Both the position numbers and the translations under genes were made by a program. This document shows, piece by piece, positions 1 to 34,175 of a DNA stretch of 34,175 nt (position 1 is its first letter; each line of letters begins with the position of its first letter). The stretch lies in NCBI GenBank assembly GCA_024277115.1, contig JAJRVW010000049.1, positions 1-34,175 of the forward strand, in the 5' to 3' direction. Below the pieces are notes generated by a model, which was given only the letters and a program-made list of their open reading frames with translations, was not told where the DNA came from and made no database searches. Source of the DNA: Calditrichota bacterium. GTDB lineage: Bacteria; Calditrichota; Calditrichia; Calditrichales; J004.

Positions 1-73
1 CGCTTTCTATTTCACCTATTACTTTCTGCTTGAAGGCTTCGCTATACCGATAGCTTATCGCTTGTGCTGACAT
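1..73 (-). CDS. IS3-family transposase OrfA, N-terminal 24 residues only
   Basis: The minus strand begins ATG at 73 and reads MSAQAISYRYSEAFKQKV before leaving the window. The pattern YRYSEAFKQKVIGEIE is the usual start of the helix-turn-helix OrfA of IS3-type transposases, which binds the IS ends and is normally joined to the OrfB integrase by frameshifting. A strong ribosome site, AAGGAG, lies five bases before the ATG. Only the first helix is visible; the family call rests on this short stretch and on the IS-like left end upstream of it. Confidence 0.65.
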   Translation of the reverse strand, partial: MSAQAISYRYSEAFKQKVIGEIES

Positions 74-88
74 GGGGGCTCCTTTGTT

Positions 89-124
89 TTATATTTACAA
101 GTTTACTAAATTCTGTAAATATAA
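89..124. promoter_or_regulatory. 11-bp hairpin in the IS leader
   Basis: Positions 89-99 (TTATATTTACA) and 114-124 (TGTAAATATAA) are perfect inverted repeats with a 14-base loop. The hairpin lies between the proposed IS end and the transposase ribosome site. It has no clear run of T after it, so it is not a typical terminator. In several IS families such leader hairpins limit transposase translation from transcripts that enter from outside; that role is an inference here. Confidence 0.5.
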
Positions 125-1023
125 TCAGGACAAGACAAATACTCGGAATTTATCGTTTTATTGATAGATGATTGCGGGTCGCCCGGCTCCTCATCGGTAT
201 AGAAGTCTCTGGCATCTTTTTTACTCTCCAGCCTAAAATCTGCTTTTTGATATGTAACGGAGGATAAAAAATCCCAATTCTTGTCCGAAAGCGTAAACCT
301 TATTCCGGCAAAATATTTATTTATTTTGTTATTCTTTTCATCAAAGGCTTCAACAGTCCTTTTAAGAAAACGGGTACCCAAATATACCTCACTTAGGTCA
401 TTAACCCTCTTAATGGTTTTATCGGAATTAATGTCCATACCGGCATTAATCCCTATGGAGTAGTTTGCAAAACCTGCTTTTCCAATTTTATAAAGTGAAA
501 ACCGGTTTAAATAAATATTTGAAGTTCTTTCATCTGTATTTCTCCTCGTCCGGTTTACAGTAGTAAAAACATTGTCTGTAACTTCGTTTTTTGAAAAATC
601 CCTCGCATCGTTCTTAATGCTACTCGCGATCTTTAATAACCATTTTTTTTTATTTGCCCCAAATAGATACGCTATATTTATCGCCGGTACACTTATCGTG
701 TAAAGAGCCGGCGATGTTTGAGATGCCTTTCGCCTGTACCCTATGCTATTTTCGATAAGACGATCAGGATAAGACGATGTTAAAAAGTTACCGGCTGCGA
801 GTGTTGAATAGTTATAACCATGCCGTGTCACAAAGAAAAAGTTTTTGTCATAGTCTGCTGCACGGGCAGGATTTCTTAGAATCTGAACCGCTGAGTCCGG
901 CACAAACAACAGAAGGCCTTCTCCAAGCTGACCGGAATTAACTAAGGTGTTTTGGTCAAGGTTTAAGGTGTATTGCGCATATAAAGAAAAGGGTAAAAAA
1001 AAGAATAATAAAAACCGTAACAT
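106..1023 (-). CDS. Outer-membrane beta-barrel protein, 3' end truncated by the IS
   Basis: The protein has a signal peptide (MLRFLLFFFLPFSLYA-Q) and then alternating polar/aromatic strands typical of an outer-membrane barrel. The early segment NSGQLGEGLLLFVPDSAVQILRNPA (quoted here as NSGQLGEG then FVPDSAVQILRNPA) resembles the start of PorV/UPF0164-like barrels, which list strain- or channel-type OMPs of the FCB group. The start is set at ATG 1023, five bases after GGAGG; a TTG at 1035 is less likely. The last eight codons (CPDYIYRI) and the TAG stop fall inside the proposed IS end, so the natural C-terminus is lost. The specific function is unknown. Barrel call is moderately sure; truncation is well supported by the junction. 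Confidence 0.6.
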   Translation of the reverse strand: MLRFLLFFFLPFSLYAQYTLNLDQNTLVNSGQLGEGLLLFVPDSAVQILRNPARAADYDKNFFFVTRHGYNYSTLAAGNFLTSSYPDRLIENSIGYRRKASQTSPALYTISVPAINIAYLFGANKKKWLLKIASSIKNDARDFSKNEVTDNVFTTVNRTRRNTDERTSNIYLNRFSLYKIGKAGFANYSIGINAGMDINSDKTIKRVNDLSEVYLGTRFLKRTVEAFDEKNNKINKYFAGIRFTLSDKNWDFLSSVTYQKADFRLESKKDARDFYTDEEPGDPQSSINKTINSEYLSCPDYIYRI

Positions 1024-1451
1024 AATAGCCTCCAAATATAAATAACCAAAATTAGCACGTACAAATAAACAAATTAATCACTAGGAAATAATGCTTAAAA
1101 TATCCTATCACAATTCTCCCGATATAAGAATGTTTAGGATTTGGATTTGAAGGTTTATTTGTTGTTTGCAATTTGTATTTGTCCTGCCATCAGCGGGATA
1201 AATTTCGCCTTAGCAATTTAGATATAACACCATTATAATAGGTCGTAATATAAGTATATCTTTTTATGAATAAAAATAAAAAAGGCGAAATTGAACCTGA
1301 CAGGAATTATTTACAAAAAAACAAAAATTATGTCATAGTTAAAATACCCATAACTTAGGACAGTATTACTAATACACATTTTAAATATGATAAGGTGGTG
1401 TACAGTGAAAGTAAACAATGTAGACAGAAGGCTATCTGCCTTTGGGTTTGG
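1024..1451. other. Non-coding gap with a long interrupted inverted repeat
   Basis: This AT-rich gap of 428 bases separates the truncated barrel gene from the permease-like gene, both on the minus strand, so it should hold the barrel gene's promoter and the 3' region of the permease gene. Apart from the inverted repeat listed separately (1182-1305) no gene or RNA is recognisable. A short open frame starting at 1395 on the plus strand is antisense to the permease-like gene and has no coding features. Confidence 0.5.
1182..1305. repeat. Interrupted inverted repeat
   Basis: The inner arms 1201-1211 (AATTTCGCCTT) and 1282-1292 (AAGGCGAAATT) are perfect 11-base inverted repeats. The outer arms TCCTG (1182-1186) and CAGGA (1301-1305) are also inverted. 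The two arm pairs together frame a 70-base AT-rich centre. It could be a folded 3' or 5' UTR or a short inactive mobile element; the sequence does not decide. Confidence 0.45.
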
Positions 1452-2585
1452 TCAGCGGTTATAATAGAGAGTGTTCTCTTTCTCGATGAGCCAATCCACA
1501 AATATTTCTGTAGCTTTTACGAGAGAGTAAATAGCAAGCACAATAACCGTAACCACGGCATAGTTTTTATAAAGGATATTTTGAAGCAATTCGTAGGAAA
1601 GGTGCCCCTGGATATTTAAGGCCATCTCGATAATAATCAACCCGGTAATCAAAAAAGAAGCCTGTTCTTTTATTGTGGCCAAATATTGAAAACGTGCATT
1701 TTGATAAATATGGCCAAACACATGGCCGGGAAATATTTTTTTCCATGCAAATAAATTCTTCCGTGAAATTCCATCCTTAACATCCAGTTTATAAGCATTG
1801 GCCATATTTTTCACTATTGCCGTTTGCACATAACCCTTGTGGTTTTCACTGACCAAAAAAGTATAAAACTTATGGGTATAAGTAATCAACATTGCATTGG
1901 AAACCACACCAAGCAAGATCATAAAGACCAGCATGTCCGTATCAAATTTGGTCCGAAACGAATAGGCCAAAACATAAGCCGGAGAAAATAAAACCATATA
2001 AGCCGCGGCTTTCCCAACCGCTTTAAAAAAGAGGACCGCTGCCGGATTATAATCATGCCAAACCTGTTTCCAGTTTTTAAATCCAGGCTGCTTTTTAATA
2101 TGGGAATACATCTCAAGTAAATAGGCCGCCCTTTTTTGCTTAATCCGGATAAAGCGGTAAGCGCCGAGTGTTTGCACACCGTACCAGGTTAAAAAGAGTG
2201 TAATTAAATAGACCAGGATAAATTTTAAGTACATCCAAAACAGATCGCCAAACAGCCCAAACGAAAGCGTTTTTTTATTTCTCGAATTCTCTGTTAAATC
2301 TAAAATTTCACTTTTCCGATAGCTTTCAATCCTCTCGATCAATTCGGCGTGCTCTTCATCGTGCCAAGGCTCAAAGACGTTTAATGTCTCTTCCAAAATG
2401 GCGCGGTGCATGGGGTTGCCTAAATCGAGATAATCCAAACCCAGCCATTTTTCGACACCCCGGTCTGCCATTTTAATGGCTCTTTTTTGATTCGAATTAA
2501 AATAAAATATAAGTGAAACAAGAAGTATTGACACGAGGGAAAAGCTGATAATATGTTCAAGCCATTTTTTATCTATTTTTAACAT
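1452..2585 (-). CDS. Divergent ABC-type oligopeptide permease subunit (OppB/DppB-like)
   Basis: This is an integral membrane protein of about 377 residues with one N-terminal membrane segment, a soluble region of about 90 residues, and five further hydrophobic segments. The layout matches OppB/DppB permeases: N-terminal anchor, periplasmic loop, then the transport domain. The C-terminus (LITGLIIIEMALNIQG, NILYKNYAVVTVIVLAIY, then ...VDWL) aligns by eye with the conserved OppB end (GGAVVVETVFSWPG, ...DYPVVQG, ...DLLYALLDP). The EAA loop is degenerate. The start is set at ATG 2585, six bases after GGTGAG; the ATG at 2603 lies next to an interspersed repeat and lacks a ribosome site. A family 5 binding protein encoded two genes upstream supports a peptide-uptake role. 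No ATPase or second permease is in the window. It may be an inactive or reassigned permease. Confidence 0.5.
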   Translation of the reverse strand: MLKIDKKWLEHIISFSLVSILLVSLIFYFNSNQKRAIKMADRGVEKWLGLDYLDLGNPMHRAILEETLNVFEPWHDEEHAELIERIESYRKSEILDLTENSRNKKTLSFGLFGDLFWMYLKFILVYLITLFLTWYGVQTLGAYRFIRIKQKRAAYLLEMYSHIKKQPGFKNWKQVWHDYNPAAVLFFKAVGKAAAYMVLFSPAYVLAYSFRTKFDTDMLVFMILLGVVSNAMLITYTHKFYTFLVSENHKGYVQTAIVKNMANAYKLDVKDGISRKNLFAWKKIFPGHVFGHIYQNARFQYLATIKEQASFLITGLIIIEMALNIQGHLSYELLQNILYKNYAVVTVIVLAIYSLVKATEIFVDWLIEKENTLYYNR

Positions 2586-2604
2586 TAATGTCTCACCTTC
2601 CATT

Positions 2605-2668
2605 TGTCATGCCCCACTCGTGTAAAGCCAGGGATTCTTCACTCCACCATGTTCCGCTCAGAATGACA
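2605..2668. repeat. 64-bp REP/MITE-like interspersed repeat
   Basis: The element is bounded by TGTCAT (2605-2610) and its inverted copy ATGACA (2663-2668). On the minus strand it begins TGTCATTCTGAGCGGAAC and contains GTGAAGAATC, matching the very common interspersed motif TGTCATTCTGAGCGNAGCGAAGAATC known from many bacterial intergenic regions. It fills the gap between the secreted protein gene and the permease-like gene and comes within two bases of the alternative permease start at 2603. Confidence 0.7.
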
Positions 2669-2690
2669 GGACTGCTGTATTTAATACTTT

Positions 2691-3575
2691 CTATTTCTTC
2701 ACAATTTCGATGGCCGAACCGGAAGAATAAATTTCATATTCGTTGCCACTGAACAGGGTTTCAACTTCATTTACAAAATACGGGATACTTTTTTTAAATT
2801 TGCCGGATTGGTTATTTTGCAATTCCAAAACAATACCCGTCGCATTGGACTCTAAACTCCAGTAAGGGGCTGGTTTATTTTGATTTTTTTCGGAATTAAG
2901 CTTTTGGAAAAGTTTTTTGTAGACCCGGTTTACGGCCTCCACTTTATTACTGAGCTGGTTTAAAACGTCGGCTTCTATCACAGTGGCACTGCCCTGTACT
3001 TCATCCGCCCCACTTTCTTTTCTTAAACTCAACCTGCCCGATGGCCTGATCCAACCATATTGTTTTTTTGATCCGCTTAGCAGCACAAAAAAATCAGAAC
3101 CCATTTTAAAAACAGTTTGTACTTTTTGGCCCTTTTCAAGATATGTTCGCTTGTATTTATTATTTTTCTCTTTAAATGGGATTTTACTAAACAGTACCGC
3201 TTTATTTTGTATTACCTGAAAATCCCCGGGCGTTTTTTCAACATCGGCAAATTTAAAAATCAGACCAGGCTCACCGTCAGAAACTAAACGGCCTTTTTCG
3301 TCCAAAGCAAAAAAATATGTTTTACCGGCAAACTCAACTTCCATGGCCGCGCTAAATTGATCGCTTAATAAAATATGCCCTTTAATAATTTGCCAGGGTG
3401 TAAACGGCCTAAAAAAAAGTTTATCCTGGTCGGACAGTTTTTGCTGATATTGATCGATGATTTCCAACTGCGCCGGATTTTCCGCAATAAAGAAACCGGC
3501 TCGATTCTTTTCTTGACCAAATAGATTGCTGGCAATAAAGGAAAATATTATAATTGAAAAAATTTTAGGCATCAT
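2691..3575 (-). CDS. Secreted protein of unknown function
   Basis: The product is about 294 residues with a cleavable signal peptide (SIIIFSFIASNLFG-Q). The rest is soluble. Residues about 120-190 form short beta strands with the pattern KGQKVQTVFKMGSDFFVLLS...YGWIRPSGRL, which is reminiscent of an SH3-like (SH3_3 type) extracytoplasmic domain; this is a suggestion only. The C-terminal third includes a helix and a short beta region ending EIVKK. There is no clear ribosome site before the ATG-ATG start. The gene lies between the binding protein and the permease-like gene on the same strand, and a hairpin separates it from the binding protein, so it may have its own promoter. The TAG stop is followed by TGA ten codons later. 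I do not recognise a function. Confidence 0.6.
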   Translation of the reverse strand: MMPKIFSIIIFSFIASNLFGQEKNRAGFFIAENPAQLEIIDQYQQKLSDQDKLFFRPFTPWQIIKGHILLSDQFSAAMEVEFAGKTYFFALDEKGRLVSDGEPGLIFKFADVEKTPGDFQVIQNKAVLFSKIPFKEKNNKYKRTYLEKGQKVQTVFKMGSDFFVLLSGSKKQYGWIRPSGRLSLRKESGADEVQGSATVIEADVLNQLSNKVEAVNRVYKKLFQKLNSEKNQNKPAPYWSLESNATGIVLELQNNQSGKFKKSIPYFVNEVETLFSGNEYEIYSSGSAIEIVKK

Positions 3576-3610
3576 TTTTTTGAAAGGAAATTGTTAAAAG
3601 TAACCGACTG

Positions 3611-3661
3611 AAAATTTAAAACCCTACTAAACGAATACTCGGCAATTCATTTAGCAGGGTT
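3611..3661 (-). terminator. Hairpin terminator after the solute-binding protein gene
   Basis: The arms 3620-3631 (AACCCTACTAAA) and 3650-3661 (TTTAGCAGGGTT) pair over 12 positions with one mismatch around an 18-base loop. On the minus strand the stem is followed by TTAAATTTT, and on the plus strand by ATTTTTATA, so it could work in both directions. It starts 43 bases after the binding-protein stop. Confidence 0.6.
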
Positions 3662-3703
3662 ATTTTTATAAACAACTATTACGATAGAATAGCTCTCCTT
3701 TGC

Positions 3704-5443
3704 TTACTCTTCTTTTTTCTCGCGCCATTTTTCTATCGTGGAAAGCTGTGATGCCGTGCCGTATAAATCGATCGATTTCGCATCAAATTGTGTTGAGAAA
3801 TAGGCCGTGGATGGCAAAGAAAAAAGCCAGGCACCTAAGGCCATATCCTGATCGAGCAGGTCTATACGCCGTGCAAATTCCTGCCGGTCGTAAACGCGGC
3901 GGGTGGACATAAAGCCGTAAATATATTCAAGCAAAGTTTGGGTATCCTGATAATCTTCGCCCGGGCGGCCTAAATCCAAACGGAAAAAATTCTTATCAGC
4001 CTGGAACGACTCATTATTATAAACCCGGTTGCCGCGCCCATCAGAATCCGTAACAAGGTTGATTTGGTGAATGGCAAGGTTTGGCTCCCGTAAAAAGACA
4101 GAATATAAATCATAAAAGAAGTTACTGCTGTAGCCATTTATGGCGATCAGCAAGGCATCATAATTTCCTTTTTTGATGTCTTCGTTTTTGACCGAATTGG
4201 CACGGAGCTTACCGCCGAAAAGGCTTCGGTCATTAAAAATTTCCAGCAATTCGCTGTACTCTTCACGAAAGCCATAATTCAAATTGGCCTGGATTATAAT
4301 AGAATCCGGCAAAACAGAAAGATCAGGATTGCCCTTATCTTTTAAAGGGGTAATAATTGGGTCGTCACCATCCACATAATACGATGAAGATGGAAAAACA
4401 CTATAATTGAGATAATCATTATAATTATCCTTATTCCCTTTATAATCGGCAATATGCCGCTGCTGGGGCGAACCCACTTTATAAAACCGGTCTAACACAG
4501 TTTTGTTATTGATCAGCTTTCGCAATTCCTGGCGTTGTGCACGGTTAAGCCGTTCCGTATTAAAAAGCAAAGCAAAATAAGTCGTGCTTATATTGGATTT
4601 GTAGAAATAATCTTCCGGGTCCTCCAAAATAGGCGAAAGGCTGCCAAAAGGTGTGGTTAGCAATACGTTAAAATTTGTGTTGCTTAGCTCGGTTGTAAAC
4701 GTACTGTTATCGATATAAGGCTTCAGGATCACATTTTCCAGCTCAGCACTTTCGGATGGGTTTTTAATATAGTTGGAAACATCGGCATTGGGCGCAATGG
4801 CCATATAAGGCCCTGTGCCCAGGTTGTATTGCGGAGCCAGCATGTCCGAATCGTACGGCAAGATTTTAAATGAGAGCATCTCCTTCACATCATCAGAGGT
4901 CCAGTCACGGAAAGGTTTAAAACGGAATTTTATTTCATTGTTTTCATCCGGCCCGGAAAATTCAAGGCGCTCCATGGATTGTGTGAGCAAAAGATAATCA
5001 GGAGACAAGCTGCCCAGGCGTTGGATACGGCGCAAAGTAAAACTTAAATCCCGGGCCGTAAAAAATACGTCTTTTTTATTCTGGACGCTCACTTCTTCGT
5101 CTTCATTTACAGAAATATCGTAACTGCTATGCCATTTCTTTTTTGGTTTTAAGCGGATTGTCACAACATAATCGGTGGAAATATCAACAAGTTCGCCCAG
5201 TCCATCTTCGTATGTGATACCGCTTGGGTTTGCCGACACATTAAACAGACCATCAAAGATCACCTCGTCCAGCTTATCGGATAATGAGACCGAGCTGGGC
5301 ATGTGCGGGTCTACCGAAGGTTTTTGATGGGCGATGTACGGAATGACAATTTGATTATCAAGGTTTTTCCAGGGTGCCCAGATATAGAGGACAACAGCTG
5401 CGGCGAGCACAACAACCCCGCCAATAATTGCACCTAATTTCAT
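3704..5443 (-). CDS. Family 5 extracytoplasmic solute-binding protein (peptide type)
   Basis: The product of 579 residues captures a substrate, usually a di- or oligopeptide, outside the inner membrane and hands it to an ABC permease. A single N-terminal hydrophobic segment (GAIIGGVVVLAAAVVLYIW) has no clear cleavage or lipobox, so the protein may stay anchored. Family 5 features follow: an opening segment with DPHMPSSVSLSDKLDEVIFDGL, a YVVTIRLKPKKKWHS strand with the usual aromatic and W, FTARDLSFTLRRI, and the GTGPY motif near residue 211. The start ATG 5443 is the second of two overlapping ATGs; the first is followed directly by TGA. A divergent OppB-like permease lies downstream. Family assignment is fairly sure; the substrate is unknown. 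Confidence 0.75.
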   Translation of the reverse strand: MKLGAIIGGVVVLAAAVVLYIWAPWKNLDNQIVIPYIAHQKPSVDPHMPSSVSLSDKLDEVIFDGLFNVSANPSGITYEDGLGELVDISTDYVVTIRLKPKKKWHSSYDISVNEDEEVSVQNKKDVFFTARDLSFTLRRIQRLGSLSPDYLLLTQSMERLEFSGPDENNEIKFRFKPFRDWTSDDVKEMLSFKILPYDSDMLAPQYNLGTGPYMAIAPNADVSNYIKNPSESAELENVILKPYIDNSTFTTELSNTNFNVLLTTPFGSLSPILEDPEDYFYKSNISTTYFALLFNTERLNRAQRQELRKLINNKTVLDRFYKVGSPQQRHIADYKGNKDNYNDYLNYSVFPSSSYYVDGDDPIITPLKDKGNPDLSVLPDSIIIQANLNYGFREEYSELLEIFNDRSLFGGKLRANSVKNEDIKKGNYDALLIAINGYSSNFFYDLYSVFLREPNLAIHQINLVTDSDGRGNRVYNNESFQADKNFFRLDLGRPGEDYQDTQTLLEYIYGFMSTRRVYDRQEFARRIDLLDQDMALGAWLFSLPSTAYFSTQFDAKSIDLYGTASQLSTIEKWREKKEE

Positions 5444-5502
5444 TTCATTTCCCTTTCATTCTATTACTTTTAAAATTTTCTATAAATATTTTTACACAGA
5501 GG

Positions 5503-5696
5503 CACAGAACTCGCAGAGTTTTTTTTAATACCTTTCTTACGTCTTGTTTTTCTCCATGATCTCACAGGGCTCTGCAGTCATTTTTTACTACTGAGACCAC
5601 AGAACTCGCAGAGTTTTTTTTAATACCTTTCTTTGTCTTGTTCTTCTCCGTGATCTTGTAGGCTCTGTAGTTTTTTTAATACCAAGACCACAGAAC
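5503..5696. repeat. Tandem repeat of about 91-95 bp, two copies plus a start
   Basis: Positions 5503-5538 and 5598-5633 are identical over 36 bases (beginning CACAGAACTCGCAGAG and followed by eight T and AATACCTTTCTT). Each unit then continues with a variant of CTCCRTGATCTNNNNGGGCTCTG, and a third unit begins at 5689 with CACAGAAC. The units are degenerate forms of the CACAGAG / CTCTGTG words often seen around GxxExxY genes. They occupy the gap between the binding-protein and GxxExxY genes. Confidence 0.7.
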
Positions 5697-5725
5697 ACAC
5701 TGAGAATTAAGATATTTGCATTGGT

Positions 5726-6109
5726 TTATCTATCATTGATAAAACGTTTTATACCATCTTTTAAAATACGAACATTAAAATTTATTAATAAACCAATTTC
5801 ATATTTTGATAATTTTAAGTAAGAAATTATCTGAGCCTCATGAAGCCTACTTAAGCGTTCAACAGATTTCAACTCAAGAATAACTTCACTCTCAACAACA
5901 ATATCCAATCTATAAGAACAATCAATTGAAACTTCTTTATATTTAACAGGCAAGCTAACCTGAGTTTTAAAATCAATTCCACGTTTACTCAATTCATAGC
6001 ACAGGCACTGCTCATAAGCAGACTCTAATAATCCGGGGCCTAACTCTTTATGGACATCAATACATGCCCCAATTATCTTTTTTGTCAATTCCGGATTTTT
6101 AATTTTCAT
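5726..6109 (-). CDS. GxxExxY protein (PD-(D/E)XK nuclease-like)
   Basis: A small protein of 127 residues. The signature G26-LL-E29-SA-Y32 gives the family its name. The nuclease-like core is visible as D69 in SYRLDIVV and E79-L-K81 in VILELKSV, matching the D...ExK layout of PF13366-type PD-(D/E)XK proteins. Length is normal for the family. The biological role is not established; these genes recur in genomes in many copies and are often found between short repeats, as here. The gene is flanked on both sides by related CTCTGTG-type repeats, which suggests it arrived as a cassette between the lipoprotein and the binding-protein genes rather than being part of their function. Confidence 0.88.
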   Translation of the reverse strand: MKIKNPELTKKIIGACIDVHKELGPGLLESAYEQCLCYELSKRGIDFKTQVSLPVKYKEVSIDCSYRLDIVVESEVILELKSVERLSRLHEAQIISYLKLSKYEIGLLINFNVRILKDGIKRFINDR

Positions 6110-6188
6110 AATGCTTTCTATTTTTTATAACTGTCTCCCAGAGAAAAGTGTGTCCTTTTTTTATGTTCTCTTCTTATCTTTTTACTTT

Positions 6189-6228
6189 TCTCCGTGATCT
6201 CTGTGGGCTCTGAAGTCATTTTTACTAC
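6189..6228. repeat. Repeat copy on the other side of the GxxExxY gene
   Basis: The segment starts TCTCCGTGATCTCTGTGGG and continues CTCTGAAGTCATTTTTACTAC. It matches 5551-5592 (TCTCCATGATCTCACAGGG, then CTCTGCAGTCATTTTTTACTAC) at nearly every position and in the same orientation, so the GxxExxY gene is bracketed by direct repeats. Confidence 0.65.
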
Positions 6229-6263
6229 CATTGTATAAAAACACACTACACGCCCTTTAAGTC

Positions 6264-8510
6264 TTAGTTTTTGCGTAAGATGGGCTCCTGTGCATTTATG
6301 CTTACTTCAAAGACTTTAAAGGAGTTGTGTTTAAAACGGACCTCAAAAACACTGTCCCCGCCTTTTACAACTTCCAGCGGTGCAATCAACGCCGTATAAT
6401 TGTTTTTTGCATTGGGCGCGGTAATCGTAAAGCGTCCTTCTGGTTTTAAAAGCTTTTTGTTCATGGTCATCTGCTCGTACCAGGATGCATTGCCCGCATC
6501 TTTGGCGACTTCCTTGGGCAGTTTAACATTTACGTCCCAGGTTGCAAAATAAGCATCCGTAGGAATACGGAAATTCACCCTGAAAACATAGGTGTTTTCA
6601 CCGGTTGGATTTGTTGTTGTTGGGATGGCAAAAACTTTGCGGTATGAGCCCTGCTTGGTAATCCACTTGGACGCCCAAGGATCGCACTCGCCCACCAGGC
6701 TTTTTAATTTTTTATCCGTTCCCTTGTAGTGCTGGCCGTGGGTTACAATCGCCCGCGCCTTTAGCACGCCATTATCATTGATATTTTTTATAAAATCCTT
6801 ATAAAGGGCCTTTATTGCTTTGGCAGGGAATTCGATTTCTTTTAAAGATTTTAAACGGCTGTTTAATTTTTGCTTCCGTGCCTGTAAACTACTTTGGCTA
6901 CCCGAAGTAAAGGTAATGTCCCAGGCCGCTTTAAAAACAGGATTGTCATAAAGCGCATCTACATTATTGACTTCAGAAAATTTTTCGGCCACAAATGCAT
7001 TTACTTTTTGGCGGGTCACACGTTCAACACGGTTAAGCAGCGTGTCTTCCATAGCCTTCACCGCAACTCGTTTTTTAGGTTGGATATTTTTTAATTTTAA
7101 GAAATTATTATCCAGGTGCAACGAACGCAGCCCCTCTTCAGCCGCGCGCCAATCTTGCTGGTTTAAAGCGGATTTAATTTGAGACTGCTGGCGGGTTAAA
7201 GATTTTTTATCCAGGCTGGAATACATTTTTGGCAAAAAGTCCAGGTTTTTATTTCGGTTGATCAATTGGATCATTTGGCGGTACGATTTGCCTGCAGCAT
7301 AGCGGTTGAGCTGGCTCACGATGCCGTTGGCCTGTTTATATTTATCCTCTGCCCGGATCAGTTCGCTATGTAATGAATGGATCGCCGTATTCAAAAGTTT
7401 GGCACATTTCACAGAAGCAAAACTACCATGGTCCCTAAATCCGGCTGAAGGCAATTTATGTTTTATCTGACCCACCTGAGATGCCAACCCGCTAAAGTAG
7501 CCATTTTTTGGCCACTTATCCGAGGAAGAAACTTCTCGACGGATTGCATCTAATCCCGAACGGGATTCTGCCAGGCCGTTTGCCTTTGTATTATAATCTT
7601 TTACAAAAGCAGCCAGTTTTTTATACGCGCCCGATTTTGCAGCGCCAATCGCGGCATACAATGCATCCACATCATCAATATTTAATTCGATGGGGTCAAA
7701 ATCATTTTTGGTACGGATAAGTTCTTCATAGAACGGGGTCAGTTCGTCTAGCCGTGCATCAAATGTGCGGTTAGCCTCTTTAATGATATTATTCGGGAAG
7801 CGGTCCTTATCTTTATAAAAGGCTAAAATGGCAGGGATGGATTTTGCAAAACGGGGCATATCTTTGCGTGTTTGCAGTTCGCCTTCAAACAAGTTTAAAG
7901 CAGCCAAATAGTTTTTCTGAAAGGTTTGTTCAATTAAAATATCTTCTTTTAGGCTTAAATAATTTTGATACGCTTCATCGCCCGAATTTAATATCGAGGA
8001 AGGAAATAGTTTTTCGATCGAAGCCAATTGCAAAAACAAGCTTTCAAGATTAGCCGTTTTTCCCTCCAGTTCAGATTTTAACTTGGAAAAATTTAAATCC
8101 TGGACTAAAACACTGCCGCCAATATTTTCATAAATTTGTTGATCAACCCTATTTTCTGCCAAAATATTCTTAAACGATTCATACTGCGTCTCAAATTTGT
8201 ATCGCCATTGGGGTAAATAACGGTAGGTCATTTGGAGTTCAAGTTCATCTTTGTAAACATTCTCAATAACCCAGTAAAATTTTTGCACACTATTCTTTAC
8301 AGGATACGCTGCTGCATTGGCACCTTCCGGCGCTTCGTTTTGCACACGGGAGAGGATGCCTTTCTCTTTATCGAAGCGATCAGCTAAGGCCGAGACAATC
8401 TGATCCTTACCCATCACATCCACTAGTAAATAAAAATTATTGGCCAATGGTGCTGGAAATTCAATATAATATTTTTTTTCCTTGTTCCAGTTCAAAGGGG
8501 TCATCCGCAT
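6264..8510 (-). CDS. Body of a large lipoprotein of unknown function (5' part in another frame)
   Basis: This frame encodes 748 residues without a signal peptide. The first residues (MRMTPLNWNKEK) are antisense-like in character, whereas from residue 14 (YYIEFPAPLANNFYLLVDV) the sequence is a convincing extracytoplasmic beta domain. The missing N-terminus lies one frame away in the lipoprotein fragment at 8461-8631; deleting one A of the A8 run at 8472-8479 would give one protein of 788 residues. The middle (about 120-560) is almost all helix and coiled coil with repeated charged segments. The end (about 580-748) returns to beta structure with a conserved look (WASKWITKQGSYRKVF, FRIPTDAYFATWDVNV). 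The family is not recognised. A cell-surface or periplasmic scaffold role is possible. Confidence 0.6.
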   Translation of the reverse strand: MRMTPLNWNKEKKYYIEFPAPLANNFYLLVDVMGKDQIVSALADRFDKEKGILSRVQNEAPEGANAAAYPVKNSVQKFYWVIENVYKDELELQMTYRYLPQWRYKFETQYESFKNILAENRVDQQIYENIGGSVLVQDLNFSKLKSELEGKTANLESLFLQLASIEKLFPSSILNSGDEAYQNYLSLKEDILIEQTFQKNYLAALNLFEGELQTRKDMPRFAKSIPAILAFYKDKDRFPNNIIKEANRTFDARLDELTPFYEELIRTKNDFDPIELNIDDVDALYAAIGAAKSGAYKKLAAFVKDYNTKANGLAESRSGLDAIRREVSSSDKWPKNGYFSGLASQVGQIKHKLPSAGFRDHGSFASVKCAKLLNTAIHSLHSELIRAEDKYKQANGIVSQLNRYAAGKSYRQMIQLINRNKNLDFLPKMYSSLDKKSLTRQQSQIKSALNQQDWRAAEEGLRSLHLDNNFLKLKNIQPKKRVAVKAMEDTLLNRVERVTRQKVNAFVAEKFSEVNNVDALYDNPVFKAAWDITFTSGSQSSLQARKQKLNSRLKSLKEIEFPAKAIKALYKDFIKNINDNGVLKARAIVTHGQHYKGTDKKLKSLVGECDPWASKWITKQGSYRKVFAIPTTTNPTGENTYVFRVNFRIPTDAYFATWDVNVKLPKEVAKDAGNASWYEQMTMNKKLLKPEGRFTITAPNAKNNYTALIAPLEVVKGGDSVFEVRFKHNSFKVFEVSINAQEPILRKN

Positions 8511-8631
8511 CTTTTATCTCCAGATAAGGCCCTTCGTTAGAGATTGGAAGCGGATCAGGCTCTAATTGTTTAAAAGCCGCACAACCAATTAAAAACGGAA
8601 TAATGCTCAAAACTACAATTCGAATTTTCAT
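8461..8631 (-). CDS. Lipoprotein signal peptide and N-terminus, frameshifted from the body
   Basis: A 56-residue frame starts at ATG 8631, a few bases after GAGAGGA. It encodes a lipoprotein signal peptide with lipobox LIGC (Cys17) followed by AAFKQLEPDPLPISNEG and YLEIKDADDPFELEQGKK, then ILY and TGA. With one base fewer in the A run it would continue as EQGKK-YYIEFPAPLANN, the start of the 748-residue body. Surface or periplasmic anchoring through Cys17 would then be expected. The fragment alone would be a useless peptide, so the pair represents one gene. Confidence 0.75.
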   Translation of the reverse strand: MKIRIVVLSIIPFLIGCAAFKQLEPDPLPISNEGPYLEIKDADDPFELEQGKKILY

Positions 8632-8930
8632 TTCATCCTCTCAGATTTTTAATTATTATTTTATGAAATTGAGTTAGGGAAGTTCGCATATTTATAATTT
8701 AACTTTTGTTGCAAAAAGCCTGCCTGAATTTACCATTCATACTATTAAGCTTATTTCATTTCTCAGAAACAGGTACTAAATTTTTCAGAAACTAATGCGC
8801 AAAGAGTTAATAATCACTATATTGGCGCTGATATTAAACACCAACAAATTATTTTAACTTAACTTTTTTTCAGAAAAGAAAAAACCTAAGCCAAGAATAT
8901 TACAAAATTACTTTCCTGCCATCTTAAAAT
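8632..8930. promoter_or_regulatory. Divergent promoter region (lipoprotein / CNNM gene)
   Basis: These 299 AT-rich bases separate two divergent genes and must contain both promoters. There is a GAGAGGA ribosome site for the lipoprotein at its left edge and none for the gene on the right. No confident -35/-10 pair or operator could be picked out. Confidence 0.35.
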
Positions 8931-9986
8931 ATGACATTATTTTTTATCTATCTCTCGATTGCCGTTTTTGTTTCATTTATTTGTTCTATACTTGAAGCCG
9001 TTCTGTTAAGTATTACACCTGCATTTATAAATATCAAAATCCAGGAAGGCAAAAAATCAGGGCACGACTTAAAAAAGTTTAAAGACAATATCGACCGTCC
9101 GCTCTCGGCAATCCTTACTTTAAATACTTTTGCCAATACAGCCGGCGCCGCAGGGGTTGGTGCACAGGCCCAGCTTATTTGGGGCAATGAATTTTTAACG
9201 GTGATTTCCTTTGGGCTTACCTTAATTATTCTTTTTTTCTCCGAGATAATCCCCAAAACCATCGGCGCTGTTTATTGGGAAAACCTTGCAGGCACCACAT
9301 CGGCGGTACTAACAGTATTGGTCACCATTTTATGGCCGGCGGTATGGATTAGCCAGTTTTTAACCAGGCTATTAAAAAAGGACAACCAAAAAAGTATACT
9401 AAGCCGGGCCGATTTTCATGCAATGGCCGATATTGGGCTGCAAGATGGTGTATTTAGGGAAAGTGAGTCCAAAATAATCAAAAACCTGCTTAATTTTAAC
9501 TCAATTTCAGTTGAAGATATTATGACACCGCTAACGGTTGTTGTGGCCGAAGACGAAGAAATGACACTGGCTGCTTTTGCAAAGAAACACCCGGAATTTC
9601 GGTTTTCACGCATACCTGTTTATCAAAAAAAAATTGATAACATTACCGGCTTTATCCTAAAGGACGAGGTGTTGCAAAGCCTTCTTCAAAAAACCACACA
9701 TAAACAATTAAAAGATATACGCCGCAAGATTTTGGCCGTCCCCGAAGTTGTTTCTATACCTGAAATATTCAAACTCCTTATCGAAAAGAATACACATATT
9801 GCCATGGTTGTGGATGAGTATGGTGGCATGGCCGGCATTGTAACCATGGAAGATATTATTGAAACACTTTTGGGCCTGGAAATTACCGATGAGTTGGACA
9901 AGGTGGAAGACTTGCAGGAACTCGCCCGTTCAAACTGGGAGAAACGGGCAAGAAAGCTTGGGATAAGAGAGAAAAAGAAAAGCTAA
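8931..9986 (+). CDS. CNNM/CorC-type transporter: DUF21 membrane domain plus two CBS domains
   Basis: The protein of 351 residues begins with a DUF21/CNNM membrane domain (about 1-150; four hydrophobic segments, with SEIIPKTIG near residue 105 as the family's conserved motif). A linker with FHAMADIGLQDGVFRESESKII leads to two CBS domains (about 190-320; VEDIMTPLTVV, RIPVYQKKIDNITGFI, VVDEYGGMAGIVTMEDIIE), which bind adenine nucleotides and regulate transport. Relatives export or carry Mg2+ or other divalent ions and are often labelled hemolysin. The CorC_HlyC domain found at the end of many relatives is missing; the protein stops about 20 residues after the CBS pair. The gene stands alone on the plus strand and overlaps the convergent HDOD gene by four bases. 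Confidence 0.88.
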   Translation: MTLFFIYLSIAVFVSFICSILEAVLLSITPAFINIKIQEGKKSGHDLKKFKDNIDRPLSAILTLNTFANTAGAAGVGAQAQLIWGNEFLTVISFGLTLIILFFSEIIPKTIGAVYWENLAGTTSAVLTVLVTILWPAVWISQFLTRLLKKDNQKSILSRADFHAMADIGLQDGVFRESESKIIKNLLNFNSISVEDIMTPLTVVVAEDEEMTLAAFAKKHPEFRFSRIPVYQKKIDNITGFILKDEVLQSLLQKTTHKQLKDIRRKILAVPEVVSIPEIFKLLIEKNTHIAMVVDEYGGMAGIVTMEDIIETLLGLEITDELDKVEDLQELARSNWEKRARKLGIREKKKS

Positions 9987-10867
9987 AAAAGTGTTTTCAT
10001 AAAATGATCCACCTCTATTTGAAGGTCTCGTATTTCACCTATCAATAATAAAAATTCGTGGTCATCAATATTAAGAACGGACATGATTGTTTTAGCAAGT
10101 TCTTGCTTTACAGGTTTACTTAGCTGCCTGGTAGAAAACTCGCTGCATAAACTACCCATACAAATGGATTTCTTAAAGTCCCCTTTAGGGTCAACATCGG
10201 AAATGTGAGGAATAATTTCCAATGTATGGTTTTCACATGCCACTTTTATTGGCTCGGGTAATTTCCAGTAAGTACAAACGAGGCTGCCAAATGTTGAGCT
10301 CGATGGCAGGTTTAACTCGTGCTCAACCTGAGAATAAAGCATACCTTTTTCTTCACTTTCCTGCATAATGGCATGAAAATGATCCGGGTAAAATTTTAAA
10401 TAAATTAGTGAACCAATATCGCTAAGCAAGGCAGCAGACCAGAGTTCGTCCCTATCGAGAAAGCGCGCATATTTGCTGGCAATTAATTTAACACACAACG
10501 CGGCATAGTACGATCGATACCAAAATTTTTTAACATCATCTTGGTTCTCAGGGTTAATAGTGCCGATTACTGAAAGCGATAGTACAATACGGTAGATTTC
10601 ATTTATGCCTAAAAAGGCTATAGCAATTTTTAGGTCAGAAATTTCTTTTCTTAAGCCATAATAGGCCGAGTTTACTACTTTTAAGATTTGGGCGGTTAAA
10701 GCTACGTCAACACTTACCAGTTTGGAAATTTCACTAATATTTATATTTTCATCTGTCATTATTTGTTGAATGCGCATTACAATTTGCGGTAGTGGCGGCA
10801 ATTTATTGTAACTCTGGAATAAATCATCTGATGTGATTTCAATAGGCGGAAGTGACTTCGGATCCAT
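9983..10867 (-). CDS. HDOD-domain signalling protein
   Basis: A protein of 294 residues. The HDOD domain covers about residues 15-215: it opens with LPPLPQIVMRIQQIM, continues with VDVALTAQILKVVNSAYYGL, the classic HDOD hallmark, and then LSDIGSLIYLKFYPDHF and CENHTLEII. HDOD domains resemble HD phosphohydrolases without the full metal site and act as regulators in signalling, chemotaxis and cell cycle control. No second output domain is visible; the C-terminal 70 residues are helical. The gene is divergent from the CPBP gene (90-base gap) and ends convergently in the CNNM gene. TAG is its stop. Partners are unknown; the sensory cluster downstream is suggestive only. Confidence 0.88.
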   Translation of the reverse strand: MDPKSLPPIEITSDDLFQSYNKLPPLPQIVMRIQQIMTDENINISEISKLVSVDVALTAQILKVVNSAYYGLRKEISDLKIAIAFLGINEIYRIVLSLSVIGTINPENQDDVKKFWYRSYYAALCVKLIASKYARFLDRDELWSAALLSDIGSLIYLKFYPDHFHAIMQESEEKGMLYSQVEHELNLPSSSTFGSLVCTYWKLPEPIKVACENHTLEIIPHISDVDPKGDFKKSICMGSLCSEFSTRQLSKPVKQELAKTIMSVLNIDDHEFLLLIGEIRDLQIEVDHFMKTLF

Positions 10868-10957
10868 AGAATAAAACCTTTTATATTAATTTCAAGTAAC
10901 TATTTACTCGGACAATCTTGAAAATTTATTATTACTTTTTATAAGATACTTTTTAAT

Positions 10958-11668
10958 ATGAACAAACAATCCATAAAATTTGGTTTTTTTAAGCTTCACC
11001 CCATTCTGGAATTTATTCTAATCCTGATAATTGCGCTGGGTGATTTTATAATTTCGGCATTTAAATGGGTCTCAATTTCGGCAAATGAGAATACTGTTAT
11101 TACTTACGGCAATAGCGATATTTTACACCTTCTTTTCTATGAAACAGGTGTTCTTCTGGTTATTGTCTTTATCCTTAAATGGCAACGCTGGCCCTTTAAG
11201 AATTTTGGCCTCTCGTTTTCAATCGATAAAATTACGGCGGGATTGGTTCTTTTTATTGCCAATTATTTTATTTACCTGCTTATGTTTAAGCTTTTTGGAA
11301 GTTTTGTTTTAACAGAAGACGGGGGGTCAACATCCGCAACAGTTTCATTTTCTACCAGCCTGAATATTTTACCTTTAACTTTATTCTCTCTTTTTAACCC
11401 TTTTTTTGAAGAGTTTATTCTCGTTGGCTATATCGTTACGAGCCTGCGCAAAAAGTTTGGACTTGCCGTATGTGTGATTGTAAGTGTTTTCTTTCGTCTT
11501 TCGTTTCATATTTATCAAGGGCCAATTATTTTACTTTCCATTTTACCGATGGGCGTTTTGTTCGCCATTTATTTCTGGAATAAAAAAAGTATTTTACCGT
11601 TAATTATTGGACACGGTTTAATGGATTTTTTAAGCATTTTTGTTTTAATGACCCTTAACGGCCAATAA
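10958..11668 (+). CDS. CPBP-family membrane protein (CAAX-protease-like)
   Basis: A membrane protein of 236 residues with about seven hydrophobic segments. The CPBP (ABI/CAAX protease) motifs are present: E151-E152 in NPFFEEFILVGY, F..xH184 in FFRLSFHIYQG, and H219xxxD223 in IGHGLMDFL. These glutamates and histidines normally bind the metal of an intramembrane peptidase. In the first motif the usual Arg of EExxxR is replaced by Val, so activity is uncertain. There is no clear ribosome site before the ATG. The NTF2-like gene follows after 27 bases and may be co-transcribed. The substrate is unknown. Confidence 0.8.
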   Translation: MNKQSIKFGFFKLHPILEFILILIIALGDFIISAFKWVSISANENTVITYGNSDILHLLFYETGVLLVIVFILKWQRWPFKNFGLSFSIDKITAGLVLFIANYFIYLLMFKLFGSFVLTEDGGSTSATVSFSTSLNILPLTLFSLFNPFFEEFILVGYIVTSLRKKFGLAVCVIVSVFFRLSFHIYQGPIILLSILPMGVLFAIYFWNKKSILPLIIGHGLMDFLSIFVLMTLNGQ

Positions 11669-11695
11669 ATATTTTCTACACCAACAGAGAACCTT

Positions 11696-12175
11696 ATGAA
11701 TAAAAATGAAATGTTAATACAAACTTTTTATACTGCTTTTGCTAAAAAGGATTATAAAACAATGCAAAGCTGCTACCACGCGGAGGCCCAATTTTCTGAC
11801 CCCGTTTTTCCGGCTCTGGATAGTAAGAAAGTGAAGGCCATGTGGCACATGCTGTGTGAGAGCGGGAAAGATTTACAGATTACTTTTGGTGATATTGGAG
11901 GATTTGATAATTCGGCAAAGGTTACCTGGGAAGCAAATTATACTTTTAGTAAAAGTGGAAGGCTTGTCCATAATATTATCGATGCACAATTCCATTTTAA
12001 AGATGGGCTTATTATCCGGCATATTGATTTGTTTGATTTTTGGAAATGGACCCGGATGGCTCTGGGCACACCGGGAATTTTACTGGGATGGAGTGGTTTT
12101 ATACAAAATAAAGTACGCCAGATGGCTGGTAAACAACTTGCTTATTTTATAAAAAGCCATCGAGAGTATATTTAA
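11696..12175 (+). CDS. NTF2-like / SnoaL-like fold protein
   Basis: A protein of 159 residues with the layout of a SnoaL-like (NTF2 superfamily) domain: an N-terminal helix pair (MLIQTFYTAFAKKDYKTMQSCYH), the AQFSDPVFP segment typical of such proteins, then strands with VTWEANYTF, VHNIIDAQFHFKDGLIIRHIDLFDFWKW. Members are either small enzymes (isomerases, cyclases) or ligand-binding proteins; no catalytic assignment is possible. A C-terminal tail of about 35 residues with a hydrophobic stretch (MALGTPGILLGWSGFI) is common in bacterial relatives. It lies 27 bases after the CPBP gene and overlaps the convergent receiver gene by four bases. Confidence 0.75.
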   Translation: MNKNEMLIQTFYTAFAKKDYKTMQSCYHAEAQFSDPVFPALDSKKVKAMWHMLCESGKDLQITFGDIGGFDNSAKVTWEANYTFSKSGRLVHNIIDAQFHFKDGLIIRHIDLFDFWKWTRMALGTPGILLGWSGFIQNKVRQMAGKQLAYFIKSHREYI

Positions 12176-12537
12176 TCCGACAGCTTTTCTAACGCGGCCA
12201 GTAAATCCCGCTTAACAAATGGCTTGCCCAGGGTATCTTCCGCACCCATACTTTTTGCAATATGCAGGTACATACTTGGGTCAATTTTTCCTCCACCAGA
12301 AATAGCTAAAATTTTTATTCGCGGGAAATCCTTTTTTATTTCACGGATAGTTTCAAGACCTTCTTTTTCCGGCATAATTATATCTGTAATAACAATATCC
12401 ACATCAGAATTTTTACGAAGGATTTTTAAGCCTTCTAAACCGTTTTCCGCATTTAAAAGTTCATACTCTTCACTGGCAAGCATGGTGCTAATCATTTCCC
12501 GGATATTTGCTTCATCATCAATAATGAGAATACGCAT
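12172..12537 (-). CDS. Receiver-only response regulator (CheY-like)
   Basis: A single receiver domain of 121 residues. The acidic pair D7-D8, the phospho-acceptor D52 (VDIVITDIIMP), S80 and K105 (LGKPF) are all present, so phosphorylation should be possible. There is no output domain. It is the last gene of a minus-strand group after two hybrid kinases: the kinase stop is 21 bases upstream, with AGGAG about ten bases before the ATG. The spacing and strand suggest it receives phosphate from, or buffers, the kinases. The 21-base gap happens to be in frame with the kinase, but the good ribosome site supports a separate protein. Confidence 0.88.
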   Translation of the reverse strand: MRILIIDDEANIREMISTMLASEEYELLNAENGLEGLKILRKNSDVDIVITDIIMPEKEGLETIREIKKDFPRIKILAISGGGKIDPSMYLHIAKSMGAEDTLGKPFVKRDLLAALEKLSD

Positions 12538-12558
12538 TTTTTTAAGTTCTCCTATAAA

Positions 12559-15500
12559 CTAATCATTAAAAACTGCACGGATTGCAGAAGAAAATTCATT
12601 CATAACTATCGGCTTTTCTATTACATCTTTTATGCCGTATTTTTCCAAATCAATCCCCAAAAGTTTATGCCCTAATCCTGTTGTAATTATCACTGGAAAC
12701 CCTGGCTTTAATTTTTGAATTTTCTCTGACAATTGAATGCCTGTAAAGTTAGGCATCGTTAGATCAGATATCAATAAATCATATTTCCCCAGGCATTCTT
12801 TAAAGACACCAAGAGCCTTTTTGCTGTTTTGAAATAAGTCTACAGAATAACCAAACTGCTCCAACATCTGCTTTACCATCGTCCCGACAACTTTGTCATC
12901 ATCAACCACCATAATGGATTCTTTGCCTTGCACAAGTTTATCAACAACAACTTTCTTACTCTCAGACGGCTCGGCCATAACCGGTAAAAATACCTGGAAA
13001 GTTGTCCCAATGCCAAGCTTGCTCTTTATCAGAATATCGCCACGGTGGCTTTGAATAATTCCATGCACTACCGAGAGGCCTAATCCCGTTCCTTTATCGA
13101 CTGATTTTGTTGTGAAGAAAGGCTCAAAAATACGTTCCACTGTTGCCTCGTCCATACCTTTGCCCGTATCTTGAACAGTTAAGCAAATATATTTTTCCTC
13201 TTTCAGGTTTTGCTGGAGTTTAACATCCAATTTATTCCACTCTACCTGTTTTACACCAACAGTTAAGGTGCCGCCATTTTTTTCCATAACCTGCCAGGCA
13301 TTTGTACATAAATTTACAATAACCTGATGTATCTGTGTGGTATCGGCCAAAATTTTTTCGCACCGGGGATCAATTTTTTGTACAATTTCAACAGTGGCGG
13401 GTATAGACGACCGTAATAGTTTTAGTGCTTCTTTTACAATTAATTGCAGGCTTAAGGGGATCCGTTCTTTCTCAATCTGTTTGCTAAATAATAACATTTG
13501 TTCTATCAGGTCTTTGGCGCGGTATGCGCCTTCCAAAACAATATTCAGGTTATGCCTTAGGGGATCAGATTCTTCTAACTCCAGAACAGCCATATCCGTG
13601 TAGCCCAAAATTGGCGTCAGGATATTATTAAAATCATGTGCAATGCCCCCTGCCAATGTTCCAATAGTTTCAAGTTTTTGGTTTCGCCTTACTAGTTTTT
13701 CTAAATTTATCTTCTCCGCCTCCGCCTGTTTTCTGAGTGTTATATCCTGAATCGTCCCCAGCATTCGGATTGGCCGACCTGTTGCATCAAACTCAAGTTG
13801 CCCCATGCCATGCACCCAACGCTCCTGTTTATCATTCAAGCGGGTTATCCTGTATTCCTTATTAAAAGGCTCATACATGGTTAAAACATTATGTGTGAAG
13901 TACCCTTGAATTTTTTCACGGTCATCCTCGTGAACTATTTGTAACCAGCCGGCAATATCTTTTTTAAATGATGGGCCAATGCCAAAAAGATCATCCAAAA
14001 AAATGGAATTTTCCCAATTGCCAGATTCAACATCTAAAACATACGAACCGATAAGCGCCACTTTTTGAGACTCTTTAAGGAAGTGTTCACTTTTTTTCAA
14101 CGCATTCTCAGCGTTTTTTCGTTCAGTAACATCTTCCATAACACAGAGGATACCATCTCGGCCATCGGGCAATTGAACCATTTTTTCATTCAGCTCAAGA
14201 TAACAAATAGTGCCATCTTTTTTTCGGTCACGCACAGAATGCTTTAATTGCTTGCCGTTTAAAAGCTGCTGTATATGTATTTCAATATCAACAGGATTTT
14301 CCGGACTACCTAAAATCCTTACATTTTCACCAATAAGTTCTTTACTTGTATATCCGACAGAGTGACAAAAAGCAGGGTTTACTTCTAAAATATTGCCCTC
14401 ACTGTCTTCTAATATTATTCCGCTTGGCGAAAGTTCAAATAATGTCCGGTAAAATTCTTTTTCTTTCTGTAAAGCATCTAGCACCTGCTTTCGTTCGGTA
14501 ACATCTTCCGTTACACAAAGTATCCCTTCGCTTCCATCGGGCAGTGTTAATTTTTTTTCATTTAACCCCATATAACAAATAGCACCGTCTTTTTTTATAC
14601 TTTTTTCATTATGAGATTTTTGTTTTCCATTTAACAGTTCTTCAATATTATTATTTACCTCAGCAAGCTCATCAGGATGGGTAAACATACTTACGTGCTT
14701 ACCTATAAGCTCGTCCCGTGAATAGCCTAATGAATTAGAAAACGCCGGATTCACATCCAAAATATAGCCTTTACTGTCTTCCATCAGAATACCACTTGGT
14801 GATAGTTCAAAAAGGGTACGATAAAATATTTCCCTTTCTTTTAATGTATTTTCAATATTTTTTTGCTCTGTAATATCCAAGACTGTGAATGTCACCCCTT
14901 TTTGTTGATCATCCGGATCGATAGGTGTAGATGCAAGAAGTATATCGATTACTAAACCATCTTTTTTCTTCCAACGTGTTTCAACTTTCCCACTTCCCAT
15001 TATAGTTATTTGGCGATATTTTTCTTCCCCAACAAAATTATATTCTTGTTCAGATGGATAAAGAATCCGTGCATTTTTCCCGATCAGCTCATCTTTAGTA
15101 TAGCCTGTAAGTTCACAAATATATGGATTAACATCCATAATCACTCGGTCTTTTACTACTCCAATTCCCATGGGAGAAACACGAAAAATACTTTTTAACC
15201 TATTTTTATTTTCACGTAAAGTTTTTTCGATATTCTTGTGTTCAGTGATATTCCTGACAACTACCGTGATACCTGCAAACTCCCCATTTGCATTTTTATA
15301 CAACGATACTTTCGCATCAAACCATTTTATGACACCTTCAAGCTCCATAGAATAATCAAATTGTTGAACCTTGTTTGTTCTTTTTATTGCCTGTATAGCA
15401 GAACTTAATTTATTGGCAATGTCAGGAGGAAGGACCGTTTTGTATGACTTTCCAATAAAAGCTTCCGGTGGCACAAAGAGTTGTTCTGTATCTTCAGTCT

Positions 15501-15699
15501 GATAATAATTGAGGAAAATACCTTGATCATCGATTACAAAAATCAAATCATCTATCGAAGAAATAATTGTGTGAACCGTCTCACCACTTTCCAATAAACC
15601 TTTTTCCCTATCTTCCGTCCCGTTTTTATTTTGTACTTTTTTACGCAGTTCTTCCAACTCGGATATTAATTGGGCTTTGGTCTTATTTCTATCATTCAT
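12559..15699 (-). CDS. Hybrid sensor histidine kinase with five PAS domains and a receiver
   Basis: A predicted cytosolic protein of 1046 residues without membrane segments. After an N-terminal coil (KTKAQLISELEELRKK) come about five PAS/PAC repeats (roughly 45-155, 165-285, 290-410, 412-535 and 545-660), each ending in a DITE/DVTERK-type segment. The third and fourth are very similar to each other (LFELSPSGI, EDS.G.IL.VNPAF), a sign of internal duplication. Then follow the dimerisation helix with the phospho-histidine (LAGGIAHDFNNILTPILGY), the ATPase with N box (NLCTNAWQVME), G1 (DTGKGMD) and G2 (GTGLGLS), and a receiver with LLISDLTMPN as the acceptor site. It is paralogous to the kinase just upstream (7-base gap). 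The signal is not known; PAS domains suggest redox, light or ligand sensing. Confidence 0.9.
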   Translation of the reverse strand: MNDRNKTKAQLISELEELRKKVQNKNGTEDREKGLLESGETVHTIISSIDDLIFVIDDQGIFLNYYQTEDTEQLFVPPEAFIGKSYKTVLPPDIANKLSSAIQAIKRTNKVQQFDYSMELEGVIKWFDAKVSLYKNANGEFAGITVVVRNITEHKNIEKTLRENKNRLKSIFRVSPMGIGVVKDRVIMDVNPYICELTGYTKDELIGKNARILYPSEQEYNFVGEEKYRQITIMGSGKVETRWKKKDGLVIDILLASTPIDPDDQQKGVTFTVLDITEQKNIENTLKEREIFYRTLFELSPSGILMEDSKGYILDVNPAFSNSLGYSRDELIGKHVSMFTHPDELAEVNNNIEELLNGKQKSHNEKSIKKDGAICYMGLNEKKLTLPDGSEGILCVTEDVTERKQVLDALQKEKEFYRTLFELSPSGIILEDSEGNILEVNPAFCHSVGYTSKELIGENVRILGSPENPVDIEIHIQQLLNGKQLKHSVRDRKKDGTICYLELNEKMVQLPDGRDGILCVMEDVTERKNAENALKKSEHFLKESQKVALIGSYVLDVESGNWENSIFLDDLFGIGPSFKKDIAGWLQIVHEDDREKIQGYFTHNVLTMYEPFNKEYRITRLNDKQERWVHGMGQLEFDATGRPIRMLGTIQDITLRKQAEAEKINLEKLVRRNQKLETIGTLAGGIAHDFNNILTPILGYTDMAVLELEESDPLRHNLNIVLEGAYRAKDLIEQMLLFSKQIEKERIPLSLQLIVKEALKLLRSSIPATVEIVQKIDPRCEKILADTTQIHQVIVNLCTNAWQVMEKNGGTLTVGVKQVEWNKLDVKLQQNLKEEKYICLTVQDTGKGMDEATVERIFEPFFTTKSVDKGTGLGLSVVHGIIQSHRGDILIKSKLGIGTTFQVFLPVMAEPSESKKVVVDKLVQGKESIMVVDDDKVVGTMVKQMLEQFGYSVDLFQNSKKALGVFKECLGKYDLLISDLTMPNFTGIQLSEKIQKLKPGFPVIITTGLGHKLLGIDLEKYGIKDVIEKPIVMNEFSSAIRAVFND

Positions 15700-15706
15700 A
15701 ATTTTT

Positions 15707-18607
15707 TTATTTTATTTTTGATTTATGTACTGCCATCTCTAAAACCTCACGAATGGCATAAGCTAATTCTTTCATTATAACCGGCTTCTCAATGATTTTT
15801 TTTATGCCAAAACTTTCCTGATCGATGCCTAATAATTTTTTACCATAGCCTGTCATCATAATGATTGGAATATCCGACTGGATTTTGTGTACACTTTTTG
15901 ATAAATCGATTCCTGTCAAATCGGGCATGGTTAAATCAGAAAGTAATAAATCGTATCTATGCGGGTATTTTTTAAAATTAGCCAGGGCATCAGAACTATT
16001 ATTGAACAGACTGACCGTATATCCAAATTTTTCCAGCATTTGTTTTAACATATTGCCAACAAGATTATCATCATCCACAACCAAAATCGATTCATCACCG
16101 CCCGAAATATTAAGCTGAAGGTCCTCATGCGGTGCCGCGCCGGAAGTATCGACAGGAAAATAAACATGAAAAACGGAACCCTTGCCGGGCTCGCTGTAAA
16201 CAAGAATTTCGCCTTGATGGCTCTGGACGATTCCATACACAACGGCCAGTCCCAAACCAGTGCCTTTATCAACTGCTTTTGTTGTAAAAAAGGGCTCAAA
16301 AATACGGTCGATCGTATTTGTATCCATTCCTTCACCTGTATCCCTAACCGTAAGACGCACATAATTAGCCACATTCAGGTTAGGATGCATCTTGGCCATA
16401 TTAGCATCAACTTCTTGCTGTATCAGCTCAATACTAAGCACACCACCATTCTTCTCCATTGCCTGCCAGGCATTGGTACATAAATTAATAATAACCTGAT
16501 GTACCTGTGTGGCATCAGCCAATATTTTGGGGCAAGATGAATCTATTTGTTGTACTATTTCTACCGTACTGGGGATGGAAGACCGGAGTAATTGTAATGC
16601 TTCCTTCAGGATGATATGCATATAAAGCGGAATGCGTTCCCGCTCTACCTGCTTACTAAATAAAAGAATTTGCTCGACTAAATCTTTGGCACGGTGCGCG
16701 CCTTCCACAATGCGGGAAATATTTCTTTTTAACGGATCACCTTCAGCCAACTCAAGCAGGGTCATATCTGCGTAGCCCATAATTGGCGTAAGAATGTTAT
16801 TAAAATCATGGGCAATGCCTCCGGCAAGGGTACCGATAGTTTCCAATTTCTGGCTACGCCTCAACTGTGTTTCCAGTTTGTTTTTTTCTTCCTCGGCCTC
16901 TTTGCGTTTTGTTATATCACGCCAAACAACATGCAGAAAACTCTTTTCGCCAAGAGGAATGGCCGTTAATAAAACTTCTACCGGAAAAACTTCACCGTCC
17001 GCCCTTTTATGGTCCCACTCAAAACGATGGCTACCATTCTCAAAAGCCAGAGCCATCATTTTATTGGCTTTTTCTAACGAGTTTTGGCCATCAGGTTGCT
17101 GTTCGGGTGAGAGTTCTGAAGGATGGGTTTCCAGAAAATCTTTTTTATTCTTATAGCCCAACATTTTTATGGTGGCCGGATTACAGTCTACAAATTTCCC
17201 TTCTTCGATTATCAAGATGGCATCGGCCGTATGTTCAAAAAGAATCTTATATTTATTTTCACTTTCTCGTAAAGCTTTTTCTGTGGCCTTACGCCCTGTA
17301 ATATCGATTGTAGATATATAAACCCTTTTCATTGTTTTTTCATGACCCGGGAGAACCGCCCAATTTAGTTCAATATATCTAGATTCTCCTTTCAAAGTTT
17401 TTACGGTCCCCTCAAAAATGCTATGCGAGTTTCCTTCAGCAATTGCAATTAGTTCTTCTTTAAACGGAATAAACGATTCTTTTGTAAATATCTTTTCCAA
17501 ACCATGCAATAATGTATCTTTGGAGCTAGCCTCGTGCAAAGCCAAAACGGCTTTATTTACTTCAATAATTTTTACGAGGTTTGCATATTCAATAACCGCA
17601 TCGGGGTTTTCATCAAAATATTTTCTAAAATCGGTAACGCCACTTTCTCTCAATAAATCTAATTTTTCTTTTACGAAAGAAAAATCCTCTTCCCAAAGTG
17701 GAATGGGCGATTCCTCAAAGAGGGCACGGTATTGTTGCTCACTTTCCTGCAGTTTCTTTTTTGCAGCCACACGCTCGGTGATATCCCGAACGGAACCAAG
17801 AACACATTTTTTACCCCGAATTGAAATTATTTTCCCTGTAACTTCCGCAACAAACTCCGTTCTATCCTTCCGAATAAGAACTACCGTGACAGGTACGCCT
17901 TCTTCCACAGTTTTGGTCCGTTTAAAAGTAGAAGTATCGGCCTGGTCTGCGGTTACATCAAAAACAGTCATTTTCAACAGTTCTTCTTCACTCCAGCCTA
18001 CCATCTGGCAGAAAGCAGGATTAACAAAAATATAGTTTCCTTTTAAATCCGCAACACTAATCCCTTCGCTCGATTGGTTTGTAAACGCATTGAATTGCTC
18101 CTCTCTATCCTGTAATTTTTCTTCGGCTTGCTTCCTTTTGGAAATATCCTCGACAAGGGCCAAACCGGCAATAATTTTGTCATCATTATCACGGATCCCT
18201 TTAAACAAAATCCTTACATACGTTTTCTTTTTAGCAGTAACCGAACTATATAACCCCTCAAAATAAGCATGGCCCTTTTTTAAAGATTGGATTCCGCAGC
18301 GAATAATTTTTTTATCTTTTATCTGACTAAGGATATTTAGACCAATAAGTTTTTCCCGCGATGATCCGATTATCTCAACAAATTTCTTATTGCATTCGGT
18401 AATATGTCCCTCTAAATCATAATTAAATATCCCGATGGGTGATTCATCAACGATCGTTTTATATTTTTCCTTACTCTCCCATAATGCTTTTTCAGTTTGG
18501 GAGGCGGCTTGTTTCTGACCATCGCTTTTTTGAACAGAGGAAAGTTGTAATCGGAGTTGCTTTAATTCGGCAATAAGCTGGGCTTTGGATTTATTAGTAT
18601 CCATCAT
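15707..18607 (-). CDS. Hybrid sensor histidine kinase with four PAS domains and a receiver
   Basis: A predicted cytosolic protein of 966 residues. An N-terminal coil (KSKAQLIAELKQLRLQ) matches that of the next gene. Four PAS/PAC units follow (roughly 48-160, 168-285, 290-440 and 448-565; the third carries an insertion of about 45 residues). The kinase core has LAGGIAHDFNNILTPIMGY with the phospho-histidine, N box NLCTNAWQAME, DTGEGMD and GTGLGLA. The C-terminal receiver has LLLSDLTMPD and the conserved lysine in EKPVIM. It is the first gene of a group with its paralogue and a receiver. The start ATG-ATG at 18607 follows AAGGAAATAACCGG. A 7-base inverted repeat lies 30-55 bases upstream. Ligand unknown. 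Confidence 0.9.
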   Translation of the reverse strand: MMDTNKSKAQLIAELKQLRLQLSSVQKSDGQKQAASQTEKALWESKEKYKTIVDESPIGIFNYDLEGHITECNKKFVEIIGSSREKLIGLNILSQIKDKKIIRCGIQSLKKGHAYFEGLYSSVTAKKKTYVRILFKGIRDNDDKIIAGLALVEDISKRKQAEEKLQDREEQFNAFTNQSSEGISVADLKGNYIFVNPAFCQMVGWSEEELLKMTVFDVTADQADTSTFKRTKTVEEGVPVTVVLIRKDRTEFVAEVTGKIISIRGKKCVLGSVRDITERVAAKKKLQESEQQYRALFEESPIPLWEEDFSFVKEKLDLLRESGVTDFRKYFDENPDAVIEYANLVKIIEVNKAVLALHEASSKDTLLHGLEKIFTKESFIPFKEELIAIAEGNSHSIFEGTVKTLKGESRYIELNWAVLPGHEKTMKRVYISTIDITGRKATEKALRESENKYKILFEHTADAILIIEEGKFVDCNPATIKMLGYKNKKDFLETHPSELSPEQQPDGQNSLEKANKMMALAFENGSHRFEWDHKRADGEVFPVEVLLTAIPLGEKSFLHVVWRDITKRKEAEEEKNKLETQLRRSQKLETIGTLAGGIAHDFNNILTPIMGYADMTLLELAEGDPLKRNISRIVEGAHRAKDLVEQILLFSKQVERERIPLYMHIILKEALQLLRSSIPSTVEIVQQIDSSCPKILADATQVHQVIINLCTNAWQAMEKNGGVLSIELIQQEVDANMAKMHPNLNVANYVRLTVRDTGEGMDTNTIDRIFEPFFTTKAVDKGTGLGLAVVYGIVQSHQGEILVYSEPGKGSVFHVYFPVDTSGAAPHEDLQLNISGGDESILVVDDDNLVGNMLKQMLEKFGYTVSLFNNSSDALANFKKYPHRYDLLLSDLTMPDLTGIDLSKSVHKIQSDIPIIMMTGYGKKLLGIDQESFGIKKIIEKPVIMKELAYAIREVLEMAVHKSKIK

Positions 18608-18963
18608 CCGGTTATTTCCTTTATATGAAATAATATTTTACAGTATTGAAAGTATGTAAAAACAATCGGCACTATATTTTATTTATGCAAATATTTTGCT
18701 TAAATATTACCTCTTCCCTGAACCCGTAATTTTTAACCATAATTACATACCCGGCATGTTAAAAAACAGTTAAAACCATTGCCATGTATTTTTTCTTGTT
18801 CACCATACTAAAGCATAGAGTAATTCATTAACACCCGGATTTATCCGGGTTATATTACAGCAGGGATTCAATATCCGTTTCAACAGATTCTCTCGACATG
18901 ACTAATAGTTGTTTTAAGCCATAATTTTCAGCACGTGGTTTTATTTAGGACAGATATGTTCTG
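18608..18963. other. Non-coding gap upstream of the hybrid-kinase operon
   Basis: These 356 AT-rich bases lie between the kinase start and the mcp terminator. They should contain the kinase promoter. Visible structures are the inverted repeat at 18636-18661 and a compact hairpin at 18833-18850 (ACCCGGAT, TT, ATCCGGGT) without a T run. No gene was seen on either strand. Confidence 0.5.
18636..18661. promoter_or_regulatory. Operator-like inverted repeat upstream of the kinase genes
   Basis: TTTTACA (18636-18642) and TGTAAAA (18655-18661) are perfect 7-base inverted repeats with a 12-base spacer, about 30 bases before the kinase ATG. The arms overlap a TAAAAT sequence that could be a -10 element on the minus strand. 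This fits a repressor or activator site, but AT-rich sequence gives such repeats by chance, so it is tentative. Confidence 0.3.
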
Positions 18964-19001
18964 TAATAAGAAAACCCTGCCCCACAATAGTGAAACAGGG
19001 T
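18964..19001 (-). terminator. Intrinsic terminator of the mcp operon
   Basis: On the minus strand the arms 19001-18990 and 18985-18974 form a 12-base-pair stem (ACCCTGTTTCAC with GTGGGGCAGGGT, three of the pairs G-U) closed by a TATT loop and followed by TTTTCTTATT. This is a standard intrinsic terminator, starting 22 bases after the mcp stop. Confidence 0.8.
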
Positions 19002-19022
19002 ATTTCAAGAATTTGAACCTTA

Positions 19023-21308
19023 TTAGAAGGCACCGAATTCATCATCATCAAGTGCAATTTGTGGTTCTTCAACCAATTCTTTTTTCAGTGATTTTTTCTT
19101 CCTTTTCGATGGAACATCTTCACCCGCTTCCACCACATGAGCAATCCCGGAAGCCTTTAAGAGCGTATTGACTCTCCCGCCGTTATGCTGTTTGCGTAAT
19201 TTGAACTTACTAAGAATCTGTTTTAATTGTACCGATTGTGCCGAAAGTTCTTCGGCGGTTGCCGCGCCTTGCTCTGCGGCGGCTGATTGTGATTGGGTCA
19301 CATCATCAATCTGGCCCAATGCTGCCGAGGTTTGATCGATGGCCGAAACCTGCTCGTTTGAAGCGGTGGCAATCTCTTCTACCAGGGAACTGACTTTAGT
19401 TATACCATCAATAATCCCCGATAAAGCTTCTGCCGTCTGGTTGGCGATTTTTGTGCCTGTCTGCACTTTGTTTACAGAGCCTTCTATCAATTCTGTTGTT
19501 TCTTTGGCTGCTTTTGCGCTGCGCTGGGCAAGGTTGCGCACCTCCTCTGCCACAACAGCAAAGCCTTTTCCATGTACGCCGGCCCTAGCGGCTTCCACAG
19601 CTGCGTTTAACGCCAGTAGATTGGTCTGAAAAGCAATTTCATCGATCACTTTGATAATCTTGGATATTTCATTGGAGGAATTATTTATATCGTCCATGGC
19701 CGCAAGCATTTTATCCATACGCTCATTGCCTGTCTCTGCACTCATTCTGGAACTGACGGCAAGGTCATTCGCGGCGGTGGAGTTTTCAGCATTTTTACGC
19801 GATTGCTGGCTAATCTCAGTTATGGATGCGCTCGTTTCTTCCAGTGAACTTGCCGCCTCGGTAGAGCCCTGGGAGATGGATTGGCTTGAATCGGATACCT
19901 GTACTGCGCCACTCGCCACTTGTTCGGAAGCCACGGAAACCTGCCCAAGGAGATCGTTCAAAGCATATAGAGTGTTATTTAACGCATCTTTCATTTTCAC
20001 ATGGTAACCCTTATAGTCCCCTTTCATCTCTACGGCTAAATTACCAAGGGCCATTTCGGCAAGACAATTTTGCGCTTCTTCAACCGGCGCGATAATATTA
20101 TCGATTGTTTTATTCATGCCCCTAATAATTTCTTTATAGCTACCTTCAAATTTATTCTCATTGCCCCTAGTTTTGAGTTCCCCATTAACAGCAGCCTCAG
20201 CCAGCATTATGCTTTCACTAATCAAATCCTGTAAGTTTTTCCGGACTGTTTTCAGTCCATTTGTGAGGGCAATTTGTTTACCCGGCAATTCACGCATTTC
20301 TCTTTGCAAATCACCTTTCGCATAAAGTTGCATTATTTCAATCCCTTCAAACATTGGATTAATTACAGAATCGAGGGTTTCATTCACACCACTCAATAAT
20401 TCAGCATAGGCGCCTTTAAATTTCTCCGGATGGCAGCGTGAATCGATCTCGCCAATTTTCTGTTCTTCGATAGTTGTTTTTAAGTCCTCTTGCATCTTAA
20501 AAAGGCTCTCTTTCATTGTTACCATCGCTTGTCCGAGCACGTCTGCTTCTGAAAGGACTTTCACTTCCGCCTCAAGGTTTCCCACAGCAATATGCTGGGC
20601 GACTTCCGCTTTACTATTTAGGGCATCACTCATATCACGGAAGGCCTCAGCAAGTTGGCCAATTTCGTCTTCCTGATGAATCTCAACACTCTGGCCCAAA
20701 TCGCCTTTGGCAACACCCTGTGCAATTTCAGTTATTGTTTGGATTGGTCTTGCCAGGCTTAAGGCAATCCAAAGAGCAAATCCGGCTACAAACACGGCTA
20801 TCAATAATCCAACCAGCATAATACTGGAACGTAATGCACTTACCGGTATTTCTACTTCTGCCAAATCTATTTCCGCAATAGTAGCCCAACGTACGCCGTT
20901 GTAAAGATCAATCGGAGAATAAACGGAAAGAACCGGATTTCCATTATAATCGATAATGATTTCCGCACCACTATTTCCGGCTAATGCCTCACGGGTGGCT
21001 TTTGTGTCTACACCATTTTCTTCAACGCTTCCTTTAAACGAAGCTGTAACAGAATGCCCTATTGGATCAAGATAAGAATCTGAGCGCATTTTTTTGTCCG
21101 GGCCAACCAGATATGTTTCGCCTGTTTCACCCATCCCACTACGTTCTTGCATAATTTGGTTGATCGCCTCATTGGAAATTTGTAAACCTATAGATCCAAT
21201 ATACTGGCCATCTAAATATGAGGGGGTTACTATAAACATAGCCGGCGCGTCATTGGATGGGGCATACGGTTTCATCTCACTAAGTAATGATTGCTTGGCG
21301 CTTTTCAT
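19023..21308 (-). CDS. Methyl-accepting chemotaxis protein, part after the in-frame TAG
   Basis: This frame gives 761 residues and is the continuation of the receptor whose first 154 residues lie at 21351-21815. It contains the rest of the periplasmic dCache-like sensor (about 1-165), the second membrane segment ([20 protein letters not shown]), HAMP ([20 protein letters not shown]) and several HAMP-like or helical repeats (VAVGNL/KGDL/NGEL/LGNL words), then the signalling hairpin with the conserved tip [18 protein letters not shown] and [13 protein letters not shown]. The C-terminus is acidic and ends DDDEFGAF, fitting the aromatic-x-x-aromatic CheR/CheB tether. The only possible restart, ATG 21308, has no ribosome site, and a restart would lack the first membrane segment. 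It is the last gene after cheW and a porin. Confidence 0.85.
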
Positions 21309-21350
21309 TTTTTTCCAGAGCTGTGCCAGGCTGTGGTTTTCTGTTTTTAA

Positions 21351-21815
21351 CTACGTTCCAAAATCATCTTCCAGCGCTACGGTTAACAATACTATGCCAC
21401 TATTTGGCGAGAAAAGAAAAACATCATAATAACCATATGTTTCCATAAAGTTTTTTACGACACCGTAATATTTGTTAAATGCTGATTCGTACGCCGGATA
21501 TTCAAGGAGTTTTTTACCCGAAAAGCCTGCACTTTTGGCCTCTTTACTCAAGGCATCCAACTCGGCAATTGCTTCAGCAATAAAGGGCATCCCGGAAAAA
21601 ACCTTCGCATCACCAATGCGCTCATCAAAAAAGGTTTTAACTTGGTTTGCTTTAATTGTTTGAACCGCTTTTAACTGATTAAATGCGGCTGTTTCTAATG
21701 CCGTGCCCGATTTATTCGAGCTTATAACCGCAATAATCAGCAGAGGTAATAAACCCGCAATCAAAAACGCACCAATTAACTTGGGCTTTATTTTAATATT
21801 CTTAATTCCAGCCAT
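21351..21815 (-). CDS. Methyl-accepting chemotaxis protein, N-terminal part ending at in-frame TAG
   Basis: The 154-residue frame carries the first membrane segment (LIGAFLIAGLLPLLIIAVIS) and the first half of the periplasmic sensor. It ends ...VALEDDFGT at a TAG (21353-21351). The codons after the TAG stay in the same frame ([14 protein letters not shown]) and lead straight into the 761-residue part, so the restored receptor is 930 residues. Related receptors have FGTNL or FGTSL at this spot, so the TAG replaces one ordinary codon. AAGGAG lies seven bases before the ATG at 21815. As it stands the fragment would be a membrane-anchored half sensor unable to signal. Confidence 0.85.
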   Translation of the reverse strand: MAGIKNIKIKPKLIGAFLIAGLLPLLIIAVISSNKSGTALETAAFNQLKAVQTIKANQVKTFFDERIGDAKVFSGMPFIAEAIAELDALSKEAKSAGFSGKKLLEYPAYESAFNKYYGVVKNFMETYGYYDVFLFSPNSGIVLLTVALEDDFGT

Positions 21816-21855
21816 GATACAACTCCTTGGGATAGTAAACTTTGAATAAAATATT

Positions 21856-22893
21856 TTAAAATGTAAACGTAAACTCTAAGGCCATCGCCAGTTGCGATTT
21901 TACCGCCTTACCTTTTTTGTCCGTAAAAACTTTTTTATCAGAAAAGTCATTACGTAATTCGATTATTGCGCCCATGCCATCACCAAGTACAAATGTTGGC
22001 GCGAATGTAAATGCCTGCCGTTTTTCTGCAACGCCTAAACGCGAACCGTCATTGTCATCAAAATAGTCGTAGCGGATGGTTATCCCCCAGTATTCGGAAA
22101 AATCATAATGCGCCATCAACAGCGCCCCAAGCCATGTAACCGTTTTAGATGTATTTGTAGAATCGGTAAGGTTTTCACCTCCCTTATTAATTTCAGCACC
22201 AAGGGTCAGGTTCTTTACAGCTGTAAATGTAAAATCGGCATCAAGTACAGTTAGTAACCCGCTGTTATTTTCCCGTTCTTCCCCCCGGATAAACGATAGG
22301 CCGCCTGTCCAATCATCGTCACGACTATATCCAATCCTGCCGCCAATTGTTTTACTTTTATTTATATCTACATTCTGATCCCAGCCATTTGAAAAATAAA
22401 AAACCACATCCACATTTTCGCCTATGTTTTTGGAAAGCATTGCCCCGGTCAGGTTGGTTGGCAACCCATAATCAAAAACTAACGCATGCGAGTATTGATA
22501 CATATCCGGCGCATCTAACAGTTCGAAACCGATAGGGGCATTAAACTTACCGAAGGTGACATTTAGCCCACCCAAAATTAGAGGCGAAAATTGTATAAAA
22601 CCTTGCTCGGCATCCAGTGCAAAGCCACCTGCGCCATCATTTACCCATTCAAGATCGGCCCGCAGCACTGTAGTTTTTGACACACTTTTTATCACATCTA
22701 TTTCTACCTGGTCCAGGCCAAATGTGTTGGCCCCACTATTGCTATCATAAAAATATGCACCATCTACAAAGCCCGAGAGTTCAACTTTTGGGCCTGGATT
22801 TTTCTCAGGCTCAACTTGTGCACTAAGTACGGAGACTATCATAAAAATAAATAACAATCCGGGAAGAAGCGTTTTATATTCTAATATTTTCAC
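21856..22893 (-). CDS. Outer-membrane beta-barrel porin (BBP2-like)
   Basis: A protein of 345 residues with a signal peptide (LLFIFMIVSVLSA-Q) and about 16 predicted antiparallel strands ending in the aromatic LAMALEFTFTF expected of BAM substrates. The opening VELSGFVDGAYFYDSNSG, the RADLEWVNDG strand and the segment FGKFNAPIGFELLDAPDMYQ are typical of BBP2-type (PF07642) porins that admit small solutes. It lies 11 bases after cheW and 40 bases before mcp, so all three are probably one transcript. A porin in a chemotaxis operon suggests that uptake of the attractant and its sensing are expressed together. The substrate is unknown. Confidence 0.8.
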   Translation of the reverse strand: MKILEYKTLLPGLLFIFMIVSVLSAQVEPEKNPGPKVELSGFVDGAYFYDSNSGANTFGLDQVEIDVIKSVSKTTVLRADLEWVNDGAGGFALDAEQGFIQFSPLILGGLNVTFGKFNAPIGFELLDAPDMYQYSHALVFDYGLPTNLTGAMLSKNIGENVDVVFYFSNGWDQNVDINKSKTIGGRIGYSRDDDWTGGLSFIRGEERENNSGLLTVLDADFTFTAVKNLTLGAEINKGGENLTDSTNTSKTVTWLGALLMAHYDFSEYWGITIRYDYFDDNDGSRLGVAEKRQAFTFAPTFVLGDGMGAIIELRNDFSDKKVFTDKKGKAVKSQLAMALEFTFTF

Positions 22894-22904
22894 AGTACTT
22901 TATC

Positions 22905-23399
22905 CTAGTTGGTGATTGAATCAATTATTTCATCCAGCTCTTCTTCAAATAGAAGTTTTTGGGTATCCAACAAAATTTTTACATCACCCTCTATTTTTCC
23001 AAGCCCGCGGACGAAGCAATTTCTTCCATTGTTTTTATTTATTTTAGACGGCGGCTCAATTTTTTCTTCTGCAATATTTATCACCTCCGAAACGGTATCT
23101 ACCACCAGGCCCACAGAAGAATCGTTTATATTTACCACCACAATACATGTACGTCCGTCATAAGCGCGTTCTTGCATAGCAAAACGGAGACGGACATCCA
23201 AAACCGGGATGACCTTACCGCGCAGGTTTATTACACCTTTAATGTAGTTAGACGAGTCAGGAAGTTTTGTGATTTTTTGGATGCCAACTATTTCAGTCAC
23301 ATCACGAATTTCTATGCCATATTCTTGCTTATCAATATTAAAAGTCAGGTATTGGCTGTCTTGCAATAAATCTTCTTCGTGTAAGATATCCTTTGTCAC
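22905..23399 (-). CDS. cheW: Chemotaxis coupling protein CheW
   Basis: CheW links receptors to the CheA kinase in chemosensory arrays. The protein of 164 residues has the two SH3-like subdomains: QYLTFNIDKQEYGIEIRDV, then IKGVINLRGKVIPVLDVR, the main family signature, and SSVGLVVDTVSEVINI, followed by RNCFVRGLGKIEGDVKILLD. The start is GTG at 23399, with AGGAG five bases upstream; no ATG is suitably placed. It heads a three-gene group with a porin and a methyl-accepting receptor. No CheA, CheR or CheB is in the window, so the rest of the pathway must be elsewhere. The TAG stop is followed by TGA four codons later. Confidence 0.93.
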   Translation of the reverse strand: MTKDILHEEDLLQDSQYLTFNIDKQEYGIEIRDVTEIVGIQKITKLPDSSNYIKGVINLRGKVIPVLDVRLRFAMQERAYDGRTCIVVVNINDSSVGLVVDTVSEVINIAEEKIEPPSKINKNNGRNCFVRGLGKIEGDVKILLDTQKLLFEEELDEIIDSITN

Positions 23400-23500
23400 G
23401 GACTCTCCTGTTTTGGTGCATAAATACTATTTACAATTTTTTACTTATTTGGATAATCTTAACTACGGTATGATTTATAGTTTCTTTAAATGCCAGGAAG

Positions 23501-23557
23501 GGAGTGACCGGGAATTGAACCCCGAATTTGCCATAGGGGATTCCCCTATGAGCAAAT
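23501..23557 (-). other. tRNA-3'-end-like relic followed by a 14-bp hairpin
   Basis: On the minus strand, 23524-23501 reads GGGGTTCAATTCCCGG then TCACTCC, like the T arm and acceptor of a tRNA, though one T-stem pair is mismatched and no matching 5' half exists. Just upstream (23557-23526) is a 14-base-pair hairpin: CATAGGGG and CCCCTATG around AAT, extended by ATTTGC/GCAAAT across a one-base bulge. It sits in the gap upstream of cheW. It could be an attachment-site remnant of an integrated element, or chance. Confidence 0.35.
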
Positions 23558-23661
23558 ATAGAACCGGAATTTTAAACCAAAGGGGTAAATGGGGAAGTAT
23601 TTTCTGGAATGTGAGAAATAGCTGAGTTTTAAAAAAAAACGAATAGAAATTTATGATATGT

Positions 23662-24327
23662 TTAATAACCCGTCACATTTTCTACCCACTGCGTAGCATG
23701 CTTAATTAATTCGATATAGTTTTTTAAGTTTAACTTTTTTTTGATATTTTCGCGGTAGGTTTCAATAGTTTTTGAACTGAGGTTCAGTTTTTCGGCAATC
23801 TGTTTTGTACCAATCCCTTGCCCAATAAGTTCGAACACACTCAGTTCACGATCGCTGAGTTGCTGAATTGGTGATCTTTCTGAAGAAGCGCTGCCGTGGA
23901 TAAATTTTTGCAATATGACCTCAACCATATTTTCGCTTAAATAAAGCTTGCCATCCATAATCTTATGTACAGCATCAATTACTTTGTCGGTTCCTTCTTG
24001 TTTCATTAAATAGCCGTTGGCCCCGGCACGAAGAGCGCGTTCGGCCAAAAGCGATTCGTCGTGCATCGATAAAATGAGGATTGGCAGTACGGGATAAAGT
24101 GATCTTATTTTTTTTGACAATTCAATGCCGTCGGTACCTTTTAACGACACATCGAGGATTAAAAAGTCCGGCTTGTTTTCTTCGATTGCATACATGGCCA
24201 TCTCACCATCTTCGGCCTCGCCACAAACCGACATGTTGGCCTCCTGGTTTAGCAGCAAAGTTAAACCCTGCCTAACAATGGGATGGTCATCTACAATAAG
24301 GATTTTTATCTTCTTCTCTTCATCCAT
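23662..24327 (-). CDS. NarL/FixJ-family response regulator
   Basis: The protein of 221 residues has a receiver domain (1-120) with D13-D14, phospho-acceptor D59 (FLILDVSLKG) and K109, and a LuxR-type helix-turn-helix (about 155-215; LSDRELSVFELIGQGIGTKQ, IAEKLNLSSKTIETYRENIK). It should bind DNA as a dimer when phosphorylated. It starts one base after the kinase stop, with AAGGGA within the end of the kinase gene, so the two are translationally coupled and form a cognate pair. Confidence 0.92.
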   Translation of the reverse strand: MDEEKKIKILIVDDHPIVRQGLTLLLNQEANMSVCGEAEDGEMAMYAIEENKPDFLILDVSLKGTDGIELSKKIRSLYPVLPILILSMHDESLLAERALRAGANGYLMKQEGTDKVIDAVHKIMDGKLYLSENMVEVILQKFIHGSASSERSPIQQLSDRELSVFELIGQGIGTKQIAEKLNLSSKTIETYRENIKKKLNLKNYIELIKHATQWVENVTGY

Positions 24328-24328
24328 T

Positions 24329-25321
24329 TTAAATCCCTTTTCTTAGCCCAAGCAAACATTCAACAAGTGTTCCGCCCTGATCATTTAAGCGAACATCCAA
24401 TGTGGCGTTTATTAAACGGGCACGGTTTTTCATTATAGATAATCCCAGCCCTTTATTTTTTTGCATAGACTCGCCGATACCTATTCCATCGTCAATAATT
24501 TGCAGCTTCACAATATTTTTTATCTGGGAAAGGTTTATGGTAACATTCTTTGCCCGGGCATGTTTTATGGTATTATTTAACGCTTCCTGGGCAATCCTGA
24601 ACAAGTGTATTTCGGAAGCCGGGTCCGGAAGCCGTTTAACATTCTTAAAATTAAAATTACAGTGTACCGGATACAGCTGGTTCACATTTTCGGCCATTGA
24701 TTTAATCGCCGTCTGTAACCCATCTTGCTCCAGATTTGCCGGATACAGCCCTTTAGAAATATTTTTAACCTGTGTAATCGATCTGTTTACATGGTCAACC
24801 AACATTTCAATATTTTTTGTCTCATCCGGCAAATTTTTCTTTACTTTTTGCACCAGGCTTTTTGCCATAAAGGCGATACCTGTCAGCTCCTGTCCTAACC
24901 CATCGTGCAAGTCTCGCCCCAACTGCCTTTGTCCTTCTTCGATGATATCAATCATCTTTTTTTCCGATTCCTTCTTTTCAGATATGTCTTCTTTTACAGC
25001 TAAAAAATGCGTAACAGTACCTAGCGGGTTTTTTATAGGTGAAATGACAGCGCTCTCCCAAAAGAAAGTACCATCCTTTTTTTTATTGTGAAATTCACCT
25101 TGCCAAGTTTCCCCGCTTGTAATTTTCTTCCACAATTTTTTATAAAACCCGGCAGGACTATACCCGGATTTTAGTATCCGAGGATTTTTACCCAAAACGT
25201 CGTTGGCCATATAACCGGTTACCTGTGTAAATTTGGGATTAGAGTATTCTATATTTCCCTGTGCATCTGTTATAATAATAGAAACGGGGCTTTGCTTAAC
25301 CGCGGATGCCAATATTCTCAA
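24329..25321 (-). CDS. PAS-containing NarX/DesK-type histidine kinase
   Basis: A soluble kinase of 330 residues with one PAS domain plus PAC (about 1-115; SPVSIIITDAQGNIEYSNPK), then HisKA_3 with the phospho-histidine H139 (RQLGRDLHDGLGQELTG) and an HATPase (about 225-325; DDGIGIG, GLGLSIMKNRA). This class partners LuxR-type regulators, one of which follows directly. The nominal start is TTG 25321; a second TTG at 25312 is nine bases after GGGGGAG. The codons in front (QTGE) continue in frame back to a TAG that ends the receiver gene, so receiver and kinase were probably one protein of 480 residues. Confidence 0.88.
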   Translation of the reverse strand: MRILASAVKQSPVSIIITDAQGNIEYSNPKFTQVTGYMANDVLGKNPRILKSGYSPAGFYKKLWKKITSGETWQGEFHNKKKDGTFFWESAVISPIKNPLGTVTHFLAVKEDISEKKESEKKMIDIIEEGQRQLGRDLHDGLGQELTGIAFMAKSLVQKVKKNLPDETKNIEMLVDHVNRSITQVKNISKGLYPANLEQDGLQTAIKSMAENVNQLYPVHCNFNFKNVKRLPDPASEIHLFRIAQEALNNTIKHARAKNVTINLSQIKNIVKLQIIDDGIGIGESMQKNKGLGLSIMKNRARLINATLDVRLNDQGGTLVECLLGLRKGI

Positions 25322-25333
25322 CTCCCCCGTTTG

Positions 25334-25771
25334 CTATACAATTAATTTTTCGAGCTGCCGATGATATTCGCGATTTTCTATTTCCAGTCGTTTTTTCTCG
25401 TCATTTATTTTCTTTACCTGCAATGCCCTTCCTACGGCTGTTTGGATATCTCTGGCAACAACAGGCTTGGTGATATAATCAATCGCTTTTTCCCTCACAG
25501 CTTCTGCTGCCGATTCCAGGGTGGGATAACCCGTCATCATAATAACCGGTGTCTCAGGCGCGAGAATCTGAATTTTCCTAAGTAAATCCAAACCACTCAG
25601 GCCAGGCATAAGAATATCACTTATTATTACATCAAAACTTGAATGCTTAAGACTATTGACAGCTTCAACAAAATTTGCCGCTGTAAATACAATATGTTTT
25701 TCTTTTTCAAGAATATATGACAATAACTTGCGAATATTTTTTTCATCGTCAACAACTAAGATTTTGGCCAT
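25334..25771 (-). CDS. Receiver domain with coiled-coil tail, split from the kinase by in-frame TAG
   Basis: The protein of 145 residues is a receiver (1-120) with D8-D9, D52 (DVIISDILMP), T80 and K102, followed by a coiled-coil linker (NDEKKRLEIENREYHRQLEK). The linker ends LEKLIV-TAG and the next codons read QTGELRILASAV, the start of the kinase's PAS domain. Receiver-coil-PAS-kinase proteins usually read LEKLVEERTxELR here, so the TAG sits in place of one acidic or Gln codon. It is the first gene of the receiver/kinase/regulator operon. Confidence 0.88.
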   Translation of the reverse strand: MAKILVVDDEKNIRKLLSYILEKEKHIVFTAANFVEAVNSLKHSSFDVIISDILMPGLSGLDLLRKIQILAPETPVIMMTGYPTLESAAEAVREKAIDYITKPVVARDIQTAVGRALQVKKINDEKKRLEIENREYHRQLEKLIV

Positions 25772-25946
25772 GGAATTTTACATTAGTTTAAAGATAAAAT
25801 TTTTTGGGGACATCTTTTATATCGGGCATAACTTTATTGGGATAAGTTAAGGATGGAAATAGTTTAGAGGATTTTTATCTTTACGGTACCAATTAGTCAA
25901 AGTGGCGCCTTTACAATCTTGTTTTAAAAAATTAGAAATTAACAGA

Positions 25947-26057
25947 GCAATAGCATTTTTTTGTTCTCAGCGTGTAAAAATACAGGCCGCTTGCCAAATT
26001 GGATGCATCGATACTTAGCCTGTAATTTCCCGGTAAGTGATATTTATTTAAAACGGT
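25947..26057 (-). pseudogene. Orphan fragment of a T9SS sorting domain
   Basis: The minus strand just past the stop of the 647-residue secreted protein encodes TVLNKYHLPGNYRLSIDA and SNLASGLYFYTLRTK, matching the tail of the 817-residue paralogue (TVLNKYHLPGNYRLNIDA, ANLASGLYFYTLRTK) almost exactly. It has no start, lacks the EKTKTK segment, and a missing A in the A7 run breaks the KKMLLL ending. It lies directly after another sorting domain, as if the tail of this gene had been exchanged and part of the earlier one left behind. Confidence 0.75.
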
Positions 26058-26059
26058 AA

Positions 26060-28003
26060 TTATCTTAACAATAACATTTTTCTTGTCTTTTCAAAATCTT
26101 TGCCGGCTTTCAATTTATAATAATACACGCCCGAGGCTAAATTACTGGCATCAAAAGTGACTTTATACTTCCCTGCCGGCTGGGTTTCATTGACCAATGT
26201 TTTTACTTCCCGGCCCAGCACATCGTACACAATTAATTTTACTTGTACCGGCCCCACCGCAGCAGCGGGGTTCGCCCCTGCCCCGATTTCATAATTAATA
26301 GTTGTACCTGGGTTAAAGGGATTAGGGTAGTTTTGACCGAGAATAAATGATTTAGGGATTAGAACGTATGGAAGTGACTCAATTTTATTTTGGAGTTCAT
26401 TTTTATAAAAAGCATCCACACGTGATGCTTTTTCCTTAAGCTTTGTTACACTGTCCAAATGGTCCTGGCCACGGGCAGCAATAATGGCAATAATTATCTC
26501 TTGTGTATCGCCCGGCGCAAATGTAAAAGGGCCAGAATTAATATACATTGTTCGATCACCGGGGCGTGGGCCACCTACCCATCCATCCCCCTCGTACCAG
26601 CCGGTCCCTTTAACAGGATCGCCACTTAATAAAAATTTTGTAACTGATCCACTAACAGGATCAATTAGGGTATCTCCATTATAGGTTGAAAGACATCGCA
26701 AATTATTATATGTATGATATGCCCCTTCTTTTTGCCTAAAATAAGGATACGTAACCCCATCTTTCCAATATTTAACAGTTACTGCAAATGAAGAGAAGGA
26801 CAGGGATTTATAAGCCTCTTTTATTTTTCCATTCATCACCGCAAAATCGTTTTCCCGCCCTCTGGATATGGCACCATGCAGAAGTTGATAGCCAATTGCT
26901 TGTGAAGGTTCACTATCATCAGAATTATATCCGAAACCCAGGTTTAAACTTGTATCACATCCCGCATAATCATTATGCGGTTTCCCCAAATCAAAATCGC
27001 TCCAATAACTTAGATACATGTCTTCAACTGTATTTACACCTTTGTTAATGATTAAATACTTCTTAAAGATAACATCTTTTAAAAAGTCAGTAGAATTAAA
27101 GGCGAAAATGGTAGATTGTATTTCCAATCCAATCGGATCAGATCCAAAGAGCGCCCCAGGCGTTTCCGCTTGTAAATCATTCATCACAAACCAAATGGTT
27201 TCGTCTCCAAGGTGTTTAGGCCGATCAATATAGTTAGAATAAAAACCATCACCATTACTATCTTCCCAGGGAGCCCCCAAATCAGCAGGCCAATGTTCAA
27301 AATCATACACTAATCGATTTTTAAAGTCTGCATCTTCTATACTTTGTATTTCACTTCTAATTTTCCAAATATGTGTTGAAGCAATACCATTGGAGCTTGG
27401 CGAATAAGGCCCTTTGTGTAACCCGGAACGCCATTGGCTGCCATTTGCAATAATACTATTATTCATTTTACCTGCCCACAAAAGACCATCAGAAAAAACA
27501 GTTCCCAAAATCCTACCATTATCTGAAAGCCATTGAAATCCTTCGGTATAATCTGCCAACGGATTGTTTGAACCAATACCTGTATTTGAGAAAAACATCT
27601 TTATGGAATTAATATTTATAAATTCAACCCCGCCATCAATAATAACCAGAGGTATGTCTGTCTGGAAATAATCCTCTGGGTCATAAATGTTGGAAATTCT
27701 GAGTAAGAGTTCACCCAAGAAATATTGCGGAACTTGCCACATTATACTGTTTTGGTCTATTGACCAGAACTTATACTTAATATTTTTCCAGGACGAACCC
27801 GAATCAATAGAATACTCAATTTTTACGGAATCCTCTCCGGGCCCATCATAAAAAATATCAAACTCCTGGAGTGCCTTCAACGTATCTCCTCCAGCCGGCA
27901 CTAATATCTTAAGGTTTTGAGAAAAAGATGGCATAGGCAAATACAAAAGAAATAGACATAGCAAGATAAATTTAGTGGAGGCAGGCCATTGAAATTTGAT
28001 CAT
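26060..28003 (-). CDS. Secreted T9SS-sorted protein, Ig/KNH-like domain plus LGAPW core
   Basis: A protein of 647 residues. Signal peptide (FILLCLFLLYLPMPSFS-Q), then a beta domain (about 29-125; VKIEYSIDSGSSWKNI) of the Kre9/KNH or Ig-like type, then a core of about 400 residues shared with two genes upstream: HWPADLGAPWEDSNGDGFYS, DRPKHLGDETIWFVMND, GCDTSLNLGFGYN, GDTQEIIIAIIAARGQDHL. The DSNGDGFYS loop resembles a calcium-binding loop. The tail (about 565-647; [39 protein letters not shown]) is a type A sorting domain for T9SS. The start follows AGGAG by seven bases and overlaps the lipoprotein stop (ATGA). Function unknown; an exported surface or extracellular protein. Confidence 0.82.
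   Translation of the reverse strand: MIKFQWPASTKFILLCLFLLYLPMPSFSQNLKILVPAGGDTLKALQEFDIFYDGPGEDSVKIEYSIDSGSSWKNIKYKFWSIDQNSIMWQVPQYFLGELLLRISNIYDPEDYFQTDIPLVIIDGGVEFININSIKMFFSNTGIGSNNPLADYTEGFQWLSDNGRILGTVFSDGLLWAGKMNNSIIANGSQWRSGLHKGPYSPSSNGIASTHIWKIRSEIQSIEDADFKNRLVYDFEHWPADLGAPWEDSNGDGFYSNYIDRPKHLGDETIWFVMNDLQAETPGALFGSDPIGLEIQSTIFAFNSTDFLKDVIFKKYLIINKGVNTVEDMYLSYWSDFDLGKPHNDYAGCDTSLNLGFGYNSDDSEPSQAIGYQLLHGAISRGRENDFAVMNGKIKEAYKSLSFSSFAVTVKYWKDGVTYPYFRQKEGAYHTYNNLRCLSTYNGDTLIDPVSGSVTKFLLSGDPVKGTGWYEGDGWVGGPRPGDRTMYINSGPFTFAPGDTQEIIIAIIAARGQDHLDSVTKLKEKASRVDAFYKNELQNKIESLPYVLIPKSFILGQNYPNPFNPGTTINYEIGAGANPAAAVGPVQVKLIVYDVLGREVKTLVNETQPAGKYKVTFDASNLASGVYYYKLKAGKDFEKTRKMLLLR
26249..26285. 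repeat. GC-rich palindromic insertion inside the sorting domain
   Basis: A GC-rich block in an AT-rich gene contains nested inverted pieces (CCGC-AGCA-GCGG and GGGG-TTCG-CCCC). It encodes GAGANPAAAVGPVQ, present in this tail but absent from the other two, which have other sequences at the same place. It looks like a repeat unit that inserted in frame. Confidence 0.5.
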
Positions 28004-29286
28004 TGTCTTACTCCTTTTACAACCGTACCGGAATCACCTACAGCTAAAATAAATTTTTTACTCACAAGAAGACCGTGCAAAGGATGTTTTATTGCGCCCT
28101 TAAATATATCTTCACTAAAATCGTACCAGTCTACCCCGTTAAAATGAAGCAAACTCCCAGAATAACCCGCAACAAATAATTCGCCATATTCCAATTTTCC
28201 CCGTATCCGGGTAAACGCCTCTGCTTGCCTACTTAAAATTGATTCTACATAACCGTTACGTACCCGGTTTACGACCCCGTAATTAGCAAAAAAATATTCT
28301 CTTTCCGAAAAAGGAAATACTGACCCGGTGAGAGAGTAATTTAGTGTATATGTGATCCAATCCCCACCTTCATATAATAGAAACTCATTGCTCCCACTCT
28401 TTTGCCCAGCTGTGAGAATAAAATTTTCTGACAAGCCAAATATATCACTGCGTCTTTCTGTAAGACCTGTTTCTATCAACGAAGCGGATTGCCCATTCCA
28501 GTGGACAATATTCCCATTACCGGATGTAAAAAATATATTTGAACTACTTGTACCCCAAACACCATAATATGGAAGATTGTCATCAAGGACTTTATCTTTT
28601 ACAATCCATCTATTATTTTTACTATCTCTGTTAACACTCTCCCATTTTTCACCATCAAAATGATAAACACTTGAATAACCAACAATCCAGATATCATCAT
28701 CCGAAAACCCCCAAATGGCAATACCACCAATACCCTCAATTTCTTGCCATTGAAGGCCATTATAATGCATTAAAAAAGGATAATTCCAATAATTAGACTT
28801 ACTCCCAAGTAAATATATTTTATCTTCACTTTCTGCCCAAGCGTCATAATAATAGCCGGTTTTTCCAATGTCCAATAACTGCCAGTCAAAATTTCTCGAA
28901 GCAACACCAAGTGTTTTGGTAAATAATATATTACTGCTATCAAGACTATTGAGTGCTGCATCTTTTCTCACCACTTTGTACACATATGAATTTGCAGGAT
29001 AAAGGTTTAACCCAAAATTTGTATCTAAAACAACTATTGAATCCTTCTTAATTGAATATGTCCCAACAACTACGCTCCGTAAGGAATCCGTTCTTATCAA
29101 CTGGTAAGTATCATCCGGTATCTTTCTTTTTTTATGAATGGAAATAGCGATACTTGTTTGAGATTGTCTGACAATATTTATTTTTATCGTATCCGGAATT
29201 ACAACTTCTTTTTGAACCATATTAAAAGAAAGGTCATTACGGCAACTAAAAAACAATATTAGTACAGCAAGAAATACTATTCTCAA
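28000..29286 (-). CDS. Lipoprotein with FnIII-like domain and beta-propeller repeats
   Basis: A protein of 428 residues with a lipoprotein signal (LAVLILFFSC, Cys15). Residues about 35-120 look like a fibronectin type III domain. The rest has at least five repeats ending in an aromatic hairpin, H(Y/F/W)(N/D)G..W: HYNGLQWQEI, HFDGEKWESV, HWNGQSASLI, LYEGGDWITY, HFNGVDWYDF, which indicates a beta-propeller. The start is TTG 29286, seven bases after AAGGA; an ATG nearby is followed by TGA in two codons. It lies between the 817- and 647-residue secreted genes (10-base gap; 4-base overlap), so the three are probably made together and this protein may anchor or bind the secreted ones. That role is inference. 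Confidence 0.78.
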   Translation of the reverse strand: MRIVFLAVLILFFSCRNDLSFNMVQKEVVIPDTIKINIVRQSQTSIAISIHKKRKIPDDTYQLIRTDSLRSVVVGTYSIKKDSIVVLDTNFGLNLYPANSYVYKVVRKDAALNSLDSSNILFTKTLGVASRNFDWQLLDIGKTGYYYDAWAESEDKIYLLGSKSNYWNYPFLMHYNGLQWQEIEGIGGIAIWGFSDDDIWIVGYSSVYHFDGEKWESVNRDSKNNRWIVKDKVLDDNLPYYGVWGTSSSNIFFTSGNGNIVHWNGQSASLIETGLTERRSDIFGLSENFILTAGQKSGSNEFLLYEGGDWITYTLNYSLTGSVFPFSEREYFFANYGVVNRVRNGYVESILSRQAEAFTRIRGKLEYGELFVAGYSGSLLHFNGVDWYDFSEDIFKGAIKHPLHGLLVSKKFILAVGDSGTVVKGVRQ

Positions 29287-29296
29287 TTTATCATCC

Positions 29297-31750
29297 TTAT
29301 CTCAGCAGCAGCATTTTTTTTGTTTTAGTCTTTTCTTTTGTTCTCAGCGTGTAAAAATACAAGCCGCTTGCCAAATTGGCTGCATCGATATTTAGCCTGT
29401 AATTTCCCGGGAGATGGTATTTGTTTAAAACCGTTTTTACTCTTTGGCCAAGATTATTATAAAGTTCGATCACAATTTTTTGGGCTTTGGGAACACTGTA
29501 CTTTATAAGTGTGGAACCGTTGAACGGATTGGGAAAGTTTTGCGACAATTCAATTTTATTGGGCGCGGCATAGCTGTTAAACACATTGGGCGCCAACAAA
29601 CTGTCTGTATAAAATTTTTGAACCCGGCGGGCTTTCTCTTTTAGTTTTGTGACGCTGTTTAAGTTATTTTCTCCACGGGCAACAATTATGGCAAAAACCA
29701 CTTCTTGCGTATCGCCAGGCGCCATGGTTAGCGGCCCTGTATTTTGGAAATAGGACCTTTCCCCAATACTGTATGTATCGTTCTCAATCCAACCGGATGC
29801 ACTTTCCGGATCACCCGCGAGAGGAAATTTTGTTACATCTCCTGTAAACGAATCGTAATAGGGCGAACCGTTAGTATAAAAACCATGTTGCAGATTAAAT
29901 ATATCCTGTTGATTTCGAGACTCCGCTTCATAAAAGGGACCGGAATCTTCATCCTGTGGCGCAAAGGAATACATCCCTAAGTTTTTATATCCTCTTTTCC
30001 AGCGAAAATTAAAAAGGGCGCTATCACCAGGAGATTCAACTACCGATCCTTGTACCAACAAGTTACCAACAGCGTGTGGCGCCTTATCGCCAAGCCGGTA
30101 ATTTTTTTCATAAAATTCATAACCAAATGCCAGTCCTAAAAGCGTATCACAGCCAACAACATTATCTGCTTCCCCCAATCCTATCCAGATAAAAGAGTAA
30201 TTACTAAAAACAACATCCTCAATTATATCCGGGCTTTTATTTATAATTGTAAATTTTTTAAAAACGACATCGTCAAGATAATTACCATTGTTAAATCCAA
30301 ATACGGAAGTGGTCACCTCAACACCCAGAGGGAGTGTATTAAAGGCGTATACTGAGCGCAATGTGTCTAAATCATTTGCTATCGAAAAAGTAGTTTCATC
30401 ACCCAACCTATAAGGTTTATCTGCCCCTTGCGTATACACACCATCATTCGTATTGTCAATCCAGGGCGCGCCAAGTTGGATCGGCCAGTTTGCATAATTT
30501 TCTTCATAAACCGCACGTAAAGAATCGTCTTCTATACTGTCAGGATTCTTCCTGACCTTCCATAATTTGTATGCCTCTCTTGTAGGATCATCGGCAACAA
30601 AGCCGGGAAGTATTTGACCGGGATAGAGGGAGTTATAAACATACTTTCCTGCAACCCGGATTTCATTATTTACGAGCCCACTGATAATAAAAGACTCTTG
30701 ATCTATTGCAGAAAGATTCTCTTCCCCATCAAACCAAAACAAACTACTATAACCCCTCTCGGCAGAAACAACATTTGCGAGGTTATCAATTGACATACTT
30801 ATATTATTTATGTTGAAATTAAAAAGCTCGATCTCTGATTGTTCACAACAATCAACAAGACGATAAAATTTTAAAAATGAAGAACTATAAATCTGGCCGT
30901 TTAAATCGGACGCAACTACTTGATTATAGGATTTGGGCAATCCTTGGTTAACAGGCTCCCAGGTTAAATCATTTTTAGTTGATCGAAATATACCTTTTCT
31001 TACAGAACTAATATAAATTTGCCCATTGTAAATTGTGAGACTGTGTGAGTCAAGATTTAGATCAAAGACCTGTTTCCAGGTCAATCCCCCATCACTGCTT
31101 TTATAAACGCCATAAAACCGGTCTGCCCCGCCCATGTAGATGGTACCGTCTTCGGCCTGCCCAAATGATTCAATATCCCCACAATTAAAAGACTCAATAA
31201 AGTCCCAATTTCTTCCTTTATCCACCGAGCGGTATAATCCACAATTTGTCCCGGCAAAGATATTCCCGTCCCGATCTACAAACAGGGACCATACAATATG
31301 AGTAAATTCTCTGATATTTGTAATCGGGCGCTGCCAATCCACGCCATTATTTGTTGAGTAAAATATTCTGTCGTCTGTTCCAATAAATACCGTACTGTCA
31401 TCATAAACGGCAATACATTCAACCCATGGAAATTCACCCCGTTTTTTCCAGCTTGATCCGTTATCCGGAGAATAGTAAAACGCATCTGATGTCCCCGCGA
31501 ACAATTCGTTATTAAATCCTAAAGCAAAACTTTCTATAATTTGTTTGGTTAATCCTAAATGAACCCAACTTTCCCCCCTGTCTTTTGAGAGATAAATACC
31601 CTTGCCTGTGCCGATATAAAAATTATTTTCTTCATCTATATCGATAGTATTAATGCCAAAATTTTGGAAATCATAAATCTCTTTCCAAACTTGTTGGGAA
31701 TTACCTAAGGCGATAAATAAAAATATCGTTAACGCAATTATTGTTTTCAT
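29297..31750 (-). CDS. Secreted T9SS-sorted protein, BNR-propeller plus LGAPW core
   Basis: A protein of 817 residues with a signal peptide (IIALTIFLFIALGNS-Q). The first 310 residues form a propeller with six Asp-box words (SKDRGESW, SPDNGSSW, STNNGVDW, SVDKGRNW, SSDGGLTW, STKNDLTW), as in sialidase/Ycf48-type propellers; catalytic sialidase residues were not looked for beyond that. From about residue 390 it has the shared core: NWPIQLGAPWIDNTNDGVY, DKPYRLGDETTFSIANDLD, GCDTLLGLAFGYE, PGDTQEVVFAIIVARGE. The tail (ELSQNFPNPFNGSTLIKYS ... NLASGLYFYTL ... KMLLLR) is a T9SS sorting domain of a different subtype from its neighbours. It lies 23 bases after the 651-type gene and 10 before the lipoprotein gene. 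Confidence 0.82.
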   Translation of the reverse strand: MKTIIALTIFLFIALGNSQQVWKEIYDFQNFGINTIDIDEENNFYIGTGKGIYLSKDRGESWVHLGLTKQIIESFALGFNNELFAGTSDAFYYSPDNGSSWKKRGEFPWVECIAVYDDSTVFIGTDDRIFYSTNNGVDWQRPITNIREFTHIVWSLFVDRDGNIFAGTNCGLYRSVDKGRNWDFIESFNCGDIESFGQAEDGTIYMGGADRFYGVYKSSDGGLTWKQVFDLNLDSHSLTIYNGQIYISSVRKGIFRSTKNDLTWEPVNQGLPKSYNQVVASDLNGQIYSSSFLKFYRLVDCCEQSEIELFNFNINNISMSIDNLANVVSAERGYSSLFWFDGEENLSAIDQESFIISGLVNNEIRVAGKYVYNSLYPGQILPGFVADDPTREAYKLWKVRKNPDSIEDDSLRAVYEENYANWPIQLGAPWIDNTNDGVYTQGADKPYRLGDETTFSIANDLDTLRSVYAFNTLPLGVEVTTSVFGFNNGNYLDDVVFKKFTIINKSPDIIEDVVFSNYSFIWIGLGEADNVVGCDTLLGLAFGYEFYEKNYRLGDKAPHAVGNLLVQGSVVESPGDSALFNFRWKRGYKNLGMYSFAPQDEDSGPFYEAESRNQQDIFNLQHGFYTNGSPYYDSFTGDVTKFPLAGDPESASGWIENDTYSIGERSYFQNTGPLTMAPGDTQEVVFAIIVARGENNLNSVTKLKEKARRVQKFYTDSLLAPNVFNSYAAPNKIELSQNFPNPFNGSTLIKYSVPKAQKIVIELYNNLGQRVKTVLNKYHLPGNYRLNIDAANLASGLYFYTLRTKEKTKTKKMLLLR

Positions 31751-31773
31751 TCTTTTATTCTCAAAACCATATT

Positions 31774-33702
31774 CTATCGCAATAACAACATTTTTCGTGT
31801 TGTCTCATATTTATCTCCAGCTTTTAGCTTATAATAATAAACGCCACTCGCAAAACCTGTTGCATCAAAAGTGACTTTATACTTCCCCGCCGGCTGGGTT
31901 TTATTGACCAAAGTTTTTACTTCCCGGCCTAGCACATCGTACACAACAAGCTTTACTTCCTTCATAATTCGTAATTCATAATTTATAATTGTACTTGGGT
32001 TAAAAGGATTGGGGTAGTTCTGGGAAAGCGAAAATCTATTTGGGCTCAAGACAGGTTCTTCATCTGTAATGGCCGTGGGTAATTTACCGGTGTAATAAAA
32101 CTCTCTTACAGCGGCGGCTTTACGTTTCAACTCGGTGACGCTATCCAAATAATTTTCACCACGGGCTATTAGCACTGCATACACCACTTCTTGAGAATCG
32201 CCAGGGGAGAAGTCAAAGGGGCCACTGCTGATAACCAGTCTGCGATCACCGGAGTTTGGGCCTCCCGGCCATCCGTCTCCTTCATACCAGCCAATACCTG
32301 CCACGGGATCACCAGGGACTACAAACTGAGTTTCTAACCCTGTATTTGGGTCAATAAACGGCGCCCCGTCCCAAAAACGACCGCGCATATAGTTATAAAA
32401 TTCATAAGACCCTTCAATAACACCCTGTTGGGGATCACTATATACCGGACTGGCACCTAAAAATAAAACCGAGCTAGTCATCTTTTCGTTTTTAAAGCCC
32501 CAAAACCAACGGTCATAGGAGTAGGCACTATCTTGTTGCGTGGAAGGGACGACCGGGCCTTGTAAAAGCAAATAACCAACAGCGGGAACAGGGGCTTCAT
32601 AGCCCCCCCAGTCATCATCCCCATCATTATAACAATAGCTTAAAGAGAGCAAAGTGTCACAGCCGATAAAATCATTCCCGGGATGACCCAAGTCCGGGTC
32701 GGACCAATAACTAAAATACATACTGTCCACATGGTTTTTACCTTTGTTTAGGACTTTGTATTTTTTAAAAATGACATCCTCTAAAACTTCCTGGTTATAG
32801 GCATATACGGATAGCTGAATTTCCAGGCCAATCGGATCAGCGCCATAGGTAAAACGGGATTTTATGGTATCCATATCGTTCATAACCATCCAAAATAACT
32901 CATCACCACTTATTTTCGGATTATCAACTTCCGGATTATACACCCCATCACCATCAACATCATCCCACGGCGCGCCTAGATGCATCGGCCAATTATTCCA
33001 ATCATATTCCAGCCGGTCTTTTTCAGGGCTATCAGGAAAGGTTTGCCAGTTTGGATTTACCCGCCAAATACCAAACTGGTCGCCGGCCAGGTCTGCTGGT
33101 TTTCCATCGGTTAAAATATTTCCCGGTCGGATTCCATGCCGATATGCGCTGCCATTTACCCGCACAGAATCGCCAATAATACCGCCCCACAAAAAACCAT
33201 CTTCATATATTGCGCTTTTAGTTGCACTCTTTCCGCCGGGCCAATAAAAACCACTGCCATCCGTTTCAGGATCATGTGCCCCATCACCATTATTGGCAAA
33301 CCACATTAAGACTTCATTTGTAGCAATTGTTTCATATTGAACCGGTGTAATCGAAAAACTTCCCGGGCTAATAACCTGTTCATTGGAATCCGAAATAGCG
33401 GTAATCCGGATTTTACACTCTATGGCTATCGTATCAGGAACATCCCAAAACTTCCAGGAAGTCGAACCTTGCCCTCCACCGCCCAGAGTAGTGGCCTCAA
33501 CCCAATCTATCCCATTATTTAAAGAATACTCGATGTATGTATCTGATCCAAAGGGAGAATCGTATTTAATCGCATAGCGTGGTTGATTGGGTACATTTTC
33601 GCCTGCAAATGGCCGCAGAATTGTTATTGACTGCGAATTTGCAATTAAAGCTAAATTAAGTAAGATAAATATGAGTATGGTTCGAATAAAAATTTTACCC
33701 AT
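31774..33702 (-). CDS. Secreted T9SS-sorted protein, Ig/KNH-like domain plus LGAPW core
   Basis: A protein of about 642 residues starting at ATG 33702, seven bases after GGAGG; an upstream ATG at 33729 would add nine residues without a ribosome site. It has a signal peptide (ILIFILLNLALIANS-Q), a beta domain (DTYIEYSLNNGIDWVEA) and the shared core: NWPMHLGAPWDDVDGDGVYN, DNPKISGDELFWMVMNDMD, GCDTLLSLSYCYN, AVGYLLLQGPVV, GDSQEVVYAVLIARGE. Two DxDGDGxY-like loops suggest calcium binding. The sorting tail ends [18 protein letters not shown] ... [12 protein letters not shown] ... KMLLLR. It is first in a four-gene group, and a similar gene's end lies upstream. Function unknown. Confidence 0.82.
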   Translation of the reverse strand: MGKIFIRTILIFILLNLALIANSQSITILRPFAGENVPNQPRYAIKYDSPFGSDTYIEYSLNNGIDWVEATTLGGGGQGSTSWKFWDVPDTIAIECKIRITAISDSNEQVISPGSFSITPVQYETIATNEVLMWFANNGDGAHDPETDGSGFYWPGGKSATKSAIYEDGFLWGGIIGDSVRVNGSAYRHGIRPGNILTDGKPADLAGDQFGIWRVNPNWQTFPDSPEKDRLEYDWNNWPMHLGAPWDDVDGDGVYNPEVDNPKISGDELFWMVMNDMDTIKSRFTYGADPIGLEIQLSVYAYNQEVLEDVIFKKYKVLNKGKNHVDSMYFSYWSDPDLGHPGNDFIGCDTLLSLSYCYNDGDDDWGGYEAPVPAVGYLLLQGPVVPSTQQDSAYSYDRWFWGFKNEKMTSSVLFLGASPVYSDPQQGVIEGSYEFYNYMRGRFWDGAPFIDPNTGLETQFVVPGDPVAGIGWYEGDGWPGGPNSGDRRLVISSGPFDFSPGDSQEVVYAVLIARGENYLDSVTELKRKAAAVREFYYTGKLPTAITDEEPVLSPNRFSLSQNYPNPFNPSTIINYELRIMKEVKLVVYDVLGREVKTLVNKTQPAGKYKVTFDATGFASGVYYYKLKAGDKYETTRKMLLLR

Positions 33703-33860
33703 TTTGGTTCCTCCAGATTTAATTAACATTCCAGGTATTAATATCTTGAAGGCGCAATAAAGAAAACTAACGAAACAATATTTTCTGGATGTGCTCGAAA
33801 TTTTTACCCGTCTTAAGTTACGGCAATAAACACCGCCCCGACAAACCGGGATGGCCCTAT
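33703..33860. promoter_or_regulatory. Gap upstream of the secreted-protein operon
   Basis: These 158 bases lie between the end of the paralogue on the right and the first gene of the operon. A small hairpin (CCCG at 33837-33840, CGGG at 33847-33850) near the paralogue's stop lacks a T run. It probably holds the operon promoter, but no -35/-10 pair stands out. Confidence 0.35.
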
Positions 33861-34175
33861 TTATCTTAACAACAACATTTTCCGTGTCGTCTCAAATTTA
33901 TTTCCAGCTTTTAGCTTATAGTAATAAACGCCACTCGAAAAACCGGTTGCATCAAATGTTACTTTGTATTTCCCCGCCGGCTGGGTTTTATTGACCAAAG
34001 TTTTTACTTCCCGGCCCAGCACATCGTACACAACAGCTTTACCTCATTCATAATTCGTAATTCATAATTTATTATTGTACTTGGGTTAAACGGGTTGGGG
34101 TAGTTTTGGGAAAGTGAAAATTTATTTGGGGTTAGGACAGGTTCGTCATCTTTAAAGGCCGTCGGTAATTTACCG
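33861..34175 (-). pseudogene. 3' end of a fourth secreted paralogue, sorting tail frameshifted
   Basis: The minus strand entering from the right encodes [20 protein letters not shown] then [20 protein letters not shown], clearly the paralogue of the 651-type tail. About position 34036 one base is missing compared with that gene (ACAACAGC against ACAACAAGC), so the frame runs on as [10 protein letters not shown] to a TAA at 34004, while the proper ending ([12 protein letters not shown] ... TTRKMLLLR, stop 33861) continues in another frame. The product would lose most of its sorting domain. The 5' part is outside the window. Confidence 0.8.

Follow-up and report, generated by a model that had tools for sequence, protein, structure and literature searches.

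A broken second T9SS tail end behind an intact exported-protein gene of a Calditrichota bacterium, probably left by a lost neighbouring gene

The window, i.e., the whole stretch of 34,175 nucleotides that was analysed (contig JAJRVW010000049.1 of assembly GCA_024277115.1, Calditrichota bacterium), carries on its minus strand a run of exported-protein genes in the order A', A, B, C, and D, with the stub of a further T9SS tail following immediately on the stop codon of D (Table 1). The tails of D and B score 33.8 and 41.8 bits against PF18962 (cut-off 27), the tail of A likewise exceeds this cut-off, and TIGR04183 is above its cut-off for the D and B tails, with the D match at 26075-26329. In addition, the genome encodes SprA (TIGR04189) in one 2084-codon frame at 791.7 bits against a cut-off of 200. 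The tails of D, A, and B are genuine T9SS tails, since they score above the PF18962 cut-off and the SprA translocon is encoded in the genome. The body of D is 36% identical to that of B, compared with 43-45% for other relatives.

Table 1. Positions of the array genes, the stubs, and the repeated tail-end unit.
Feature	Position	Strand	Details and evidence
B-type T9SS tail stub (second half of domain)	25939..26059	-	DNA identity, CTD profile match, deletion seen directly
Gene D, 647 aa, intact	26060..28003	-	ORF; complete A-type T9SS tail ~26060-26329
Gene C, 428 aa		-	Pfam: no match
Gene B, 817 aa	29297..31750	-	ORF; tail 29297-29536
Gene A, 651 aa, relative of D, B directly behind	31774..33729	-	ORF; common array-type tail
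Second stub, behind A'	33767..33860	-	25-nt hairpin-like spacer 33836-33860 and decayed tail end 33767-33835; sequence, alignment
Gene A', cut by contig edge	33861-34175	-	
Repeated tail-end/hairpin unit	L221 6233-6546; L321 and L322 (G010 C43); L063 8519-8700 and 5963-6130; window 33767-33940		

Several further features accompany these genes. The tail of A' is one base short in comparison with A (AAGCTGTTG versus AAGCTTGTTG), which gives a frameshift and may reflect an error of the consensus close to the end of the contig. Palindrome-like short insertions such as GGGGCGAATAGCTATTCGCCCC are present at one linker within several T9SS tails (window 26240-26290, L063 3080-3110, and L234), where they are in frame in intact genes. 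Elsewhere in the window, neighbouring genes of 1046 and 966 aa (12559-18607) share long stretches of 72-73% DNA identity and form a tandem duplicate, and the intergenic region at 5503-5704 contains direct repeats, comprising two perfect copies of 36 nt and a related 33-nt pair.

The stub shares 88-90% DNA identity with the tail of gene B and has no other close relative. Its ungapped alignment (25956-26062) with the B tail (29333-29439) spans 107 nt at 89% identity, and BLAST gives 88% with an E value of 2.6e-34. Its reading frame (TVLNKYHLPGNYRLSIDASNLASGLYFYTLRTKK) opens 2 nt past the stop codon of D and is thus +2 relative to D, i.e., out of frame with it; in this frame a local CTD profile matches the stub with an E value of 2e-7. 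The preliminary description, which placed a close copy of the tail of the 817-residue gene immediately after the tail of the 647-residue one, agrees with these results. It had also held that a common dispersed repeat would overturn its reading. No further copies were found across the 4.97-Mb genome, in which the sequence occupies two places only, the stub and the B tail, and a dispersed repeat is ruled out by this single copy besides the B tail.

Near the end of the stub (near 25956-25962), 19 nt that are present in B (ACAAAA...AAAATG) are missing, and because of this deletion the end of the stub, MLLLR and a stop, is out of register. This end, ATGCTATTGCTCTGTTAA, spans 25939-25956, so the stub reaches 25939, slightly beyond the 25947 given previously. 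At the junction, D and the stub have no more than a few bases in common (D TTAAGATAATTACCG, B CAAAGAGTAAAAACGG), and the DNA 3' of the stub is unlike the DNA 3' of B. No hairpin is found at this junction (-0.4 kcal/mol), and a hairpin element as the cause of the D stub is rejected, as the hairpin belongs to other stubs. While the TIGR04183/PF18962 domain is recognised above cut-off in the tails of D, A, and B, the stub consists of the second half only, lies in frame +2, and has a frameshifted end, and is therefore no complete in-frame sorting domain. As a frameshifted half domain with no in-frame gene ahead, it is not expected to function in sorting. It is homologous to part of an intact gene, has a broken frame, and has no start; taken alone, the stub is an ordinary gene remnant.

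The changes between the stub and B bear on the age of the event. In a small sample of 33 codons, 8 codons have changed and the amino acid is altered in two of these eight, which corresponds to dS 0.33 and dN 0.04. For a simulated copy of B that was dead from birth, so few replacements are obtained at P 0.007-0.019 across a range of constraint on B. The divergence of stub and B appears to have arisen mostly while both were working tails, and the few replacements, improbable for a dead copy, suggest that the stub was part of a working gene until recently. The time since its death would be at most about 0.08-0.1 substitutions per site, according to our own Poisson bound, which takes 2-3 replacements over about 76 sites. 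The complete tail of D has a dS of at least 0.9 from the array tails compared, and none of the tails outside the array is nearer to it than 65% identity. No close donor of the D tail is present in the assembly (95.6% complete, 255 contigs), the nearest tail being at dS 0.9, and for this reason the D tail looks older than the death of the stub. Given the recent death of the stub, a recent swap would need a donor outside the assembly.

A comparable arrangement is present in a related genome, G010, where behind one gene (L322 and L362) the repeat of a tail end precedes a distinct second tail end of ~54 codons, as in D and its stub. The G010 stub, which lies behind a 1159-aa gene, corresponds to the end of a T9SS gene termed CHGT, which G007, G015, and G020 (the last of the same genus) have intact. 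In G020, the next gene after CHGT is orthologous (79% aa) to the one that follows the G010 stub, and in G007 and G013 the 1159-aa gene has orthologues that carry their own tail of this kind at the end. By these comparisons, the G010 stub is a scrap of a lost gene and not a tail that the preceding gene once had, because the CHGT orthologues are intact, the downstream neighbour is conserved, and the orthologues of the front gene keep their tail type. The gene ahead of the CHGT gene in G020 differs from the 1159-aa gene, so that a rearrangement took place in G010, which need not have been a simple deletion between genes that are neighbours at present. Shortly behind the G010 stub (L322 916-1000) lies a dispersed repeat of ~80 nt with many copies at 81-91% identity in that genome.

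By analogy, the stub behind D is probably the remnant of a lost B-like gene. This is the best account because of the G010 case, the timing, and the gene order, in which A is followed by B, and D, a relative of A, is followed by a B-type stub. A gene with a B-type tail would formerly have been located directly behind D, and a deletion or similar rearrangement would have removed it except for its last ~40 codons. The joining would have taken place at a few bases that the stop-codon region of D (AAGATAA) has in common with the RVK codons (AAGAGTAA) of the other tail. D would have kept its own tail and stop codon, and the 19-nt deletion would have hit the stub afterwards. The lost gene was presumably B-like throughout and the event presumably a deletion; the G010 stub is the one analogue from which gene loss at D is suggested. 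Some points speak against this account: no trace of the lost gene was found besides its tail, the material compared contains no orthologue of the D locus, and the kinase gene downstream of the stub has no clear orthologue in 12 relatives. Among named relatives, the nearest to D has 39% identity. A response-regulator gene is located downstream of the stub at 25334-25771.

The sharing of tails within the array is extensive. Outside the array, the aligned tails of the genome have a median pairwise DNA identity of 49% and a 99.9th percentile of 70%, whereas in the array (contigs C240, C164, and C50) the tails except that of B are mostly 70-93% identical. The array passengers comprise three groups with no BLAST similarity between groups. 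The clearest case is C164:8610, whose passenger is nearest to a C50 gene (58% aa) and unrelated to the passenger of A', while the last 150 nt of its tail are 93% identical to A'. The pattern supports an exchange of array T9SS tails, or their homogenisation by gene conversion, among unrelated passengers. To this extent, the earlier proposal that T9SS tails can be swapped between surface proteins holds for the array. The ends of the three contigs are one tail sequence (window 34036-34175, L063 1-140, and L064 11453-11592), and the assembly broke at these ends because the tails of two related genes are identical. Moreover, in a gene of 658 aa an in-frame TAA stands right before an otherwise complete T9SS tail (L063 6359-6361, minus strand), which would sever the tail from the protein.

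Second tail ends follow 4 of the 144 complete tails of the genome, namely those of D, A', C164:8610, and C164:6059; 2-3 of these four are weak profile matches that were accepted on sequence alignment. Provided that C164 and C240 are joined at their overlapping ends, all four belong to one array, and with so few cases, all in one array, double tails as a genome-wide habit are rejected. Among 177 tails in other loci, a second tail was found in three at E < 0.001 (best shuffle 0.7). The 25-nt spacer has only three occurrences in the genome, each behind a tail (A', C164:8610, and C164:6059). The stubs of C164:8610 and C164:6059 are collinear with the tail ends of the neighbours 11060 and 2888, respectively, and continue into the same downstream DNA over alignments of 329 and 313 columns. 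This collinearity indicates that both stubs sit at native gene ends, which could be those of either the front gene, after a swap, or a lost neighbour.

These observations bear on the original proposal for D itself, according to which D once ended in a B-type tail and recombination brought an A-type tail with its stop codon, leaving the old end behind. The 70-93% identity of most array tails on unrelated passengers, the C164:8610 passenger of one family with a tail matching A', and the two stubs at native gene ends all speak for such a swap. However, the D tail is without a close donor despite the recent death of the stub, the body of D is not a sister of B, and the testable analogue in G010 is a lost gene. 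The general part of the proposal, tail sharing, is thus retained; its specific part, that the stub is D's own former tail, is possible but doubtful.

The relatives also contain copied tail ends. In G007 (L221 and L364), a tandem repeat comprises the final 24 tail codons, the stop codon, and the hairpin GCCATCCCGTTTTCGGGGTGGC, and in G010 the same unit is present behind two genes. Across at least three genomes of the order, the tail end (from codons G-V-Y), the stop codon, and a hairpin GCCATCCCG..CGGGG are repeated behind complete T9SS tails with the same junction. When folding was compared with shuffles, only the G007 hairpin was clearly better (z -3.6), and decayed or shorter copies were not. 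The hairpin as a tail-specific element is rejected in general, as GCCATCCCG...CGGG is also an ordinary intergenic palindrome in several relatives. The GTGGCGT(G/T)TAT codons of the tails are partly shared by the right arm of the hairpin. It is conceivable, if rather speculative, that the T9SS tails of this Calditrichia order are exchangeable cassettes, in which the tail end, the stop codon, and a terminator-like hairpin (GCCATCCCG-TTTT-CGGGGTGGC) are copied as one unit, either into other cargo genes or behind them, and joined via the GTGGCGT(G/T)TAT codons (S-G-V-Y). If so, unrelated surface proteins would trade export tags and stubs would be left as scars. The repeat of tail end and hairpin is the less expected part of the findings. 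No published work on leftover T9SS tails or on this repeated unit was found in the literature covered, which lies mostly outside subscription journals.

Tandem-copied tail ends in relatives are also in keeping with a partial copy, in which the end of the B tail was copied behind D, e.g., at the edge of a duplicated segment, and was never functional; B is only 3 kb away and the sole close match. This origin is improbable, as the pattern of changes does not suit a copy dead from birth and the DNA behind the stub is unlike that behind B. An assembly error joining two repeated tails is very unlikely: even though shared tails do break the assembly, the stub is 8 kb away from the end of the contig and has its own substitutions and deletion, there is no second stub copy available for misjoining, and the same kind of stub is present in independent genomes.

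On the preferred reading, loss of a B-like gene behind D, the stub adds a further case to a type of event already described, the loss of a neighbouring T9SS cargo gene. In Porphyromonas gingivalis, hagA and kgp are adjacent T9SS cargo genes with common C-terminal domains, one of which is removed by recombination, and the space between the two genes contains remnants of each in strain HG66 (PMC9328147). The likeness consists in loss among neighbouring T9SS cargo genes with a remnant left. In contrast, homologous recombination of highly similar genes gave in-frame derivatives in hagA-kgp, whereas the stub behind D has another tail type, its junction involves a few bases, and the gene in front is intact. 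As described in the excerpted text of another source, the KLIKK peptidases of Tannerella forsythia have one C-terminal domain type on different secreted peptidases of one genome (PMC11285876), similar to the tails that are common to unrelated passengers of this array. That excerpt mentions no leftover second tails; in contrast, the array tails are on neighbouring genes at 70-93% DNA identity.

T9SS stubs can be read as scars of lost exported-protein genes, and they show that the sorting domain, present in about 150 genes of this genome, is a site where such genes break and recombine. The stub behind D records breakage within shared export tags and is no proof that D changed its own tag. Moreover, the 70-93% identical tails on unrelated passengers within the array would make tail exchange directly testable in related strains.
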